In this document: piece after piece, positions 1 through 64,000 of the stretch
Position numbering within the stretch: the first letter of the stretch is position 1
Layout: every line of letters begins with the position of its first letter
Assembly: GCF_023264895.1 (NCBI RefSeq)
Contig: NZ_JAHFUY010000026.1
Location: 1 to 64,000, forward strand
Direction: 5' to 3'
Length of the DNA: 64,000 bases
DNA from: Herbiconiux sp.
GTDB lineage: Bacteria > Actinomycetota > Actinomycetes > Actinomycetales > Microbacteriaceae
Notes under the pieces: model-generated
What the model was told of the DNA's origin: nothing
The model's database searches: none
The model's input: the letters and a program-made list of their open reading frames with translations, nothing else
Program-made: the position numbers and the translations under genes

Positions 1-662
1 ACCGGCCCAGCATCCACCCCAGCGTCCTCGCGGCCGACTTCGCCCGGCTGGGCGACGAGCTCGAGCGCATCCGCACCGCCGACCTCATCCACTTCGACGT
101 GATGGACAACCACTTCGTGCCGAACCTCTCGTTCGGCATGCCGATCTTCGAGACCATCACCAAGAGCTCACCGCTGCCGCTCGACGTGCACCTCATGATC
201 AGCGACCCGGGGCGCTGGGCTCCCGGCTACGCCGAGGCCGGGGCCGCGAGCGTCACCTTCCACGCCGAGGCCACCGATGACCCCGCCGCCGTCGCCCGCA
301 GCATCCGTGCCGCCGGCGCCCGGCCCGCCCTCGCCCTCAAGCCGGGAACGGCCATCGAGCCGTACCTCGAGATCCTCGGCGAGTTCGACATGGTGCTCGT
401 GATGACCGTGGAGCCCGGCTTCGGCGGCCAGGCCTTCATGCCCGAGACCATGCCCAAGCTCCGGAGCCTCCGCGAGCGGATCGACGCCGAGGGCCTCGAG
501 CTGCGGCTGCAGGTCGACGGCGGCATCGACGCCACGACCATCGCGACCGCGGCCGAGCACGGTGCCGACACGTTCGTGGCGGGCTCGAGCGTGTTCGGCG
601 CCGAGAGCGCCGCCGCGCAGATCGAGCTCCTCCGCGAGACCGCGAGCGCCCACACGCACTAG
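1..662 (+). CDS. rpe: ribulose-phosphate 3-epimerase family protein (5' end outside window)
   Basis: This is a TIM-barrel epimerase of the ribulose-phosphate 3-epimerase family, which interconverts D-ribulose 5-phosphate and D-xylulose 5-phosphate in the cytosol. The reading frame is open from base 3 with no start, so the first residues lie upstream; 219 residues are visible. Family landmarks are present: PSVLAADF near the start, the metal/catalytic segment HFDVMDNHFVPN, DVHLMI, MTVEPGFGGQ and the second catalytic Asp in QVDGGID. The gene faces the SorC-type regulator. The nearby xylulokinase-like gene makes a pentose-phosphate role likely. An allulose-6-phosphate epimerase is the main alternative. 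The 3' end lies in a 16-bp tandem repeat that also covers the stop codon. Confidence 0.85.
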   Translation, partial: RPSIHPSVLAADFARLGDELERIRTADLIHFDVMDNHFVPNLSFGMPIFETITKSSPLPLDVHLMISDPGRWAPGYAEAGAASVTFHAEATDDPAAVARSIRAAGARPALALKPGTAIEPYLEILGEFDMVLVMTVEPGFGGQAFMPETMPKLRSLRERIDAEGLELRLQVDGGIDATTIATAAEHGADTFVAGSSVFGAESAAAQIELLRETASAHTH

Positions 663-704
663 CGCCCGCACGCACCAGCGCCCGCACGCACCAGCGCCCA
701 CGCG
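645..704. repeat. 16-bp tandem repeat across the epimerase stop codon
   Basis: About 3.5 copies of a 16-bp unit (AGCGCCCGCACGCACC, first copy with three changes) run from the last codons of the epimerase gene through its TAG stop into the intergenic space. Since 16 is not a multiple of three, gain or loss of a unit would change the C-terminal tail of the enzyme. Confidence 0.8.
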
Positions 705-719
705 CGGCGGCGCCCACCG

Positions 720-1670
720 CTACATCGTGCGGAGCAGCTCCGCGAGCGAGTTGTCGGTGACGAGCGTGGTGCCGAGCCCCGCGTTGATGACGGCGTGCAC
801 GGCCTCGGCCTTCGACTCGCCGCCCGCGATGAGCACGAGCTCGGGGATGCCCCGCAGCACGTCGATGCCCGTGGCCATGGCGCGGTCCTGCAGGTCGGGC
901 AGCACCGTGCCGTCGTGCTTGATGAGCGTGGCGAGCACCTCGGCCGCCACGCCCTTGCCCACGAGCGCCTCGCGCTCCTCCACCGGCAGGCTCGCCATCA
1001 TCTGCGAGTCCGGCGGATCCCAGCTGCCGACCGCCACGGCCGCGACGGTGATCGAGTCGAAGAGCTTCATGGCGGCCGCGACGCCCGGCTGGCCGGCGAG
1101 GCTGCGCGCGGTGAGCGCATCCTGCACCACGAGGGGCACGAACAGCGGATACGCCTGCCCGCCGCCCACCTCGCTGATCTTGCGCACGAGCTCGAGCGAG
1201 TTCTCGGCCACCGAGCCCACCATGCCGCCCATCTGCACCACGAGGCAGCGGGCGATCTCGGTGAGCTCGAGCGACATCGCGCTGAGCGTGCGGCCCCAGC
1301 CGATGCCGAGCACGTCGGTCTCGGAGACGAGGTCGCTCAGCACGGCGGCGGCGCCCCGGCCCACGGCCTGACGGATTCCCGCGGGCGTGCGCTCCTCGTC
1401 GGGAACGTCGATCACCACCACGCGCCGGAGGCCGAAGCGCTTGCGCACGATCTCGGAGAGCTCGGAGTTGAACGAGTCGGGCGTCGCGATCTCGAACTTC
1501 ACGATGCCCTCGCGCACGCTCTGCTCGAGCAGCCGCGCCACCTTGAAGCGGGAGAGCCCCATGCCGTCGGCGATCTCGGACTTCGTGCTGCCGTCGATGT
1601 AGAAGCGGCGCGCGACGGTCGCTGCGAGGATCGCGGCACCAGGGCTCAACGGGGGAGGCACAGCCCTCAT
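720..1670 (-). CDS. SorC/DeoR-type sugar-binding transcriptional regulator
   Basis: This 316-residue protein fits the SorC family: an N-terminal helix-turn-helix (about residues 18-55, with KSEIADGMGLSRFKVARLL as recognition region) and a long C-terminal phosphosugar-sensing domain resembling GlcN6P deaminase/isomerase. The segment VLGIGWGRTL is typical of the effector domain. It is divergent from the SIS/kinase/ABC operon and is probably its regulator, responding to a phosphorylated sugar. The ATG at 1668-1670 has only a weak ribosome binding site. Effector identity cannot be read from the sequence. Confidence 0.85.
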   Translation of the reverse strand: MRAVPPPLSPGAAILAATVARRFYIDGSTKSEIADGMGLSRFKVARLLEQSVREGIVKFEIATPDSFNSELSEIVRKRFGLRRVVVIDVPDEERTPAGIRQAVGRGAAAVLSDLVSETDVLGIGWGRTLSAMSLELTEIARCLVVQMGGMVGSVAENSLELVRKISEVGGGQAYPLFVPLVVQDALTARSLAGQPGVAAAMKLFDSITVAAVAVGSWDPPDSQMMASLPVEEREALVGKGVAAEVLATLIKHDGTVLPDLQDRAMATGIDVLRGIPELVLIAGGESKAEAVHAVINAGLGTTLVTDNSLAELLRTM

Positions 1671-1697
1671 GATATGCGCGAATGGCCGTCGAGTGCC

Positions 1698-1711
1698 CGC
1701 TCATTTGAGCG
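1698..1711. promoter_or_regulatory. candidate operator palindrome for the SorC-type regulator
   Basis: CGCTCATTTGAGCG is a perfect 6-bp inverted repeat with a 2-bp spacer. It lies between the divergent regulator and the sugar operon, immediately upstream of a -35-like hexamer. Position and symmetry suggest an operator; binding is inferred. Confidence 0.45.
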
Positions 1712-1717
1712 GCCTGT

Positions 1718-1747
1718 TTGACAGACGTGCAGAGGCGTGCCCATACT
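1718..1747 (+). promoter_or_regulatory. sigma-70-type promoter for the SIS/kinase/ABC operon
   Basis: A consensus -35 TTGACA (1718-1723) is followed after 18 bp by CATACT (1742-1747), 40 bp upstream of the ATG at 1787. The -35 hexamer contains a TTG that could be mistaken for an upstream start codon of the SIS gene. Confidence 0.55.
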
Positions 1748-1786
1748 GATGCCAGGTACACCGCCGTGCGAGAAGGACATCCGGAC

Positions 1787-2443
1787 ATGAACGAGTCACC
1801 TGAATCCGCCGTCATCGAGGCAGGCCGTCAGCAGGTCAGGCTCGAGGCCGAGGCCCTTCTCGACGTGCTCGACCAGATCGACGAGCGCTTCGTGCGCGTC
1901 GCCTCCCTGCTGCAGTCGATGACCGGCAAGGTCGTCATGACGGGCTCGGGCACGAGCGGCTTCATCGCCCGCCGCTCCGCCCACCTCTTCTCGGTCTCCG
2001 GCACGCCCGCGTTCTTCCTCAACCCGGGCGACGGCCTGCACGGCTCGATGGGCGCGGTCGAGGCCGACGACGTCATGATCGCGCTGTCGAAGGGCGGCTC
2101 CTCCTCCGAGCTCAACGACCTCGCCGCCCGCGTGCAGAGCGTCGGCACCACCGTGGTGGCCATCACGGCCAACGGGGGGTCGCCCCTCGGGCAGCTCGCC
2201 GACATCACGGTCGAGCTCCGCAACTTCCCCTCGGCCGACCCCGGCAACCTCCTCGCGATGGGCTCGACCCTCGCGCACAGCACCTGGCTCGATGCGCTCG
2301 CCGTGGTGCTCATGCGAGCGCGCGCCGTGAGCTGGGAGCGCGTGCACTTCACCCACCCCGGCGGAGCCGTCGGTCTCCTGGCGAACCTCCCCGACCAGCT
2401 CGAGGGCCTCACCATCCCCGCCTCCGTCGACGAACGGGGCTGA
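1787..2443 (+). CDS. SIS-domain sugar-phosphate isomerase
   Basis: This 218-residue protein is built around one SIS domain, as in KpsF/GutQ arabinose-5-phosphate isomerases and 6-phospho-3-hexuloisomerases. VVMTGSGTSGFIARRSAHLFS and IALSKGGSSSELNDL form the phosphosugar-binding loops, and HPGGAVG near the C-terminus matches the KpsF-type end. No CBS domains follow, so it is shorter than KpsF. The ATG at 1787 follows AGAAGGA at the right spacing and is preferred over an in-frame TTG inside the promoter. It is the first gene of the operon. Beside a xylulokinase-like kinase it may interconvert pentose 5-phosphates; the exact substrate is unknown. Confidence 0.75.
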   Translation: MNESPESAVIEAGRQQVRLEAEALLDVLDQIDERFVRVASLLQSMTGKVVMTGSGTSGFIARRSAHLFSVSGTPAFFLNPGDGLHGSMGAVEADDVMIALSKGGSSSELNDLAARVQSVGTTVVAITANGGSPLGQLADITVELRNFPSADPGNLLAMGSTLAHSTWLDALAVVLMRARAVSWERVHFTHPGGAVGLLANLPDQLEGLTIPASVDERG

Positions 2444-2445
2444 CC

Positions 2446-3948
2446 GTGCCCGTCGTCGCCGGGGTCGACTCCTCGACCCAGTCCACCACCGTCGTGCTGC
2501 GCGACGCCGACACCGGAGCCACGCTCGGCTCGGGCCGCGCGCCGCACACGCCGACGTTCCCGCCGGTGAGCGAGCAGGATCCCGCCGAGTGGTGGGCCGC
2601 CACCGTGCTCGCCTTCGGTCGCGCCCGCGAGAACGCCGGGGTGGCCGCCGACGACATCGTGGCCGTGAGCGTCGCCGCCCAGTGCCACGGCCTCGTGCCC
2701 CTGGATGCCGAGGGCCACGTCATCCGCCCCGCCAAGCTCTGGAACGACACCACGGCGTCGGCCGAGATCGCCGCCCTCACCGAGCGCATCGGCGGCGACG
2801 CCTGGACCGACCGCATCGGCACCCTGCCCCCGCCTTCGTTCACCATCGGCAAGCTCGCCTGGCTGAAGGCCCACGAGCCCGAGCACTTCGCCCGGCTCGC
2901 CGGCGTGCTGCTGCCGCACGACTACCTCACCTGGCGCCTCACCGGCGGCACGCCGGGTGCGGGCCTTGGGACCGGGCGCACCGTGACCGACCGCTCCGAC
3001 GCGAGCGGCACCGGCTACTACTGCGCCCCCGAGGGCCGCTACCTCACCGAGGTGCTCGAGCTCGTCGATGCCGAGAAGCCCTGGGCCGAGATGCTGCCCG
3101 AGGTGCTCGGCCCCTCCGAGCAGGCCGGCACCGTGCCCGCCGCCATCGCGGCCGAGCTCGGCGTGCGAGCGGATGCGGTGGTCGGCGCGGGCTCCGGCGA
3201 CCAGCACGCGAGCGCGGTCGGCCTCGGCATCACCCCCGGTGAGCTCGCCTACGTGCTCGGCACCTCCGGCGTCGTCTTCACCACGAGCGAGTTCCCGGTG
3301 TTCGACCACTCGGGCGTCGTCAACGCGGTCGCGGATGCCACGGGCGCCTACCTCCCGCTCATCTGCACCCTCAACGCCGCGAAGGTCACCGACACGGTCG
3401 CGCGCCTCCTCGGCGCCGACCACGGCGAACTCGAGCGCCTCGCCCTCGCGGCTCCCCGCGAGGCCGACCGGCCGCTCCTCGTGGCCTACCTCGACGGTGA
3501 GCGCACCCCCAACCGACCGCACTCCCGCGGCCTCCTCGCCGGCCTCAGCAGCGAGACGAACCGCGAAGATCTCGCGCTCGCCGCCTTCGAGGGCGTCGTG
3601 CTCGGCATGGAGCGCGGCCAGCGCCGCATGCAGGAGACCGGACTCGCCCTCGGCGGCCGCCTCCTCGTGACCGGGGGCGGATCCGGATCGGCCGCCTACC
3701 GGCAGGTGATCGCCGACGTCACGGGCCGGCCCGTCGAGATCACCGACGCCGTCGACGCGGTGGCCGGGGGAGCGGCGGCCCAGGCGGCGGCCGTGCTCCG
3801 CGGGGCCGACATCCGCTCGGTGCGCGACGACTGGGCGCCGGCCTCCCGCGTGGTGGCCGAGCCCGGCGGCCACGACTACTCCCGCATCCGCGACACCTAC
3901 ACGAGGGCCGCCGACTGGGCCGGCCTCGACGGAGCGTTCCATGACTGA
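2446..3948 (+). CDS. xylB: xylulokinase-like FGGY-family carbohydrate kinase
   Basis: This 500-residue FGGY kinase probably phosphorylates D-xylulose or a related ketose with ATP. Xylulokinase landmarks are visible: GVDSSTQSTTVV at the N-terminus, AQCHGLVPLD, KLWNDTT, PHDYLTWRLTGG, TDRSDASGTGYY, GSGDQHASAVG, LGTSGVVF and VTGGGSGSAAYRQ. It starts with GTG 2 nt after the SIS gene and overlaps the permease start by 8 nt, so it is translationally coupled. No other kinase lies beside xylA in this window, so it could also serve the xylose pathway. A different pentulose or pentitol-derived substrate is possible because the neighbouring importer is separate from the ChvE/MmsAB set. Confidence 0.8.
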   Translation: MPVVAGVDSSTQSTTVVLRDADTGATLGSGRAPHTPTFPPVSEQDPAEWWAATVLAFGRARENAGVAADDIVAVSVAAQCHGLVPLDAEGHVIRPAKLWNDTTASAEIAALTERIGGDAWTDRIGTLPPPSFTIGKLAWLKAHEPEHFARLAGVLLPHDYLTWRLTGGTPGAGLGTGRTVTDRSDASGTGYYCAPEGRYLTEVLELVDAEKPWAEMLPEVLGPSEQAGTVPAAIAAELGVRADAVVGAGSGDQHASAVGLGITPGELAYVLGTSGVVFTTSEFPVFDHSGVVNAVADATGAYLPLICTLNAAKVTDTVARLLGADHGELERLALAAPREADRPLLVAYLDGERTPNRPHSRGLLAGLSSETNREDLALAAFEGVVLGMERGQRRMQETGLALGGRLLVTGGGSGSAAYRQVIADVTGRPVEITDAVDAVAGGAAAQAAAVLRGADIRSVRDDWAPASRVVAEPGGHDYSRIRDTYTRAADWAGLDGAFHD

Positions 3949-5008
3949 CACCACCACCGCCCGGAAGCCACCGACCAGCAAGAACAGCGAGGTTCACGTG
4001 AAGAAGCGCAGACTGCCCGACGAGACGGGCATCTTCATCGTCCTGGTGGCGGTGCTGCTCGTGTTCAGCATCCTGTCGCCGAACTTCCGCACCATCGACA
4101 ACGGCTTCACGCTGCTGGTCAACGGCACGGTCATCGGCTTCCTCGCCCTCGGGCAGACCTTCGTGCTCCTCACCGGCGGCATCGACCTCTCCACCGGCGC
4201 CAACATCGCCATGTCGGGCGTGCTCGTGGCGCTCGTGATGCAGGCGGGTGTGCCGTGGCCGGCCGCCATGCTCATCGCGCTCATCGCCGCGACCTCGCTC
4301 GGTGTGCTCAACGGCCTGTTGATCCACTACGTGCGGATCCCCCCGTTCATCGCCACCTTCTCCACTCAGGGCGTGGCGCTCGCGATCCCGCTCATCATCA
4401 CGGGCGCGAACTCCATCCAGGTGCGCGACATCGGCTTCTCCTGGATCGGCCAGGGCCGGATCGCCGGCGTGCCGCTGCCCGTGCTCCTGCTGCTCGTGGC
4501 CGCGGTCATCGCGGGGCTCTGGCTCCGGATGACCCGCCAGGGCGTGCACGTCTACGCCCTCGGCGGCAACAAGAACGCCGCGCGCCTCGCGGGGGTCAAC
4601 ATCGCGAGGACCACCATCCTCGTCTACGCCATCTCCGGCTTCTGCGGCGGCATGGGCGGCATGATCGTGACGAGCCGCCTGATGGTCGGCTTCCCCGCCA
4701 CCGGAACCGGCAACGAGCTGTTCTACTCCATCGCCGCGGCGGTGGTGGGCGGCATCTCGCTGTTCGGCGGCGTGGGCACGGTGCTCGGTGCCATGATCGG
4801 CGCGGTGCTCATCGCGGCCGTCTCCAACGGCATGAACGTGCTCAGCGTGCAGAGCTACTGGCAGTCGCTCGTGATCGGCGTCATCATCCTCGTCGGCGTC
4901 TCGTTCGACACGCTCCGACGCTCGCGTGCCGGCCGGCCGGTGTTCGCCAAGAGACCCGCGGCCGGCACCCCCTCGCTCCCTTCGTCCACCACACCCAGCA
5001 AGTCCTGA
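3941..5008 (+). CDS. CUT2-type sugar ABC transporter permease (RbsC-like)
   Basis: This 355-residue membrane protein belongs to the RbsC/AraH/XylH permease family. After a charged, Thr/Lys-rich N-terminus come about 8-10 hydrophobic segments. Conserved family pieces include LTGGIDLSTGANIAMSGV and ALGGNKNAARLAGVN, the cytosolic loop contacting the ATPase. The C-terminus is Pro/Ser-rich. The start overlaps the kinase stop by 8 nt. It works with the lipoprotein and ATPase immediately downstream to import the substrate of this pentose-type operon. Confidence 0.88.
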   Translation: MTDTTTARKPPTSKNSEVHVKKRRLPDETGIFIVLVAVLLVFSILSPNFRTIDNGFTLLVNGTVIGFLALGQTFVLLTGGIDLSTGANIAMSGVLVALVMQAGVPWPAAMLIALIAATSLGVLNGLLIHYVRIPPFIATFSTQGVALAIPLIITGANSIQVRDIGFSWIGQGRIAGVPLPVLLLLVAAVIAGLWLRMTRQGVHVYALGGNKNAARLAGVNIARTTILVYAISGFCGGMGGMIVTSRLMVGFPATGTGNELFYSIAAAVVGGISLFGGVGTVLGAMIGAVLIAAVSNGMNVLSVQSYWQSLVIGVIILVGVSFDTLRRSRAGRPVFAKRPAAGTPSLPSSTTPSKS

Positions 5009-5033
5009 AGTCACACCAATGAGAGGAACAACC

Positions 5034-6038
5034 ATGAACACGAGAAAGGTCCTCGGCACTGTAGCCGTCGGCGTTTTCGCTCTCTCCCTCGCCGCGTGCA
5101 GCAATGCCGCCACCGGCGACGGAGCCGGCAGCTCCACCGACGCGGCAGGCAGCCTGCCCGCATCCTGTTCGGACGAGAACCCCACCATCGGTGTGGCCCT
5201 CCCGAACACCATCAACCCGTACTACATCGCCATGCAGGAGGGCTTCGAGGACACCGCCGAGGAGCTCGGCTACGAGGTCGACGTGGCCATCGCCAACGAC
5301 AGCGAGAGCGACCAGCTCGCGCAGATCGACGCGTTCGTGCAGAAGGGCGTCTGCGCCATCGCGCTCAACGCCGTGAACTCCGACACGGGCGTCTCGAGCG
5401 TGCGGGCCGCCAACGCGGCGAACATCCCCGTGTTCTCGGTCAACGTGACCATCGACCCCGAGGGCCTGGAGAACCAGGGCGCCACGATCGTGCAGTACGT
5501 CGGTGCCGACCAGACCGAGGGCGGCAAGCAGCTCGGCGAGCAGGCCATCGCGGATCTCGGCACCGAGACCCCGCTCGTCGTCGGCATCCTGGGCGAGCCG
5601 TCGCAGATCCCCACCATCCAGCGCGACGAGGGCTTCACCGAGGCCATCATGGCCAACCCGAACACCACGGTGCTCGAGACCCTCGACACCAACGTCGACC
5701 CGGCCGTGTCGCTGCAGGTGACCGGTGAGCTGCTGCAGGGCAACCCGGATGTCAACGTCATCTTCGGCGACACCGGCCCCGCCGTGGTCGGTGCGCTGCA
5801 GGCCATCAAGGAGGCCGGCAAGCAGGACCAGATCAAGGTCTACGGCTTCTGCGCCGCCGACACCCCGCTCGAGGGCGAGTACGTGGCGTGCGCCGCGCAG
5901 GAGCCCTACGAGTACGCGCGGATCGTGCTCGAGAACGTGCAGACCTACCTCGGTGGCGAAGACGTGCCGGCCGAGGTGCTGCAGCCGCTGAAGCTGTACA
6001 CGTCCGGCCAGGAGGTCGGCGCCAAGGAATTCGGATAG
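5034..6038 (+). CDS. sugar ABC transporter substrate-binding lipoprotein
   Basis: This 334-residue periplasmic-binding-protein-like lipoprotein is of the RbsB (Peripla_BP_4) type. The signal peptide ends in the lipobox LAAC with Cys22. The mature domain begins with TIGVALPNTINPYYIAMQEG, the classic first strand and helix of the sugar-binding fold. The ATG at 5034 follows GAGAGGAAC at good spacing; an upstream in-frame ATG at 5019 lacks a comparable site. It sits between the permease and ATPase genes and is followed by a 13-bp hairpin. It likely captures a pentose or related sugar for this importer. Confidence 0.88.
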   Translation: MNTRKVLGTVAVGVFALSLAACSNAATGDGAGSSTDAAGSLPASCSDENPTIGVALPNTINPYYIAMQEGFEDTAEELGYEVDVAIANDSESDQLAQIDAFVQKGVCAIALNAVNSDTGVSSVRAANAANIPVFSVNVTIDPEGLENQGATIVQYVGADQTEGGKQLGEQAIADLGTETPLVVGILGEPSQIPTIQRDEGFTEAIMANPNTTVLETLDTNVDPAVSLQVTGELLQGNPDVNVIFGDTGPAVVGALQAIKEAGKQDQIKVYGFCAADTPLEGEYVACAAQEPYEYARIVLENVQTYLGGEDVPAEVLQPLKLYTSGQEVGAKEFG

Positions 6039-6053
6039 GCCCTTCCGGACTCC

Positions 6054-6085
6054 GGATGGCCGGGCCCTCGCCGGCCCGGCCATCC
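6054..6085 (+). promoter_or_regulatory. intra-operon hairpin after the binding-protein gene
   Basis: A perfect 13-bp inverted repeat (6054-6066 with 6073-6085, 6-nt loop) lies 15 nt after the binding-protein stop and 41 nt before the ATPase start. No T-run follows, so partial termination or 3' mRNA protection is more likely than complete termination. Confidence 0.65.
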
Positions 6086-6126
6086 ACCCCCCACTTTTTC
6101 TTCACGAACTCAGCAGGGAGCACGCC

Positions 6127-7716
6127 ATGACCGGTGAAGGACTGCTCGTCGACGGCATCTCGAAGAGCTACGGCCCCACGAACGCCCTCACCGACGTGAG
6201 CCTGGCCATCCGGCCCGGTCGCGTCACGGCGCTGATCGGCCACAACGGGGCGGGCAAGTCGACCCTGCTGCGCTCGCTCTCGGGCGCCGAGGTGCCGGAC
6301 TCCGGCTCGATCCGGATCGACGGTGCGGCCCAGTCGTTCACCGGGCCCCGTGACGCCTCGACCGCGGGCATCGCCTGCGTCTACCAGGAGCTCTCGCTCG
6401 TCGACCAGCTGACGGTCGCGCAGAACATCTTCCTCGGCCAGGAGCAGGTCGCAGGCGGGGTGCTCAGCCGCCGCCAGATGAACCGGCGCGCCGACGAGCT
6501 CTGCGCCGAGTACGGGATCACCGCGCGCGCCACCGACCTCATCTCGTCGCTGCCGGTCGCGCAGCGGCAGATGGTCGAGGTGGCCCGTGCCATCAACCAG
6601 AAGGCCAAGTACATCCTGCTCGACGAGCCCACGACCGCACTCGAGGAGCAGCAGGTCGAGCACCTGCTCGGCATCGTGCGCCGGCTCGTCGACGAGCAGG
6701 GCATCGGCGTGCTGCTCGTCGACCACAAGCTCGACGAGGTCTTCGCCGTGGCCGATCACATCATCGGCCTCTCCGGCGGGCGGGTCGTGCTCGACGGCTC
6801 GGTGGAGGACGTGGACCGGGCCGCCGTGATCGAGGCGATCGTGGGAGACCACGGATCCGGGCCCGTCGACACCGCCGCGGTCGCCGCGATCGTGGGCGAC
6901 GGGCTCGGCGAGACCTCCCTCGACTCGGTCGAGACCGTCTCCGAGGCGGCGCGCGCCCGCGAGTTCGGCGCGCCCGTGCTCGAGGCCGCCGGGCTCTCGG
7001 GCAACAACCTCCACGGTGTCGACCTCACGGTGCACGCCGGTGAGATCCTCGGTATCTACGGGCTCGTCGGATCCGGCCGCACCCGCTTTCTCCGCACGGT
7101 CTACGGCGCCTTCCCGCTCGCCGAGGGGTCGTTGACGCTGCTCGGGCAGCCGTTCCGGCCCAAGAGCCCGGCGCAGGCCATCAAGGCGGGCGTCGCGTTC
7201 CTCAGCGAGGAGCGCAAGTTCGACGGCTTCGTGCCGCAGATGTCGTCGATCGAGAACGTCGTGCTGCCGGTGCTCGGCAAGTACATCCGCGGCGGCGTGC
7301 TGCGCTGGCGTGCGCTCAAGGGGTCGGCCGACGACGTGCTGTCGCAGGTCTCGATCCGGGGCCAGGTCTCGGCCCCCATCACCTCGCTCTCGGGCGGCAA
7401 CCAGCAGAAGGCGCTGTTCGCGCGGGCGACGCTGCAGGCGCCGCTGCTGCTCCTGCTCGACGAGCCCACGAAGGGCGTCGACATCGGGGCCAAGCGCGAG
7501 ATCTACGGGATCATCCGCACGCTCGCCGCCGAGAAGAACGTGGCGGTGATCGTGGTCTCCTCGGAGGAGGAGGAGCTCACCGAACTCGCCGACTCCATCG
7601 CGGTCTTCCGTGGTGGAGCGTGCGACGGCGTCGTGTACCCCCGCTCCTCCGTCACGGCGGCCCAGCTCCGCGAGCTCGCCTGGGCCGACGCGTCCCCGGC
7701 ACTCCCGGCGACCTGA
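6127..7716 (+). CDS. sugar ABC transporter ATP-binding protein (RbsA-like, two cassettes)
   Basis: This 529-residue protein carries two tandem ABC cassettes, the hallmark of CUT2 importers. The first has Walker A GHNGAGKST, signature-like SSLPVAQRQ and Walker B ILLDEPT. The second has a reduced Walker A GLVGSGRTR, then LSGGNQQK and LLLLDEPTKGVD. GGGAG-like spacing upstream of the ATG (CAGGGAG) supports the start. It ends the operon and is followed 5 nt later by the first 87-bp palindromic repeat. It energises import by the adjacent permease and lipoprotein. Confidence 0.9.
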   Translation: MTGEGLLVDGISKSYGPTNALTDVSLAIRPGRVTALIGHNGAGKSTLLRSLSGAEVPDSGSIRIDGAAQSFTGPRDASTAGIACVYQELSLVDQLTVAQNIFLGQEQVAGGVLSRRQMNRRADELCAEYGITARATDLISSLPVAQRQMVEVARAINQKAKYILLDEPTTALEEQQVEHLLGIVRRLVDEQGIGVLLVDHKLDEVFAVADHIIGLSGGRVVLDGSVEDVDRAAVIEAIVGDHGSGPVDTAAVAAIVGDGLGETSLDSVETVSEAARAREFGAPVLEAAGLSGNNLHGVDLTVHAGEILGIYGLVGSGRTRFLRTVYGAFPLAEGSLTLLGQPFRPKSPAQAIKAGVAFLSEERKFDGFVPQMSSIENVVLPVLGKYIRGGVLRWRALKGSADDVLSQVSIRGQVSAPITSLSGGNQQKALFARATLQAPLLLLLDEPTKGVDIGAKREIYGIIRTLAAEKNVAVIVVSSEEEELTELADSIAVFRGGACDGVVYPRSSVTAAQLRELAWADASPALPAT

Positions 7717-7720
7717 CACT

Positions 7721-7807
7721 CGACTTGACAGAAGTGGCGCGTTAGAGCGCCGACTTGACACAAGATGTGCCAAGTCGGCGCTCTTTCGCGCACCTAGTGT
7801 CAAGTGG
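7721..7807 (+). repeat. 87-bp nested palindromic repeat, copy A
   Basis: Outer inverted arms ACTTGACA (7723-7730) and TGTCAAGT (7798-7805) enclose a second, stronger palindrome at 7745-7783: 18-bp arms with one mismatch around a 3-nt loop. ACTTGACA-type 8-mers thus occur twice direct and twice inverted. The copy lies 5 nt after the plus-strand ATPase gene and 52 nt beyond the end of the convergent thiolase gene. It could act as a bidirectional terminator. Three more copies of identical length occur in the window. Confidence 0.9.
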
Positions 7808-7858
7808 GCGCGGGGCGCCGGGCGTGGGGCGCGGGGCGCGGGGCGGCGGGCGGCGCCG

Positions 7859-9031
7859 TCAGCGCTCGAGGACGACTGCGAGGCCCTGGCCGACTCCGAT
7901 GCAGACGGCGACCACGGCCACACCGCCGCCCCGGCGGGCGAGCTCGTGCGCGGCGTGCCCGAGCACGCGGCCGCCGGAAGCGCCGAGCGGGTGCCCGAGC
8001 GCGATGGCGCCGCCGTGGATGTTGACCCGCTCGGGGTCGAGCTCGGGCCACAGCGCGAGGCACGCGAGCGACTGCGAGGCGAACGCCTCGTTCAGCTCCA
8101 CGAAGTCGACCTCCGCCCACGTGCGGCCCGCCCGGGCGAGGGCCCGGTTCGCGGCCTCGACGGGCGCTATGCCGAACAGCTCGGGCGTGATGGCAGAGGC
8201 ACCCCGCCCGGCGATCCTGGCCAGCGGCTCCGCGCCGTCGAGCACCCCCTCTCCGCCGATGAGCACCATCGAGGCGCCGTCCGAGAGCGGCGACGAGTTG
8301 CCCGCGGTGACGGTGCCGCCCTGCTGGAAAGCGGGCTTCAGCGGGGCCAGCGACTCCACGGTCACGCCCTCCCGGATCCCCTCGTCGCGGCCGAGCGGCG
8401 CTCCCGGCACCGCGACGATCTCGTCGTCATAGGCTCCGGATGCCCACCCCGCCGCCGCCAGGCGGTGCGATCGTGCCGCGAAGGCGTCCTGCGCCTCGCG
8501 CGAGATGCCGTGGCGATCGGCGAGCAGCTCGGCCGACGCGCCGTTCGAGATCGTCCACGCCGAGGGCATCGCAGGATTGACCAGCCGCCAGCCGAGCGTC
8601 GTCGAGCTCATGGTGACATCACCCGCGCCGTAGGGCCGCGCCGCCTTCGGCACCACGTAGGGAGCGCGCGTCATGGACTCGACGCCGCCCGCGACCACGA
8701 TCGAGGCGTCGCCCGTCTCGACCGCCCGCGACGCCTGCACCGCTGCCTCCAGGCTCGAGGCGCACAGGCGGTTCACCGTCACCCCCGGCACGGTCACCGG
8801 GAGGCCCGCGAGCAGCACCGCCATCCTGGCCACGTCGCGATTGTCCTCGCCGGCCTGGTTCGCGGCACCCAGCACGACGTCGTCGACCCGGGCGGGGTCG
8901 AGGCCGGGGCTCCGCTCCAGCAGCGCGGAGAGCGTGGAGGCGGCGAGGTCGTCGGGGCGCACCTCGGCGTAGGCCTTGCCGAAGCGGGCGAACGGGGTGC
9001 GCACCGCGTCGTAGACGAAACTCGCGGTCAT
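7859..9031 (-). CDS. thiolase, 3-oxoadipyl-CoA / acetyl-CoA acyltransferase type
   Basis: This 390-residue thiolase cleaves a 3-oxoacyl-CoA with CoA to acetyl-CoA and a shortened acyl-CoA. The nucleophile Cys90 sits in NRLCASS. The His-containing GHPLGASGGR and the second Cys in VCIGVGQG complete the active site. Length and the N-terminus (YDAVRTPFARFGKAYAEVRPDDLA) resemble PcaF-type thiolases. Its ATG overlaps the CoA-transferase B stop (ATGA), so it closes the operon. With the two CoA-transferase subunits it would activate and cleave an oxo- or dicarboxylic acid made by the upstream monooxygenase and hydrolase. Confidence 0.88.
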   Translation of the reverse strand: MTASFVYDAVRTPFARFGKAYAEVRPDDLAASTLSALLERSPGLDPARVDDVVLGAANQAGEDNRDVARMAVLLAGLPVTVPGVTVNRLCASSLEAAVQASRAVETGDASIVVAGGVESMTRAPYVVPKAARPYGAGDVTMSSTTLGWRLVNPAMPSAWTISNGASAELLADRHGISREAQDAFAARSHRLAAAGWASGAYDDEIVAVPGAPLGRDEGIREGVTVESLAPLKPAFQQGGTVTAGNSSPLSDGASMVLIGGEGVLDGAEPLARIAGRGASAITPELFGIAPVEAANRALARAGRTWAEVDFVELNEAFASQSLACLALWPELDPERVNIHGGAIALGHPLGASGGRVLGHAAHELARRGGGVAVVAVCIGVGQGLAVVLER

Positions 9032-9702
9032 GATCGCATCTCCTCGTTCTCATGGCGGCCGCTCGCATCCCGAAGCTCCAGGCCGGCGAGCTCACGCAGG
9101 TCGTCGAGGGTCGTGTCGCCGAACAGCTCCGTCACGACGAGCCCGCCCGCCGTCACGTCGAACACCGCCCGGTCGGTGTACACGCGGCTGACGCAGCGCA
9201 CCCCGGTGAGCGGATACGTGCACTCGGTCACGAGCTTCGACGCCCCGTCACGGGTGAGCAGGTCGGTCATCACCCAGACGTGCTTCGCCCCGATGGCGAG
9301 GTCCATCGCACCACCCACGGCCGGGATCGCATCCGGGGCCCCGGTGTGCCAGTTCGCGAGGTCGCCGTGCTCGGAGACCTGGAAGGCGCCGAGCACGCAG
9401 ATGTCGAGGTGCCCGCCGCGCATCATGCCGAACGAGTCGGCGTGGTGGAAGTAGGAGGCGCCGGGCAGCTCGGTCACGGGCTGCTTGCCCGCGTTCAGGA
9501 GGTCGGGGTCGATGCGGCCGGCGGCCGGTCGCGGGCCCATGCCGAGCATTCCGTTCTCGGTGTGCAGGATGATCTCGAGACCCGCGGGGAGCGCGTCGGC
9601 GATGAGCGTCGGCGCCCCGATGCCGAGGTTGACGACCGAGCCCTCGGCGATGTCCTGCGCGATCCGCGCCGCGAGCGCCGCGCGGTCGAGGCCCGCGCTC
9701 AC
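9028..9702 (-). CDS. 3-oxoacid CoA-transferase subunit B
   Basis: This 224-residue protein is the beta subunit of a family I CoA-transferase (PcaJ/ScoB/AtoA type). The catalytic Glu49 is in the LHTENG motif, preceded by the glycine-rich VVNLGIGAPT. The GTG at 9702 overlaps the stop of subunit A (GTGA) and gives a normal N-terminus, so the longer ORF start further upstream is rejected. It pairs with subunit A to move CoA from succinyl-CoA or another donor onto a carboxylic acid, feeding the thiolase encoded next. Confidence 0.88.
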   Translation of the reverse strand: MSAGLDRAALAARIAQDIAEGSVVNLGIGAPTLIADALPAGLEIILHTENGMLGMGPRPAAGRIDPDLLNAGKQPVTELPGASYFHHADSFGMMRGGHLDICVLGAFQVSEHGDLANWHTGAPDAIPAVGGAMDLAIGAKHVWVMTDLLTRDGASKLVTECTYPLTGVRCVSRVYTDRAVFDVTAGGLVVTELFGDTTLDDLRELAGLELRDASGRHENEEMRS

Positions 9703-10412
9703 GAGGCGGCCTCCGCGCCCACGAACACTCCGTCGCGGAGCCAAGGGCGCTCGCCGACGGCCACGACCCGGTCGACGAACAGGCCGGGCGTCACGACCGC
9801 CTCAGGATCGAGGGAACCGAGCTCCACCACCTCGTCGACCTGCGCGATGGTGGTGGCGGCGGCGGCCGCCATGATCGGCCCGAAGTTGCGCGACGTGCCC
9901 CGGTAGACGAGATTCCCCCACCGGTCGCCCCGCAGCGCGCTGATCAGGGCCACGTCGGCCTTCAAGGGGTACTCGAGCACGTAGTCCCTGCCGTCGATGC
10001 TCCTGGTCTCCTTGCCCTCGGCCACGAGCGTGCCGAAGCCTGTGGGCGTGTAGAAGGCACCGATGCCCGCACCGGCGGCCCGGATGCGCTCGGCGAGATT
10101 CCCCTGGGGCACGAGCTCGAGCTCGATCCGGCCCGCGCGGTAGACGGCGTCGAACACGTGGGAGTCGACCTGCCGGGGGAAGGAGCAGACGATCTTCGCC
10201 ACCCGCCCCGAGCCCACGAGCGCGGCGAGGCCCGCATCGCCGTTGCCGGCGTTGTTGCTGACGACCGTGAGGGCCGTCGCCGAGCCCGCGAGCAGGGCGT
10301 CGATGAGCTCGACCGGCTGGCCTGCCCGGCCGAAGCCGCCGATCATCACGGTCGAGCCGTCGGCGATGCCGCTCACGGCCTCGAGCACGTTCTCGTGCAC
10401 CTTGGAGATCAT
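9699..10412 (-). CDS. 3-oxoacid CoA-transferase subunit A
   Basis: This 237-residue alpha subunit of a family I CoA-transferase resembles PcaI/ScoA. The CoA-binding segment VMIGGFGRAGQP (about residues 22-33) and SNNAGNGDAGLAAL are family signatures. The gene lies 16 nt after the SDR stop and overlaps subunit B. The dicarboxylate-specific PcaIJ and the acetoacetate-type ScoAB cannot be separated by eye. The PcaF-like thiolase beside it slightly favours a C5/C6 dioic or oxo acid substrate. Confidence 0.87.
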   Translation of the reverse strand: MISKVHENVLEAVSGIADGSTVMIGGFGRAGQPVELIDALLAGSATALTVVSNNAGNGDAGLAALVGSGRVAKIVCSFPRQVDSHVFDAVYRAGRIELELVPQGNLAERIRAAGAGIGAFYTPTGFGTLVAEGKETRSIDGRDYVLEYPLKADVALISALRGDRWGNLVYRGTSRNFGPIMAAAAATTIAQVDEVVELGSLDPEAVVTPGLFVDRVVAVGERPWLRDGVFVGAEAAS

Positions 10413-10428
10413 CGCGCGCCGCCCCGCC

Positions 10429-11202
10429 TCATCGCGCCGTGTAGCCGCCGTCGAGCGGCAGTGCGACCCCGGTGACCCAGGTCGACTCGTCCGAGGCGAG
10501 GTAGAGCACGCCGTACGCCACGTCCTCCGGCCGGCCGAGCCGACGGATCGACTGGTTGGCGGTCATCATCTCCTCGTAGGCGGAGAGCCCACCCGGGTAC
10601 TCGGCCGCGATGCCCTCCACGAGCGGGGTCAGCACGGTCGAGGGATGCACGGAGTTCACCCGGATGCCGTAGCGACCGTAGGAGGCGGCGTCCTGCCGGG
10701 TCTGCATCGTCACCGCGCCCTTGGCCACGTGGTACGGCGTGAACTCGTCGTTGCCGATGAGGCCGTAGATCGAGGAGAAGTTCACGATCGATCCGCCTCC
10801 CCGCTCGATCAGGTGCGGCACGGCGTGCTTCGTGGCGAAGAACACCCCTTTGACGTCGACCGCGAACAGGGCGTCCCACTCCTCCTCGGTCACCTCGTGG
10901 GTGGGCTTGTCGACCCCGATGATGCCGGCGCAGTTGACGAGGATGTCGAGCCCGCCGAACTCGGCAGTGGCCGACGCGACGGCCGAGGCCACCGCGGCCT
11001 CCTTCGAGACGTCCATCTGCCAGAACCCGGCCCGGCCGCCGGTACGGACGATGCCGTCGGCGACCTCGCGACCGAGCCCCTCGTCGAAGTCGGTGACAGC
11101 CACCGCGGCGCCCTCGGCGGCGAACAGCTCCGCCGTGGCGCGGCCCATCCCGGATGCACCGCCCGTGATGAGCGCGACCTTGCCCTCGAGGCGCCCGGTC
11201 AC
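10429..11202 (-). CDS. short-chain dehydrogenase/reductase (SDR)
   Basis: This 257-residue classical SDR has the cofactor motif ITGGASGMG (residues 12-20), NCAG in place of NNAG, and active-site residues Ser143/144, Tyr157 and Lys161 (YHVAK). The GTG at 11202 overlaps the monooxygenase stop and removes a long spurious N-terminal extension. Within this operon it probably oxidises or reduces a hydroxyl/keto group next to the Baeyer-Villiger step. The C-terminal LPLDGGYTAR is usual for the family. Substrate unknown. Confidence 0.87.
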   Translation of the reverse strand: MTGRLEGKVALITGGASGMGRATAELFAAEGAAVAVTDFDEGLGREVADGIVRTGGRAGFWQMDVSKEAAVASAVASATAEFGGLDILVNCAGIIGVDKPTHEVTEEEWDALFAVDVKGVFFATKHAVPHLIERGGGSIVNFSSIYGLIGNDEFTPYHVAKGAVTMQTRQDAASYGRYGIRVNSVHPSTVLTPLVEGIAAEYPGGLSAYEEMMTANQSIRRLGRPEDVAYGVLYLASDESTWVTGVALPLDGGYTAR

Positions 11203-12845
11203 GCGGATGCTCCGGCCGCCGCGGGCGTCCCCGCCGCGTGAAGCAGGCTCGCGTAGCCCGACTCCTCGAGCTCCTTGCAGTGCTGCTGGTACACCTGGCC
11301 TCCGCCCATGTACACCTGGAACTCCTCGGCCTTGCCGGGCACGTTCTCGCCGAGGAACCAGGCCTTGGCCTTCTTGCCCTCGGTGTACATGACCGTCGAC
11401 TTGCCGGTGCGCTCCGTCTCGGCGGCCCACCAGTCCTCGGACTCGGGCGTGGCCTCGAAGCGCTCGACGCCGTTCTCCTCCGCCCACTTCAGCGCGCGCT
11501 GCAGCCACTGCGCGCCGAGCTGGATCGGCACGACGAGGTTGGAGTAGGGCGTCTGCGGCCCGAGCGACATGAAGAAGTTCGGGAACCCGTGGGCGTTGAT
11601 GCCGAGGTTCGACTTGAGGCCGTCCTCGGCCCACTTCTCGCGGAGGGTGCGCCCGCCTCGGCCGGTGATGTCGATGTGCGTGAGCGTGCCGGTCATGGCG
11701 TCGAAGCCCGTCGCGAAGATGATCACGTCGAGCTCGTACTCGGTGTCACCGACCTTCACCCCCTTCTCCGTGATCTGGGTGATCGGCTCGGCCGCGGTGT
11801 CGATGAGGTGCACGTGCGACAGGTTGAAGGTGTTGTAGTAGCCGTGGCCCGTGGGCACGCGCTTGCCGTTGAACGAGTAGGTCTTCGGCGACAGCAGGTC
11901 GGCCGTCGCCGGATCCTTCACGATCTCGCGGATCTTGGAGCGGATGAACTCCGCGGCGAGCTCGGACGACTCGTGGTTGGTGGCCAGGTCGTTGAAGCAC
12001 TCGTTGGCGAAGTGGAACCCGCCCTCGTTCCACTTCGACTCGAAGATGCGCCGCCGCTCGTCGTCCGAGACCTCGAGCGCGCTGTGCTCCGCGGGCTCCA
12101 TGGCGACGCCGAACGGGTGATCGGCCGCCTTCTGGTAGATCGCGTCGTAGTTGTCGCGCACGTACTGCATCTCCTCGGTCGAGACGCCCTCGTTGGTGGT
12201 CTCGACGATGAAGTTGGGGGTGCGCTGGAACACGAAGAACTCGTCCACCTGCGGCGCGATCACGGGAACGATCTGGATGCCGGAGGCGCCGAGGCCGATC
12301 AGGCCCACCTTCTTGCCCGTGAGGTCCACGTCTTCGCGCGGCCAGTGCGCGGTGTGGTACTTCTGCCCGCGGAAGGTGTCGATGCCGGGGATGTCGGGGT
12401 AGATGGCCTGCGACAGCACACCCATGCCGCTGATGAGGTACTTGGTGGTGGTGGAGGAACCGTCGGCGAAGTTCACCGTCCACAGGTTCGCGTCCTCGTC
12501 GTAGACGGCCGAGTCGACCCGGGTGTTCAACCGGATGTCCTTCCGGAGGTCGAGGCGATCCGCCACGAAGTTCAGGTACTCCAGCACCTCGGGGCCGGCC
12601 GGGTAGCGCTGCGACCAGGTCCACTCCTCGCGCACCTCCTTCGAGAAGGAGAAGGAGTAGTAGCTGAACTCGCTGTCGGTGCGCACCCCGGGGTAGCGGT
12701 TCACCCACCAGGTGCCGCCGATGCCGTCCTCGCCGTCGACCACGATCGTGTCGAGGCCGATCTCACGCAGGTGGTGCAGCAGTGCGAGTCCGGAGAAGCC
12801 GGCGCCGATGACGACGGCGTCGTGGTCGCGGGTTGTTGCGGTCAT
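11199..12845 (-). CDS. type I Baeyer-Villiger monooxygenase
   Basis: This 548-residue flavoprotein inserts oxygen next to a ketone carbonyl to give an ester or lactone, using NADPH, FAD and O2. The diagnostic fingerprint FxGxxxHxxxWP is complete at residues 158-169 (FRGQKYHTAHWP). It lies between two dinucleotide folds, GAGFSG (14-19) and GLGASG (184-189). IIFATGFDAMTG and the size (cyclohexanone monooxygenase is about 540 residues) support a CHMO-like enzyme. It starts 1 nt after the hydrolase stop, which suits a monooxygenase-esterase pair. The true ketone is unknown; cyclic ketones are the first guess. Confidence 0.92.
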   Translation of the reverse strand: MTATTRDHDAVVIGAGFSGLALLHHLREIGLDTIVVDGEDGIGGTWWVNRYPGVRTDSEFSYYSFSFSKEVREEWTWSQRYPAGPEVLEYLNFVADRLDLRKDIRLNTRVDSAVYDEDANLWTVNFADGSSTTTKYLISGMGVLSQAIYPDIPGIDTFRGQKYHTAHWPREDVDLTGKKVGLIGLGASGIQIVPVIAPQVDEFFVFQRTPNFIVETTNEGVSTEEMQYVRDNYDAIYQKAADHPFGVAMEPAEHSALEVSDDERRRIFESKWNEGGFHFANECFNDLATNHESSELAAEFIRSKIREIVKDPATADLLSPKTYSFNGKRVPTGHGYYNTFNLSHVHLIDTAAEPITQITEKGVKVGDTEYELDVIIFATGFDAMTGTLTHIDITGRGGRTLREKWAEDGLKSNLGINAHGFPNFFMSLGPQTPYSNLVVPIQLGAQWLQRALKWAEENGVERFEATPESEDWWAAETERTGKSTVMYTEGKKAKAWFLGENVPGKAEEFQVYMGGGQVYQQHCKELEESGYASLLHAAGTPAAAGASA

Positions 12846-12846
12846 G

Positions 12847-13761
12847 TCAGATGTCCTTTCGGTTGTTCTGGTACCAGGCGGCGATGGCGGCCACGGCGTC
12901 GTCGGCGGGCCCGTGGTTCCCCGCTTGGAGGGGATACACGTGCTGCTGGTCGCGGCCGATCTCGAAGGTCACGTCGACCCCGGCGGATCGGGCGAGGGCG
13001 TCGAGTCGTTGGGCGTCGTGGAAGAGCGACTCGGTGTCCGAGGCGGTGATGTAGAGGGGCGGGAAGCCGGTGAAGTCGGCGTACAGCGGATTCACGAGCG
13101 GATCGGTGGGTGATGCGCCGCCCGAGAGATAGCGGTCGATGTTGCCCTGCAGCCCCTCGCGGGCGATCAGGAAGTCGGTCGCGTCGTTCGTCTCGATGGT
13201 CTCGCCGGAGTTCTCCATGTCGAGCCAGGGCGACACCGTGATCACGGCTCCGGGGAGTGCGTGACCGGTGTCCCGCATCCGGAGCGTGGTGGCGATGGCG
13301 ATGTTGGCGCCGGCGCTGTCGCCCACGAAGACGATCCGTTCGGGTGCGGTGCCGGCCTCGACGAGTGCGTCGAACACCGCGGTCGCGTCGTCGAGCTGAG
13401 CGGGGTAGGGATGCTCGGGGGCCAATCGGAAGTCGGCCACGAAGGCCTCGACTCCGCAGGCCTTCGCGATGTGCCCGGCCATCTTGCGGTGGCTGGCCGA
13501 GGAGCCGAGGGCGAAGCCGCCGCCGTGCAGGAAGACCAGCACGTGGCTCGGATCCGCCCCGATCGGGCTCACCCGGAGGCCTGGAACACCGCCGAGGGCG
13601 GTCGTGGCGTAGGTGACCTGCTCGGGCTCGGTCGTGGCGCGCTGCCAGTCCTCGAAGACCCAGCGCATCACGGGGAGGCTCATCTCGGGGGCCGCGATGA
13701 ACTCGACGGTCCACTCCGCGTACATCCGGCCCAGCAGGTCGGTCGGCTCGTTCGCTGACAT
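12847..13761 (-). CDS. alpha/beta hydrolase of the hormone-sensitive-lipase family
   Basis: This 304-residue esterase/lactonase has the HSL oxyanion motif HGGG (residues 79-82) and the nucleophile Ser149 in GDSAG. The ATG at 13761 has GAGGAG 8 nt upstream; a GTG three codons earlier would overlap that site. It is the first gene of the minus-strand operon. Directly followed by the Baeyer-Villiger enzyme, it most likely hydrolyses the resulting ester or lactone, as ChnC does in cyclohexanol degradation. Confidence 0.88.
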   Translation of the reverse strand: MSANEPTDLLGRMYAEWTVEFIAAPEMSLPVMRWVFEDWQRATTEPEQVTYATTALGGVPGLRVSPIGADPSHVLVFLHGGGFALGSSASHRKMAGHIAKACGVEAFVADFRLAPEHPYPAQLDDATAVFDALVEAGTAPERIVFVGDSAGANIAIATTLRMRDTGHALPGAVITVSPWLDMENSGETIETNDATDFLIAREGLQGNIDRYLSGGASPTDPLVNPLYADFTGFPPLYITASDTESLFHDAQRLDALARSAGVDVTFEIGRDQQHVYPLQAGNHGPADDAVAAIAAWYQNNRKDI

Positions 13762-13827
13762 CGCATTCACTCCTCATCGTCGGGGATGGATCCAGGATGA
13801 CCATCGCCGGATGCCGAGCTGAACCGC

Positions 13828-13844
13828 TGTCGCAAAATGACGCA
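13828..13844. promoter_or_regulatory. possible activator half-sites in the divergent control region
   Basis: The 177-bp space between the hydrolase and binding-protein genes must hold both promoters of the island. Two direct 7-mers, TGTCGCA and TGACGCA, are separated by AAA here. They are the only repeated motif I see and could be regulator half-sites; no clear promoter is readable. Confidence 0.25.
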
Positions 13845-13938
13845 CCGCCGTCTCAGGGTGACCCGCCAGGGGCTCGGGCGAGCACGGAGACTTCTAAGCA
13901 CGCAGCCCCAACTCAATGAAGAGAGACGAGGACTACCC

Positions 13939-15099
13939 ATGCTCACCAAGAAGAACTCACTGCTGCTCGCGGCCGGATCGGTGGCGCTGCTCGCCCTGAC
14001 CGGCTGCTCCACCGGGTCGCTGTCCTCCGACGGCGGCGACGGATCGGGTGGCTCGGATGCCACGGGCGCCGCCTCGGAGGTGACCGTCGGCACGGTCGGC
14101 GTGCAGGGCGACATCCAGGACATCTCCGCCTTCTGCGGCGACGAGGATCTGACCGTGGCGCTCGCCGACGGCTTCGGCGGAAACTCCTGGCGCAAGATCA
14201 CCCGCGCGATCTTCGAGGAGGAGGCGGCCAAGTGCCCCAACATCACGAAGGTGCTCTACACCGACGCGCAGGGTGACACGCAGAAGGCCATCAGTGACAT
14301 CAACTCCCTCGTGGCGCAGAACGTCGACGTCATCGTCACGTTCGTCGACGGCGGCGAGGCGCTGCTGCCCACCATCCAGAAGGCCACAGAGGCCGGGGTC
14401 AAGGTGGTGCCGTTCGTGGGCTCGCCGGGAGGGGAGCCGGGCGTGGACTACGTCGACTTCGTCTCCGAGGACATCAACACCTACGGCAAGAACCTCGCCA
14501 CCTGGACGATCGACAAGATGGGCGGAGAGGGCAACCTCGTGATGCTCGGCGGGATCGCCGGCAACTCCTACTCCCAGGCGGTCTTCGACGGCGTGATGGA
14601 GGCCGTGGAGGAGAACCCCGGCATCACCCTCCTCAACGAGGACGGCCCGGTCGCGACCGACTGGGAGCCCGGCAAGACGCAGCAGGTGGTCGCCGGTCTG
14701 ATCACGAAGTACGGCGACATCAACGGCATCGTGGCCGACTACGGCGGAGGCTCCGTCGGCGGCATCCGCGCCTTCGAGGCGGCGGGAAAACCCCTGCCGG
14801 TCTGGTCGGCCAACGACTCGAACGAGTTCGCGTGCCTCTGGTACCAGTACAAGGATGCGCAGCCGACCTACCAGATCGCCACCGAGTCCTCCCGCAACTG
14901 GGTCGTCACGGCCGCTCTCCACAAGGGTCTCGCCGCGGCGAACGGGCTGCCGAACGACGAGCCGTCGACGTTCAACCTCGAGATCATCGAGGACTCCACC
15001 GACCCCGACCTGCAGCCGACCTGCGAGTCCGAGCTGCCGCCGGACGCCATCCTCTCCTCGGGTCTCAGCGTCGAGTCGCTGAAGAAGCTCTTCCAGTAG
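13939..15099 (+). CDS. ABC transporter substrate-binding lipoprotein (sugar-type)
   Basis: This 386-residue lipoprotein has a signal peptide ending LLALTGC (Cys23), then a Gly/Ser/Asp-rich linker, then a Peripla_BP_4 fold. It is longer than RbsB, and cysteines in the mature part (AFCGD, CP, FACLW, PTC) suggest disulfides. The ATG at 13939 follows a GACGAGG site. It leads a plus-strand operon divergent from the monooxygenase operon and coupled to an SDR, a fused ATPase-permease and a second permease. The ligand is probably the alcohol or polyol the island degrades. Confidence 0.83.
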   Translation: MLTKKNSLLLAAGSVALLALTGCSTGSLSSDGGDGSGGSDATGAASEVTVGTVGVQGDIQDISAFCGDEDLTVALADGFGGNSWRKITRAIFEEEAAKCPNITKVLYTDAQGDTQKAISDINSLVAQNVDVIVTFVDGGEALLPTIQKATEAGVKVVPFVGSPGGEPGVDYVDFVSEDINTYGKNLATWTIDKMGGEGNLVMLGGIAGNSYSQAVFDGVMEAVEENPGITLLNEDGPVATDWEPGKTQQVVAGLITKYGDINGIVADYGGGSVGGIRAFEAAGKPLPVWSANDSNEFACLWYQYKDAQPTYQIATESSRNWVVTAALHKGLAAANGLPNDEPSTFNLEIIEDSTDPDLQPTCESELPPDAILSSGLSVESLKKLFQ

Positions 15100-15110
15100 G
15101 GCGCCCGGAC

Positions 15111-15833
15111 ATGGATCGCCTGACAGGCAAAGTCGCCATCGTCACCGGAGCCGGTCGCGGCATCGGCCGCTCGATCGCCGAGGTCTTCGCCGAGGAGGGT
15201 GCGACGGTCATCGCGACCGGCCGCGCCTCCTCCGACTCCACCTTCCCCGAGGGGGTGGAGTACCACCGCCTCGACGTGGCCACGGAGGAGGGCTGGTCGC
15301 GGGTGGTGGCCGACGTGATCGCCCGCCACGGCCACATCGACGTGCTGGTGAACAACGCCGGCATCATCGCCTACGAGACCCTGCACGAGCTCACCCTCGA
15401 CGACTGGAACGCGGTCGTCGCCACCAACCAGACCGGAACGTGGCTCGGCATGCGCGAGGTCATCCCGCACATGATCGCGCAGGGCGGCGGCTCGATCGTC
15501 AACACCTCCTCGATCTGGGGGACCGCCGCGGTCTCCGGAGCCCACGCCTACCACGCCACCAAGGGCGCGGTGCGCAACATGTCCAAGAGCGCCGCCATCA
15601 CCTACGCCAAGGAGAACGTGCGGGTGAACTCGCTGCACCCGGGCTTCATCGAGACGCCGCTGACGGATGCCCAGGCGCCGGAGATCAACGAGTACGTCGT
15701 GTCGATGACCCCCATGGGCCGTGCCGGGAAGCCTCGGGAGATCGCGCACGGCGTGGTCTTCCTGGCCTCCGACGAGTCGAGCTTCATGACGGGCTCGGAG
15801 CTCGTGATCGACGGCGGCTACCTCGCCCAATGA
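15111..15833 (+). CDS. short-chain dehydrogenase/reductase, secondary-alcohol type
   Basis: This 240-residue classical SDR has TGAGRGIG (12-19), NNAG (81-84), active-site Ser133/134, Tyr147 and Lys151. GGYLAQ ends the protein. It sits 11 nt after the binding-protein gene and 19 nt before the transporter gene, so it is embedded in the import operon. That placement suggests it acts first on the imported compound, oxidising a secondary alcohol to the ketone used by the Baeyer-Villiger enzyme. The ATG at 15111 is chosen because the upstream frame overlaps the lipoprotein gene. Confidence 0.87.
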   Translation: MDRLTGKVAIVTGAGRGIGRSIAEVFAEEGATVIATGRASSDSTFPEGVEYHRLDVATEEGWSRVVADVIARHGHIDVLVNNAGIIAYETLHELTLDDWNAVVATNQTGTWLGMREVIPHMIAQGGGSIVNTSSIWGTAAVSGAHAYHATKGAVRNMSKSAAITYAKENVRVNSLHPGFIETPLTDAQAPEINEYVVSMTPMGRAGKPREIAHGVVFLASDESSFMTGSELVIDGGYLAQ

Positions 15834-15852
15834 GACGAAAGAAGCGAAACCG

Positions 15853-18450
15853 ATGACGAATTCCGACATCTACGATGTCGCGCTCGCCGCGGCCCCCGAG
15901 CCGGCAGGATCTCCCGGTCCCGCTGTGCCCGGGGCGCCGGTGCTCCAGCTCGATGCCATCGTCAAGACCTTTCCCGGCGTCCGCGCCCTCACCGATGTGA
16001 ACCTCGAGGTGCTGGCCGGCGAGGTGCACGCGCTCGTGGGCGAGAACGGCGCCGGCAAGTCCACGCTCATGGCGGTGGCCTCGGGTGCGCTCGCGCCCGA
16101 CGAGGGCACCGTGGTGATCGGCGGCCGCCGGCTCTCGACCGCGTCGCCGGACGAGGCCCGCGAGCTCGGACTCGGCATCGTGCGGCAGGATCCGGCGCTG
16201 CTGCCGGATCTCACCGTGGCCGAGAACATGGCGGTCGGAGTCGGCTACCGGCGGGTCGGCGGTCTCCGCCGTGCCGTGCACTGGTCGCAGCAGCAGCTGG
16301 ATCCGTGGGGCATGGGCATCGATGCCAGGACGCGGGTCGTCGACCTGTCGGTCGAGCAGCGCTTCGTCGTGGAGATCGCGAAGGCGCTCGCGCTCGACCC
16401 GAAGGTCCTCATCCTCGACGAGCCCACCGAGCACCTGAGTCTCGACGAGGTGCAGAAGCTCTTCGGCCGGGTGCGCGAGCTCGTGGCGGGCGGCACCGCG
16501 GTGGTCTACATCTCGCACCGCATCCCCGAGGTCAAGCAGATCGCCGACCGCATCACGGTGCTCCGCGACGGCCAGGTGCGCGGCACCTTCGCTGCGGCGG
16601 AAGTCGACGAGCAGCAGATCGTCGAGCGCGTCATCGGGCGCACGCTCGACACCGTCTTCCCCGAGAAGGCCGGATCGGCCGGCACGATCGGGGAGGACGA
16701 CAGGCTCGCCGTGCGCTCACTCTCGGGCGACGACTTCCACGACATCTCGTTCGCCGTGAAGGCCGGGGAGATCGTGGGGCTGGCCGGGGTGCAGGGCAAC
16801 GGGCAGGCCGCTCTCATCCGGGCCCTCGCGGGTCTCGAGAGCACGAGCGGGGTGATCGAGGTGGGTGGGCGCCGGGTGTCGAACGGATCGAACGCGTCGG
16901 CCTCCTCGGCGGGCGTCGTCTACGTTCCGGCCGACCGCCACGGTGAAGGGGTGTTCCTGCCGCTGTCGGTGGGCGACAACATCTCGGCGAAGACCCTGGG
17001 TGACGTCTCCACCGGCGGGATGGTGAGCGAGCGCCGGGTGCTGTCGGTGGCCGCCGCGCAGATCAGGCGCCTCGCCATCAAGACCCCCTCCGCCCGCACG
17101 CCGATCCAGTCGCTCTCGGGCGGCAATCAGCAGAAGGCCGTGCTGGCCCGCACGCTGCTGTCGGAGCCGACCGTGCTGCTCGCCGAGGAGCCGACGCAGG
17201 GAGTCGACGCCGGCGCCAGGGTCGACATCTACCGCATCCTCCACGACGCGGCGGCCGCCGGCGCGGCCGTGGTCATCCTCTCCTCCGATGGCGTCGAGCT
17301 CGAGGGCCTCTGCGACCGGGTGCTGATCATGTCGCGAGGTTCGGTGGTGCAGGAGCTCGTGGGCGACGACATCACCGAGGCCGCGATCGCCCGTGCCGCC
17401 CTCACCTCCACGACGGTGCGCGAACGCACCGACTCCGACGCCTCGGCCCGGGGCGTGAAGCTCCGCAGGTTCCTCCGCGGCGACCAGTCGCCGGCGGCGG
17501 TGCTCGGGCTGATCTTCCTCGTGCTCGGCGTCGTGGTGACGGCGGTCAACCCCGCCTACCTCGGCGCCTTCAACATCAACAACCTGCTCTTCATGGTGGC
17601 CCCGCTGCTGTTCGTGGGCGCCGCGCAGCAGGTGGTCGTGCTCGGCTCGGGGTTCGACCTCTCCGTCGGCCCCCTGATGGGCTTCCTGGTGGTGCTGGCC
17701 TCCTATTGGATCGTCGACGGCGGAAACCTCTACGTCGGCCTCGCGCTCATGCTCACCGGCGCCGTCGGCACCGGGGTGATCAACGGGTTCCTCGTGACGA
17801 GGTTCGGCATCAACCCGGTCGTGGTCACCCTCGCGATGTACATGGCGCTGCAGGGCATCTACCTGACGCTCCGCTCCACCCCCGGCGGCATCATCTTCGG
17901 CGACGTCGCCGATCAGATCCAGGCCCGCATCGGCATCGTTCCCGTCGTCACGATCCTCGCGGTCGTGGTGCTGCTCGTGCTCGAGTTCGCACTCCGCCGC
18001 ACCCGGTGGGGTCTCGAGCTCCGCGCGGTGGGGTCGCGGGTGGATGCGGCCGGCCGGCTCGGCATCAAGGTCAAGCGCACCCAGTTCCTCTCCTACGTGC
18101 TCTGCTCGTTCCTCGTGCTGCCCGCGGCCGTCGTGATGATGTCGCAGATCGGCATCGGCGACGGGCGGCCCTCGCTGTCGTACACGCTGGCTTCGGTCAC
18201 CGTGGTCGTGCTCGCGGGAGCCTCGATCTTCGGTGGGCGCGGCTCGTTCCTCGGCATCCTGGCCGCCGCGTTCCTCGTGCAGCAGGTGCTGAACGTCTCC
18301 CCGTTCCTCGGCCTCTCGCAGGCGTGGTCGTACTGGCTTCCCGGCCTCATCACCCTCACCGCGGCCGTGCTCTACGCGCAGCTCCGGCGCTCGCGCAGGA
18401 AGCGCCTGCGCGCCGCTCCGATCGCCTCACCGAAAGGGAGTGCAGCATGA
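15853..18450 (+). CDS. fused CUT2 ABC transporter: two ATPase cassettes plus permease
   Basis: This 865-residue protein joins an RbsA-like double ATPase to an RbsC-like permease. The first cassette has Walker [10 protein letters not shown] (63-71), LSVEQ in place of LSGGQ, and LILDEPTEHL. The second has GVQGNGQAA for Walker A, LSGGNQQK, and LLAEEPTQGVD with Glu where the Walker B Asp normally is. From about residue 530 a membrane domain follows, with GSGFDLSVGPLMG and a series of hydrophobic spans. The frame is open throughout, so this is a real fusion. A second free permease gene overlaps its stop. Confidence 0.88.
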   Translation: MTNSDIYDVALAAAPEPAGSPGPAVPGAPVLQLDAIVKTFPGVRALTDVNLEVLAGEVHALVGENGAGKSTLMAVASGALAPDEGTVVIGGRRLSTASPDEARELGLGIVRQDPALLPDLTVAENMAVGVGYRRVGGLRRAVHWSQQQLDPWGMGIDARTRVVDLSVEQRFVVEIAKALALDPKVLILDEPTEHLSLDEVQKLFGRVRELVAGGTAVVYISHRIPEVKQIADRITVLRDGQVRGTFAAAEVDEQQIVERVIGRTLDTVFPEKAGSAGTIGEDDRLAVRSLSGDDFHDISFAVKAGEIVGLAGVQGNGQAALIRALAGLESTSGVIEVGGRRVSNGSNASASSAGVVYVPADRHGEGVFLPLSVGDNISAKTLGDVSTGGMVSERRVLSVAAAQIRRLAIKTPSARTPIQSLSGGNQQKAVLARTLLSEPTVLLAEEPTQGVDAGARVDIYRILHDAAAAGAAVVILSSDGVELEGLCDRVLIMSRGSVVQELVGDDITEAAIARAALTSTTVRERTDSDASARGVKLRRFLRGDQSPAAVLGLIFLVLGVVVTAVNPAYLGAFNINNLLFMVAPLLFVGAAQQVVVLGSGFDLSVGPLMGFLVVLASYWIVDGGNLYVGLALMLTGAVGTGVINGFLVTRFGINPVVVTLAMYMALQGIYLTLRSTPGGIIFGDVADQIQARIGIVPVVTILAVVVLLVLEFALRRTRWGLELRAVGSRVDAAGRLGIKVKRTQFLSYVLCSFLVLPAAVVMMSQIGIGDGRPSLSYTLASVTVVVLAGASIFGGRGSFLGILAAAFLVQQVLNVSPFLGLSQAWSYWLPGLITLTAAVLYAQLRRSRRKRLRAAPIASPKGSAA

Positions 18451-19466
18451 CCGGCCTCATCACGCCTGACGTCTCGACCCGCGCCGAGTCCACCTGGCGC
18501 CGGATGCTCTCCGGCAACTGGGTGGGGATCACGGTCGCCACCCTCCTCCTCTTCGCCCTGTCTCCCGTGATCGCGCCCGGGAGCCTCGATCCCGCACCGC
18601 TGCTCAGCATGCTGCCGTTCGCGTCGGTGCTCGCCATCGTCGCGGCCGGACAGACCCTCGTCGTGCAGCAGCGCGGACTCGACCTCTCGGTGCCCGGGAT
18701 GATCGCGCTCGCGGCGGTGCTCTCGACCGGCCTTCCGCAGAACTACGGCTGGCCGCTCTGGGCCGCGGTGATCGCCGGGATCGTGGGGCCGGGCATCGTC
18801 GGCATCGTCAACGGCATCCTCGTGACCTACCTCCGGGTGATGCCGCTCGTGGTGACCCTCGGGATGAACGCGGTGCTGCTCGGCACCGTGTTCTTCATCG
18901 CCGACGGCACCCCGTCCGGTGCCCCGGCCGCGCTCAACGGCTTCGCGCTGGACCGCACCCTCGGCATCCCGAACACGCTGCTGATCGCCGTGCTGATCGT
19001 GGTGATCGCCGGCCTCGTGACGCAGCGCTCGATCATCGGCCGGCGGCTCACGGCGGTGGGGGTGAGCGAGCGCGCCGCAGCGGTGCTCGGGGTGCGCGTG
19101 AACGTCTACCAGATGTTCGCGTACGGCTTCGCGGGCCTGTGCTACGGAGCGGGCGGCGTGCTGCTGGCGGGCTACACCAAGACGCCGGCCCTGTTCCTCG
19201 GCGACTCCTACCTTCTGCCCACGGTCGCGGCCGTCGTGCTCGGTGGCACGGCGCTCACCGGCGGCATCGCGAGCGTCGTCGCGACCGGGATCGCCGCCCT
19301 CTTCCTCACCCAGCTCGGGCAGCTGCTGCGCTCGGTCGGCTGGCAGGACGCCCTGCAGCTGATCGCGCAGTCCGTCGTGCTCATCGCCGTGGTGCTGCTG
19401 AGGGAGCTGGTGCCGGCGTTCCTCAGGCGGAGGGCCGGGCGACTCCGTCAGGCCGAGAGCCGGTAG
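18447..19466 (+). CDS. second CUT2-type ABC permease (RbsC-like)
   Basis: This 339-residue multi-span membrane protein of the RbsC family has VQQRGLDLSVPGMIALAAV and a loop AVGVSERAAAVLGVRV where the ATPase docks. It begins in an ATGA overlap with the fused transporter gene, preceded by AAGGGAG. The complete importer would therefore be one lipoprotein, one fused ATPase-permease and this free permease as a heteromeric membrane pair. Its last 19 bases overlap the end of the convergent AcoR-like regulator gene. Confidence 0.86.
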   Translation: MTGLITPDVSTRAESTWRRMLSGNWVGITVATLLLFALSPVIAPGSLDPAPLLSMLPFASVLAIVAAGQTLVVQQRGLDLSVPGMIALAAVLSTGLPQNYGWPLWAAVIAGIVGPGIVGIVNGILVTYLRVMPLVVTLGMNAVLLGTVFFIADGTPSGAPAALNGFALDRTLGIPNTLLIAVLIVVIAGLVTQRSIIGRRLTAVGVSERAAAVLGVRVNVYQMFAYGFAGLCYGAGGVLLAGYTKTPALFLGDSYLLPTVAAVVLGGTALTGGIASVVATGIAALFLTQLGQLLRSVGWQDALQLIAQSVVLIAVVLLRELVPAFLRRRAGRLRQAESR

Positions 19467-21166
19467 GCCTTCATCTTGCGATAGACGGTGGCCCGGGAGA
19501 GGCCGAGGATCTCGGCGGCGCGCGAGCGGTTGCCCTCGGCCTCCTTCAGGGCCTTGCGGATGGCCTCGAGCTCGACCCGCTCGATCCGGCTGAGCACCCG
19601 GCTGCCCTGCAGGAACGCCGGGAGGTCGGCGGCCTGAACGGCACCGCGCTTGTTCGAGAGCCACAGCTGCTCGGCCTGTGACCGCAGCTCGGCGAGGTTG
19701 CCCGGCCAGCCATAGGCCGAGAGCACCGCGAGCGCGTCGGGCCGGAGCTCGAGCCCCGCGCCCGGCGCCACCTGCTCGGCCACAGCGTGCCAGAGCGCCG
19801 GCAGGTCGGCGGCGCGATCACGGAGCGGTGGCACCCAGACCGAGGAGATCCCCAGCCGCGAGGCCACGGCGGCGCCGTGCTCGGCGGTCTCTGCCGAGAG
19901 GGTGAGCATCACCGAGCCGCGCCCGGTGCGGTTCTCGATCAGCGACCGGAGGCCGTCGACCGTGTGCGGATCGAGCGTCTCGATGCCGCGCACCACCACG
20001 GGGGCCGACGCCTGCAGGCGGTCGGAGAGCTTCTGCAGCCACTTGCGGCTGCCCGTCACGTGCCGGTCGGCGGCATCGATGACCGTGCCCTGGGTCGTCG
20101 GCCCGGCACGAAAGGGCAGACCGAGGGCGAGCGAGGTCTTTCCCGTGCCCGGCTCCCCGGCGATCACGAGCGGGCGGCGGGTCTCACGATGACGCGACGC
20201 GGCGTTCACCACCGTGAGCCACTCGGGCGAGCGGCCGGCGAGCTGGGGTCGCGCGGGGCCGATGCTCGTGGTGCTGGTGCGGCGCTCGCGGTCGAGCACC
20301 ACGACGGCCCCACCGCCCTCGAGGGCGTTGATCTGCAGTTCGACCGTGCCGGAGGAGATGTCGAGGGTCGATCGGCCGGACCGTCGCTGCCCGCTGCAGT
20401 GCTGCTGGATGAGCACGAGGTCGGCGTGGCTGAGCCGCGCTGCGCGCTGGCTCTGCATCACGAGACCCTGCGGCCCGAAGGCGAGCACCGGCACGGCGTG
20501 CGCGCGCGAGGTCTCGAGGAAGCTGTTGAACATCGCTCGCGCGGAGGGCTGCTCGACCTCCAGCACCTGCTGCTCGAGCTGCATCGTGACCGAGTTGATG
20601 AGGGGGCGCAGCAGGCCGCTGCGGTCCGAGAGCTTGCTCGAGATGGTGACCACGGCGAGCAGCTTGCCCGTGACCGGGTGGCGCACCGGGGCACCCGTGC
20701 ACACGGCGTCCCGGTAGAAGTCGGCGAAGTGCTCCACCCCCGAGATCTGCACGCTCCGGCCGGTGGCGGCCACCGTGCCGACGCCGTTGGTGCCCACGAC
20801 GTCCTCGGCCAGCACCGCCCCCCGCACGGTCCCGAGTCGATCGAGGTGCGCGAGCGCCACGTGGTCGTGCGACCAGCGCTGCAGGATCCGGCCCTGCGAA
20901 TCGGCGAGCAGGAGCCCCATGCCCGTGCCGTCGAGGTCGTCGGAGACGCGGGTGAGCGGAGCCTGGAACATGTCGAGCAGGTGTGCGTCGAGCACCGCCT
21001 GGTCGACGAGCGGCACGTCGCGGATGTTGGCGGGCACGCCGATGGCGGCGCGGGAGCGCTGCCACGACTTCAGCAGTTCGGGGCTGAGGGCGGTGGCGGG
21101 CTCGTCGGCCGACAGGAAGTCGTCTTTGACCGCCTGCACGAGGTTCGGATCGGGATGATCGGGCAC
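19448..21166 (-). CDS. AcoR/MimR-like GAF-AAA-Fis transcriptional activator
   Basis: This 572-residue regulator has an N-terminal GAF-type sensor region (about 75-200, with EDVVGTNGVGTVAATGR), a reduced AAA+ domain with Walker A GEPGTGKT (337-344), and a Fis-type helix-turn-helix (about 546-567, NRSRAAEILGLSRATVYRKM). The sigma-54 contact motif GAFTGA is absent and the expected Walker B position reads VVVRGIETLD, lacking the acidic pair. Such degenerate forms occur in actinobacteria without sigma-54, for example activators of alcohol and alkane/ketone oxidation operons. A perfect AGGAGG sits 5 nt before the GTG start. It probably controls the flanking ketone-degradation genes. Confidence 0.85.
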   Translation of the reverse strand: MPDHPDPNLVQAVKDDFLSADEPATALSPELLKSWQRSRAAIGVPANIRDVPLVDQAVLDAHLLDMFQAPLTRVSDDLDGTGMGLLLADSQGRILQRWSHDHVALAHLDRLGTVRGAVLAEDVVGTNGVGTVAATGRSVQISGVEHFADFYRDAVCTGAPVRHPVTGKLLAVVTISSKLSDRSGLLRPLINSVTMQLEQQVLEVEQPSARAMFNSFLETSRAHAVPVLAFGPQGLVMQSQRAARLSHADLVLIQQHCSGQRRSGRSTLDISSGTVELQINALEGGGAVVVLDRERRTSTTSIGPARPQLAGRSPEWLTVVNAASRHRETRRPLVIAGEPGTGKTSLALGLPFRAGPTTQGTVIDAADRHVTGSRKWLQKLSDRLQASAPVVVRGIETLDPHTVDGLRSLIENRTGRGSVMLTLSAETAEHGAAVASRLGISSVWVPPLRDRAADLPALWHAVAEQVAPGAGLELRPDALAVLSAYGWPGNLAELRSQAEQLWLSNKRGAVQAADLPAFLQGSRVLSRIERVELEAIRKALKEAEGNRSRAAEILGLSRATVYRKMKAYRLSA

Positions 21167-21314
21167 GATGACCTCCTAGGGCCTGCCCGCGAGCATCGAC
21201 GACGCAGCGGACAGCCTCATCATCGAGAGCAGCGGACCGACGGGGTGCGAAACCACCGGGTGAGTGGAACGTAACGTCATCATCACGACTCCTCGGGTGC
21301 AGGTCAAGTAACTA

Positions 21315-22022
21315 TTAGATTGCGATCGGGACGGCGTCCGGATCGGCCTGGTTCACGCGCTTGTCGTACTCCAGCACGGCGAGCTCGCCGGCCAGCTGGA
21401 TGTGCTGCTCGCAGTGCCGCCTGGCCTCGACGGGATCGCGCAGCACAGCCGCGTGATGCACCACCAGCCTGAGCTCCTGCATCGAGATCGCGACCCGGTG
21501 CTCATCGAGGAACGCGTACCGGCGGAAGAGCCCGATCCGTGTGTGGACACCGCGCAGGCTGCTCTCGAGCACCGGGTTGCCGCCGCCCTCGAGAAGTCGT
21601 TCGTAGAACTCCGCCTTGCTCTCCTCGCGCGAGGAGACGGTCCCGTGCAGGTAGCTCGTCTCCATGCGCTCGAGCAGTGCGGCGAGGCCGGCGGCCTGCT
21701 CGTCGCTCGCGTTGCGGGCGAACAGCTCGCCCGCAAGGCCCTCGAGAGAGCGACGCACCTCGTAGAGCGACTTGATGTCGTGCGCCGTCAGCACCGTGAC
21801 GATGGGGCCCCTGCCCGGGAGCATCGTGATGAGGTTCTCCGACTCGAGCTGCCGGAGTGCCTCTCGCACCACCGTCCGGGAGACCCCGTAGCTCTCGCAG
21901 AGGGCGTTCTCCAGCAGGCGCTCGCCGGGGGCGAGCTCGCCGTCGAGGATGTCCTCACGCAGGCTCTGCACCACCTGGTGCCGCACCGGCGCCGCGTGCC
22001 GCTGGACCTTGCTGCCCGCCAT
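21315..22022 (-). CDS. GntR-family regulator, FCD subfamily
   Basis: This 235-residue regulator has a winged helix (about 15-78, with LLENALCESYGVSRTVVREALRQL) and an all-helical FCD ligand domain. The ATG at 22022 has AGGAG 6 nt upstream; the much longer open frame beyond it is an antisense shadow of the aldehyde dehydrogenase gene. It is divergent from the ALDH/Fe-ADH/dehydrogenase operon, with a GntR-like palindrome between them. It is probably a repressor released by a carboxylate or its CoA ester. Confidence 0.87.
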   Translation of the reverse strand: MAGSKVQRHAAPVRHQVVQSLREDILDGELAPGERLLENALCESYGVSRTVVREALRQLESENLITMLPGRGPIVTVLTAHDIKSLYEVRRSLEGLAGELFARNASDEQAAGLAALLERMETSYLHGTVSSREESKAEFYERLLEGGGNPVLESSLRGVHTRIGLFRRYAFLDEHRVAISMQELRLVVHHAAVLRDPVEARRHCEQHIQLAGELAVLEYDKRVNQADPDAVPIAI

Positions 22023-22077
22023 CCGTGCTCCTGACCATCTCAATTTGACGCACTCCCGGTGGGAGGCCTTCGAAGAA

Positions 22078-22093
22078 TCGTATCGTAATACGA
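22078..22093. promoter_or_regulatory. candidate GntR/FCD operator
   Basis: TCGTATCGTAATACGA has perfect 6-bp arms TCGTAT/ATACGA, matching the general GTAT...ATAC pattern bound by FCD-type GntR proteins. It lies 23 bp before the ALDH start and 56 bp from the regulator start, so it could govern both. Confidence 0.55.
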
Positions 22094-22115
22094 GATTATT
22101 GAAGGGATGGATTCG

Positions 22116-23618
22116 ATGACGACTCTCACCACCGAGGCCGACGTGAGCGGCGAGGTGACCCTGCGGGGCCACCGCATCCGCACCGGCCTCTTCCTCGACG
22201 GCCGCTGGCAGTCGCGGCCCGACGGCTTCGACGTGATCAACCCCTCGACCGGAGCGGTGATCGCGCGGATGGCCGACGGCACGGCCGACGACGGCCTCGC
22301 CGCACTCGACTCCGCCGCGCGGGCCCAGGACGGCTGGCGCCACGTCGCGCCCCGCGACCGCGCCGACCTGTTCCACCGTGCTCACCGGATCCTGCTCGAG
22401 CGAGCCGACGCGATCGTCGAGACCATGACGCTCGAGAGCGGCAAGCCCGTGGCCGAGGCGCGCGGGGAGTTCCAGCTCTCGACCGACTTCTTCCTCTGGT
22501 ACGCGGAGCAGGTGGCTCACCTGCACGGCACCTACGCCGAGGGTTCGCGCGGCGGCTACCGCGTGGTCACGACCCACCAGCCGGTCGGGCCGTCCCTCCT
22601 GATCACGCCGTGGAACTTCCCCCTGCTGATGATCGCCCGCAAGGCCGGTGCCGCGCTCGGCGCGGGCTGCACGGTGGTCGTGAAGTCGGCGAAGGAGACC
22701 CCTCTCACCTGCGCGCTCTTCGTGGAGGCCCTCGACGACGCCGGCTTCCCGCCCGGGGTCGTGAACCTCGTGCACACGACGCACTCGGCCGACGTCTCCG
22801 CCGCGGTCATGGCCGATCCGCGCCTGCGCAAGGTGAGCTTCACCGGCTCGACCGGCGTGGGCAGCACGCTCCTGAAGCAGGCGGCCCCCGGTGTCGTCAA
22901 CGCCTCGATGGAGCTCGGCGGCGACGGCCCGTTCGTGGTGCTGGAGGACGCCGACGTCGAGCTCGCCGCGCAGCAGGCCATCGTGTGCAAGTTCCGGAAC
23001 GCCGGCCAGGCCTGCGTCGCCGCGAACCGCATCATCGTGCACGAGGCCGTCGCCGAGGAGTTCACGGCGCGCTTCGTGCAGCTCACCGAGGCGCTGCGGG
23101 TGGGCGACGGATTCGAGGAAGGCGTCGATGTCGGGCCCATCATCTCCGCTCGCCAGCGCGACGGCGTGGCACGACTCGTCGACCAGCTCTCCTCCATCGA
23201 CTCCGAGCTGCTCACCGGTGGCGCGCCGGTCGACGGCGACGGCTACTTCTTCACCCCGACCGTCTTCCGCATCAACGACCGCGAGAACGACGTGTGCAAC
23301 CAGGAGCTGTTCGCGCCGATCGCCACCATCTACACCGTCGACTCGACCGCCGAGGCCATTCGGGTGGCCAACGACACGAGCTACGGACTCGCCGCCTACG
23401 TCTTCACGCGCGACCTCTCGCGGGCCATCGCTGTGAGCGAGCGGCTGGAGTCCGGCATGGTGGGCATCAACCGCGGGATCATGGCCGACCCGGCGGCGGC
23501 CTTCGGCGGCGTCAAGTCGTCCGGGCTCGGCCGCGAGGGCGGGCACGAGGCGATCTACGAGTTCCTCGAACCGAAGTACCTCGCCATCACCGTCGATGAG
23601 AGCAAAGGACTGGACTGA
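22116..23618 (+). CDS. NAD(P)-dependent aldehyde dehydrogenase
   Basis: This 500-residue ALDH has TPWNFPLLMIARKAGAAL for cofactor and substrate positioning, GSTGVG, the general base Glu in MELGGDGPF and the nucleophile Cys in NAGQACVAANR. FGGVKSSGLGREGG is the usual C-terminal signature of succinate-semialdehyde-type enzymes. Start at 22116 gives GAAGGG a 9-nt spacing; the ATG at 22107 abuts that site. It leads an operon with an Fe-alcohol dehydrogenase and a 3-hydroxyacyl-CoA dehydrogenase. It probably oxidises the semialdehyde produced by its neighbour to a dicarboxylate. Confidence 0.88.
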   Translation: MTTLTTEADVSGEVTLRGHRIRTGLFLDGRWQSRPDGFDVINPSTGAVIARMADGTADDGLAALDSAARAQDGWRHVAPRDRADLFHRAHRILLERADAIVETMTLESGKPVAEARGEFQLSTDFFLWYAEQVAHLHGTYAEGSRGGYRVVTTHQPVGPSLLITPWNFPLLMIARKAGAALGAGCTVVVKSAKETPLTCALFVEALDDAGFPPGVVNLVHTTHSADVSAAVMADPRLRKVSFTGSTGVGSTLLKQAAPGVVNASMELGGDGPFVVLEDADVELAAQQAIVCKFRNAGQACVAANRIIVHEAVAEEFTARFVQLTEALRVGDGFEEGVDVGPIISARQRDGVARLVDQLSSIDSELLTGGAPVDGDGYFFTPTVFRINDRENDVCNQELFAPIATIYTVDSTAEAIRVANDTSYGLAAYVFTRDLSRAIAVSERLESGMVGINRGIMADPAAAFGGVKSSGLGREGGHEAIYEFLEPKYLAITVDESKGLD

Positions 23619-23620
23619 CC

Positions 23621-24904
23621 ATGAGCACGACCACCACTGACAGCGTCGTCGGCACCCTCCCCGGGAGGCGGCCGTCGGTCGCCCAGCTCGGGATCCTCCG
23701 GCAGCCCAAGACCGTGCTCTTCGGCCCCGGCCAGCGGCACCAGCTGCCGCACATCGTCTCCGCCATCGCGGAGCACCTCCTCGTGACCACGGATGCGCGG
23801 ATGGCCACCACCCCCGAGTTCCTCGAGATCGTCGACGCCATCCGGGCCGCCGGGGTGGAGGTCTCGATCTACGCCGAGGCCGAGCCCGACCTTCCGCGGG
23901 AGGACGTCGTCGCCGTGGTCGAGCGCTTCGGGGCGACGCAGATCGACGCCATCCTCGGCATCGGGGGCGGGTCGTGCATGGACCTCGCCAAGGTCGTCTC
24001 CGTGGTGCTGGCCAACGGCGGCGACGTGCGGGACTACTACGGCGAGTTCCTCGTGCCGGCGCCGGGCGTCCCCGTCATCACCGTGCCCACCACGGGCGGC
24101 ACGGGAGCGGAGGTCACGTGCATCTCGGTGGTGTTCGACACTGAGAAGGGCATGAAGGTCGGCGTGGCGAGCCCGTTCCTCGAGGCCCACACCGCGGTGA
24201 TCGATCCCGAGCTCACGCTCAGCTGCCCGCCCGGGCTCACTGCGGCGACCGGGGCCGACGCGCTGTCGCACCTGATCGAGGCGTTCACCGACCGCGTGAA
24301 GACCCCGACGCCCGAGGAGATCGCCGGAAAGCTCTACATCGGCAAGAACCCGCTCACCGACATCTACTGCCGGAACGGCCTCGTGCTCCTCGGCAGCTCG
24401 CTCGAGGCGATCGCGGCCGACCCGTCCGATCTCGATGCGCGCTCGGCCACCATGCTGGCCGCCTACAGCGCCGGCATGGCCATCAACACGGCGGGCACCG
24501 CGGGGGCCCACGCCATCCAGGGTGCCATCGGCAACCTCACCCACACCCCGCACGGCTTCGGCATCAGCGCCCTGCTCCCGTATGTGATGCGCTTCAACCT
24601 GCCCACCCGGGTGGAGGAGTTCGCCGAGATCGGACGGCTGCTCGGTGCGGCCAACCCCGCATCGCCCTCGATCGACCAGGCGCACGCGGGCATCCTGCGG
24701 GTGGAGGAGATCCTCGCCGCCCTCGGCGCCCCCCTCGACCTCAAGACGCTCGGGCTCTCGCCGGACGACTTCGGGTTCGTGGCCGACCAGGCGATGTTCG
24801 CCACGCGGCTGACCGCGAACAACCCGCGCGAGCTCACCAAGGAGCTCATCGTGGCCGTCCTGGAGCGCGCGTACGCCGGAGACCGCAGCTGGTGGGAGGT
24901 GTGA
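23621..24904 (+). CDS. iron-containing alcohol dehydrogenase
   Basis: This 427-residue group III alcohol dehydrogenase has the NAD site GIGGGSCMDLAK, TVPTTGGTGAEVT, and metal ligands in ATGADALSHLIEAF, GTAGAHAIQ and LTHTPHGFG. It starts 2 nt after the ALDH stop. Together the pair could turn a primary hydroxyl, such as the omega-hydroxyacid from lactone hydrolysis, into a carboxylate. In classical cyclohexanol operons this step uses a zinc enzyme, so this would be a non-orthologous replacement if the pathway assignment is right. Confidence 0.88.
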   Translation: MSTTTTDSVVGTLPGRRPSVAQLGILRQPKTVLFGPGQRHQLPHIVSAIAEHLLVTTDARMATTPEFLEIVDAIRAAGVEVSIYAEAEPDLPREDVVAVVERFGATQIDAILGIGGGSCMDLAKVVSVVLANGGDVRDYYGEFLVPAPGVPVITVPTTGGTGAEVTCISVVFDTEKGMKVGVASPFLEAHTAVIDPELTLSCPPGLTAATGADALSHLIEAFTDRVKTPTPEEIAGKLYIGKNPLTDIYCRNGLVLLGSSLEAIAADPSDLDARSATMLAAYSAGMAINTAGTAGAHAIQGAIGNLTHTPHGFGISALLPYVMRFNLPTRVEEFAEIGRLLGAANPASPSIDQAHAGILRVEEILAALGAPLDLKTLGLSPDDFGFVADQAMFATRLTANNPRELTKELIVAVLERAYAGDRSWWEV

Positions 24905-25860
24905 GCGAGCCGGGCGCCGCCCCCGAGGGGATCGCCGTGCTCGGTGCGGGCTCGATCGGGGTGGCCTTCGCCGTGCTCTTCGCCGGGGCCGGCCGGAGCT
25001 TGCGGGTGTGGGACGCCTTCCCGGAGGTCTTCGATCGCGCGCGTCAGGATCTGGCGTCGCGGCTGAGCCTGCTGGCCGAGCACGGACTGCTCGAGGGCGA
25101 TCCGGCCGAGGTCGCATCCCGGGTCACCTTCGTGCGCGATCTCGCGGAGGCCGTGGCCGATGCGGCCCTCGTGCAGGAGTGCGCTCCCGAACGGATCGAG
25201 CTCAAGCGGGAGCTGTTCGCCGCCGTCGACGCGCAGGCCGCCGAGCACGCGGTGCTCGCCTCGTCGAGTTCGGCCATCACTCCGTCGTCGATCGCGGCGG
25301 GGGCGGACGACTCCCTCGCCGCGAGGCTCATCGTCGCCCACCCGGGAAATCCGCCCTACCTGCTCTCGGTGATCGAGCTCGTCCCCTCGCCGCGCACGGA
25401 TCCCGCTGTCGTCGACCGCGCCGCCGCGATCTACCGCGCGGCGGCGATGCGCCCGGTCGTCGTGCAGAAGGAGGTGGAGGGCTTCCTGTTCAACCGCCTG
25501 CAGGGGGCGGTGCTGCGTGAGGCGTACGCCCTCGTGCGGGACGGTGTCGCCTCGGTCGACGACATCGACGAGGTGATGAGGAGCGGCCTCGGCCGCCGGT
25601 GGAGCTTCATCGGACCGTTCGAGACCGTCGACCTCAACACCCGCGGCGGCCTGGAGTCGCACGCCTCGAAGATGGGGCCGGCCTACGAGCGGATGGGTGC
25701 CGAGCGCGGCCAGCACGATCCGTGGACGCCGGACCTCGTGGCCGAGGCCGTCTCGCAGCGCCGCGCCGTGCTGCCACTGGAGGGCTGGGACGAGCGCGTG
25801 GCGTGGCGTGACGAGCAGCTGATGAAGCTCAAGCCCCTCTGGGACGCGATGCGGGACTGA
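24901..25860 (+). CDS. 3-hydroxyacyl-CoA dehydrogenase-family protein (lambda-crystallin-like)
   Basis: This 319-residue NAD-binding protein has GAGSIGVAFAVLFAGAG at the N-terminus and a C-terminal domain with FLFNRLQGAVLREAYALV, SGLGRRWSFIGPFETVDLN. That pattern is closer to L-gulonate 3-dehydrogenase/lambda-crystallin than to fatty-acid HADs. The GTG at 24901 overlaps the Fe-ADH stop; a GTG three codons earlier is possible because the best SD-like run lies between them. It ends the GntR-controlled operon and is followed by repeat copy B. It may oxidise a 3-hydroxy acid or its CoA ester. Confidence 0.8.
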   Translation: MSEPGAAPEGIAVLGAGSIGVAFAVLFAGAGRSLRVWDAFPEVFDRARQDLASRLSLLAEHGLLEGDPAEVASRVTFVRDLAEAVADAALVQECAPERIELKRELFAAVDAQAAEHAVLASSSSAITPSSIAAGADDSLAARLIVAHPGNPPYLLSVIELVPSPRTDPAVVDRAAAIYRAAAMRPVVVQKEVEGFLFNRLQGAVLREAYALVRDGVASVDDIDEVMRSGLGRRWSFIGPFETVDLNTRGGLESHASKMGPAYERMGAERGQHDPWTPDLVAEAVSQRRAVLPLEGWDERVAWRDEQLMKLKPLWDAMRD

Positions 25861-25902
25861 GGCGGCGGAGTCCCTCGGCTGCGGTGCCCCCTGCCCTCTC
25901 CC

Positions 25903-25989
25903 CGACTTGACAGAAGTCGCGCGTAAGAGTCCCGACTTGACACAAGATGTGCCAAGTCGGCGCTCTTTCGCGCATCTAGTGTCAAGTGG
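25903..25989 (+). repeat. 87-bp nested palindromic repeat, copy B
   Basis: Outer arms ACTTGACA (25905-25912) and TGTCAAGT (25980-25987) and the same inner hairpin as copy A, but with mismatches in the left inner arm (CCCGACTTG instead of CGCCGACTTG). It is 43 nt after the preceding plus-strand gene and 66 nt before the next plus-strand ATG. Confidence 0.9.
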
Positions 25990-26054
25990 GCACCCACTCC
26001 GGGCACCGGCGGCCCGCGCTTGGCGCAGGCGCGGGATCGTGCGACGGTGAGGGG

Positions 26055-27470
26055 ATGGGGAAGAACGAGGGGTCGAAGGGCGTCGTCCGGATCGGGCGGC
26101 ACGCGGGGGTCGGCAGCATCGCGCTCGTGGTGGGGGCGTCGGCAGCGCTCGGGCTGCTGTTCGCGGCGCCCGTGGCGGAGGTGCTCGACGCCGTCAACAT
26201 CGATCTCGGAGGTGCGGAGTGGTTCGTCGGCTTCCTCCTCACGGGGATCGTGTTCGCCGGCATCATCCTGCTCTGCCTCTCGCTCGCCTACGGCACCGTG
26301 CACTGGAATCCGCAGAAGGGGACGGTCAGACTCCGGCGACGCGAGGTCCCCGTCAGCTCCATCACCGTGGCGTGGCGCACCGTCTCCTCCTCCGGTCTGA
26401 ACGGCTCCGCCTACCTCGTGTACCGGTTCGTCTCCACCGAGGGGGCTTCCGTGCGCGTGCTCGTGGCTGGTCGGCCCGTGCGCGGGCTCGATGCCGAAGG
26501 CCTCAGCGCGCTCATGCGCTTCGTGGGGGAGCTGCCGCTGGAGGCTCCCGCGGGCGCGGCCGTCGACGCCGCGGGCCTCACCGATCAGCAGCGAGCCGCC
26601 GCGGTCGCCCTCACGACCGGCGGCGGGAAGTCGCGGGTGGGGCGCGACACCCTTCTAGCGGAGCTCGCCGTGCTCACGGGGGCCGCCGCCGGAGCGGAGG
26701 CCGGTGCCGGTGTCGCCGGATCGCCGCCCCAGCCGGGCGCGGGCGGCTACCCAGCTACCTCGGATCCGATCACGCCGCCGCAGCCCGCCCCGGGAAACCC
26801 CGCCGGCACCATCTTCAGCGCCCGCGCCGCCGAGCTCGAGCGGGAGTGGCAGGCCGACGACGAGAGCGCCGTCGCCCTCCTGCTCGCCGAGCCCGCTCCG
26901 GCCCGCATCGTGCGACGCGTCTTCTTCTGGCTCATCGCGGCCGCTCTCGCCGTCGCCGCTCTCGCCCTTGTGGCCGCCGTCATCGGGGAGACCGTCGGGG
27001 GCGGGCTCCTGCCGAGCGACGCCAACGAGATCGTGGGGCTCCTCGTGCTCGGGGCGGGCGGCGTCGCCCTCCTCTTCTATCTGGTCTGGTGCGCCGCGGC
27101 CGACACCGACCTCCGCAACCGGCGTCGCCTCGCCCACCGCTGGCTCGAGAACGCCGATCCGGATGCGCGCACCCGCGGCATCCCCCTCCTCCTGCTCGCG
27201 GCGTGGGGCGAGCACCCTCGCCGCCTCTTCACCGCCCTCTCCTTCCTCAGTCTCCTCTTCGGCCTGCTCGCCGCCCTGGCGGCCATCGTGCTCTTCACCG
27301 ACGACGAGTTCCCCGTGCTCGTGCCCACGCTCGCCCTTCTCGGTGGTGTGGCCCTGCTCGTCCTCGGCATCCTGGGCTTCGTCCGCGTGCAGCGCGGCCG
27401 CCGCACCGACGCCGAGGAGCTCGTGCTGCTCGGCGGCTGGCGGGTGGTTCCGCCGGAGGTGCGCGACTGA
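26055..27470 (+). CDS. hypothetical membrane protein
   Basis: I do not recognise the family of this 471-residue protein. Two hydrophobic spans occur near residues 20-42 and 54-78. They are followed by a soluble stretch (VHWNPQKGTVRLRRREVPVSSITVAW) reminiscent of PH-like bacterial membrane proteins, then a Pro/Gly/Ala-rich linker (about 220-255). Two pairs of hydrophobic spans lie near 295-365 and 395-450. The ATG at 26055 is the first with a nearby purine-rich site. The gene is bracketed by repeat copies B and C in the same orientation. It may belong to a small cell-envelope set, but nothing shows a function. Confidence 0.7.
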   Translation: MGKNEGSKGVVRIGRHAGVGSIALVVGASAALGLLFAAPVAEVLDAVNIDLGGAEWFVGFLLTGIVFAGIILLCLSLAYGTVHWNPQKGTVRLRRREVPVSSITVAWRTVSSSGLNGSAYLVYRFVSTEGASVRVLVAGRPVRGLDAEGLSALMRFVGELPLEAPAGAAVDAAGLTDQQRAAAVALTTGGGKSRVGRDTLLAELAVLTGAAAGAEAGAGVAGSPPQPGAGGYPATSDPITPPQPAPGNPAGTIFSARAAELEREWQADDESAVALLLAEPAPARIVRRVFFWLIAAALAVAALALVAAVIGETVGGGLLPSDANEIVGLLVLGAGGVALLFYLVWCAAADTDLRNRRRLAHRWLENADPDARTRGIPLLLLAAWGEHPRRLFTALSFLSLLFGLLAALAAIVLFTDDEFPVLVPTLALLGGVALLVLGILGFVRVQRGRRTDAEELVLLGGWRVVPPEVRD

Positions 27471-27521
27471 CCGCCCCGCCCGCGCGCCTCCGCCCGAGCC
27501 CCGCGCCTGCCCGCCCCTCCT

Positions 27522-27608
27522 CGACTTGACAGAAGTTGCGCCCAAACGCGCCGACTTGACACAAGATGTGCCAAGTCGGCGGTTTTGGGCGCAACTTCTG
27601 TCAAGTGG
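27522..27608 (+). repeat. 87-bp nested palindromic repeat, copy C (most symmetric)
   Basis: The outer arms match over 23 bases (27524-27546 with 27584-27606), beginning ACTTGACAGAAGTTGCGCCC. Inside is the hairpin with ACTTGACACA and TGTGCCAAGT. Almost the whole element can fold as one cruciform. It lies 52 nt downstream of the membrane-protein gene and 83 nt before the radical SAM start. Confidence 0.92.
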
Positions 27609-27690
27609 GGGACTGCCGGGCGGGAGGGGGCGCCGCCCCGACGAGCACGAGCGGCACCGGCGTCGGTGGGTGCCGGTAGACAGGAGGCAC

Positions 27691-28755
27691 ATGCCACCCT
27701 CCCGCCTCCTCGACATCCGCCGCATCTACGCCGAACCCGCCGCGGCCGCCTCGGCGCGCGGGCAGGAGATCCTGTCGCGCTGGCCCGAGGCCACCGTCGT
27801 GCCCGTGGAGTCGCACTGGCGCATCCCGGAGCTCCACGGCGACGAGGCGAACGTCGCCCGCTGGGTGCGCATCAAGACCGAGGCCCTCGTGCTCGGCGAG
27901 AAGAAGAGCATCGCCACCCGCCCCAACGGCCGCTCGGCCGACTTCATCGCGCCCTCGCTCTCGAACGGTTGCGCGATGGCCTGCGTCTACTGCTACGTGC
28001 CGCGCCGCAAGGGCTACAGCAACCCGATCACGGTGTTCACCAACGTGGAGCAGATCAGCCGCCACGTCGCCAGGCACATCGCGAAGCAGGGCGTGAAGCC
28101 CGAGCCCAACCAGTGCGATCCGGAGGCCTGGGTCTACGACATCGGCGAGAACAGCGACTGCTCGGTCGACGCCATGATCAGCGACAACGTGCGTGAGGTC
28201 TGCGACCTGTTCCGCATGAGCCCCACCGCGAAGGCGTCGTTCGCCACGAAGTCCGTCAACCGCGAGCTGCTCGAGTGGGATCCGCGCGGCCGCACGCGCA
28301 TCCGCTTCTCGGTCATGCCGGCCGAGACCGCGAAGGTCACCGATCTGCGCACGAGCCCCATGGCCGAGCGGATCGCCGCGATCGACGACTTCGTGGAGGC
28401 CGGCTACGAGGTGCACCTCAACCTCTCACCCGTCATCCTCACTCCCACCTGGGTGGAGGACTGGCGCGCCCTGCTCGAGCAGATCGCCGACACGATGGGA
28501 CCGGCCGCGAAGGCGCAGCTCGCCGCCGAGATGATCCTCCTCACCCACAACGCGCCCCTGCACGAGGTCAACCTGGGCTGGCACCCGCGCGGCGAGGAGC
28601 TGCTCTGGCAGCCGGGCCTGCAGGAGACGAAGCTCTCGCAGAACGGCGCCGAGAACATCCGCTACCGCCGCGACCTCAAGGCCCGTGCGGTGCAGACCCT
28701 CAGCGCCCTCGTGCGCGAGACCCTGCCCTCCTGCCGCATCCGCTACGCGTTCTGA
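27691..28755 (+). CDS. spore photoproduct lyase-like radical SAM protein
   Basis: This 354-residue radical SAM enzyme carries the [4Fe-4S]-binding triad Cys94-x3-Cys98-x2-Cys101 in GCAMACVYCY. Its overall layout (KTEALVLGEKKSIATRPNGRS before the cluster, FSVMPAETAKVTDLRTS later) follows the spore-photoproduct-lyase family. SplB repairs thymine dimers in spores; members in non-sporulating actinobacteria are of uncertain function. AGGAGG lies just before the ATG at 27691; the long upstream open frame is a shadow of the membrane-protein gene. It stands alone between repeat C and a convergent lipoprotein gene. Confidence 0.82.
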   Translation: MPPSRLLDIRRIYAEPAAAASARGQEILSRWPEATVVPVESHWRIPELHGDEANVARWVRIKTEALVLGEKKSIATRPNGRSADFIAPSLSNGCAMACVYCYVPRRKGYSNPITVFTNVEQISRHVARHIAKQGVKPEPNQCDPEAWVYDIGENSDCSVDAMISDNVREVCDLFRMSPTAKASFATKSVNRELLEWDPRGRTRIRFSVMPAETAKVTDLRTSPMAERIAAIDDFVEAGYEVHLNLSPVILTPTWVEDWRALLEQIADTMGPAAKAQLAAEMILLTHNAPLHEVNLGWHPRGEELLWQPGLQETKLSQNGAENIRYRRDLKARAVQTLSALVRETLPSCRIRYAF

Positions 28756-28773
28756 AACCGGATCACGGACCGG

Positions 28774-29610
28774 CTACGGCGCAGGCCGGGCCCGCAGCTC
28801 GACCGTGGGATACGCCGGAGCCAGCGACTCCGCGAGCGCGACGGCGGCCGGATCAGGCACCGTGATGTCGAGCAGCTGCAGCGGCGGCAGGTCGCCCACG
28901 GGCTCGACCGGCCAGGCGTGGGCGGAGAGGATAGGGACCTGCTGCTCCGACAGGTGCTCGAGCAGCGCCACGGAGTCGTCGATGGGCGCGAGTGGTTGTG
29001 CCGTCACCGCCAGGAGGTCGTCGGGCGTGGTGGCGGTGAAGGTGAGGTTGGTCTGCACGCCACCGGCCTCGTCGGCGGCGGCCAGCATCTGCTTCACCGC
29101 CGCCAGGAGCTCGGCCGGATCGGAGGTCGGCAGCTCCACGCAGAAGAAACCGCCGCACCCGCCCTCGCCGCGAGCGCTGAGCACCGGGTAGCGGGGGTCG
29201 TCACGGAGGGCCAGGAAGACGTTGAGGGTGACGCGGCCGCCGAGGTTCGAGTAGCTCTCGCCCTCACCGACCGTGGCGCCGACGAGCGGATGCTGCCACC
29301 CGGCTTCGCGGGCCCGCCGCTCGGCCGCGGTGGTCACGTCGATCAGCTCGGCATCGCCGATGTCGGGCTCGAGCACCATGTCGATCGTGATCGCCTTGTT
29401 CCAGGGATCGTCGGACACCCACGAGGTCGCGCTCAGCACGTGGTCCTGCTCCTCGACCCACTCGGCCACCCGCGCGCCCACGTCGGCACCCGGCCCCGCG
29501 CATCCGCTGAGCAGACCAGCGAGGGCAACGACCGCTACAGCCGCGACGACCGCGACGGGCGGGAGTGTCGCAACCGACGGCGTTGCGGAATGTCGGGGCG
29601 ATGATGTCAT
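28774..29610 (-). CDS. hypothetical lipoprotein
   Basis: This 278-residue protein has a long hydrophobic signal region and a lipobox LLSGC with Cys37, so it is probably anchored outside the membrane. The mature part (EWVEEQDHVLSATSW, DMVLEPDIGDAELIDV) has no motif I recognise. A GCGGFFC segment could form a disulfide. It converges on the radical SAM gene with only 18 nt between stops, and is followed upstream by lldD in the same direction across a 31-nt gap. Function unknown. Confidence 0.75.
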   Translation of the reverse strand: MTSSPRHSATPSVATLPPVAVVAAVAVVALAGLLSGCAGPGADVGARVAEWVEEQDHVLSATSWVSDDPWNKAITIDMVLEPDIGDAELIDVTTAAERRAREAGWQHPLVGATVGEGESYSNLGGRVTLNVFLALRDDPRYPVLSARGEGGCGGFFCVELPTSDPAELLAAVKQMLAAADEAGGVQTNLTFTATTPDDLLAVTAQPLAPIDDSVALLEHLSEQQVPILSAHAWPVEPVGDLPPLQLLDITVPDPAAVALAESLAPAYPTVELRARPAP

Positions 29611-29641
29611 CCCCTCACTCTACCGAGAAGATGACGATTCG

Positions 29642-30913
29642 TCAGCGCTGCGCGTCGGCCATCGCCACGGCCACCGGCGACACCGCGCGCGGCGCGAGCC
29701 GCTCGAGCTGCGTGACGTGCGACGGGTTCAGCTCCTCGAGCGCGTTCACCCCGAGCAGCCGCATCGTGCGGGCGATCTGCTCGCCGAGGATCGCGATCAT
29801 CCGGTCGACGCCCTCGCGCCCGCCGGCCATGAGCCCGTAGAGGTAGGCGCGGCCCACGAGCGTGAAGCGCGCCCCGAGCGCCACGGAGGCCACGATGTCG
29901 GCACCCGACATGATGCCGGTGTCGAGGTGGATCTCCATGTCCTTCCCGAACTCGCGCGAGACATCCGGGAGCAGGTGGAACGGGATGGGTGCACGGTCGA
30001 GCTGACGCCCGCCGTGGTTCGAGAGCGTGATGCCGTCGACCCCCATGTCGGCGAGCCGTGCCGCGTCGCTGAGGCTCTGCACGCCCTTGACCACGACCTT
30101 GCCCGGCCACTGGTCCCGGATCCAGGCCAGGTCGTCGAAGGTCACGGTCGGGTCGAACATCGAGTCGAGCAGTTCGCCCACGGTGCCCGACCAGCGGTCG
30201 AGCGAGGCGAACGCGAGCGGCTCGGTGGTGAGAAAGTTGATCCACCACTCCGGCCGCGGGATGGCGTTGACCACGGTGCCGGCGGTGAGCTGCGGCGGGA
30301 TCGAGAAGCCGTTGCGCTTGTCGCGCAGCCGCGCCCCCGCCACCGGCACGTCGACCGTCACGAGCAGGGTGTCGAACCCGGAGGCGGCCGCGCGCTCGAC
30401 GAGCGCCATGGAGCGCGGGCGGTCCTTCCACATGTAGAGCTGGAACCAGTTGCGGCCCGTGGGGTTGGCCTTCTTCACGTCCTCGATGGCGGTCGTGCCC
30501 ATGGTCGAGAGCGAGAACGGGATGCCGGCGGCTCCGGCGGCGCCCGCACCCGCGACCTCGCCCTCGGTCTGCATCATGCGCGTGAAGCCCGTCGGCGCGA
30601 TGCCGAACGGCAGCGACACCGGGGCCCCGAGCACGTCCCACCCGGTCGAGACGCGCGAGACGTCGCGGAGCACCGAGGGGTTGAACTGGATGTCCTCGAA
30701 CGCCTGGCGGGCCCGGGTGAGGCTGATCTCGCCCTCGGCGGCACCCTCGGTGTAGTCGAAGGCCGCCTTGGGGGTGCGCCGCTTGGCGATGGTGCGGAGG
30801 TCGGCGATCGTGAGGGCGGCGGCCAGGCGCCGCTTCTTGGCGTTGAGCTCGGGCGCCTTGAACTGCATGAGCGGGGCGAGGTCTTTGATCTTCGGGATCC
30901 TGCGCTGGACCAT
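29642..30913 (-). CDS. lldD: FMN-dependent L-lactate dehydrogenase / alpha-hydroxyacid oxidase
   Basis: This 423-residue TIM-barrel flavoenzyme oxidises L-lactate to pyruvate at the membrane or cytosol, passing electrons to quinone or O2. The catalytic His300 and Arg303 lie in SNHGGRQLD, with [11 protein letters not shown] at the N-terminus and [19 protein letters not shown] for FMN phosphate. It starts 8 nt after the GntR-type regulator, so the two form a lldR-lldD operon. Tandem LldR-like operators upstream of the regulator support lactate rather than another 2-hydroxyacid. Confidence 0.9.
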
Positions 30914-30921
30914 GGTGACTC

Positions 30922-31818
30922 CTAGTGCGTGCTGACGGGCTGGGGGCGGGCCGCGACGAGAGTCTCGGCGTGGTAGGTCTCGATGTGCGAGCGGATGCGC
31001 GCTTCCGCGCTCGCGGGGTCACCGGCGCGGATGGCGGCGAGCACGTCGCGGTGCTCGGCCCGCAGCCGCCGTGCGGTCGCGGGCCAGTCGCCGAGACCGG
31101 CGGCACCGTGCCGCACATAGGCCTCGATCGAGTCGCGGAGGCCGGCCATCATGGTGGCGAGCACGGCGTTGCCGGAGGCGGCGGCGAGGGCGCGGTGGAA
31201 GGCCTGGTCGAGGGCGAGGAAGTTGTCGCGCTCGGCTGCTCGGTCGGCGCTGGCGGCTCCTCCGGCTTTCGCGGCCTCCTCGGGCACCGTGGCTCCTCCG
31301 GGCGCCGCGGCTCCGTCGGGCAGCGCGGCCACGTCGGCCAGCCCGGCCCCTTCGGCCAGCCCGGCCCCTTCGGCCAGCGCGTCCATCGCGTCGAGCAGCT
31401 CCTCGGCGGTGCCGAGCTCTGGCTGCCGGCCGGCGCGCACGGCGGTGGCGAGCTCGGCGGCCACGGCGCACTCGAGCACCACGCGCGTCTTCACCACGTC
31501 GGGCACCGCGAAGCCCTGCGCCGCGACCTGCAGGCGGATGAGCGCGGCCAGCCCGCCCGTGGGCCGTGCGACGATGACGGCACCGGACTGCGGGCCCGAT
31601 CCGGTGCTCGTGCTGATGAGCCCGAGCACCTCGAGCACTCGAAGGCCCTCGCGCACGCTCGATCGGCCGACCCCGAGCTCGGCGGCGAGGGCGCGCTCGG
31701 GCGGGAGGTGGTCGCCGGGGCCGAGCCGGCCCTCCACGAGGTCGCTCTCGACACGAGCGAGCACGCGCTCCCAGGAGCGCTCTGCGCCCGCGGCATCCGA
31801 GGCCTCTCCGATCGCCAT
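30922..31818 (-). CDS. lldR: LldR-like GntR/FCD regulator with low-complexity insertion
   Basis: This 298-residue FadR-type regulator has a winged helix (about 15-85, [24 protein letters not shown]) and an FCD domain. Residues about 147-196 are an Ala/Gly/Glu-rich insertion ([12 protein letters not shown] and relatives) inside the FCD domain, encoded by short tandem repeats. That makes it longer than usual LldR proteins of about 240 residues. AGGAG precedes the ATG. Two copies of the FadR/LldR half-palindrome TGGTCAGACCA lie 17 nt upstream, so it likely represses its own operon until lactate is present. Confidence 0.85.
31335..31370. repeat. 18-bp tandem repeat inside lldR
   Basis: Two exact copies of an 18-bp unit (31335-31352 and 31353-31370), followed by a partial third, encode Leu-Ala-Glu-Gly-Ala-Gly repeats. 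The unit is a multiple of three, so copy-number change keeps the frame. It is part of a larger degenerate insertion at about 31230-31380. Confidence 0.85.
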
Positions 31819-31834
31819 TCCGCTCCTGCTCGTG

Positions 31835-31858
31835 TGGTCAGACCATGTGGTCAGACCA
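31835..31858. promoter_or_regulatory. tandem LldR/FadR-type operators
   Basis: Two identical copies of TGGTCAGACCA (31835-31845 and 31848-31858) fit the TNGTNNNACNA consensus of LldR/FadR-type regulators. Their centres are 13 bp apart. They sit immediately upstream of lldR and opposite the DUF1707 gene, so autoregulation of lldR-lldD is the simplest reading. Confidence 0.75.
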
Positions 31859-31947
31859 CACTACCGCGCCGATCCGGCAGAAGCCAGCACCAGGCATCCG
31901 CCGGGTGCCGGATGCCGGAAGCGGCGCGGATGCGGCAGAGTGAGAGC

Positions 31948-32457
31948 ATGACCGACTACAGCGACGCCGCCGGTGCGAGCATCCGTCTGAGCAACTCCGA
32001 CCGCGACGAGGCCGTCGCGCGGCTCGCCCGCGCCCACGGAGACGGGCGGCTGACCGCCGACGAGTACACCGAGCGCTCCGACACCGCGAAGTCGGCCACG
32101 ACGCGCGGCGAGCTCGCGCCGCTGTTCGCCGACCTGCCCGACACGACCAACGAGAGCGTGATCGGCTCGACGGCCGGCTCCGCTCCCGACCCCGACTTCG
32201 GGCCGCCGCCGGCTGCGGCCTACCCCTCGAAGCCGGGCGACGAGTCCCGCGACAGCTACAACCGCACCCGCCCGCTCGGCGGCACGGCCGGCGTGGTCGC
32301 GGTGAGCGTCACGCCGCTCATCGCGCTCGCGGCCTTCCTGCTCTGCGGCTTCTTCGCCCCCGACGGCTTCGCCTGGTCGTGGCTGTTCTGGCTCGCCGTC
32401 CCCATCGTCGGCATCATCGTCTACGGCCCCGCGGGCCGCTCCGGCAACCGCGACTGA
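31948..32457 (+). CDS. DUF1707 domain membrane protein
   Basis: This 169-residue protein opens with a DUF1707 (SHOCT-like) domain: IRLSNSDRDEAVARLARAHGDGRLTADEYTER, ending at LFADLP near residue 68. A Pro/Asp-rich linker and two hydrophobic spans (about 115-160) follow. These actinobacterial proteins are thought to be membrane-associated, with no firm role. The ATG at 31948 has GAGAG upstream; the longer frame is a shadow of lldR. It is followed by repeat copy D. Confidence 0.85.
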   Translation: MTDYSDAAGASIRLSNSDRDEAVARLARAHGDGRLTADEYTERSDTAKSATTRGELAPLFADLPDTTNESVIGSTAGSAPDPDFGPPPAAAYPSKPGDESRDSYNRTRPLGGTAGVVAVSVTPLIALAAFLLCGFFAPDGFAWSWLFWLAVPIVGIIVYGPAGRSGNRD

Positions 32458-32515
32458 CGGGATTCCGCGGGCGCCTCGCTCGCCCGTGACGGACGCGGGC
32501 CCTCCGCCGGGGCAT

Positions 32516-32602
32516 CCACTTGACAGTAGTTGCGCCTAAAACCGCCGACTTGGCACATCTTGTGTCAAGTCACGCGCTGGAGGCGCAACTTCTGTCAAGT
32601 CG
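32516..32602 (-). repeat. 87-bp nested palindromic repeat, copy D (inverted)
   Basis: Same length and outer arms (32518-32525 and 32593-32600), but the asymmetric inner part reads in the opposite direction: TTGGCACATCTTGTGTCAAG is the reverse complement of the core in copies A-C. The CG and GG flanks are also swapped, confirming inversion. It lies 59 nt after the DUF1707 gene and 76 nt beyond the stop of the convergent EEP gene. Confidence 0.9.
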
Positions 32603-32677
32603 AGGGCGTCGGGCCGGGGACGGGGCGACGGGCCGGGGACGGGGCGTCACGCCGAGGATCGCGCGACGGGCCAGGGC

Positions 32678-33370
32678 TCAGTCGTCGACGCCCGCGCGGA
32701 TGAGGATGGGCAGGTGGTCGCTCTCGCCCTGGGGGAGGGTGTCGATCGAGTCGATGCGCGTGTGCGCCGAGGTCACGAAGTCGAAGTGCCCCTTGAAGTA
32801 CTTGTAGCGCGCATACGTGGGCTTGTCGCTGAACGAGAGCAGGTAGCCCGCCTCCTCCATGCGCTCCGACAGGTTCGCGCGGAACCACGGGTAGTTGTAG
32901 TCGCCCACCATGATCGTCGGGAGCGAGGGCCCCATGATCCGCAGCGCGTCGTGCGCCGCCGCGATCTGCTTGCGCCGCAGCGAGTTCGACGCCGTGAGCG
33001 GAGCCGCGTGGAACGAGCCCACGAGGATCTCCTTGTCGATGAGCTTGTCGTGCAGCTTCGCCGCGAGCAGCCGCTCGTGCGCCGGGGCCATCACGCGGTC
33101 GTGCATCGACTTGCGGAGCGCGAACACGCGCGTGCCCGTGAGATCGAACCGGTCGTCGCGGTAGTAGACGGCGAGCCCGAGCCGGTTGGTCTTCGTGGAG
33201 TCGGCCAGCACGAGGTGGTCGATGCGGTCGGGCATGTCCTGGGTGTCGCACTCCTGGAGGCACATCACGTCGAGGTCGTAGATCCTCGCGAGGTCGAGCA
33301 GCTCCCCGCTGGCGTGGTGCTTGCGCAGGTTGTAACTGAGGATGTTCAACTCGCGTCCCATGCTCGCCAT
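32678..33370 (-). CDS. endonuclease/exonuclease/phosphatase (EEP) family protein
   Basis: This 230-residue protein shows the EEP fold that cleaves phosphodiesters in nucleic acids or lipids. Landmarks are LNILSYNLRKHH (Asn), VMCLQECDTQD (metal Glu), VGSFHAAPLTASN, MVGDYNYPW (Asp/Asn pair) and the terminal SDHLPILI (Asp-His). The ATG at 33370 or 33361 is likely; both have weak ribosome sites. No neighbour explains its target. It is convergent with the DUF1707 gene. Confidence 0.8.
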   Translation of the reverse strand: MASMGRELNILSYNLRKHHASGELLDLARIYDLDVMCLQECDTQDMPDRIDHLVLADSTKTNRLGLAVYYRDDRFDLTGTRVFALRKSMHDRVMAPAHERLLAAKLHDKLIDKEILVGSFHAAPLTASNSLRRKQIAAAHDALRIMGPSLPTIMVGDYNYPWFRANLSERMEEAGYLLSFSDKPTYARYKYFKGHFDFVTSAHTRIDSIDTLPQGESDHLPILIRAGVDD

Positions 33371-33402
33371 TCTGGCATGGCCGGGCGTCGCCGAACCTGG
33401 GG

Positions 33403-34632
33403 TCACGCGGTGAGCGCGGGCGCCGTCCCGGCGGGGTCGGCCAGGAGCTCCTCGAACGCGAACTCCGCGGCGCCCACGATGAGCAGCCGTGAGCGGAGCT
33501 GTGCCCGCTCGAGTGTGAGCCCTGCGGCGAGCTCGCCGAACGAGGCGTCGCGCACGCCCTGCTGGATGCGCTCGGGATGTGCCGCCATGAGCGACCCGAG
33601 GAACCCGCCGAGCAGCACCCGCTCGGGGTTGAACACGCTGATGAAGTTGGCGAGGCCGAGGCACAGCACATCGATCTGCCGCCGGATCTCCGTCTCGAGC
33701 GCGGGATCGGTGCTCGTGGTGAGCACCTGGTCGAGCTCGTCGGCGTCGATGGTGTCGCGGCCGATCACGGCGAGGATGCGGTTCAGCTGCACCTCGGTCT
33801 CGAGGCAGCCCGAGCGGCCGCAGTGGCAGAGCAGTCCGCCGGGGTTCACGAGCGTGTGACCGAGCTCGGCGCCGTAGCCGCTCGCGCCGCGGAGCGGGAC
33901 CCCGCCCACGAGCACGCCGCCGCCGATGCCGCTGGGGCTGCCGTTGACGTAGACGAGGTCGGAGACGCCGCGGCCCGCGCCGTAGATGCTCTCGGCGATC
34001 ACGCCGACGTTGGCGTCGTTGGCCGCCACGGCGGGGTAGCCGAGGGCTTCGCTGAGGAGCTCGGCGAGCGGCTCGTCGTGCCAGTCGAGATGCGGGGCGA
34101 GCGCGACGACACCGGTGTCGACGCGCACGAGGCCGGGTACGGCGATGCCGATGCCCGCGATGCGGAAGGTGGACTCGAGCTCGCCGCGCATCCCGTCGAC
34201 GACCGCCTTGACGATGTTGACGGTCTCGCGCACGCTCGGCAGGCCGTCGGTCTCGTAGCGGATGCGCTTGTGCACGACGCCGCCGAGCCCCACGAGGCCG
34301 ATGATGATGGCATCCGTGTCGGGGTTCACGGCGAGGGCGGCGATCCGGTCGTTGGGATGCACGTAGGGGCTCGGCCGGCCGACGGTGCCGTGCTCGGTGC
34401 GGGCCGTCTCATAGGCGAGGTCCAGGTCGACGAGCTCGCCCACGAGGGCGGCGATGGTCGAGCGGTTCAGCCCGAGCTTGCGGGTGAGGTCGGCGCGGGT
34501 CTGGGCGCCGCCGTGGTGGAGCGTGGTGAGGATGGTCGAGAGGTTGTGCCGACGGGTCTGGTCGTTGCTGTTGCCGACGCCGGCCACGAGGGGGCGGGAG
34601 GTGGCAGGGCGTGAGGAGCCGACGGTGGTCAC
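33403..34632 (-). CDS. ROK-family transcriptional regulator (XylR-like)
   Basis: This 409-residue ROK protein joins a winged helix (about 40-70, RADLTRKLGLNRSTIAALVGELV) to a sugar-kinase-like domain. The domain has the zinc motif GHTLVNPGG...CHCGRSGCLE and GIGIAVPGLV. It starts with GTG behind AAGGAGG. It lies downstream of the monosaccharide importer and close to divergent xylA, so it is probably the xylose/monosaccharide repressor. A terminator separates it from the permease gene, giving it its own transcription. Confidence 0.85.
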   Translation of the reverse strand: MTTVGSSRPATSRPLVAGVGNSNDQTRRHNLSTILTTLHHGGAQTRADLTRKLGLNRSTIAALVGELVDLDLAYETARTEHGTVGRPSPYVHPNDRIAALAVNPDTDAIIIGLVGLGGVVHKRIRYETDGLPSVRETVNIVKAVVDGMRGELESTFRIAGIGIAVPGLVRVDTGVVALAPHLDWHDEPLAELLSEALGYPAVAANDANVGVIAESIYGAGRGVSDLVYVNGSPSGIGGGVLVGGVPLRGASGYGAELGHTLVNPGGLLCHCGRSGCLETEVQLNRILAVIGRDTIDADELDQVLTTSTDPALETEIRRQIDVLCLGLANFISVFNPERVLLGGFLGSLMAAHPERIQQGVRDASFGELAAGLTLERAQLRSRLLIVGAAEFAFEELLADPAGTAPALTA

Positions 34633-34679
34633 GACGCCTCCTTGGCAGTTCGGGGTGGAGAAAAGGGACGTGCGGAGTC

Positions 34680-34706
34680 GGGGGCGATCGTCTGGCGACC
34701 GCCCCC
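34680..34706 (-). terminator. hairpin after the monosaccharide permease gene
   Basis: An 11-bp stem with one G-T pair (34680-34690 with 34696-34706) and a 5-nt loop lies 10 nt beyond the permease stop, before the regulator start. It is G+C-rich without a clear T-run. Confidence 0.6.
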
Positions 34707-34716
34707 GAGACTGGCC

Positions 34717-35937
34717 TCAGCGGCCGGAGCGCCTCTTGTTGATGATGTCGAAGGCGACGGCGAGCAGCAGCACGAGGCCCTTGATGGCCTGCTGCCACGC
34801 GGCGTCGACCGAGAGGATCGACAGTCCCATGTTGAGCACGCCCATGACGAGACCACCGATGACGGCGCCGACGACGGTTCCGACACCACCCTGCACGGCC
34901 GCACCACCGATGAACACGGCGGCGATCGCGTCGAGCTCGTAGTTCTGACCGGCCGAGGCCACGGCCGAGCCGGCACGGGCGGTGGCGACCACACCGGCGA
35001 GGCCGGCGAGCACGCCCATGTTCACGAAGATGGCGAAGTTGATCCACTTCGTCTTCACACCGCTCATCTGCGCGGCGAACAGGTTTCCGCCCATCGCGTA
35101 GACGTGACGGCCGAAGACCGAGCGGTTGAGGATGAAGGTGTAGAGCAGGATCAGCACGGCCAGGATGATCAGGATGATCGGGGTGCCCGAGTAGCCGCTC
35201 AGCTGCCAGGCCAGCGCCATGATCGCGATCACGAGGATGGCGCTCTTGATGATGGTGGAGACGGCGGGCTCGCGGGGGAGGTCGAGCTTCTTGAGGGTGG
35301 AGCGGGTGCGGATCTGCTGGATCACGAAGCCGGCCGAGGCCAGGAGTCCGAGCACCAGGGTGAGCACGTCGCGGCCGTCGAGGGCCTCGCCGAGGAAGGG
35401 CGGGATCCAGCCGGCGCCGATGGCCGTGAACTCGTCCGGCAGGCCCGAGATGGTGCCGCCGGTGAGCAGCACGAGGGTGAGGCCACGGAAGATCAGCATG
35501 CCCGCGAGGGTCACGATGAATGCCGGTATGCCCACGAACGCCACCCAGAAGCCCTGCCAGGCGCCGATCACGGCTCCCACGACGAGGGCCAGGATGACGG
35601 CGGCCCACCAGGGCATGCCCCAGCTGTTCATGGCCAGGGCGGCCACCGCTCCGACGAGCGCCACGACCGATCCCACCGACAGGTCGATGTGGCCGGCGAT
35701 GATGACGATCACCATGCCGATCGCGAGGATCAGCACGTAGGAGTTCTGCTGGATCAGGTTGTTGATGTTGCCGGGCATGAGGAGGCGCCCGTTGGTGAGG
35801 ATCTGGAAGAGCACGATGATGATCGCGAGTGCGGCGAGGATGCCGTACTGCCGCAGATCGATCCGCAGCTTCCTCGGGGATTTGACCGGAGCCTTGCCCG
35901 TGGGCTCGCTCGGTGCTTCGGTGGCCGTGTTGCTCAT
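34717..35937 (-). CDS. mmsB: multiple-monosaccharide ABC transporter permease
   Basis: This 406-residue permease matches the GguB/MmsB type: a cytosolic N-terminus, about 10-12 hydrophobic spans, AGHIDLSVGSVVALVGA and YAMGGNLFAAQMSGVKTKWIN as the ATPase-contact loop, and an extra charged loop near residue 215. It starts 5 nt after the ATPase stop. It forms the channel for the ChvE-type importer encoded with it and very likely carries xylose, glucose or arabinose. Confidence 0.87.
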   Translation of the reverse strand: MSNTATEAPSEPTGKAPVKSPRKLRIDLRQYGILAALAIIIVLFQILTNGRLLMPGNINNLIQQNSYVLILAIGMVIVIIAGHIDLSVGSVVALVGAVAALAMNSWGMPWWAAVILALVVGAVIGAWQGFWVAFVGIPAFIVTLAGMLIFRGLTLVLLTGGTISGLPDEFTAIGAGWIPPFLGEALDGRDVLTLVLGLLASAGFVIQQIRTRSTLKKLDLPREPAVSTIIKSAILVIAIMALAWQLSGYSGTPIILIILAVLILLYTFILNRSVFGRHVYAMGGNLFAAQMSGVKTKWINFAIFVNMGVLAGLAGVVATARAGSAVASAGQNYELDAIAAVFIGGAAVQGGVGTVVGAVIGGLVMGVLNMGLSILSVDAAWQQAIKGLVLLLAVAFDIINKRRSGR

Positions 35938-35942
35938 CGGGG

Positions 35943-37472
35943 TCAGTCCCTTCCCGCGGTCATGTAGTGCATGAGTGTTTCCTGCGTCGCCTCTGCTTTG
36001 GCGACCTCGCCGGTGATCCGGCCTTCGGAGATGGTGTAGATGCGGTCGGAGAGACCGATCAGCTCGGGCAGCTCGGAGGAGATCACGATGACCGCCTTGC
36101 CCTGCGCCGCGAGTTCGTTGATGATGCCGTAGATCTCGTACTTGGCGCCCACGTCGATGCCGCGCGTGGGCTCATCGAGGATGAGCACGTCGGGGCCGGT
36201 GAACATCCACTTCGAGAGCACGACCTTCTGCTGGTTGCCGCCCGAGAGCTTGCCCACGATGGCCGAGACCGACGGGGTCTTGATGTTCATCGAGGCCCGG
36301 TACTCCTCGGCGACCTTGGTCTCCTTGTTGCGGTCGACCACCCCGCCCTTGGCGAGCTTGTCGAGACCGGCGGCCGAGATGTTCTCGGCGATGTCGGCGA
36401 TGAGGTTGAGCCCGTACTTCTTGCGGTCCTCGGTGGCGTAGGCGAGCCCGTTCTGGATGGCCTCGCTCACCGTGCGGGCCTGGATCTCCTTGCCGGCCTT
36501 GAAGACCTTGCCGGAGATGTTGATGCCGTAGGAGCGGCCGAAGATGCTCATGGCGAGCTCGGTGCGCCCGGCGCCCATGAGCCCGGCGAAGCCGACGATC
36601 TCGCCCGCCTTGACCGTGAACGAGGCGTCGTCGACGATCTTCCGCTCGGTGTCGACCGGGTGGTAGGCGTTCCAGTTCTCGACCCGGAAGTACTCCTCGC
36701 CGATGTCGGGGGTGCGCGGGGGGAACTGGTTGTCGAGCGGGCGGCCGACCATCGAGCGGATGATGCGAGCCTCGGAGGCGTCGTCCTCCTTCATGCTGAA
36801 GGACTCGATCGTCTTGCCGTCGCGGATGATCGTGACGGTGTCGGCGATCTTGCGGATCTCCTTCAGCTTGTGGCTGATGATGATGCACGTGATGCCCTGC
36901 TCGCGCAGGTGGTTGATGAGCGTGAGGAGGTGCTCGGAGTCGTCGTCGTTGAGCGCCGCGGTGGGCTCGTCGAGGATGAGGAGCTTCACGCGCTTGGAGA
37001 GCGCCTTCGCGATCTCGACCAACTGCTGCTTGCCGACGCCGAGCTCGAGCACGGGGGTCGCGGGGTTCTCGTTGAGCCCCACCCGGGCGAGCAGCGTGGC
37101 GGCTTCGCGGTTGGTCTTGTTCCAGTCGATGATGCCGCGCTTGGCGTTCTCATTGCCGAGGAAGATGTTCTCGGCGATGGAGAGGTACGGGCTGAGGGCG
37201 AGCTCCTGGTGGATGATCACGATGCCGTCGTGCTCGCTGTCGTTGATCGACCTGTACGCGGTCGGGTGGCCCTCGAACTCGATCGAGCCGCCGAACGAGC
37301 CGTGCGGGTACACGCCGGAGAGCACCTTCATGAGGGTGGACTTGCCGGCGCCGTTCTCCCCGCAGATCGCGTGGACCTCACCGCGCTCCACGACGATCGA
37401 GACGCCGTCGAGCGCCTTCACACCGTTGAAGTCCTTGGTGATGTCCCGCATCCACAGAATCGCGTTGCTCAT
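35943..37472 (-). CDS. mmsA: multiple-monosaccharide ABC transporter ATP-binding protein
   Basis: This 509-residue double ABC protein matches the GguA/MmsA type. The first cassette has [17 protein letters not shown] and [10 protein letters not shown]. The second has [17 protein letters not shown] and [19 protein letters not shown] lies upstream of the ATG. It follows chvE after a 104-bp gap containing a strong hairpin and precedes the permease gene. Confidence 0.9.
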
Positions 37473-37529
37473 GGGTCGCGTCGCTGCCTTCCAGTAGGGG
37501 TGGGGGTGGAGGGGGGTGGAACAGGATGA

Positions 37530-37561
37530 TCGGCGGCGGCCCCCAGGGAGGCCGCCGCCGA
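37530..37561 (-). promoter_or_regulatory. intra-operon hairpin after chvE
   Basis: A perfect 12-bp inverted repeat (37530-37541 with 37550-37561) around an 8-nt loop lies 15 nt after the chvE stop and about 58 nt before mmsA. No T-run follows in the transcribed strand. Confidence 0.65.
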
Positions 37562-37576
37562 CCGTTTCAGTGCTGG

Positions 37577-38704
37577 TTAGAGACCGACGTCCGAAGCCTT
37601 GATGAAGCCGGAGTCGATGAGCAGGGTCTGCACGTCGTCCTTGACGACCACGACCGGGTCGAGCAGGTACGACGGGACGACCTTCTCGCCGTTGTCGTAG
37701 GTCTCCTCGTCGTTGACCTCGACCTCTTCGCCGGCGGCGATCGACTGGATCATCTGGAAGACGCGGTCACCCAGCTCGCGGGTGTCCTTCCAGACGGTCA
37801 TCGACTGCTCGTCATTGAGGATGGCCTGCACGTTGGCCTTGTCGGCGTCCTGACCGGTGATGACGGGGTAGCCCTCACCGGGGGTGTAGCCGGCCGACTT
37901 CAGCGAGGCCTCGATGCCGAGGGCCAGGCTGTCGTTCGGGGAGAGGACGACGTCGACCTTCTCGCCACCGGAGTAGAACGAGGAGAGACGGTTGTCCATC
38001 TCGGCCTGGGCGTCATCCGAGCCCCAGCCGAGGATACCGATCGACTTCCAGCCGTCGGTGCCGGACGGGTCCTTGCCCGAGGGGATGACGAGCTTGCCCG
38101 ACTCCACGTAGGGCTCGAGCACGTCCCACGCGCCCTGGAAGAAGAATCCGGCGTTGTTGTCGTCGGGGCTTCCTGCGAAGGGCTCGAAGTTGAACGGGCC
38201 GGCAGCGTTCTCGAGGTCGAGAGCGTCGACGATGAACTCGCCCTGGAGCTGGCCCACCTTGTAGTTGTCGAACGTCGCGTAGTAGTCGACGTCGGGGGTG
38301 CCGTTGATCAGGCGGTCGTACGCGATGACCGTGATGTCCTGCTTCTTGGCGTCGGCGAGGACCGGGCCGAGGGTCTCACCGTCGATGGCGGCGACGACGA
38401 GGATCTTCGCGCCTCCGGCGACCTGGTTCTGGATCTGCGAGATCTGCTGCTCGGTCTTGTTGTCTGCGTACTGCAGGTCGACGGTGCAGCCGGCGTCGGT
38501 GAGCTGCTTCTGCAGGCCCTCACCGTCGTTGATCCAGCGCTCGAGCGAACGCGTGGGCATCGAGATGCCGACGTTGCAGTCGCCCGAGGCGGCGTCGCCC
38601 GATCCGGAGCCCGAGTCGCTCGAGCCGCCGGAGGAGCAGGCGGCGAGGGTGGCGGCGAGGCCGCCGGCGACGGCGAGAGCCATCAGTTTCTTCGTCATTG
38701 ACAT
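37577..38704 (-). CDS. chvE: ChvE-type multiple-monosaccharide-binding lipoprotein
   Basis: This 375-residue lipoprotein has a signal peptide ending LAAC, a Ser/Gly linker and the ChvE fold. Family-specific pieces are [52 protein letters not shown] and [17 protein letters not shown]. It leads the operon and points away from xylA across a 276-bp control region. It binds aldoses such as glucose, xylose or arabinose outside the membrane. ATG at 38704 or 38698 is possible; the GGGA site fits the latter slightly less tightly. Confidence 0.88.
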
Positions 38705-38807
38705 GGTGGTGTCAGTCCCTTTCATCCTTGGAAGGGGATCACAGCTGTGCGCTATTACTCCCTTGTAACGCGTCAACTCCTCCTGGTGCGGCTTTGTTGA
38801 CTCCCGA

Positions 38808-38836
38808 AACATATACCAGCGTCCATGCGAACGCAA
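38808..38836 (-). promoter_or_regulatory. candidate chvE promoter
   Basis: On the minus strand, TTGCGT (38831-38836) is followed after 17 bp by TATGTT (38808-38813), about 104 bp before the chvE start. The surrounding bases are unusually A+T-rich for this genome. Confidence 0.45.
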
Positions 38837-38879
38837 AGTTTTCTGGCACCCGTTTTTCATCGTGGCCGAATCGTGATCT

Positions 38880-38909
38880 TTGACATCCGGGCGCGGATAT
38901 GAATATGTT
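38880..38909 (+). promoter_or_regulatory. candidate xylA promoter
   Basis: TTGACA (38880-38885), an 18-bp spacer and TATGTT (38904-38909), 71 bp before the xylA ATG. The divergent chvE promoter uses the same -10 hexamer, so a regulator between them could control both. Confidence 0.55.
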
Positions 38910-38980
38910 GTGGGAGATAACTATTTCGTTGCGCTCGGACTACGAGCCGCTCACCAAAGACGTTGAACTGGAGTGACCTG

Positions 38981-40171
38981 ATGTCGCTGACCCCTACCCG
39001 CGAAGACAAGTTCTCATTCGGACTGTGGACCATCGGCTACAACGGTGCCGACCCCTTCGGCGGCCCCACCCGCGCATCGCTCGACGTGGTGCACGCCGTC
39101 GAGAAGCTCTCCGAGCTCGGCGCCTACGGCCTCACCTTCCACGACGACGACCTGTTCGCCTTCGGTTCGACGGATGCCGAGCGCCAGACCCAGATCGACC
39201 GCCTGAAGGGCGCTCTCGCCGACACCGGCCTGATCGTGCCGATGGTCACCACCAATCTCTTCTCGGCGCCCGTGTTCAAGGACGGCGGCTTCACCTCCAA
39301 CGACCGGGCCGTCCGCCGCTTCGCGCTCCGCAAGGTGCTCCGCAACATCGACCTCGCCGCCGAGCTCGGCGCCAAGACGTTCGTGATGTGGGGCGGCCGC
39401 GAGGGCGCCGAGTACGACGCGGCGAAAGACATCCGCGCCGCTCTCGAGCGCTACCGCGAGGCCGTCAACCTCCTCGGCGACTACGTCACCGACAAGGGCT
39501 ACGACATCCGCTTCGCCATCGAGCCCAAGCCCAACGAGCCCCGCGGCGACATCCTGCTGCCGACGCTCGGCCACGCGCTCGCCTTCATCGAGACCCTCGA
39601 GCGCCCCGAGCTCGTGGGCGTCAACCCCGAGGTCGGCCACGAGCAGATGGCGGGCCTGAACTTCGCCGCCGGCATCGCCCAGGCGCTCTACCAGGGCAAG
39701 CTCTACCACATCGACCTCAACGGCCAGCGCGGCATCAAGTACGACCAGGACCTCGTGTTCGGTCACGGCGACCTGCAGAACGCCTTCGCGCTCGTCGACC
39801 TGCTCGAGAACGGCGGCCCGAACGGCGGCCCCTCCTACGACGGACCGCGCCACTTCGACTACAAGCCCTCGCGCACCGAGGACGAGACCGGCGTCTGGAC
39901 CTCGGCGGCCGCCAACATGCGCACCTACCTGCTGCTCAAGGAGCGCGCCGCCGCCTTCCGCGCCGACCCCGAGGTGCAGGAGGCGCTCGCCGCCTCGCGC
40001 GTGCCCGAGCTCTCGGAGCCCACGCTCTCGGCCGGGGAGTCGTACGACGACCTCCTCGCCGACCGCGCCTCCTACGAGGACTTCGACGCCGACGCCTACT
40101 TCAACGGCAAGGGCTTCGGCTTCGTGCGTCTGCAGCAGCTGGCGCTGGAGCACCTCACCGGCGCTAAGTAA
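38981..40171 (+). CDS. xylA: xylose isomerase (class I)
   Basis: This 396-residue TIM-barrel enzyme converts D-xylose to D-xylulose in the cytosol. Hallmarks include [12 protein letters not shown] (catalytic His-Asp), [11 protein letters not shown] (metal Glu/Lys), [13 protein letters not shown] and the metal Asp/His region YHIDLNGQ. The length matches actinobacterial class I enzymes. The ATG at 38981 follows GGAG; the upstream TTG is not needed. It is divergent from the ChvE importer operon and ends in a strong terminator. No kinase is adjacent; the FGGY kinase at 2446 is the only xylulokinase candidate in the window. Confidence 0.95.
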
Positions 40172-40182
40172 AGCGAGAACGA

Positions 40183-40218
40183 CGTAGGGCCCGTCACCTT
40201 TGGGTGGCGGGCCCTACG
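40183..40218. terminator. bidirectional terminator between xylA and the ABM gene
   Basis: A near-perfect 16-bp stem (40183-40198 with 40203-40218, one G-T pair) and a short loop begins 12 nt after xylA and ends 8 nt beyond the convergent ABM stop. It can serve both strands. Confidence 0.8.
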
Positions 40219-40225
40219 GCGTTGT

Positions 40226-40522
40226 TCAGGGGGTGTGGGGGGTGGAGTCGTACTTGGTGAAGGCGGGGGCCGCTAGGGAGGCGGCCGCTATGCGGGTGGT
40301 CCAGGCTGCTACGTGGGGCTGGGTGGTGTGGAGGTCGTAGGAGGGGACGTCGTCCCAGGCCTCGTGGAGGACGATGCGGTTCGGCTCGGAGATGTCCCAG
40401 CTGAGGCGGTAGTCGATGTTGCCGGACTCCTGGCGGCACTCTGCCGCGAAGGTGGCGGCGGCCGCGGTGATGGCGGCCACCTCGTCGGGGGAGACGGCGA
40501 CGCCGCCGGTGATGACGAGCAT
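40226..40522 (-). CDS. antibiotic biosynthesis monooxygenase (ABM) domain protein
   Basis: This 98-residue single-domain protein has the ABM/dimeric ferredoxin-like pattern: a first strand LVITGGVAVSP, a helix with AAECRQESGNIDYRLS, NRIVLHEAWDDVPSYDLH and the terminal HVAAWTTRI. ABM proteins act as cofactor-free monooxygenases or binding partners. It is the last gene of the nine-gene operon, 28 nt after the LLM oxidoreductase. The frequent TGG/GGG codons of this gene are unusual. Confidence 0.78.
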   Translation of the reverse strand: MLVITGGVAVSPDEVAAITAAAATFAAECRQESGNIDYRLSWDISEPNRIVLHEAWDDVPSYDLHTTQPHVAAWTTRIAAASLAAPAFTKYDSTPHTP

Positions 40523-40550
40523 GGGGTTGTCCTTTCGTGGGTGGGGGAGG

Positions 40551-41567
40551 TCAGAGCGAGGCGCGGAGGGCCGGGAAGACGGCGTCGCCGAGGATCCTGA
40601 CCGAGGCCATGGTGTCCGGGCCCATCGGGGGTCCGAAGCTGATGTGGTCGACGCCCGCGTCGATCAGAGCGGCGCACTGGTCGATGACCTCGGTGGGGCC
40701 GCCCACGATGCCGAGCTCGAGCATCGAGGGGCTCACCGACCGGATGGCGTCGTCCTCGCGGCCCTCCAGCATGAGCGCCTGGGTGCGGGCGAACTCCTCG
40801 GGGTCGAGGCCGTTGCTCGCGAGCGCCTCCACCGACAGCGACCCGCTGTAGAGGGCGATGTGCTTGGCGAGCAGCCACCTGGCCTCGTCGCGGTCCTCCG
40901 AGATCGAGCACCAGATGCAGGCCGCCACGTCGATCTCGTCGATGCTGCGGCCGGCCTTCTCGGCGCCCGCCGTGATCTGCTCGATCACACCGTAGACGTG
41001 CCGCGGCGGCAGGCAGAGCGGCAGTGCGCCGTCGCCGAGCCGCCCCGTCATCTCGAGCATCCGCGGCCCCATCGCGCCCACGTAGATCGGGGCGGGCCGC
41101 GCGAAGCGGAGCACGGCCTGCTCGGTCCAGCCGGCGGCCACGCCGGCCAGCCCTATCGGGCTCTCGCCGTTCATCAGCGCCCGGATGGCGATGACCGCCT
41201 CGCGCGTGCGCACGACGGGGCCGGGCGGGGTCAGCCCCGCCCAGGAGTAGAAGACGTCGGAACCCGCGCCGAGCCCGAGCAGGAAGCGGTCGCCCGAGAG
41301 ATCCTGCAGCCCCGACGCCAGCATGGCGATCTGGGCGGGGTGGAGCGACACGGGATCGATCACGGCCGAGCCGAACCGGATCCGCTCCGTCGACATCGCG
41401 ATCGCCGCGAGCGACACGAGGCCGGGCTCGCCGAACAGATCGTTCCCGATCCAGACCTGGTCGAACCCGGAATCCTCGACGAATTTGGCCTTGGCGGCGA
41501 GCGGGCGCACGCCCTCGTGCGAGGAGATGCGGGCGCTGAAGGTCAGTCCGTCTCGGCTGAGGCTCAT
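40551..41567 (-). CDS. LLM-class flavin/F420-dependent oxidoreductase
   Basis: This 338-residue luciferase-like TIM-barrel enzyme has FVEDSGFDQVWIGNDLF, IRFGSAVIDPVSLHPAQIA and LGLGAGSDVFYSW, typical of the F420-dependent Mer-like branch. FMN dependence cannot be excluded. The ATG at 41567 overlaps the preceding small gene's stop. Together with an acyl-CoA-dehydrogenase-like monooxygenase in the same operon it suggests oxidative breakdown of an imported small molecule. Confidence 0.83.
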   Translation of the reverse strand: MSLSRDGLTFSARISSHEGVRPLAAKAKFVEDSGFDQVWIGNDLFGEPGLVSLAAIAMSTERIRFGSAVIDPVSLHPAQIAMLASGLQDLSGDRFLLGLGAGSDVFYSWAGLTPPGPVVRTREAVIAIRALMNGESPIGLAGVAAGWTEQAVLRFARPAPIYVGAMGPRMLEMTGRLGDGALPLCLPPRHVYGVIEQITAGAEKAGRSIDEIDVAACIWCSISEDRDEARWLLAKHIALYSGSLSVEALASNGLDPEEFARTQALMLEGREDDAIRSVSPSMLELGIVGGPTEVIDQCAALIDAGVDHISFGPPMGPDTMASVRILGDAVFPALRASL

Positions 41568-41842
41568 TCGGGGGTCTCCGGATCGGTGATGCGCTCGAGT
41601 CGCATGTACAGCGCCTCGGGTGGGTCGGGGCAGGCGATGAGGGGGCGGGAGTCGAGCCACTCGTCTCCCTCGGGCCGGTCGAGCCGGCTGCTGAGCAGCG
41701 GCATCGCGTTCGCGATGGCGAAGTAGCAGAACGGCCGGCCGGTGGGAAGCGACAGCTGGCCGTCGATCACGTCGAAGTGGTCGCCGGCGACGAGTCCGCA
41801 GGCGGAGTAGTTCATCGACTCGACGGTGCAGCGCACGTGCAT
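41564..41842 (-). CDS. small TIGR04076-like protein, second of tandem pair
   Basis: This 92-residue protein and the one before it are paralogues. Shared features are a first strand (VRCTVESM), GDHFDVIDGQLSLPTGRPF, AIANAMPLLSSRL, a Pro-Cys segment (RPLIACPDPPE) and the end MRLERI. The layout resembles the TIGR04076 family of small uncharacterised proteins. It starts 1 nt after its sister gene. No catalytic role can be assigned; it may be a subunit or accessory of the flavin enzymes. Confidence 0.6.
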   Translation of the reverse strand: MHVRCTVESMNYSACGLVAGDHFDVIDGQLSLPTGRPFCYFAIANAMPLLSSRLDRPEGDEWLDSRPLIACPDPPEALYMRLERITDPETPE

Positions 41843-41843
41843 C

Positions 41844-42152
41844 TCACGCCTCCCCGTCGTGCAGGTACGAGATCTCGGAGACCGGGATGCGATCGAGCCG
41901 CATCACGATGTTCTCGGTCGGATCGGGTGAGCAGATGTAGGGCTTCCGTGAGAGCCAGTCGTTCTCCTCGCCGAAGTCGCCGAGGCGGAGGGCCAGCACC
42001 GGGAAGACCGCGTTCATGGCGTAGATGTCGAACGTCGCTCCCGGCGGGAGCATCAGGGTCGACCCGACCACGTCGAAGTAGTCGCCGACCTTCGTGGTGC
42101 TGGTGGGCGAGTCGACGCGGTCCACGATCACGCGCACGGCGTACTCCGTCAC
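41844..42152 (-). CDS. small TIGR04076-like protein, first of tandem pair
   Basis: This 102-residue protein shares the pattern of the next gene: VRVIVDRVDS, KVGDYFDVVGSTLMLPPGATF, NAVFPVLALRL, KPYICSPDPTENIVMRLDRI. The GTG at 42152 overlaps the monooxygenase stop (GTGA). Two unequal paralogues side by side suggest a heteromer. Family assignment is by general layout only. Confidence 0.6.
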   Translation of the reverse strand: MTEYAVRVIVDRVDSPTSTTKVGDYFDVVGSTLMLPPGATFDIYAMNAVFPVLALRLGDFGEENDWLSRKPYICSPDPTENIVMRLDRIPVSEISYLHDGEA

Positions 42153-43402
42153 CCGAGCACCGAGCCCGCCGAGCCGGAGGCAGCCGCAGCCGAAGCGCCG
42201 GCGGCGTCGAGGTCGTCGAGCAGCAGCCCGGGCCCGTCGGCGTCGACGACGGCCTGGGCGAGGAACCCGTGCATCATCGCACGGCCGCCGACGTGCGCCA
42301 CCGCACCGTAGGAGTCGCGCACGACGCGCTGCATCGGGTGGTCGTCGAACAGGAAGCGGGCGGAGACCAGGTCGGTGGCGGTCTGCACGACGCGGCGCAT
42401 GACCTGGGTGGCGGTGGTCTGGGTCGAGATCATGCGCCAGAGCTGGGGCCCGGTGAGCGGCCGGCCGGCCTCGAACAGGATCTCGTCGGTGCGGCGGGCG
42501 ACCGCGGTGACCCCCGCGTGGAGGTGGTCGACGTCGGCGAGGATGCCGCCGAGCGCCTGCGTGGTCGCCGAGTCGAGCGTGGCCGCGGGGCGGGGCCCGC
42601 GCTTGGCCCGCACCGCCTCCACCGCCAGGTCGACGGCGTGCTGCGCGATGCCCACGGCGACGCCCGCCAGGCCGAAGAAGGCGATGTGCACGCTCTTGTT
42701 GAGCGGATCCTTCGCGCCGTCGTCGGGCGCCTCGCGATCGAAGGTGTGCGCATCCGGCACGAAGACCGGCACGGGCACCGAGTAGGAGGTGCTCCCGGAT
42801 CCGCGCACCCCGAGGGTCTGCCAGTTGTGGGCGAACACGATCGACTCCGGCGGCAGCCAGGCGCCGAGCACGAGCTGCTTGCCGCTCGCGCCGATCACGG
42901 GCTCGCCGCCCTCGAACGCGAAGCAGCCGCCCAGCACGTGGTGGGCCGACTGGCTGCCGCTGCCCCAGTCCCACGATCCGCTCACCATCCAGCCGCCGTC
43001 GACGCGGTCGGCCCGTCCGCGCGGGTGGAACGATCCGCTCGTGGGGCGGTCGGCATCCGGATACAGCTCGGCGTAGGCGTCGACGCCCAGCCGGCCCGCG
43101 TACATGCCGGTCGCGTTGAGCACGCCGACGTTCCAGCCGGCCGAGGCGTCGACCCGCGAGATGCGGGTGACCACGCCGAGCTGCTGCTCGAGGCTCATCT
43201 CGAGGCCGCCCCGGGAGGCCGGGAAGGCCATCCGGAAGAGGCCGGCGTCGCGGAGCACGCGCGCGACGTCGTCGGGGAGCTGGCGGGCGCCGTCGATCTC
43301 GTCGGCCTTGCCGGCGAGGTAGGGCCCCACCGTGCGGGAGTTGGCGATGACGGCGTCGGCCGTGGTGGGAGCGAGGAGGTCGAGCTCGAGGGTGGAGGTC
43401 AT
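42149..43402 (-). CDS. acyl-CoA dehydrogenase-like flavin monooxygenase (group D)
   Basis: This 417-residue protein has the acyl-CoA dehydrogenase fold of HsaA/DszC/SfnC-type monooxygenases: LPDDVARVLRDAGLFRMAFPASRGGLE, SRVDASAGWNVGV, WDWGSGSQSAHHV, TLGVRGSGSTSYSV and a helical C-terminal domain with QTTATQVMRRVVQTATD. It probably uses reduced FMN, which would need a flavin reductase encoded elsewhere. It starts 40 nt after the SDR-like gene. A dehydrogenase activity is the alternative. Confidence 0.8.
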   Translation of the reverse strand: MTSTLELDLLAPTTADAVIANSRTVGPYLAGKADEIDGARQLPDDVARVLRDAGLFRMAFPASRGGLEMSLEQQLGVVTRISRVDASAGWNVGVLNATGMYAGRLGVDAYAELYPDADRPTSGSFHPRGRADRVDGGWMVSGSWDWGSGSQSAHHVLGGCFAFEGGEPVIGASGKQLVLGAWLPPESIVFAHNWQTLGVRGSGSTSYSVPVPVFVPDAHTFDREAPDDGAKDPLNKSVHIAFFGLAGVAVGIAQHAVDLAVEAVRAKRGPRPAATLDSATTQALGGILADVDHLHAGVTAVARRTDEILFEAGRPLTGPQLWRMISTQTTATQVMRRVVQTATDLVSARFLFDDHPMQRVVRDSYGAVAHVGGRAMMHGFLAQAVVDADGPGLLLDDLDAAGASAAAASGSAGSVLG

Positions 43403-43442
43403 GGCGCTGGTCCTTGATCGGTGGTTCGAGTGGTCGGGGAGG

Positions 43443-44210
43443 TCAGGTGATCGGTTCGCCGCCGGTGACCCAGAGGGTCTGCCCGGTCAGGTGTCCGGAG
43501 CCCTCGCCCACGAGCAGCGCCGCTGTGGCGGCGACCTCGTGGGTGTCGGGCCAGTCGGGGAGGGCCAGGCGGCCGCGCAGCACCTCGGCGAGCTGCTCGA
43601 AGCTCTCGTCGAGCTCGCTGTCGTCGTCGCGGTCCAGGATGCGGCCGGGCGCGATGATGTTCGCCGTGATGCCGTGGCCGCCCTCTTCCAGTGCGAGGTA
43701 CCTGGTGAGCGTCGTCGCGGCGGCCTTCGCGGCGCCGAAGAGCCCGAACCCCTTCGAGGGCCGAGCCATCAGGGCTCCGGAGACGTAGACGATCCGCCCG
43801 AAGCCGGCCGCGCGCATGCCGGGCACCGCCCGTTGCACGAGCGCGAGATGACCTCGGACCCCGTCCAGCTGCCGTTCGAGCAGCTCGAACGGAGCTTCGG
43901 CCACCACGGGGTGGCCGTCGTCCGGCGGATGCGCGCAGTTGACCAGGATGTCGACGGGGCCGAGAGCGGCCTCCACCTCGGCGAAGGCGCGATCCACCTC
44001 GCCCGGATCGGTGCAGTCGGCGGCCACGGCGATCGCAGGGCCGTCGAGCGCGGCCGCCACGGCTTCGGCGGGACCGCGGGAAGAGCGGTAGTGCACTGCG
44101 ACCGACGCGCCCAGGGAGGACAGCCGCCCGGCGACAGCCCGGCCGAGGGCCCCGCTCCCGCCCGCGACGAACGCGACCCTCCCGGCGAGCTCGCCTGCCG
44201 CAGCGCTCAC
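43443..44210 (-). CDS. SDR-fold protein lacking the catalytic Tyr
   Basis: This 255-residue SDR-like protein keeps a cofactor-type loop AGGSGALG (17-24), NCAH (91-94), Ser144 and Lys162. The YxxxK tyrosine is Phe158 (FGAAK). Normal SDR redox chemistry is therefore doubtful; it may be a structural or non-redox member, or use another residue. The GTG at 44210 overlaps the ATPase stop. It lies between the importer genes and the flavin enzymes of the operon. Confidence 0.78.
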
Positions 44211-45022
44211 CGGAGCACCGCGGAGAGGAACGCCTTCGTGCGCTCGTGCTGGGGGTCGCCGAGCACCTGGGCGGGCGGGCCCTGCTCCACGATCCGCCCG
44301 GCGTCCATGAACACGACCCGGTCGCCGACCTCGCGCGCGAACCCCATCTCGTGGGTGACCACGAGCATCGTGACGCCGCCGGTCAGGGCGAGATCCTTCA
44401 TGACCGCGAGCACCTCGCCGACCAGTTCGGGGTCGAGCGCGCTCGTGGGCTCGTCGAACAGCATGACCTTGGGGCGCATGGCGAGGGCGCGGGCGATCGC
44501 CACGCGCTGCTGCTGGCCGCCGGAGAGCTGCGAGGGGTACGAGCCCTCCCGGCCGGCGAGGCCGACGCGCCCGAGCAGCGACGTCGCGTACGCCCTGGCC
44601 TCGGCCTTGTTCTCGTTCTTGACCGTGATCGGGGCGAAGCTCACGTTCTCGAGCACGGTCATGTGCGGGAAGAGGTTGAAGTGCTGGAACACCATGCCGA
44701 CCTCCACGCGCTTGCGGCACGCCTCCGCCTCACGGAGCTCGTGCAGCCGACCGTTCCGCAGGCGGTAGCCCACGAGCTCGCCGTCGACCCAGACGCTGCC
44801 CGCCCCGATCTCCTCGAGGTGGTTGACGCAGCGCAGCAGCGTGCTCTTGCCCGAGCCGGAGGGGCCGACGAGGCAGACGGTCTCGCCCTCCTCGACGGCG
44901 AGGTCGATGTCGTGCAGCACCTGGTTGTTGCCGTACCACTTGTCGACGTGCTGGATGTGCACCATGGGGCGGGCCGCATCCGGGGCCTCGTCGTTCGCGG
45001 GGTTCGGGATCCGGTCGCTCAT
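44207..45022 (-). CDS. polar amino-acid-type ABC transporter ATP-binding protein
   Basis: This 271-residue ATPase is of the GlnQ/HisP type: Walker [45 protein letters not shown], Walker [15 protein letters not shown] and VVTHEMGFA. An insertion ([20 protein letters not shown]) widens the region before the Q-loop, as in HisP. It starts in an ATGA overlap with the permease. It powers uptake by the adjacent permease and binding lipoprotein. Confidence 0.9.
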
Positions 45023-45852
45023 TTCTCCGCCGTCCGTCGCTCGAGGAGGTACTGCCCGATCGAGAACACGATGATCACGAGCAGGTACCAGATGGTGGCC
45101 ACGATCAGGAGCTCGATCGTGCGGTAGTTGGTGCCGGCGATGCCCTGCGCCACCGTCAGCAGGTCTCCGCCGGCGATGACGGAGACGATGGCCGACGCCT
45201 TGAGCATGCCGATGAACTCGTTGCCCATCGGCGGCAGGATGACGCGGAGCGCCTGCGGCAGCACGATGAAGCGCAGCGTGCGGGAGCTCGTGAGGCCGAG
45301 GGCTTTCGCGGCCTCGCGCTGGCCGCGCCCGATGGCGAGCAGTCCCGAGCGCACGATCTCCGCCATGTAGGCGGCCCCCGCGAGCGAGAGCCCGGCGACC
45401 GACGCGACGAACGGCGTGATCACCTCGGAGATCGGCACGTCGATGAGCACGACCTGGGTGCCCGGGATGCCGATGGTGATCGACTTGAGGAAGAGCCCGA
45501 GGTTGCCGAGCAGGATGAGCAGCACGATCAGCGGGATGCCGCGGAACACGAAGACGTAGAACGCCGCGACCGAGCTGATGATGCGGCTCGGCGAGATCCG
45601 CATGACCGCGATCACGACCGCCAGCACGACGGCGATGGCCATCGAGACGATCGTGATGACGAGCGTCGACCCGAGCCCCCGCAGGATGCTGGGGCTGAAG
45701 AGGAACTCGGCCACCACCGACCACTCGAAGTTCGGATTGGTCGCGATGCTGTAGACGGTGCCGATCACCGCCAGCACCACGATGACCGCGAAGATCATGC
45801 GGCCGTAGTGGCGCACGGGCACCACCATCAGATTCCTGCCCACTTCAGACAA
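45019..45852 (-). CDS. polar amino-acid-type ABC transporter permease
   Basis: This 277-residue HisMQ-type permease has [25 protein letters not shown] near the first spans, [17 protein letters not shown] and the EAA loop [29 protein letters not shown]. The TTG at 45852 has GAGGAG 8 nt upstream and is the only start with a good site. It is separated from the binding-protein gene by a 12-bp perfect hairpin. Confidence 0.88.
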
Positions 45853-45886
45853 CTCGTCGTCTCCTCATCGATCGACCCGGGAAGGG

Positions 45887-45920
45887 GACGGGCGGGAGGC
45901 CGGTGGCGCTCCCGCCCGTC
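45887..45920 (-). promoter_or_regulatory. intra-operon hairpin after the binding-protein gene
   Basis: A perfect 12-bp inverted repeat (45887-45898 with 45909-45920) around a 10-nt loop lies directly after the binding-protein stop and 35 nt before the permease start. It would attenuate or protect the upstream message. Confidence 0.65.
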
Positions 45921-45924
45921 GGTG

Positions 45925-46899
45925 CTACTCGGTCTCGCCGACCGGGGTGCCGCTCAGCGGGTTGATGACGACCTCGTCGGCCGTGAGGGCGGAGGACTCG
46001 AGGCCGTAGCCCGCGAGGATCTCCTCGTAGGTGCCGTTCTCGATGATCGCCTTGAGGGCGTCGGCGAGGGCCGTCGACAGCTCGGGGTTCGACTTCGCCA
46101 CGGCGATGCCGAGGAGCCCGGGGTCGGCGACCTCGGACTCGGCGACCGGGATCTCGACGGAGGCGAACGCGTCGGGCAGGGCCTCGACCGCGGCGAGCTG
46201 GTTGGCGGTGCCGTCGACCCAGCCGTCGATCGTGCCGGCCTGCACGGCGCTCACGGCGTTCTGCGCGTTCGGGTACTCGGCCACCGAGATGGCCGGCTCG
46301 CCCTCCGCCACGCAGGCGTCACTCGCCGCGGTGATCATGGCCGAGACGGTGGAGCCGACCCCGCCTCCGAGGGTGAGGCCGCAGCCGCTCGCGAGGGAGT
46401 CGAGGTCCTCCGGGTTCCCGGCGGGAACGAGGATGGAGTAGGTGCCGCGGTAGAACGGGATCAGGTCGACGACGCCGACCTCGCGCTCGGCCGTGACGCT
46501 GACCTGGCCGAGGAGCGCATCGACGTTGCCGCTCTGCACGCCGGGCAGCTGCGCCGGCCACTGCAGGTTCTGCCACTCGGGAGTGACACCGAGCACGTCG
46601 CTGAGGGCCGCCGCGAGCTCAGGGGCCAGGCCGATCGGCACCGTGGAGTCGTCGACCGAGACGTTCACCATGGGCGGGTTCTCCCAGAGGGCGCCGAACG
46701 AGACCGACTTCGACTCCTGGTTGGCGGCGGGCAGCTCGTCGAAGAGCGCCTGGTCGAACGAGGCCGCGGCCTCGGTGGTGGCGGGCGTGCCGGCATCGCT
46801 GCCGGTGCTGCACGCGGCGAGGCCCGCGAGGGTGGCCACCGCGACCGCCGCGACGGCGAGCTTCGTGACGGTCGGGGGCAAGAGGTGCGGAGTGCTCAA
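45925..46899 (-). CDS. amino-acid-type ABC substrate-binding lipoprotein
   Basis: This 324-residue lipoprotein has a signal peptide ending GLAAC and an SBP_bac_3 fold: SFGALWENPPMVNV, PIGLAPELAAALSDVLGV, WPAQLPGVQSGNVDALLG, CGLTLGGGVGSTV. The TTG at 46899 follows AAGGA at 6-7 nt; the longer ATG frame upstream has no site. It leads the nine-gene operon and defines the imported compound, possibly an amino acid or heterocycle that the flavin enzymes oxidise. The 151 bp upstream are A+T-rich at 47010-47050 and may hold the promoter. Confidence 0.85.
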   Translation of the reverse strand: MSTPHLLPPTVTKLAVAAVAVATLAGLAACSTGSDAGTPATTEAAASFDQALFDELPAANQESKSVSFGALWENPPMVNVSVDDSTVPIGLAPELAAALSDVLGVTPEWQNLQWPAQLPGVQSGNVDALLGQVSVTAEREVGVVDLIPFYRGTYSILVPAGNPEDLDSLASGCGLTLGGGVGSTVSAMITAASDACVAEGEPAISVAEYPNAQNAVSAVQAGTIDGWVDGTANQLAAVEALPDAFASVEIPVAESEVADPGLLGIAVAKSNPELSTALADALKAIIENGTYEEILAGYGLESSALTADEVVINPLSGTPVGETE

Positions 46900-47050
46900 T
46901 GGATGTCCTTGGAGTCGAGGGATGAAGACATTGCTGACGGTGCACTGTGCCGGGGAGAACGTTCCCCGCATCCCTTTGTAGCCCCCGAATATGTCGCCGG
47001 TTCGCTCCTCGTATTACGGTCATGTTTCTTTTTGCTGACTTGCGTCAGGA

Positions 47051-47410
47051 TTACGTCAGATCGGTGTCGATCCATCCCACGTCGATGCTCTCGGCGGCCG
47101 CCGCCGCCGCGATCCGATTCCGATCGAGCTCGCCGGAGAGGAGGAAGAGCGCCGCGCAGTACTCGTGGCCGTAGCGCTGGAGGAAGTCCACGACGTCGTC
47201 GGTGCGGAGGGCCGACTCGCCGGGCCGGGACTGGAGGCGGTTGAGTCGGCGCTCCGGAGCGAGCCCTCGCTCCGTCACGATCCTGACGGCCTCCTCCTCG
47301 ACGACCTCCGGGATCGGCGAGCCGAGCATGACCTGCATCCGGGGGCTCTCCGGCCGGTAGGACTCCTCGAGGAAGGCGCGGACGGCGGCACGATCGGTGA
47401 GCAGGTTCAC
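47051..47410 (-). CDS. small hypothetical protein in the kynurenine operon
   Basis: This 119-residue acidic, mostly helical protein has no motif I recognise (FLEESYRPESPRMQVMLGS, VVDFLQRYGHEYCAALFLLS). The GTG at 47410 overlaps the PaaX-type regulator stop, so it is co-translated as the last gene of the operon. It may be an accessory of the regulator or of tryptophan catabolism; there is no sequence evidence for a reaction. Confidence 0.65.
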   Translation of the reverse strand: MNLLTDRAAVRAFLEESYRPESPRMQVMLGSPIPEVVEEEAVRIVTERGLAPERRLNRLQSRPGESALRTDDVVDFLQRYGHEYCAALFLLSGELDRNRIAAAAAAESIDVGWIDTDLT

Positions 47411-48234
47411 GGCGTCTCCTCCTCGACGCCGAGCACGGCGCGGACGTAGTCCCAGCCGGCGTCGGCGTAGGTGGTCGAGATGGCGGAGAACAGGGCCGTC
47501 GTCTCCTCGCCCGGCCAGTCGACCGGCAGGAGGTCCGAGGGCAGCCCCGGATCGATGTAGGGGATGATCCGCCAGGTGTCGACCCCGCGGATGTAGCGCG
47601 CGAAGGCCACGGCGTCGGTCTCGGCGGTGCCGTCGGCGAGGAGTGCCGACAGCTCGACCGCGACCTCGCGGTGCAGGGTCTCGAGCGCCGTGAGGTCCCA
47701 CCACTCGGCGATGGCATCCGACAGCTCACCGGCGACCCGGGGCCGTTCGGTGCGGAGGAGGGTCGCGTGGCGGCGGATGTCGAGGTCGTTCAGGATGTCC
47801 TCGACCTCGTCGGCGAGGAAGTCGGGGCAGATCCAGAGGGCGGGCGAGATCATCCCGCCGCCGATCCAGTACAGCCGGCGCCTCAGCTGGTGCCGCACGT
47901 GCCGGAGCTCCTCGGGCAGCGAGAAGGAGATGACGCACCACGGGTCGTCCGGCTGCATGTGCCGGGCCGAGAAGATCCGGCGGTCGCCCTTGCCGAGCAT
48001 CGTCGCCGCCTCGGGGGCGAGGGCGTAGCCGCTCACCTTGTCGCGGGAGTGCGGGACGAGCAGGCCCTTCTTCTTCAGTCGCACGACGGCCGTGCGGGTG
48101 AGGGGGGCCGAGACGTCGAGCTGCTCCATCACCTCGATCAGGTCGGCGATCGAGATCCAGCCGCCCGCGCGCCGGAGGTAGAGGCCGATCACGGTGCGGA
48201 TGAGTGACGTGGTGCTCCCGGGGCGGGAGTCCAT
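47407..48234 (-). CDS. PaaX-family transcriptional regulator
   Basis: This 275-residue protein follows the PaaX plan. An N-terminal winged helix (about 8-65, TSLIRTVIGLYLRRAGGWISI, APLTRTAVVRLKKKGLL) precedes a central Cas2-like domain (WCVISFSLPEELRHVRHQLRRRLYWIGGGM) and a C-terminal PaaX_C helix set. PaaX proteins usually sense aromatic CoA esters such as phenylacetyl-CoA. Encoded after tdo, amidohydrolase and kynU, this one probably senses a tryptophan breakdown product or anthraniloyl-CoA. A TGACGGCCGTCA palindrome upstream of tdo is a possible site. Confidence 0.82.
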   Translation of the reverse strand: MDSRPGSTTSLIRTVIGLYLRRAGGWISIADLIEVMEQLDVSAPLTRTAVVRLKKKGLLVPHSRDKVSGYALAPEAATMLGKGDRRIFSARHMQPDDPWCVISFSLPEELRHVRHQLRRRLYWIGGGMISPALWICPDFLADEVEDILNDLDIRRHATLLRTERPRVAGELSDAIAEWWDLTALETLHREVAVELSALLADGTAETDAVAFARYIRGVDTWRIIPYIDPGLPSDLLPVDWPGEETTALFSAISTTYADAGWDYVRAVLGVEEETP

Positions 48235-48251
48235 GTCATCCAGGATGTGGC

Positions 48252-49631
48252 TCACCGCCCGGGGTCCGCGTCCGCTCCGGATTCCGCATCCGCATCGGAG
48301 TCCGGATCGGCATCCGCATCGGCGAGGATGTCGCGGATCGCCTCGACCGCCACGAGCACCTCGCCGAAGGAGGTGCTGAGCGGGGAGAGCCCGAGCCGGA
48401 GGCCGTCGGGGTTGCGGAAGTCCGGGATGATCCCGCGCTTCCACAGCTCGGCGGTCACGGCCTTGAAGCGAGGATGCCGGATGGTGACGTGGCTGCCGCG
48501 CTCGCCGCTGTCGCGCGGGCTCGCGACCTGTACGCCGAACGGCGTCAGCAGGTCGTCGACGATCCGGATCGTGTACTCGGTGAGCGCGATCGACTTCTCG
48601 CGGATGGCGGGCATCCCCGCCTCCTCGATGAGCTCGAGCATGCCCTGCATCGGGAGCATGCCGAGAATGGGAGGGGTGCCGCTGATGAAGCGGCGCATCC
48701 CTTTCGCCGGCACGTAGCCCTCGGCCATGGCGAAGATGTCGCCCGCCCCCATCCAGCCCTGGATGGGCTGGTCGAGCTCGTCCTGCAGCGCGCTCGCCAC
48801 GTAGGCGAAGGCGGGCGAGCCAGGGCCGCCATTGAGGTACTTGTAGGTGCAGCCCACGGCGATGTCGACGTTCCAGGCATCGAGCTCGGTCGGCACCGAC
48901 CCTGCCGAGTGGCAGAGGTCCCAGAGCACGAGCGCGCCCGCGTCGTGCACGCGCGCCGTGATGCCGGCCACGTCGGCCAGGTGGCCGGAGCGGTACGAGA
49001 CGTGGCTGAGCACGACGAGCGCGACCTGGTCGCCGAACGACTCGCCCGAGGCGGCGGTGAGCGCCTCGTCGATCAGGTCGGTCGTGATCCCGGCCGCCTT
49101 GTCCACGCGGATCCACTGCAGCTCGAGCCCGCACTCCCGCGCGATGCCCTCGGCGATGAACCGGTCGGTGGGGAAGTTGTCGTCGTCCATGAGGATGCGC
49201 GTGCGACCCGGCCGTGCGGTCACTGCCGCGCGCATCATCTTGTAGAGCAGCACGGTGGTGGAGTCGGCGACGACGGTCTGGCCGGGCGCCGCACCGAGGG
49301 TCGAGGCGGCGATCCGGTCGCCGAGGCGGAGCGGGAGGTCGAGCCAGCGCTCGTCCCATGAGCGGATCAGGCGGGTGCCCCACTCACCGGCCACGACCTC
49401 GGTGAAGTCCGCTGCCGTCTGCCGGAGCGGGCGCCCGAGCGAGTTGCCGTCGAGGTAGGCGACGACGCCGTCGGCCGGGAGGAAGCGGTCGCGGAAGCGG
49501 GCGAGCGGGTCCGTGCGGTCGAGCTCCTCGGCCGAGGGCGCGGCGGCTGCGGCGGCTGCGGTGGTCGCAGTGGCCGCGGTGGTGGTGGCGCCGGCTTCCG
49601 AGGGTGCGGTGGCGGGTGTCGCGGTCGTCAT
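48252..49631 (-). CDS. kynU: kynureninase
   Basis: This 459-residue PLP enzyme cleaves L-kynurenine to anthranilate and L-alanine. The PLP lysine is Lys264 in CTYKYLNGGPGSP. YLDGNSLGRP, FPTDRFIAEG, VVLSHVSYRSGHLADV and LWDLCHSAGSVP complete the family pattern. The N-terminal 30 residues are Ala/Thr-rich and the C-terminus is an Asp/Ala repeat tail (DADADPDSDADAESGADAD), both outside the catalytic core. The ATG overlaps the amidohydrolase stop (ATGA). Confidence 0.93.
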   Translation of the reverse strand: MTTATPATAPSEAGATTTAATATTAAAAAAAPSAEELDRTDPLARFRDRFLPADGVVAYLDGNSLGRPLRQTAADFTEVVAGEWGTRLIRSWDERWLDLPLRLGDRIAASTLGAAPGQTVVADSTTVLLYKMMRAAVTARPGRTRILMDDDNFPTDRFIAEGIARECGLELQWIRVDKAAGITTDLIDEALTAASGESFGDQVALVVLSHVSYRSGHLADVAGITARVHDAGALVLWDLCHSAGSVPTELDAWNVDIAVGCTYKYLNGGPGSPAFAYVASALQDELDQPIQGWMGAGDIFAMAEGYVPAKGMRRFISGTPPILGMLPMQGMLELIEEAGMPAIREKSIALTEYTIRIVDDLLTPFGVQVASPRDSGERGSHVTIRHPRFKAVTAELWKRGIIPDFRNPDGLRLGLSPLSTSFGEVLVAVEAIRDILADADADPDSDADAESGADADPGR

Positions 49632-50674
49632 GAGGTCATCTCCTGGATCTGCGCGGCCGGAACGGCCTGAGCGGTGGCGAGCCACGCGGCGAGGCCGCCG
49701 AGCTCGCGAGGGCGTGGGGTCGGGATGATCGAGATCAGGCCGCCGGGGCGGGCGCCGGATCGCGGGCGGGCCAGCGACCGCACGACGGCTCCGGCGTCGA
49801 GGCCCGCGTCGACGAGGGCCTCGAGCTCGCGCTGGTTGATGCCGGTGGGGAGGGGCCCGTTGCCGAGGTCGGTGCCGTAGAGCACCTCGCCGCCGGCGCG
49901 GTGGAACCTCGCCAGATTGTCGCGCGCGACCTCGAAGTCGTCGGTGCGCTCGCCCCAGCCGTGGATGTCGAGGGTCGAGACCCAGCGCATCCGCTTCGCC
50001 ATGCCGGCGACGAGGGCGTCGGGCAGGGGCTCGCTCCACGGGGTGTGGGCCAGCAGGTCGACTCCGGCATCGGCGGCGCGGGCGGCCGAGCCGATCCCCT
50101 CGACGTGCGCGACGACCGGCAGCCCGAGCTCGTGCGCGGAGCCGACGACCGCGCGGGAGATGTCGCCGTCGAGCACGGCCTCGTCGTCGTGCAGGGCGAG
50201 CTTGATCACGTGGGCGCCGAACCCGTGCATCTCGGCGACCGCCGCGATCGCATCCTCGACCGAGGCCAGCTCGCGCACGGCCGCCGGGTCGGCCCAGCTG
50301 CGGGTGCCGGGGTAGCCGCCCGTCGCCGTCAGGAACGCGCCGGCGTACTCGATGTCGAGCGCACCGGCGCCGTCCGCGTTCTCGCCCATCGACCGGGCTG
50401 CGCGCGCCGACAGCGCCGACAGTGCCACCGGATCCCCGCCGAGATCGAGCACACGGGCGATCCCACCCGGAACGAGCGCCTCCGCGTCGATCAGGCCGAG
50501 GTGCACATGCGAATCGGTGAATCCGGGCAGGACCGCACCATCGAGGGTCCCGTCCACACCATTGGGCGGTGCCGTCTCGACGATCGAGGCGACGCCCCCG
50601 GTGACCTGCACGAGCGAGGGCCCGCGCCAGCCGTCGGCCCAGGCATCCGCCACCGCGAAGCAACCGTCTCCCAC
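49628..50674 (-). CDS. amidohydrolase-superfamily protein, candidate N-formylkynurenine hydrolase
   Basis: This 348-residue metal-dependent hydrolase shows the amidohydrolase ligand set: HVH (His56, His58) in PGFTDSHVHLGL, a Lys in HVIKLALHD, His in VVAHVEG and LLAHTPW, and Asp in YGTDLGNG. It lies exactly between tryptophan dioxygenase and kynureninase, where the formamidase step is needed. No KynB-type or AFMID-type enzyme is present. The GTG at 50674, 5 nt after the dioxygenase stop, is the likely start. The formamidase role is an inference from position. Confidence 0.8.
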   Translation of the reverse strand: MGDGCFAVADAWADGWRGPSLVQVTGGVASIVETAPPNGVDGTLDGAVLPGFTDSHVHLGLIDAEALVPGGIARVLDLGGDPVALSALSARAARSMGENADGAGALDIEYAGAFLTATGGYPGTRSWADPAAVRELASVEDAIAAVAEMHGFGAHVIKLALHDDEAVLDGDISRAVVGSAHELGLPVVAHVEGIGSAARAADAGVDLLAHTPWSEPLPDALVAGMAKRMRWVSTLDIHGWGERTDDFEVARDNLARFHRAGGEVLYGTDLGNGPLPTGINQRELEALVDAGLDAGAVVRSLARPRSGARPGGLISIIPTPRPRELGGLAAWLATAQAVPAAQIQEMTS

Positions 50675-50679
50675 CGCGC

Positions 50680-51534
50680 TCAGGCCCCGATCTCGGTGCG
50701 CACGGCGAACAGCTCGGGGAAGAAGGTGAGGTTGAGGGCGCGCTGCAGGAACTCGGCACCGCTCGATCCGCCCGTGCCGGTCTTCATACCGATCGTGCGC
50801 TGCACCGTGCGGAGGTGCCGGAAGCGCCAGAACTGGAAGTTGTCCTCGAGGTCGACGAGCTCCTCGCAGGCCTCGTAGACCCGCCAGTTGTCGGTGGCCG
50901 AGGTGTAGATGGTCGTGAAGACCGGCACGAGCTCGGGGGTGAAGACGTGCGCCTTCGTGACGTCGCGCTCGAGCAGGCTCGCCGGCACGTCGAAGCCCTG
51001 GCGTGCGAGGTAGCGGAGGAACTCGTCGTAGAGGCTCGGCGCCTCGAGGAGCTCCCGCAGCTCGGCCTGGGCGCTCGGGTCGGCCTCGAAGACCGAGAGC
51101 ATCTTCTCGTTCTTGTTGCCGAGGATGAACTCGATCGCGCGGTACTGGTGCGACTGGAAGCCGGAGGAGTTCGCCAGGAAGCCGCGGAACTCGGAGTACT
51201 CGGTCGGCGTGAGGGTGGCGAGCACCGACCACTGCTGGGTGAGGGTCTCCTGGATGTGCTTGATCCGCGCGATCCGCTTCAGGGCCGTGCCGATGTCGTC
51301 GTCGCGGAGGCAGAGCTGCGCGCTCCGCAGCTCGTGCAGCATGAGCTTCAGCCAGAGCTCGCTCGTCTGGTGCTGGATGATGAACAGCAGCTCGTCGTGA
51401 TGCTCCGGAACGCTCACCGGGCGCTGGAGGTCCAGCAGCTCGTCGAGCGCGAGGTAGGAGCCGTACGACATCCGCTTGCTGAAGTCGGTGACGATCCCGG
51501 CCTCGAGCGGCCTCGTGTTGCCATCGGTGCTCAT
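50680..51534 (-). CDS. kynA: tryptophan 2,3-dioxygenase
   Basis: This 284-residue heme enzyme opens the indole ring of L-tryptophan to N-formylkynurenine. Diagnostic stretches are [31 protein letters not shown], and the heme/substrate end [15 protein letters not shown] followed by [15 protein letters not shown] precedes the ATG. It is the first gene of the five-gene operon with amidohydrolase, kynU, a PaaX-type regulator and a small protein. Confidence 0.94.
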
Positions 51535-51569
51535 GGCGCCCTTTCGTTGATCCAGAGTCTATGAAATCG

Positions 51570-51581
51570 TGACGGCCGTCA
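51570..51581. promoter_or_regulatory. candidate operator upstream of kynA
   Basis: TGACGGCCGTCA is a perfect 12-bp palindrome, 36 bp before the tryptophan dioxygenase start and inside a locally A+T-richer stretch. A binding site for the PaaX-type regulator of the operon is plausible. Confidence 0.45.
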
Positions 51582-51621
51582 AGCATGCGAAATGTGAAAG
51601 CCTTGTTACGGTCGCGTGACG

Positions 51622-52038
51622 TCATGAGCCGACGAAGGTGCCGGGGCGATAGCTGCCGAACGTCCACAGGTTGCCCTCGGGGTCGCGGAGCGTGAACGCG
51701 AGGCCCACGATGCTGTCGACGAGCGGGACGGCGACCTCGCCGCCTGCCGCCAGGGCGCGCTCGAGAGCGGCCCTCACATCGGTCACGGTGATCTCGATGT
51801 GTGCCGGCCCCGAGGGCAGCACGGGCTTCTCGGGGCGGAACTCCACGAGCGACATGACGACGATCACGCCGTCGCCGTGCCAGAGCTCGGCGTGCTCCAC
51901 GGCGCCGTCGCGCTCGACGAGCAGATCGGTCTCGAAGCCGGCGACCTCGTTCAGCCAGCGGATGCCGGCTGCCGCGTCGTCGTAGCGCACCACCGGGGTG
52001 ACGGTTCCGGATCGCCGCAGCGGGACTCGATCGCTCAT
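51622..52038 (-). CDS. VOC (glyoxalase/bleomycin-resistance) family protein
   Basis: This 138-residue protein has the beta-alpha-beta-beta-beta repeats of the vicinal oxygen chelate fold: VTPVVRYDDAAAGIRWLNEVAGFE in the first module and IEITVTDVRAALERALAAGGEV with FTLRDPEGNLWTFGSY in the second. Such proteins bind metals or hydrophobic ligands and have varied roles. It lies upstream of kynA in the same direction, with the operator-like palindrome between them, so it is probably a separate unit. Confidence 0.85.
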   Translation of the reverse strand: MSDRVPLRRSGTVTPVVRYDDAAAGIRWLNEVAGFETDLLVERDGAVEHAELWHGDGVIVVMSLVEFRPEKPVLPSGPAHIEITVTDVRAALERALAAGGEVAVPLVDSIVGLAFTLRDPEGNLWTFGSYRPGTFVGS

Positions 52039-52088
52039 GTTTCACGATTGTAGCGTGCGTCAGACCATCGACATAGACCATCCCGAGG

Positions 52089-52997
52089 TCAGGGGGTCGA
52101 CTCGGCCACCTGCTCGAGGGGCGGCCTCGGGCGGTCGCGCTGGGTGGCGATGGCGGTGGCGGCCGCGATGCAGACCACGGCGATCGCGACGACCTCCACC
52201 ACGGTGAGGTGCTCGCCGAGGATCAGGACGCCGAAGATCGCGGCCACCACCGGTCCCGAGGCGGTGATGATGGCGTAGAGGCGAGGGGTGATGCGGCGGA
52301 GCACGAAGGTGTCGAGGCTGTAGGGGATGGCCGAGGAGAGCACTCCTACGCCCACGAGGATGGCGAGCACGCGCCAGTCGATCGCGCTGACGTCGAGCGT
52401 GAGGAACGCGATCGGCAGCAGCAGCGCGAGGCTCACCACCGTGGCGACCGTGAGCCCCTCCAGCCCCGGCAGCCGCAGCGCGACCCGGCGGGTGAGCAGG
52501 ATGTAGGCCGCCCAGGCGCCCGCCGCGGTGAGCGCGAGCACGACGCCCCAGACGTTCATGGTGCCGTCGAAGCCCGTGAGCGTGAAGACACCGGCTGCCG
52601 CCACGAGGGCGCAGACCACGTCGAGCGCCCGCCGCGAGGCGACGAGGGCCACCGCGAGCGGCCCCAGGAACTCGATCGTGGCGGCGATGCCGAGCCCGAG
52701 GAGGTGCACGGCTTCGTAGAAGGAGAGGTTCATGACCGCCATCGCGACGCCGAGGAGGAGCGCCGGCCAGAGTCGGCGGAGCGTGAGGTGGGCGCGCTTC
52801 GGGCGGTAGATGGGGAGCACCACGGCGGCCATCACGAGCTGGCGGGCCGCCACCACCACGAACGCGCCCACCACCGGGATGACGAGGCCCGCGAGAGCCG
52901 AGCCGAGGTTCACGCTCACGCTCGTGCCGAGCTGGGTGACGGATCCGGCGACCGTGCGGCCCCGGGTGGAGGGGGCGGGGCCGTCTGGGGTGGTCAC
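52089..52997 (-). CDS. EamA/DMT-family transporter (RhtA-like)
   Basis: This 302-residue membrane protein has about ten hydrophobic spans in two EamA repeats. LGIAATIEFLGPLAVALVASRR at the end of the first repeat and ASGPVVAAIFGVLILGEHLT in the second are typical. Relatives export amino acids such as threonine/homoserine. The GTG at 52997 is a weak start. It is transcribed with the VOC gene 50 nt downstream. Substrate unknown. Confidence 0.85.
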   Translation of the reverse strand: MTTPDGPAPSTRGRTVAGSVTQLGTSVSVNLGSALAGLVIPVVGAFVVVAARQLVMAAVVLPIYRPKRAHLTLRRLWPALLLGVAMAVMNLSFYEAVHLLGLGIAATIEFLGPLAVALVASRRALDVVCALVAAAGVFTLTGFDGTMNVWGVVLALTAAGAWAAYILLTRRVALRLPGLEGLTVATVVSLALLLPIAFLTLDVSAIDWRVLAILVGVGVLSSAIPYSLDTFVLRRITPRLYAIITASGPVVAAIFGVLILGEHLTVVEVVAIAVVCIAAATAIATQRDRPRPPLEQVAESTP

Positions 52998-53089
52998 CCC
53001 CCGAGTCTGCCGTGTTGCGGCCGGTTGCGCGTCGCAGGGCTGGGTGGCGTCACCTGCCGCGCGTCACCGGCCTGGCTGCGCCTCGCGGC

Positions 53090-53596
53090 TCAGGCCGCGA
53101 TGACCCAGCGACCTCCGTCGAGGGAGTCGGGCTTGGCCGGGGCGGCGTGCAGGGTGTGCAGGCCGCGGGTCGAGGTGATCGATGCCTCCGCGGCGGCCTT
53201 CTCGAGCTTCTCGGCGAAGGCCTTCCAGTACTCCAGCCCCTGCGGGAAGCCGAAGTGCTCCCGCACCGAGGTCACGAGCACCTCGGAACCCTCGCCCGCC
53301 GGCCGCACCTCGATCACCACGTCGTCGGCCGAGACGTAGTTGAGGCCCCACACCCCGGGCCGGAGCTCCTTGGCCCGGCGCTTGGGCAGGTTCGTGATGA
53401 GCTTCTGCGCCGTGGCCGGGTCGGTGCCGAGCACCACGGAGCGGCTGAACTCCGCGAGCATCCCGGGCACCGCGGTGACCTTGCGCTCGGCCGCCGTGGA
53501 GCGGAGCTTGCGCCTCGCCCAGACCCGGAACGAGGCCAGGCCGATCACGACGACGAGGAAGCCGATGACGATGAGTCCGAGCAGGTTGCTGTCCAT
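53090..53596 (-). CDS. hypothetical protein with N-terminal membrane anchor
   Basis: This 168-residue protein has one hydrophobic span (residues 5-23) followed by a basic stretch and a soluble alpha/beta-like domain (VLGTDPATAQKLITNLPKRR, GLNYVSADDVVIEVRPAGEG). The domain order suggests a cytosolic domain tethered to the membrane. The pattern recalls SRPBCC-like folds but I cannot assign one. It stands 51 nt from the DUF4097 gene in the same direction. Confidence 0.68.
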   Translation of the reverse strand: MDSNLLGLIVIGFLVVVIGLASFRVWARRKLRSTAAERKVTAVPGMLAEFSRSVVLGTDPATAQKLITNLPKRRAKELRPGVWGLNYVSADDVVIEVRPAGEGSEVLVTSVREHFGFPQGLEYWKAFAEKLEKAAAEASITSTRGLHTLHAAPAKPDSLDGGRWVIAA

Positions 53597-53647
53597 GCCG
53601 CTACTGTGCCGAGGCCCGGGTCGAGCGGCAATGGGGAGAACTCCCCG

Positions 53648-54493
53648 TCAGCGCCCGGGCGAGCGCTCGAGCGTGATGGTGCCGGCGCTCGATTCGAACG
53701 AGTAGACGCGGTCCGCGCCCGGCGTGCTCGCGAGCTCCTGGTCGACGCCGCCGGCGGAGGTGTCGGTGCGGATCTCGTACTCGCCGTCCGGCAGTGCCAC
53801 GCGCACGTCGCCCGCCGAGCTCCCCATGCGGATCGCGGAGGGCAGCGTCACGAACTCGAGCCGCACGGTGCCGGCCGAGCTCTCCGAGAGCACCTCGCCC
53901 GAGACGTCGAGTCCGAGACCCGTGATGTTGCCGGCCGAGGTCTCCGACCTCAGCGAGGCCGCCGAGCCCGCGAGCTCGATGTTGCCCGCCGAGCTGTCGA
54001 TCGTGATCGCGGCGAAGTCGCCGTCGACGAGCACCTCGCCGGCCGACGACCCGATGTCGAGCGCCACGGGCTCGAGCGACTCGGGCAGCACGACGTCGAG
54101 CGAGGCCGAGTCGACGCCCGAGAGCAGCCCGAAGACCCACCAGCCGCGGCTCTTCACCGTGACGTGCAGGGTGTCGCCGCGCTGCTCCTGGTCGAAGCGG
54201 AGCGGGGCGCCGGCCGAGTCGAAGTCGAGCTGCACCTCGTCGACGTCGCCGTAGCGCACCGAGACGTTCGCCGCGCTCGTGTCGATGTCGAGGGCCGAGA
54301 AGTCGCCATCGGCGGTGTAGCGGCCCGAGTCGTCGCCCCCCGTCGAGGCCTGCGCGAACTGCACGCCGCCGAGCACGAGGAAGCCGGCCACGAGGGCCGA
54401 TCCTGTGATGAGGAGGCCGTTGCGGAGCGCCTTGCCGCCGGGCGCATCCGGGGCAGTGGGGGAGGAGTGGGAGGTGGTGGTCTTGTCGGTCAT
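53648..54493 (-). CDS. DUF4097-type beta-solenoid membrane protein
   Basis: This 281-residue protein has one N-terminal membrane span (about 28-48) and an outside domain of repeating Ser-Ser/Thr-Ala-Gly turns: DTSAAN, GSSAGE, DSSAGN, ETSAGN, ESSAGT, GSSAGD, DTSAGG, ESSAGT. This is typical of DUF4097 adhesin-like beta-helices. The ATG at 54493 is preferred over the long frame upstream. It is transcribed after a sensor kinase and response regulator, so it may be their output or sensor partner at the envelope. Confidence 0.83.
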   Translation of the reverse strand: MTDKTTTSHSSPTAPDAPGGKALRNGLLITGSALVAGFLVLGGVQFAQASTGGDDSGRYTADGDFSALDIDTSAANVSVRYGDVDEVQLDFDSAGAPLRFDQEQRGDTLHVTVKSRGWWVFGLLSGVDSASLDVVLPESLEPVALDIGSSAGEVLVDGDFAAITIDSSAGNIELAGSAASLRSETSAGNITGLGLDVSGEVLSESSAGTVRLEFVTLPSAIRMGSSAGDVRVALPDGEYEIRTDTSAGGVDQELASTPGADRVYSFESSAGTITLERSPGR

Positions 54494-54537
54494 GGGATGT
54501 CGCTTCCGTAGGAGTGGATCAGGGGAGTGGATGGGGG

Positions 54538-55188
54538 TCAGGCGCGTGCGCCGAGGTACTTGAGCACGGCGAGCACGCGCCGGTTGCCGCTCTCGGCCGA
54601 CGGCAGGCCGAGCTTGCCGAAGATCGAGGAGATGAACTTCTCCACCGCACCCTCGGTCACGTGCATCCGCGCGGCGATCGCGTTGTTGGAGCGCCCCTCG
54701 GCCATCAGCTGCAGCGCCTCGCGTTCGCGGGCGGTGAGGGCGTCGAGCTCGCGTGAGCGCTGGGAGCGGATGACGATCTGCGCCACGACCTCCGGGTCGA
54801 GCGCCGTGCCGCCGGAGCCGACTGTGTCGACCGCCGCGAGGAACTCCTCGATGTCGGCCACGCGATCCTTCAGCAGATAGCCGAGGCCCGCCGAGTCGCC
54901 GGCGATGAGCTCGGCGGCGTAGCGCTCCTCGACGTACTGCGAGAGCACGAGCACGGGCAGCGGATCGGCGCTCGAGCGCAGCAGCACGGCCGCGCGGATG
55001 CCCTCGTCGGTGAAGGTCGGCGGCATCCGCACGTCGACGATGGCGAGGTCGGGCCGATCGGCGTCGACGGCCCGCAGCAGGTCTTCGGCCGAGGCCACCG
55101 AGGCGGCGATCTCGTGGCCCGCGTCGGCGAGCAGTCGTTCGAGTCCGGCGCGCAGCAGCACCGAGTCCTCCGCGATCAGAATGCGCAC
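54538..55188 (-). CDS. NarL/LuxR-family response regulator
   Basis: This 216-residue response regulator has a receiver domain (AEDSVLLRAGLERLL; phosphoryl Asp52 in AIVDVRMPP; Lys in YLLKDRV) and a C-terminal LuxR helix-turn-helix (about 150-205, LTAREREALQLMAEGRSNNAIAARM). The GTG at 55188 lies inside the end of the sensor-kinase gene (13-nt overlap). It is phosphorylated by that kinase and probably activates the downstream DUF4097 gene. Confidence 0.9.
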   Translation of the reverse strand: MRILIAEDSVLLRAGLERLLADAGHEIAASVASAEDLLRAVDADRPDLAIVDVRMPPTFTDEGIRAAVLLRSSADPLPVLVLSQYVEERYAAELIAGDSAGLGYLLKDRVADIEEFLAAVDTVGSGGTALDPEVVAQIVIRSQRSRELDALTAREREALQLMAEGRSNNAIAARMHVTEGAVEKFISSIFGKLGLPSAESGNRRVLAVLKYLGARA

Positions 55189-56384
55189 GGTGCCTCCACG
55201 GTGAGGATGGTGGGGCCGCCGGTGGGGCTCTCCACGGTGAGGGTGCCGCCCGCGGCGCGCACCCGGTCGGCCATGCCGCTGAGGCCCACGCCTCCGCCGT
55301 GCCCGGCCGCCGCACCGCCCACGCCGTTGTCGAAGACGACCGCGCGGACACCCGCCTCGGTCTGCGTGACGCTCACCGAGCATCCGGATGCCCGGGAGTG
55401 CTTGCTCACGTTGGTGAGCGCCTCCGAGACGGCGAAGTAGAGCATGGCCTCCGTCTCCTTCGAGGGGCGCGTGGGCAGGTCGACCCGCACGGTCGTGGGC
55501 ACGGTGCAGTGCTCGGCCACGGCCGAGAGCGCCGCGTCGAGCCCGCGGTCGGCGAGCACGGCGGGGTGGATGCCGCGGGCGAGGTGCCGGAGGTCGGTGA
55601 TCGACTCCTTGGTCTCGCGGTGCGCCTCGTCGAGCAGGGTGCGGGCGCCCTCGGGGTCGGTGTCGAGCTTGGCGCGGGCCATGCCGAGGGTCATCGCCAC
55701 CGAGACGAGCCGGGGCTGCACGCCGTCGTGCAGGTCGCGCTCGATGCGCTGGCGCTCGGTGGCGGCGGCGTCGACCGCTCCCTGGCGTGCGCCCTGCAGC
55801 ACGTCGACGCGCTCCTCGAGGGCCGCCGTGCGACTCGCGCCGAGGAGCATGCGGCTGAGCTCGCGGTCGAGCAGGCCCGCGCCGTAGGTGTAGGCGACGA
55901 GCACGGCCAGGCCGAGCACGCCGGCCAGCACGGTGAGGAGGCCGGGCGGGATGAGGGCGGCGGCCCCGCGCTGCACCCCCACCAGCAGTTCGAAGGCGGT
56001 CTGCAGCAGCACCCAGAAGACGGTGCCGAGCACCAGGCTGAGCAGGTTGTGCAGCAGCCCCTTCCAGAGAGTGGGGGAGAAGGTGTCGAGGAGCACCTGG
56101 CCGAGCCAGCCCGCGAAGCCCGAGTTCGCGCTGCGGCGGCCCTCGTGGGGGGCGGTGATGACGACGCCGTACAGCGCTTCGGCCCGGCGCCGCTCGACGA
56201 AGCGGATGCCCTCGGCGAGCCGCACGACGACCCACAGCAGGAGGATGCCGACCCCGAACACCGGGATGAGCCCGATGCCCGTCGGGAGGAGCGAGACGAG
56301 CACCGTGAACCAGACGACACCGAGGATGCCGTCGATCGCGAGGTCGGCCGCTGAGGACCAGAGGAAGAGGAGTCTGCGTTGCAC
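55176..56384 (-). CDS. NarL-type sensor histidine kinase
   Basis: This 402-residue kinase has about four to six hydrophobic spans (residues 15-60 and 105-170) and a HisKA_3 dimerisation helix with the phosphorylated His218 in ERQRIERDLHDGVQPRLVSVAM. The HATPase_c domain has SEALTNVSKHS, VFDNGVGG and GVGLSGMADRV. The N-terminal membrane part resembles the actinobacterial sensor region fused to such kinases. It heads the three-gene operon with response regulator and DUF4097 protein; the stimulus is probably at the envelope. Confidence 0.9.
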   Translation of the reverse strand: MQRRLLFLWSSAADLAIDGILGVVWFTVLVSLLPTGIGLIPVFGVGILLLWVVVRLAEGIRFVERRRAEALYGVVITAPHEGRRSANSGFAGWLGQVLLDTFSPTLWKGLLHNLLSLVLGTVFWVLLQTAFELLVGVQRGAAALIPPGLLTVLAGVLGLAVLVAYTYGAGLLDRELSRMLLGASRTAALEERVDVLQGARQGAVDAAATERQRIERDLHDGVQPRLVSVAMTLGMARAKLDTDPEGARTLLDEAHRETKESITDLRHLARGIHPAVLADRGLDAALSAVAEHCTVPTTVRVDLPTRPSKETEAMLYFAVSEALTNVSKHSRASGCSVSVTQTEAGVRAVVFDNGVGGAAAGHGGGVGLSGMADRVRAAGGTLTVESPTGGPTILTVEAPCAF

Positions 56385-56520
56385 GGTTCAACCGTAGGGC
56401 GGCGCTCTCGGGCGGGTCGATGGTGCCTCCCGGCCACTTCGAACGGGGGATAACCCCCGGCTCTCCACAGCCGCTCGGCCGGAAACACCCCCGCAACACC
56501 CGAGCAGTAGGCTCGCGACC

Positions 56521-58185
56521 ATGGTTGACCTGTTCGACGGCTACGGCGCCACCCTCCTGCCGAGATCGCGGCGCGGGGGCGCTTCCCCGTGGGATGAGAT
56601 GTTCCCCGAGCCCAAGTCGCTCGACCCCGTCGAGGCGCGTGCGGCCTACAAAGACATCTACCGCGCGCTCGCCAAGATGACGCAGGAGGAGCTGCGCGGT
56701 CGCACCGACGCGCTCGCCTCGAGCTACCTCGCGCAGGGCGTCACGTTCGACTTCGCGGGCGAGGAGCGGCCGTTCCCGCTCGACGCCGTGCCGCGCGTGA
56801 TCGCGCAGAGCGAGTGGGTCGACGTGGAGGGCGGCATCAAGCAGCGCGTGCGTGCGCTCGAGGCCTTCCTCGCCGACATCTACGGCTCCCAGGCCGCCGT
56901 CCGCGACGGCGTCATCCCGGCCGGGCTGATCAGCTCGTCGAGCCACTTCCACCGTGAGGCCGCGGGCATCGTCTCGCCCAACAACGTGCGCATCCAGGTC
57001 TCGGGCATCGACCTCATCCGCGACGAGCACGGCGCCTGGCGGGTGCTGGAGGACAACGTGCGCGTGCCCTCCGGCGTCTCCTACGTCATCTCGAACCGGC
57101 GGGTCATGGCGCAGACCCTGCCCGAGCTCTTCGTCTCGATGCGGGTGCGGCCGGTCGGCGACTACCCCAACAAGCTGCTGCAGGCCCTCCGCGCCTCGGC
57201 GCCCACAGGGGTCGACGACCCGACCGTGGTGGTGCTCACCCCCGGCGTCTACAACTCGGCCTACTTCGAGCACACGCTGCTCGCGCGCCTCATGGGGGTC
57301 GAACTCGTCGAGGGGCGCGACCTGTTCTGCTCGGGCGGGCGGGTGTGGATGCGCACGACGGCCGGCCCCACCCGCGTCGACGTGATCTACCGCCGGGTCG
57401 ACGACGAGTTCATCGACCCGCTGCAGTTCCGCGCCGACTCGATGCTCGGCTCGCCGGGGCTCCTCATGGCGGCCCGGCTCGGCAACGTCACCATCGCCAA
57501 CGCGGTCGGCAACGGCGTGGCCGACGACAAGCTCGTCTACACCTACATGCCCGACCTCATCGAGTACTACCTCGGCGAGAAGCCCGTCATCCCGAACGTC
57601 GACACCTGGCGGCTCGAAGACCCGGGAGCGCTCGAGGAGGTGCTCGACCGGCTCGACGAGCTCGTGGTGAAGCCCGTCGACGGCTCGGGCGGCAAAGGGC
57701 TCGTGGTGGGCCCGGATGCCTCGCCCAAGGAGCTCGAGACCCTGCGGAGCCGGCTCATCGCCGATCCGCGCGGGTGGATAGCGCAGCCCGTGGTGCAGCT
57801 CTCGACCATCCCGACCCTCGTCGAGGAGGGCATGCGACCGCGGCACGCCGACCTCCGGCCCTTCGCCGTCAACGACGGCAACGACGTGTGGGTGCTGCCC
57901 GGCGGGCTCACCCGGGTGGCGCTGCCCGAGGGGCAGCTCGTCGTGAACAGCTCGCAGGGCGGCGGATCGAAGGACACCTGGGTGGTGGGCACCGATCCGC
58001 TCTCCTCCTCGAGCGACGGGCACAACATCCAGGGGCTCGTGCACGAGCAGGCGGCCATCACGCAGGCGATCACGATCGTGGGGCATCAGCCGGATCATTC
58101 GCCTGAGGATCGGCCTCGGAATCAGGATCAGGCGCAGCAGCAGCAGCAGCAGTCGGCGGTCGCTGTGGAAGGGCCGGTGCTCTGA
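56521..58185 (+). CDS. circularly permuted ATP-grasp protein (DUF404/DUF407)
   Basis: This 554-residue protein belongs to the circularly permuted ATP-grasp type 2 family. Landmarks are FDFAGEERPFPLDAVPRVI, FLADIYG, VSGIDLIRDEHGAWRVLEDNVRVPSGVSYV, the glycine-rich KPVDGSGGKGLVVG and PFAVNDGNDVWVLPGGLTRVAL. The last 35 residues are polar and end in a Gln run (QAQQQQQQ) from CAG codons. It heads a widely conserved trio with an alpha-E protein and a transglutaminase; ATP-dependent ligation of a peptide is suspected for the family. Confidence 0.88.
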   Translation: MVDLFDGYGATLLPRSRRGGASPWDEMFPEPKSLDPVEARAAYKDIYRALAKMTQEELRGRTDALASSYLAQGVTFDFAGEERPFPLDAVPRVIAQSEWVDVEGGIKQRVRALEAFLADIYGSQAAVRDGVIPAGLISSSSHFHREAAGIVSPNNVRIQVSGIDLIRDEHGAWRVLEDNVRVPSGVSYVISNRRVMAQTLPELFVSMRVRPVGDYPNKLLQALRASAPTGVDDPTVVVLTPGVYNSAYFEHTLLARLMGVELVEGRDLFCSGGRVWMRTTAGPTRVDVIYRRVDDEFIDPLQFRADSMLGSPGLLMAARLGNVTIANAVGNGVADDKLVYTYMPDLIEYYLGEKPVIPNVDTWRLEDPGALEEVLDRLDELVVKPVDGSGGKGLVVGPDASPKELETLRSRLIADPRGWIAQPVVQLSTIPTLVEEGMRPRHADLRPFAVNDGNDVWVLPGGLTRVALPEGQLVVNSSQGGGSKDTWVVGTDPLSSSSDGHNIQGLVHEQAAITQAITIVGHQPDHSPEDRPRNQDQAQQQQQQSAVAVEGPVL

Positions 58186-59123
58186 TGGCCATGCTCTCCC
58201 GCATCGCGGAGTCGCTGTTCTGGATCGGCCGCTACATCGAGCGCGCCGACGGCACCGCCCGCATCCTCGACGTGCACCTGCAGCTGCTGCTCGAAGATCC
58301 GTGGATCGAGGAGAACCTCGCCTGCCGGTCGCTCCTCAGCGTCATGGGCTCCGATGTGCCGGACGACGAGCGCTCACTCACCCGCGCCGACGTGCTCGCC
58401 ACGCTCGCGGTCGACCGCACGCATCCGGCGTCGATCGCCTACTCGCTCGGTGCCGCCCGCGAGAACGCCCGGCGCGCCCGCGAGATCGTCTCGACCGAGC
58501 TCTGGGAGTGCCTCAACACCACGCGCGCCCGCATGCCGCGCAAGATCGCGGGCGAGAAGACGCACGAGTTCTTCGGCTGGGTGCGCGACCGGTCGGCGCT
58601 CGCCGTGGGCATCATGGAGTCGTCGGCGTCGCGCGACGAGGCCTGGCACTTCTTCACCCTCGGCCGCTCCATCGAGCGGGCCGACATGACCGCGCGGCTG
58701 CTGGCCACGCGGTCGCTCACCGAGGCGTCGGGCCCGTCGTGGACCACGATCCTCCGCTCCTGCGGCGCCTACGAGGCCTACCTCCGCACCTACCGCGGAG
58801 TGCCCTCGGCGCGGAACGCGGCGGAGTTCCTGCTGCTCGACCGCCTCTTCCCCCGCTCCATCCTCTACTCGGTCTCGCGGGCCGAGCAGTGCCTCCGAGA
58901 CCTCGGGCCGCGCAGTGAGCGCATCGGCGTCTCCGACAACTCCCAGCGCCTGCTCGGCCAGATCCGGTCGCAGCTGGAGTACCGCCCGATCACCGACATC
59001 CTGCAGGAGCTGCCCCGCTACATGGACAGCGTGCAGGATGCGACGAGTGCGGCCTCCGAGGCCGTGCGGCAGCGCTACTTCCCCACCAACACCGCACCGA
59101 GCTGGATCGGAGAGAGCGTATGA
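58185..59123 (+). CDS. alpha-E domain protein (DUF403)
   Basis: This 312-residue all-helical protein starts with LSRIAESLFWIGRYIERADGTARILDVHL, the alpha-E signature, and has the repeat LGRSIERADMTARLL in its second half. It overlaps the ATP-grasp gene by one base (TGATG) and the transglutaminase by four (ATGA). Members always accompany the other two proteins of the trio; their biochemical role is not established. Confidence 0.9.
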   Translation: MAMLSRIAESLFWIGRYIERADGTARILDVHLQLLLEDPWIEENLACRSLLSVMGSDVPDDERSLTRADVLATLAVDRTHPASIAYSLGAARENARRAREIVSTELWECLNTTRARMPRKIAGEKTHEFFGWVRDRSALAVGIMESSASRDEAWHFFTLGRSIERADMTARLLATRSLTEASGPSWTTILRSCGAYEAYLRTYRGVPSARNAAEFLLLDRLFPRSILYSVSRAEQCLRDLGPRSERIGVSDNSQRLLGQIRSQLEYRPITDILQELPRYMDSVQDATSAASEAVRQRYFPTNTAPSWIGESV

Positions 59124-59965
59124 ACCGGTTGCGCATCCGGCACGTCACCGGCTACCGCTACGAGGGCGAGGTGCAGGCCTCCTACAACGAGGCGCGCATG
59201 CTGCCCGTCTCCTCCGAGGGGCAGTTCGTGCTGCACTCCTCTCTCGACATCGCGCCGGTGTCGTCGTCGCACAACTACGTCGACTACTGGGGCACGCGGG
59301 TGTCGTCGTTCGAGGTGCTCACGCCGCACAAGGAGCTCTCGCTCACGGCCACCTCGCTCGTGGAGGTGCGGAACCGCACGCACGCGGCGCATCCGGTCGA
59401 CTGGGAGCTGCTCGCGAACTCGGCTGCGACCTCGACCTCCTCGGTGGAGCAGGCGAAGCAGACGAAGCTCACCGAGCCCTCCGCCGACCTCATCGAGCTC
59501 GCGGAGTCGATCGCGTCGAAGCACGTGAGCCCCTGCGAGGCCGCCCTCGAGATCTGCACCGAGATCGGCCGCCAGGTCGAGTACGTGCAGGGTGTCACCG
59601 GCGTGCAGTCGAAGGCGCGGGATGCCTGGGTCGACAAGCGCGGTGTCTGCCAGGACATCACGCACATCGCGCTCGGCGCCCTGCGCGCGGTGGGCATCCC
59701 GGCCCGCTACGTCTCGGGCTACCTGCACCCGAAGCCCGACGCGGCGATCGGCGAGACGATCGCGGGGGAGTCGCACGCCTGGGTGGAGTGGTTCTGCGGC
59801 GACTGGCGCGGTTTCGACCCCACCAACCTCATCGACATCGGCGAACGCCACGTCATCGTCGGCCGGGGCCGCGACTACAACGACGTCGCACCCCTGCGCG
59901 GTGTCTACGCGGGCCCCTTCGGCTCGCAGCTCTTCGTGACCGTGGAGATCACCCGCGAATCCTGA
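59120..59965 (+). CDS. transglutaminase-like cysteine protease family protein
   Basis: This 281-residue protein has a bacterial transglutaminase N-terminal domain (LRIRHVTGYRYEGEVQASYNEARMLP) and a catalytic domain with triad Cys177 (KRGVCQD), His219 (ESHAWVE) and Asp233 (FDPTN). No signal peptide is present, so it acts in the cytosol. In the conserved trio it probably hydrolyses or transfers amide bonds made or recognised by the ATP-grasp partner. The 242 bp downstream hold no gene. Confidence 0.9.
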   Translation: MNRLRIRHVTGYRYEGEVQASYNEARMLPVSSEGQFVLHSSLDIAPVSSSHNYVDYWGTRVSSFEVLTPHKELSLTATSLVEVRNRTHAAHPVDWELLANSAATSTSSVEQAKQTKLTEPSADLIELAESIASKHVSPCEAALEICTEIGRQVEYVQGVTGVQSKARDAWVDKRGVCQDITHIALGALRAVGIPARYVSGYLHPKPDAAIGETIAGESHAWVEWFCGDWRGFDPTNLIDIGERHVIVGRGRDYNDVAPLRGVYAGPFGSQLFVTVEITRES

Positions 59966-60207
59966 CGGGGTTCTTGCCGCATTCACCTCCCCTCACCGTC
60001 CGCCTCCCTCCCTGCCGTCCGCTCGCGGAGGAATCTCTGCGGCTGGTGGCCTCACGTTCCTCCGTTGGCGTGAATGCGCGCGATGCTCCTCCGTTGCGGC
60101 GGCGGAATGGGCGGAATGGGCGGGGTGGTGCGCGAAGCGCGGTCAGCGGCCCGGAAGGGGGGTACTCCGCACCTGATCCGGCGGCGGCCTGCGTGCAAGG
60201 ATGACGT

Positions 60208-61233
60208 ATGGCTGAGCAGGACCCGCACGAACCGGTGCGCCCCCACGAACCGCAGGACGCGCACGCGACGAGCGGCGGGGAGGGTGGCGGGCATCCGGCG
60301 GCGCACTTCACGGCGGTGTTCGTGGATGAGGTCGGTGTGAGGATCACCTACTACGGCTGGACCGTGCAGCAGCCGAAGGCCGTGGTGCAGATCTCCCACG
60401 GCGTGGGTGAGCACGGAGCCCGCTACGCGAGCCTCGCGGCCGACCTCAACGCGGCTGGTTACAGCGTCTACGCCGCCGACCAGCGCGGGCACGGCGCCAC
60501 CGGCCTCGCCCAGCACGGCGGCGACCGGTCGAAGCTCGGGCGGCTGGGGCCTGGCGGGCTGCGGGCGACGGTCGACGACATCCGGCAGCTGGGCGTGCGC
60601 ATCGCGCGCGAGCACCCGGGGGTGCCGCTCGTGCTGCTCGGGCACAGCTGGGGGTCGCTCATGGTGCAGAAGCTCGTGAACTCGCCGGCGCTCGCGCACT
60701 ACGCGGGCATCGTGCTGAGCGGAACGGCCTATCGCATGCCCGGGTCGATGGACGGCGGCGACCTCACCCGCAAGCACCGGCCCGTCGCCGTGCCGGGGCA
60801 GAGCCCCGTGGTCGGCAATGGTTTCGAGTGGCTGAGCCGCGACGTCGCGGCCCAGGAGCGGGCGGCCGGCGACGAGCTCATGTTCCCCGCCGAGGTGCTG
60901 AAGCTCTTCGGCCTGCTCGATGCGCTGCGACTCTTCGGCCGGCCGGCGAAGCGCCTCGACGTCGACGTGCCCCTGCTCATCCTCGTCGGCTCCGACGACA
61001 CGCTCGGCGGCCGCCGCAGCGCCGAGAAGCTGCGCGACGCCTACCGCACCCGCTCCAAGCTCACGGATGTCACCCTCACCGTCTACGACGACGCCCGCCA
61101 CGAGATCTTCAACGAGACGAACCGCCTCGACGTGGTGGCCGACCTCGTCGCGTGGCTCGACTCGCGCGTCGCGGTGGCGCCTGCGTCCGGTGACGCGCCC
61201 GACTTGCCCACCACGCCCGGGGCTCCCGCCTGA
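60208..61233 (+). CDS. alpha/beta hydrolase, monoacylglycerol lipase/lysophospholipase type
   Basis: This 341-residue hydrolase has QISHGVGEHGARYASLAADLNAAGY and VYAADQRGHGATG near the N-terminus, nucleophile Ser147 in LGHSWGS, the acid in VGSDDTLGG and the His in DARHEIFNE. These match the Hydrolase_4 (PldB-like) family acting on glycerolipids. AAGGA precedes the ATG at 60208. It overlaps the next gene by three bases, suggesting joint lipid or envelope roles. Confidence 0.87.
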   Translation: MAEQDPHEPVRPHEPQDAHATSGGEGGGHPAAHFTAVFVDEVGVRITYYGWTVQQPKAVVQISHGVGEHGARYASLAADLNAAGYSVYAADQRGHGATGLAQHGGDRSKLGRLGPGGLRATVDDIRQLGVRIAREHPGVPLVLLGHSWGSLMVQKLVNSPALAHYAGIVLSGTAYRMPGSMDGGDLTRKHRPVAVPGQSPVVGNGFEWLSRDVAAQERAAGDELMFPAEVLKLFGLLDALRLFGRPAKRLDVDVPLLILVGSDDTLGGRRSAEKLRDAYRTRSKLTDVTLTVYDDARHEIFNETNRLDVVADLVAWLDSRVAVAPASGDAPDLPTTPGAPA

Positions 61234-62561
61234 TGTTCGACGCGCTCCTCGACACCCGCATCATCGACGGGCCCGTGCCGTGGACGGTGTGGGTCCTCGC
61301 CGCCGTCGCCCTCGTGTACCTGCTCGCGCGGCCGCCGCGCATCCGCTGGGTGCTCACCGCGCTGATCGGGCTGCTCGCGGGCGCACTCGTGGCGTTCGCC
61401 ACCATCTGGGCGGTCGAGGCGCTGAACGTGTTCGGAGTGCCGCTCACGGTGCAGACCGACGCCTGGGTGGTCGCGACCTTCGCGGCGATCGGGCTCGCGG
61501 TGGTCAACCTGTGGCGGTCGCGGTGGTGGCGGAAGGTCGTCGCCGTCGTGGGCATCCTGCTCTTCGCCGCCGCCGGCACGCTCGGGGTGAACGCGTACTT
61601 CGGGCTCAATCCCACGCTCGCATCGCTGTTCGGGATCACCGTCGAGCATCCGATCGACATCAACAAGCCCACGCCCGACCCGAGCGGAGACCCCGACGGC
61701 GACCCCGATGCCGGCCCTGCGAAGCCCCTCTACGAAACCTGGCAGCCGCCGGCCGACATGCCCGCGACCGGTAAGCAGGGCACCCAGGTCATTCCGGCCA
61801 CCTCCTCGGGCTTCAGTTCGCGGCCCGCGGGCATCTACCTGCCGCCGGCGGCGCAGGTGGAGAACGCGCCCGACCTGCCGCTCATGATCCTGATGATGGG
61901 CCAGCCCGGCAACCCGGATCCGCAGTACGTCGCGCAGGTGCTCGACGAGTACGCCGCGAAGAACAACGGCCTCGCCCCGATCGTGATCGTCGCCGACCAG
62001 CTCGGGGCCGAGGACATCGATCCGGTCTGCGCCGACACCGACAAGCTCGGCAACGCCGAGAGCTTCATCACGGACGATGTCGTCGCCTGGGCGAGGGCGA
62101 ACCTGCGCATCCTGCAGGATCCCGCGCACTGGACGATCGCCGGCTACTCCAACGGCGGCGGATGCGCGTTCAAGTACGGCGCGAAGTACCCGGAGCTCTT
62201 CGGCAACGTCCTCGACATCTCGGGCGAGCTCTACCCGGGCTCGGAGGAGCCCGACGAGGTCATCGCGAACCTCTTCGGCGGTGACGCTGCGGCTTTCGAG
62301 GCGCAAAAGCCCGTCGCCATCCTGGAGTCGCAGGCTCACCCCTACCCCGACACCACCGCGATTTTCACGGTCGGCGGCAACGACCCCACCTTCGAGCCCG
62401 AGGCCGAGGCGGCCTCCCAGGCGGCGCAGGCGGCGGGCTGGGCCACCACCTACTACGTCATCCCGGGCGCCGGCCACGTGGCCGACGCCCTCCAGGGCGG
62501 TTTCGAAAAGGGCTTCGAGATCCTCTACCCTCGCCTGGGCCTTTCGGCCCCCACCGGCTGA
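61233..62561 (+). CDS. membrane-anchored esterase-like alpha/beta hydrolase
   Basis: This 442-residue protein has three or four N-terminal hydrophobic spans (up to about residue 125), then an Asp/Pro-rich linker (PDPSGDPDGDPDAGP). The extracellular esterase-like domain has Ser306 in GYSNGGGCA and GAGHVADALQGG with a likely catalytic His. It resembles the esterase D/antigen 85 group of actinobacterial surface hydrolases. Its ATG overlaps the previous stop (TGATG). Its gene converges on the cell-wall-binding protein with 19 nt between stops. Confidence 0.82.
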   Translation: MFDALLDTRIIDGPVPWTVWVLAAVALVYLLARPPRIRWVLTALIGLLAGALVAFATIWAVEALNVFGVPLTVQTDAWVVATFAAIGLAVVNLWRSRWWRKVVAVVGILLFAAAGTLGVNAYFGLNPTLASLFGITVEHPIDINKPTPDPSGDPDGDPDAGPAKPLYETWQPPADMPATGKQGTQVIPATSSGFSSRPAGIYLPPAAQVENAPDLPLMILMMGQPGNPDPQYVAQVLDEYAAKNNGLAPIVIVADQLGAEDIDPVCADTDKLGNAESFITDDVVAWARANLRILQDPAHWTIAGYSNGGGCAFKYGAKYPELFGNVLDISGELYPGSEEPDEVIANLFGGDAAAFEAQKPVAILESQAHPYPDTTAIFTVGGNDPTFEPEAEAASQAAQAAGWATTYYVIPGAGHVADALQGGFEKGFEILYPRLGLSAPTG

Positions 62562-62580
62562 TGCCTCGTGATTCGCCGGC

Positions 62581-64000
62581 TCACACTGTGATGAACGATC
62601 TCAACTTGGCCTCGACCGCAGCGGAGACCGAGTTCGTCCCGCCGAGGATGACGATGCGGCGCGGATCGAGACGATCGAGCTCTGCGGCTATGGCGGTCGG
62701 AATGCTGTCGGATCTCACCAGGAGCACGGGAGACCCGGTCGCGATGGCCGCCGCCGAGCCCGACAGAGCATCGGGATAGACGAGGCCGGAGGAGACATAG
62801 ACGGTCGTCGTCGGGGTCGGGAAGGCCCCGGACGAGACCTTGGCGGATACGGCGAAGCGGTCGTCTCCCGCGATCCGGACGGTATTGGGCTGGATCAGCG
62901 CCAGGGCGTCGACCACGGCCTGACTGACGGAGGCGGTGCCGCCGAGCACGACGATCTTCGCGGGCGCGAGCCGACGCAGTTCGTTCGAGATCGAAATGGG
63001 AACGGAGTCTTTCGGGACGAGCAGTACCGGTCCGCCCAGCCGACCGGCCGCCGCGGAACCCGACAGAGCGTCGGCGAAGGTCGTGCCGGCGGCGACGTAG
63101 GCGATGGGGCGGGCTGTGCCGAAGGCCTTGCTCGAGACGGTGGCGGAGACCTCGTAGCGGTCGGCGCCTGCAATCCGGATCACGTCGGTCGAGAAGCTCT
63201 TCAACTCGTTCTCGACCGTGGCGGAGATCGTGGAGGAGCCGCCGAGCAGCACGATGCGTTGGGGCGTGAGCCGGGTGAGCTCCGCCGCCACGACGCCTGG
63301 GATCTCATTCTTCCGCACGAGCAGCACTGCGCCACCGTGGGCGCCGGCCGCGGCCGAAGCGCTCAGCGCATCGGAGAACACCTCGCCGGAGGCCACGTAC
63401 ACGACGGGCACCATCGGCGCGAACTGCCTCTTCGACACCGCCGCCGACACCTCGTACCGATCCCCGCCGCTCACCCGCGCCACGGTAGGCGTCGCGCTGT
63501 ACATCTCCACCGAGCTCCCACCGCTTGTCAGTACCGTGCCCACGGACTGATCGACAGCAACCTTGTTGGCGACGAGGGTGCGGAAGCTCGTCTTAAGATC
63601 AAGGCTGACCGGATCCAGCATCGTGATCCTTAACGCTCCGGAGGTGTAGAGCACGTCCCTGCTCTCATCGACTGCGACGCTCCAAACGTCCACCCTGGCA
63701 GATGTTGCCTCCACAGTCCATGATGTCGGGTCGATCCGGATAAGCCCCTGCGAACTGGCGACGACCAATCCGGACTCGGTGGCGACCATTGCTGTGATGG
63801 CGGTCGGGACCGAGTGATGGGTGACACTGCCGTCGATTCCGATCTCCCAGACATCCCTACCGTCTCTCGCACCCACGTACGCGATATGAGTGCTTGGATC
63901 GACGACAAAGATCTTCCAAACCGGCCCGGTTGAGAACGTTGTCGTGGTCCCATCGCGTAGGTCGATCTTCTTCACTCTGGCCGTTCGAATGTCATCTCCG
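62581..64000 (-). CDS. cell-wall-binding repeat 2 surface protein (N-terminus outside window)
   Basis: The frame is open to base 64000, so the N-terminus is missing; about 472 residues are seen. The first 150 visible residues resemble beta-propeller strands (HIAYVGARDGRDVWEIGIDG, LVVASSQGLIRIDP). Three cell-wall-binding repeat 2 units follow, each with GxDRYxxSAxxS, VYVAxG/SxxxxDALSxSAAA and RIVxLGG motifs. Such proteins attach to the cell wall from outside. Base composition is lower in G+C than in most neighbours, especially beyond 63550. The GTG at 63975 is not needed as a start because GDDIRTARV continues upstream. Confidence 0.87.
   Translation of the reverse strand, partial: GDDIRTARVKKIDLRDGTTTTFSTGPVWKIFVVDPSTHIAYVGARDGRDVWEIGIDGSVTHHSVPTAITAMVATESGLVVASSQGLIRIDPTSWTVEATSARVDVWSVAVDESRDVLYTSGALRITMLDPVSLDLKTSFRTLVANKVAVDQSVGTVLTSGGSSVEMYSATPTVARVSGGDRYEVSAAVSKRQFAPMVPVVYVASGEVFSDALSASAAAGAHGGAVLLVRKNEIPGVVAAELTRLTPQRIVLLGGSSTISATVENELKSFSTDVIRIAGADRYEVSATVSSKAFGTARPIAYVAAGTTFADALSGSAAAGRLGGPVLLVPKDSVPISISNELRRLAPAKIVVLGGTASVSQAVVDALALIQPNTVRIAGDDRFAVSAKVSSGAFPTPTTTVYVSSGLVYPDALSGSAAAIATGSPVLLVRSDSIPTAIAAELDRLDPRRIVILGGTNSVSAAVEAKLRSFITV

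Follow-up and report, generated by a model that had tools for sequence, protein, structure and literature searches.

The window, a stretch of 64,000 nucleotides from Herbiconiux sp. (contig NZ_JAHFUY010000026.1), carries nine genes on the minus strand at 40226-46899. As described in the initial annotation, all nine are open (ORF check) and their families are named by Pfam and NCBIfam searches. The first three in transcription order encode an ABC importer: a family-3 solute-binding lipoprotein (SBP; 45925..46899, TTG start; PF00497, SBP_bac_3, 75.7 bits), an amino-acid-type permease (45019..45852, TTG start; PF00528, BPD_transp_1, 84 bits), and an ATPase (44207..45022; PF00005, 121.9 bits). These are followed by a short-chain dehydrogenase/reductase (SDR; 43443..44210, GTG start; PF13561, 118.5 bits) and by the DszC/HsaA-like gene, which encodes the oxygenase part of a flavin monooxygenase (FMO; 42149..43402; PF08028 and PF02771, Acyl-CoA_dh-type) related to HsaA, HpaH-C2, and Rv3094c. 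Then come two small paralogues, T1 (41844..42152, GTG start; TIGR04076 at 29 bits, under the cut-off of 33) and T2 (41564..41842; 37.3 bits, over it), an LLM oxidoreductase that is probably an F420H2-dependent reductase (40551..41567; PF00296, Bac_luciferase, 179 bits), and an ABM-domain protein, by family of the cofactor-independent monooxygenase type (40226..40522; PF03992, 46.5 bits). The successive gaps from SBP to ABM are 72, -4, -4, 40, -4, 1, -4, and 28 nt. Four of the eight junctions overlap, so the earlier wording that stops and starts are mostly overlapping is slightly too strong.

The unit is also larger than the nine genes first delimited. Directly upstream on the same strand (47051-51534) are genes for tryptophan 2,3-dioxygenase (TDO; 50680..51534; PF03301, 206 bits), an amidohydrolase-like protein that is a candidate formylkynurenine hydrolase (49628..50674; PF01979 at 19.9 bits, under the cut-off of 25), a kynureninase of the catalytic type (KynU; 48252..49631; KYNU_C, 95.9 bits), a PaaX-family transcriptional regulator (47407..48255; PF07848, PF20803, and PF08223, each over its cut-off), and a 119-aa stand-alone kynureninase-like pseudoenzyme domain with the motif YGHEY, here called Y (47051..47410, GTG start). 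They are separated by 5, -4, -4, and -4 nt. TDO and KynU are nearly end-to-end matches to canonical enzymes (2nw7, E 1e-108 over residues 2-283, and 1qz9, E 2.5e-90, respectively), and the YKY lysine motif of KynU is invariant in seven aligned members. Between Y and the SBP gene there are 151 nt, in which a sigma-70 scan, weak for high-GC actinobacteria, found no consensus promoter or terminator. Because of this gap the kynurenine genes and the importer genes of the window may be separate transcripts.

A genome scan with FMO alone retrieved 12 loci; adding the window and one on a Rhodococcus plasmid gives 14. Gene families were first grouped without labels. L016 and L026 are the same locus, as are L017 and L033, and each is counted once; L013 and L015 represent one plasmid type. 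The importer, SDR, FMO, T1, T2, and an LLM gene are each found in all 14 loci. The finding named at the outset as fatal to the proposal, failure of the small paralogues to co-occur with the LLM and DszC-like genes, is thus contradicted. Since the same gene set recurs in the 12 loci of the FMO scan, the nine-gene order is not due to chance, and the view of a co-conserved import-and-oxidation unit holds. ABM is present in 12 of the 14 loci (10 of the 12 from the scan), and a PaaX gene in 13, counting L024 on a weak match (28%). TDO and KynU are neighbors of the cassette at 10 of the 14 loci, or nine without L031, where KynU is clipped by the locus edge. A flavin reductase is encoded in nine; the window cluster is without one, and homologues of 27-31% identity exist elsewhere in its genome.

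Y occurs in 14 of 14 loci and is the tenth core gene of the cassette, missed at first. This total consists of 12 loci by grouping, Rhodococcus (38% match), and L029 by alignment, whose search matched only itself. Note that in seven of these 14 loci Y matched itself, the locus being one of the queries, and the same is true of several matches of the other small genes. The core, made up of Y, importer, SDR, FMO, T1, T2, and LLM, usually with ABM, is kept together, and it usually stands beside TDO, KynU, and the PaaX regulator, often with a flavin reductase.

Carriers are found in Herbiconiux, Microbacterium, Nocardioides, Gordonia, Rhodococcus, Thermocatellispora, and an Ilumatobacter MAG, and the Rhodococcus plasmids with the cassette are predicted to be mobilizable. 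The cassette is rare: of 396 phylum genomes, two were matched by the FMO profile at E 1e-60, one of them the window's own. A plasmid search gave 172 FMO-matching records; among the best 20 of these 172, two are from Rhodococcus (50% identity) and the others are at 27.7-33.2%. Of the three records viewed in detail (H1, H2, and H17), the Vibrio one (H17) has a different neighborhood. The FMO homologues of one further genome (G215) were rejected as operon copies, being 33-34% identical and having no T1/T2 or SBP match in two 20-kb stretches. Among the open-access literature matches listed there is no description of the cassette, nor an exact match to a characterized operon, in agreement with the initial annotation.

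Y has no Pfam match. In a fold search its top three rows are human kynureninase (2hzp, 3e9k, and 7s3v; Z 13.7, rmsd 1.8 over 113 residues, 18% identity). The fold alone is not specific, because other PLP fold-type I enzymes follow from Z 12.4 down. Sequence comparison points the same way: the Y profile matches human kynureninase at E 1e-5, and single sequences match kynureninase at E 1e-8 (L024) and E 1.3e-11 over 148 residues (Rhodococcus). The bacterial kynureninase 1qz9 is not among the listed matches in any of the three Y sequence searches. The PLP lysine is absent; Rhodococcus Y has His opposite the lysine of the YKY motif, and the window Y ends before that position. Y is thus predicted to be a catalytically dead, kynureninase-derived fragment: fold and sequence (E 1e-5 to 1e-11) are common with the human-type enzyme, but Y is only a fragment without the catalytic lysine. 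In 299 family genomes, scoring up to 15 candidates per genome, the Y profile matched four, namely three carriers and one match inside a kynureninase gene.

TDO itself is found anywhere in the genome in 102 of the 299 family genomes. In the loci of Herbiconiux and Microbacterium the ABM gene is immediately followed by those for TDO and KynU. The cassette does not depend on TDO: there is no TDO match at E 1e-10 in Gordonia (L032) or in the Ilumatobacter MAG (L034), the match in Thermocatellispora is distant (38% identity), and in Nocardioides SLBN-35 TDO is about 23 kb from Y. In L034 the core is instead joined to an Mhp-like meta-cleavage set and an HisC-like aminotransferase. The amidohydrolase gene has the same place, between TDO and KynU, in L023 and L031, as well as in L111, a locus without the cassette. 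Other neighbors are genes of aryl-CoA metabolism. A two-domain aryl-CoA monooxygenase/reductase adjoins the cassette in L013, L025, and L029, and also in L027, where it is cut by the locus edge. Its curated name is salicylyl-CoA 5-hydroxylase/oxidoreductase (1203 bits, cut-off 1078); we read its substrate as anthraniloyl-CoA, which differs from that name. An aryl-CoA ligase stands beside the cassette in L013, L025, and L031 (316 bits, under the benzoate-CoA ligase cut-off of 375).

The initial annotation suggested oxidation of a nitrogen- or sulfur-containing ring or side chain. A nitrogen-containing aromatic remains sensible, and with TDO and KynU adjoining in 10 of 14 loci and Y in all of them it can be narrowed to tryptophan, kynurenine, and anthranilate chemistry; no sulfur gene was recognized among the genes annotated in the analysis.

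The initial annotation also had both flavin enzyme classes oxidize the substrate. The nearest solved family of LLM is the F420 enzyme Mer, methylene-tetrahydromethanopterin reductase (154-213 bits with a four-member profile, versus 54-69 for the remaining LLM enzymes in the list of solved structures), with the window LLM at 181.1 bits under the Mer equivalog cut-off of 348.7 (TIGR03555). An F420-reducing enzyme, FGD or Fno, is encoded in five of 14 clusters (L025, L026, L028, Rhodococcus, and L031), and the window's own genome has FGD at 475 bits, over the cut-off of 420. Of 13 carrier genomes, 12 have CofD over its cut-off; within Microbacteriaceae this applies to 8/8 carriers versus 64/146 others (Fisher p 0.0018, kinship ignored). 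CofH is over its cut-off in five of the 13 carriers, under it in seven, the window's genome among them, and without a match in one. The CofH model also matches 11 of 14 control genomes, three of them over the cut-off, so sub-cut-off matches do not count. By CofD and FGD the hosts qualify as able to make and reduce F420, with the CofH result as a reservation. Taken together, the affinity to Mer, the clustered F420 reductases, and CofD favor an F420H2-dependent reductase over a second oxygenase as the identity of LLM.

For the small paralogues, the T2 model has pLDDT 86, and a fold identity was rejected, as no Foldseek match was better than E 0.3. The fold rows that stand out (Z 7.5, 6.6, and 6.6, next 3.4), which we take to be of the XdhC/CoxI type, are too weak for assigning function, and when the T family was compared by sequence with solved structures, all matches had E >= 0.035. 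A general TIGR04076-LLM link was likewise rejected: only two of 30 phylum loci have an LLM match in the flanks of about 1.5 kb (four LLM queries). The link holds for these two and for the branch of L018-L022.

We consider it moderately probable that the genes form a conserved actinobacterial catabolic cassette, tied to the route from tryptophan through kynurenine to anthranilate, which imports and oxygenates an aromatic acid and reduces the product. The importer would take up an aromatic carboxylate from the family of tryptophan, kynurenine, and anthranilate; TDO, the hydrolase, and KynU would convert tryptophan to anthranilate and alanine. FMO, supplied by the flavin reductase, may oxygenate the aromatic intermediate, and LLM with F420H2 from FGD or Fno may reduce the oxygenated, partly dearomatized product. 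This is the same monooxygenase-then-reductase logic as in the two-domain aryl-CoA enzyme beside several copies. SDR and ABM would finish the conversion, and T1/T2 may help LLM. Y, without the PLP lysine, may bind a kynurenine-like intermediate or regulate KynU rather than catalyze. The dN/dS of ABM (0.85, from few sites) counts against this explanation. A more specific version is tentative: an F420-dependent branch of aromatic amino-acid catabolism, in which FMO and LLM oxygenate and then reduce a kynurenine- or anthranilate-like intermediate and the dead kynureninase is an obligatory binding or regulatory subunit with the two TIGR04076-type proteins. If true, F420 chemistry would be part of tryptophan catabolism, a catabolic operon would have a pseudoenzyme derived from kynureninase as a fixed member, and the small TIGR04076-type proteins would get a testable context. 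No paper joining F420 with kynurenine or tryptophan catabolism is among the open-access literature matches listed.

For another substrate there is some support from the solute-binding protein. Its carboxylate-binding Arg139 is invariant in nine of nine aligned members. All nine have G/S/T/A at the position that we assume, from glutamine-binding protein, to hold the usual alpha-amino Asp, which speaks against a standard alpha-amino acid ligand as judged from these residues; in eight there is an Asp one residue earlier. Trp114, presumably aromatic-stacking, is also invariant. These residues count for uptake of an auxin-like indole carboxylic acid, whose ring FMO, SDR, and ABM would oxidize to anthranilate like IifC/IifD, IifB, and IifA; the kynurenine genes would share only the end product. 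Genes read as anthranilate-consuming nearby agree with this, and the iif route, in the accessible part of its description, uses the same enzyme classes (PMC6221969). The FMO profile does not favor an indole oxygenase, being nearer to Rv3094c (124 bits) and 3-HSA hydroxylase (112) than to XiaF, which at 94 bits equals HpaH C2. Indole-acid logic has no need of LLM, T1/T2, or a kynureninase-like protein, and PaaX is encoded here while most iac/iad loci have MarR, as far as the portion of PMC11630574 at hand tells. We regard this route as unlikely.

An unrelated phenolic or N-aryl substrate, with HsaA-like ortho-hydroxylation to a catechol, ring cleavage, and the kynurenine genes merely as co-regulated neighbors, is rather improbable. 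It draws on the Ilumatobacter locus L034, in which the core stands in a nearly unbroken same-strand run with a LigB/MhpB-like dioxygenase and a hydratase. By eye, the same run also holds hydrolases, acetaldehyde dehydrogenase, and an aldolase. The nearest curated models also agree with it, as FMO is closest to HsaA (NF045629, 95.6 bits) and the flavin reductase of L025 to HsaB (90.8 bits, cut-off 230), although the HsaA equivalog threshold (450) is far from reached. But Y is kept in L034 as in every other locus, which argues for kynurenine-like ligands, and the TDO and KynU genes right after ABM in Herbiconiux and Microbacterium argue against mere neighborhood. Very improbable is a stepwise N- or S-heterocycle oxidation by FMO and an FMN-dependent LLM, a pair that we take to resemble DszC and DszA in enzyme classes and whose FMO profile reaches a thermophilic DszC homologue at 45 bits, given the Mer affinity of LLM, the clustered FGD/Fno, and CofD in carriers.

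The proposed tryptophan-linked cassette can be compared with several known systems. Mer is the nearest solved relative of LLM, and the HsaA/HsaB steroid-ring monooxygenase supplies the nearest curated models for FMO and the flavin reductase; in each case the scores are below the respective cut-offs. The T1/T2, LLM, and Y set is not mentioned in the available part of the report on quinaldine and anthranilate degradation in Arthrobacter Rue61a (PMC3534580). With the auxin loci, judged from excerpts of PMC9613470 and PMC11630574, the cassette shares FMO and SDR logic (iac) and an anthranilate end point (iad). The window's cluster differs from them in having kynurenine genes and PaaX instead of MarR, and Pfam/NCBIfam searches found no ring-hydroxylating dioxygenase among its 14 genes. 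The iif/ind clusters, from what the sections of PMC6221969 at hand describe, likewise lead with a two-component FMO, an SDR, and a cofactor-independent oxygenase to anthranilate. This likeness is one of enzyme class, and to it the cassette adds an importer, LLM with F420 support, T1/T2, and the pseudo-kynureninase.

All nine genes that the initial annotation had placed in an import-and-oxidation operon, namely those of the importer (SBP, permease, and ATPase), SDR, the DszC/HsaA-like FMO, the TIGR04076-like paralogues T1 and T2, LLM, and ABM, do exist, and all lie on the window's minus strand. The limits drawn for the operon were too narrow, and five more genes of the same direction adjoin the SBP side. 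These encode a tryptophan dioxygenase (TDO), an amidohydrolase, a kynureninase (KynU), a PaaX-type regulator, and a 119-aa protein (Y), are co-directional with the cassette, and are separated by gaps of 5, -4, -4, and -4 nt; 151 nt lie between the Y and SBP genes. At its downstream end the unit meets a convergent plus-strand gene (38963-40171). The closest named relative, Herbiconiux oxytropis (L023), holds the entire region in identical gene order, with an FMO 95% identical. Between the two, dN/dS reaches 0.85 for ABM, 0.42 for Y (over 119 codons), and 0.37 for T2, and lies at 0.05-0.24 in the remaining eleven genes.

The co-occurrence expected for this gene set was borne out. Searching 84,980 species genomes once, with no query other than the FMO alignment, gave 12 loci, and the cassette is found in 12 of 12. 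This search relies on short peptide patterns and detects only close relatives, so that it may overlook variants. When the window and a Rhodococcus plasmid are added, Y, SBP, permease, ATPase, SDR, FMO, T1, T2, and an LLM are found in all 14 loci (Y in L029 from alignment). Because the window and L023 are near-identical, there are at most 13 independent cases. PaaX is found in 13 of the 14 (one match is weak), ABM in 12 (it is missing from Thermocatellispora L024 and Gordonia L032), TDO in 10, KynU in 10 (including a copy at the edge of L031), and a flavin reductase in nine (absent in the window, L023, L026, L032, and the Ilumatobacter MAG locus L034). LLM immediately follows T2 in 12/14 loci and precedes SBP in L029 and L034. 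Of 299 family genomes searched with T1, seven gave a match; the operon is present in three, all of the window's genus, and was not seen in the stretches fetched from the other four. In L025, L026, L033, and L027, a second FMO paralogue (~40% identical) lies within the cassette's transporter genes.

No Pfam family matches the tenth core gene, Y (47051-47410). The structure predicted for it (pLDDT 93, pTM 0.86) best matches, among 1,000 chains compared, human kynureninase residues 136-253 (Z 13.7, 1.8 A over 113 residues). Further PLP fold-type I enzymes score Z 12.4 and below, so the fold alone indicates only the superfamily. The best three Foldseek matches are the same kynureninases (E ~1e-5). 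The specific kinship with kynureninase appears from sequence, beyond the fold: human kynureninase supplies the top matches each time, at E 1e-5 with the profile, 1e-8 with the Thermocatellispora copy, and 1.3e-11 with the Rhodococcus copy. The latter is a 277-aa open frame (L013 11416-12249, plasmid pN9T4-1) that the plasmid's gene table, known to have gaps, does not list. This longer pseudo-kynureninase covers the position of the catalytic lysine, a residue that Y lacks, and has His there. Y copies vary from a large part of kynureninase down to a core of 112-119 aa. In L025, L026, L028, L032, and L033, Y is fused behind a serine-hydrolase domain (Pfam match as determined on L025) in a protein of 310-330 aa, each part making up about half. 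Y is probably no recent copy of the neighboring bacterial KynU, as their profile comparison is weak (probability 53%, E 1.4e-4). Its profile has four matches in 299 family genomes: three carriers of the cassette, and one inside a kynureninase gene that retains the lysine motif.

The window TDO and KynU match solved enzymes over nearly their full length (E 1e-108 and 2.5e-90). Both genes immediately follow ABM in Herbiconiux ginsengi, H. moechotypicola, strain 3FA27C10, and two Microbacterium loci (L027 and L028). At E 1e-10, TDO is found in 11 of the 13 carrier genomes searched (Gordonia and the Ilumatobacter MAG have no match), against a background of 102/299 family genomes. The amidohydrolase-like gene between TDO and KynU (window 49628-50674; L111 13500-15426 and onward), present in several Microbacteriaceae and a Nocardioides, is a candidate replacement for kynurenine formamidase. 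Alignments of the SBP favor an aromatic carboxylate ligand, with or without an alpha-amino group, because the carboxylate-binding Arg is retained, the Asp for alpha-amino groups is absent, and a Trp, which we take to be the aromatic-stacking position, is invariant. The Arg and Asp positions are taken from glutamine-binding protein. On such a substrate, FMO would act in oxygenation and LLM in reduction, and SDR, ABM, T1/T2, and Y may have further roles.

In other Microbacteriaceae genera, a single TIGR04076 protein and an LLM occur with TDO (L018) or KynU (L020), which supports kynurenine-related chemistry for the pair. L019, L021, and L022 have the pair, and neither TDO nor KynU was seen in the stretches at hand. 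In this second conserved pair the single gene lies directly before LLM, often after an amidohydrolase (L018 9677-13030, L020 9847-13539, L019, L021, L022, L084, and L086). Next come a hydrolase and TDO in L018, and a hydrolase and kynureninase in L020. A possible redox or iron-cluster role of a TIGR04076 protein is raised, as a suggestion only, in PMC8667426.

Among solved enzymes, the LLM profile scores 154-213 bits with Mer, the F420-dependent methylene-tetrahydromethanopterin reductase, and 54-69 with other LLM enzymes among the matches listed. Genes for F420-reducing enzymes are present within the cluster: FGD above cut-off in L025 and L026, and Fno in L031. L028 has an FGD too (57%), as has the Rhodococcus plasmid (72% on L015; annotated fgd). 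FGD in the window's genome scores 475 bits against a cut-off of 420, which none of the control genomes exceeds. The F420 biosynthesis gene CofD is above cut-off in 12 of 13 carrier genomes, and the remaining match runs off a contig end. CofD is found in 67/149 family genomes, three carriers among them; in Microbacteriaceae, it is found in 8/8 carriers and 64/146 others (Fisher p 0.0018, kinship ignored). CofH, however, is above cut-off in only 5/13 carrier genomes, which counts against the F420 reading. Lower CofH scores carry little meaning because control genomes also give them. A CofH-like match of 291 bits, below cut-off, lies in a 1018-codon frame (genome G000, contig C142, 14320-15348), and may represent a divergent F0 synthase or else an unrelated radical-SAM relative.

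In L034 (332-16608), the cassette shares one strand, almost without interruption, with an MhpB-like dioxygenase, a hydratase, a HisC-like aminotransferase, and, identified by eye, acetaldehyde dehydrogenase and aldolase. This arrangement suggests a different downstream fate there. No description of the cassette is among the matches listed from open-licence literature, which does not establish its absence from print. A two-domain aryl-CoA monooxygenase/reductase adjoins the cassette in L013, L025, L029, and partly L027, and an aryl-CoA ligase in L013, L025, and L031. The curated name of the former is salicylyl-CoA 5-hydroxylase/oxidoreductase; because kynureninase adjoins, we infer an anthraniloyl-CoA enzyme. 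Quinaldine degradation via anthranilate, as described in PMC3534580, takes an anthraniloyl-CoA route and has PaaX-related regulators.
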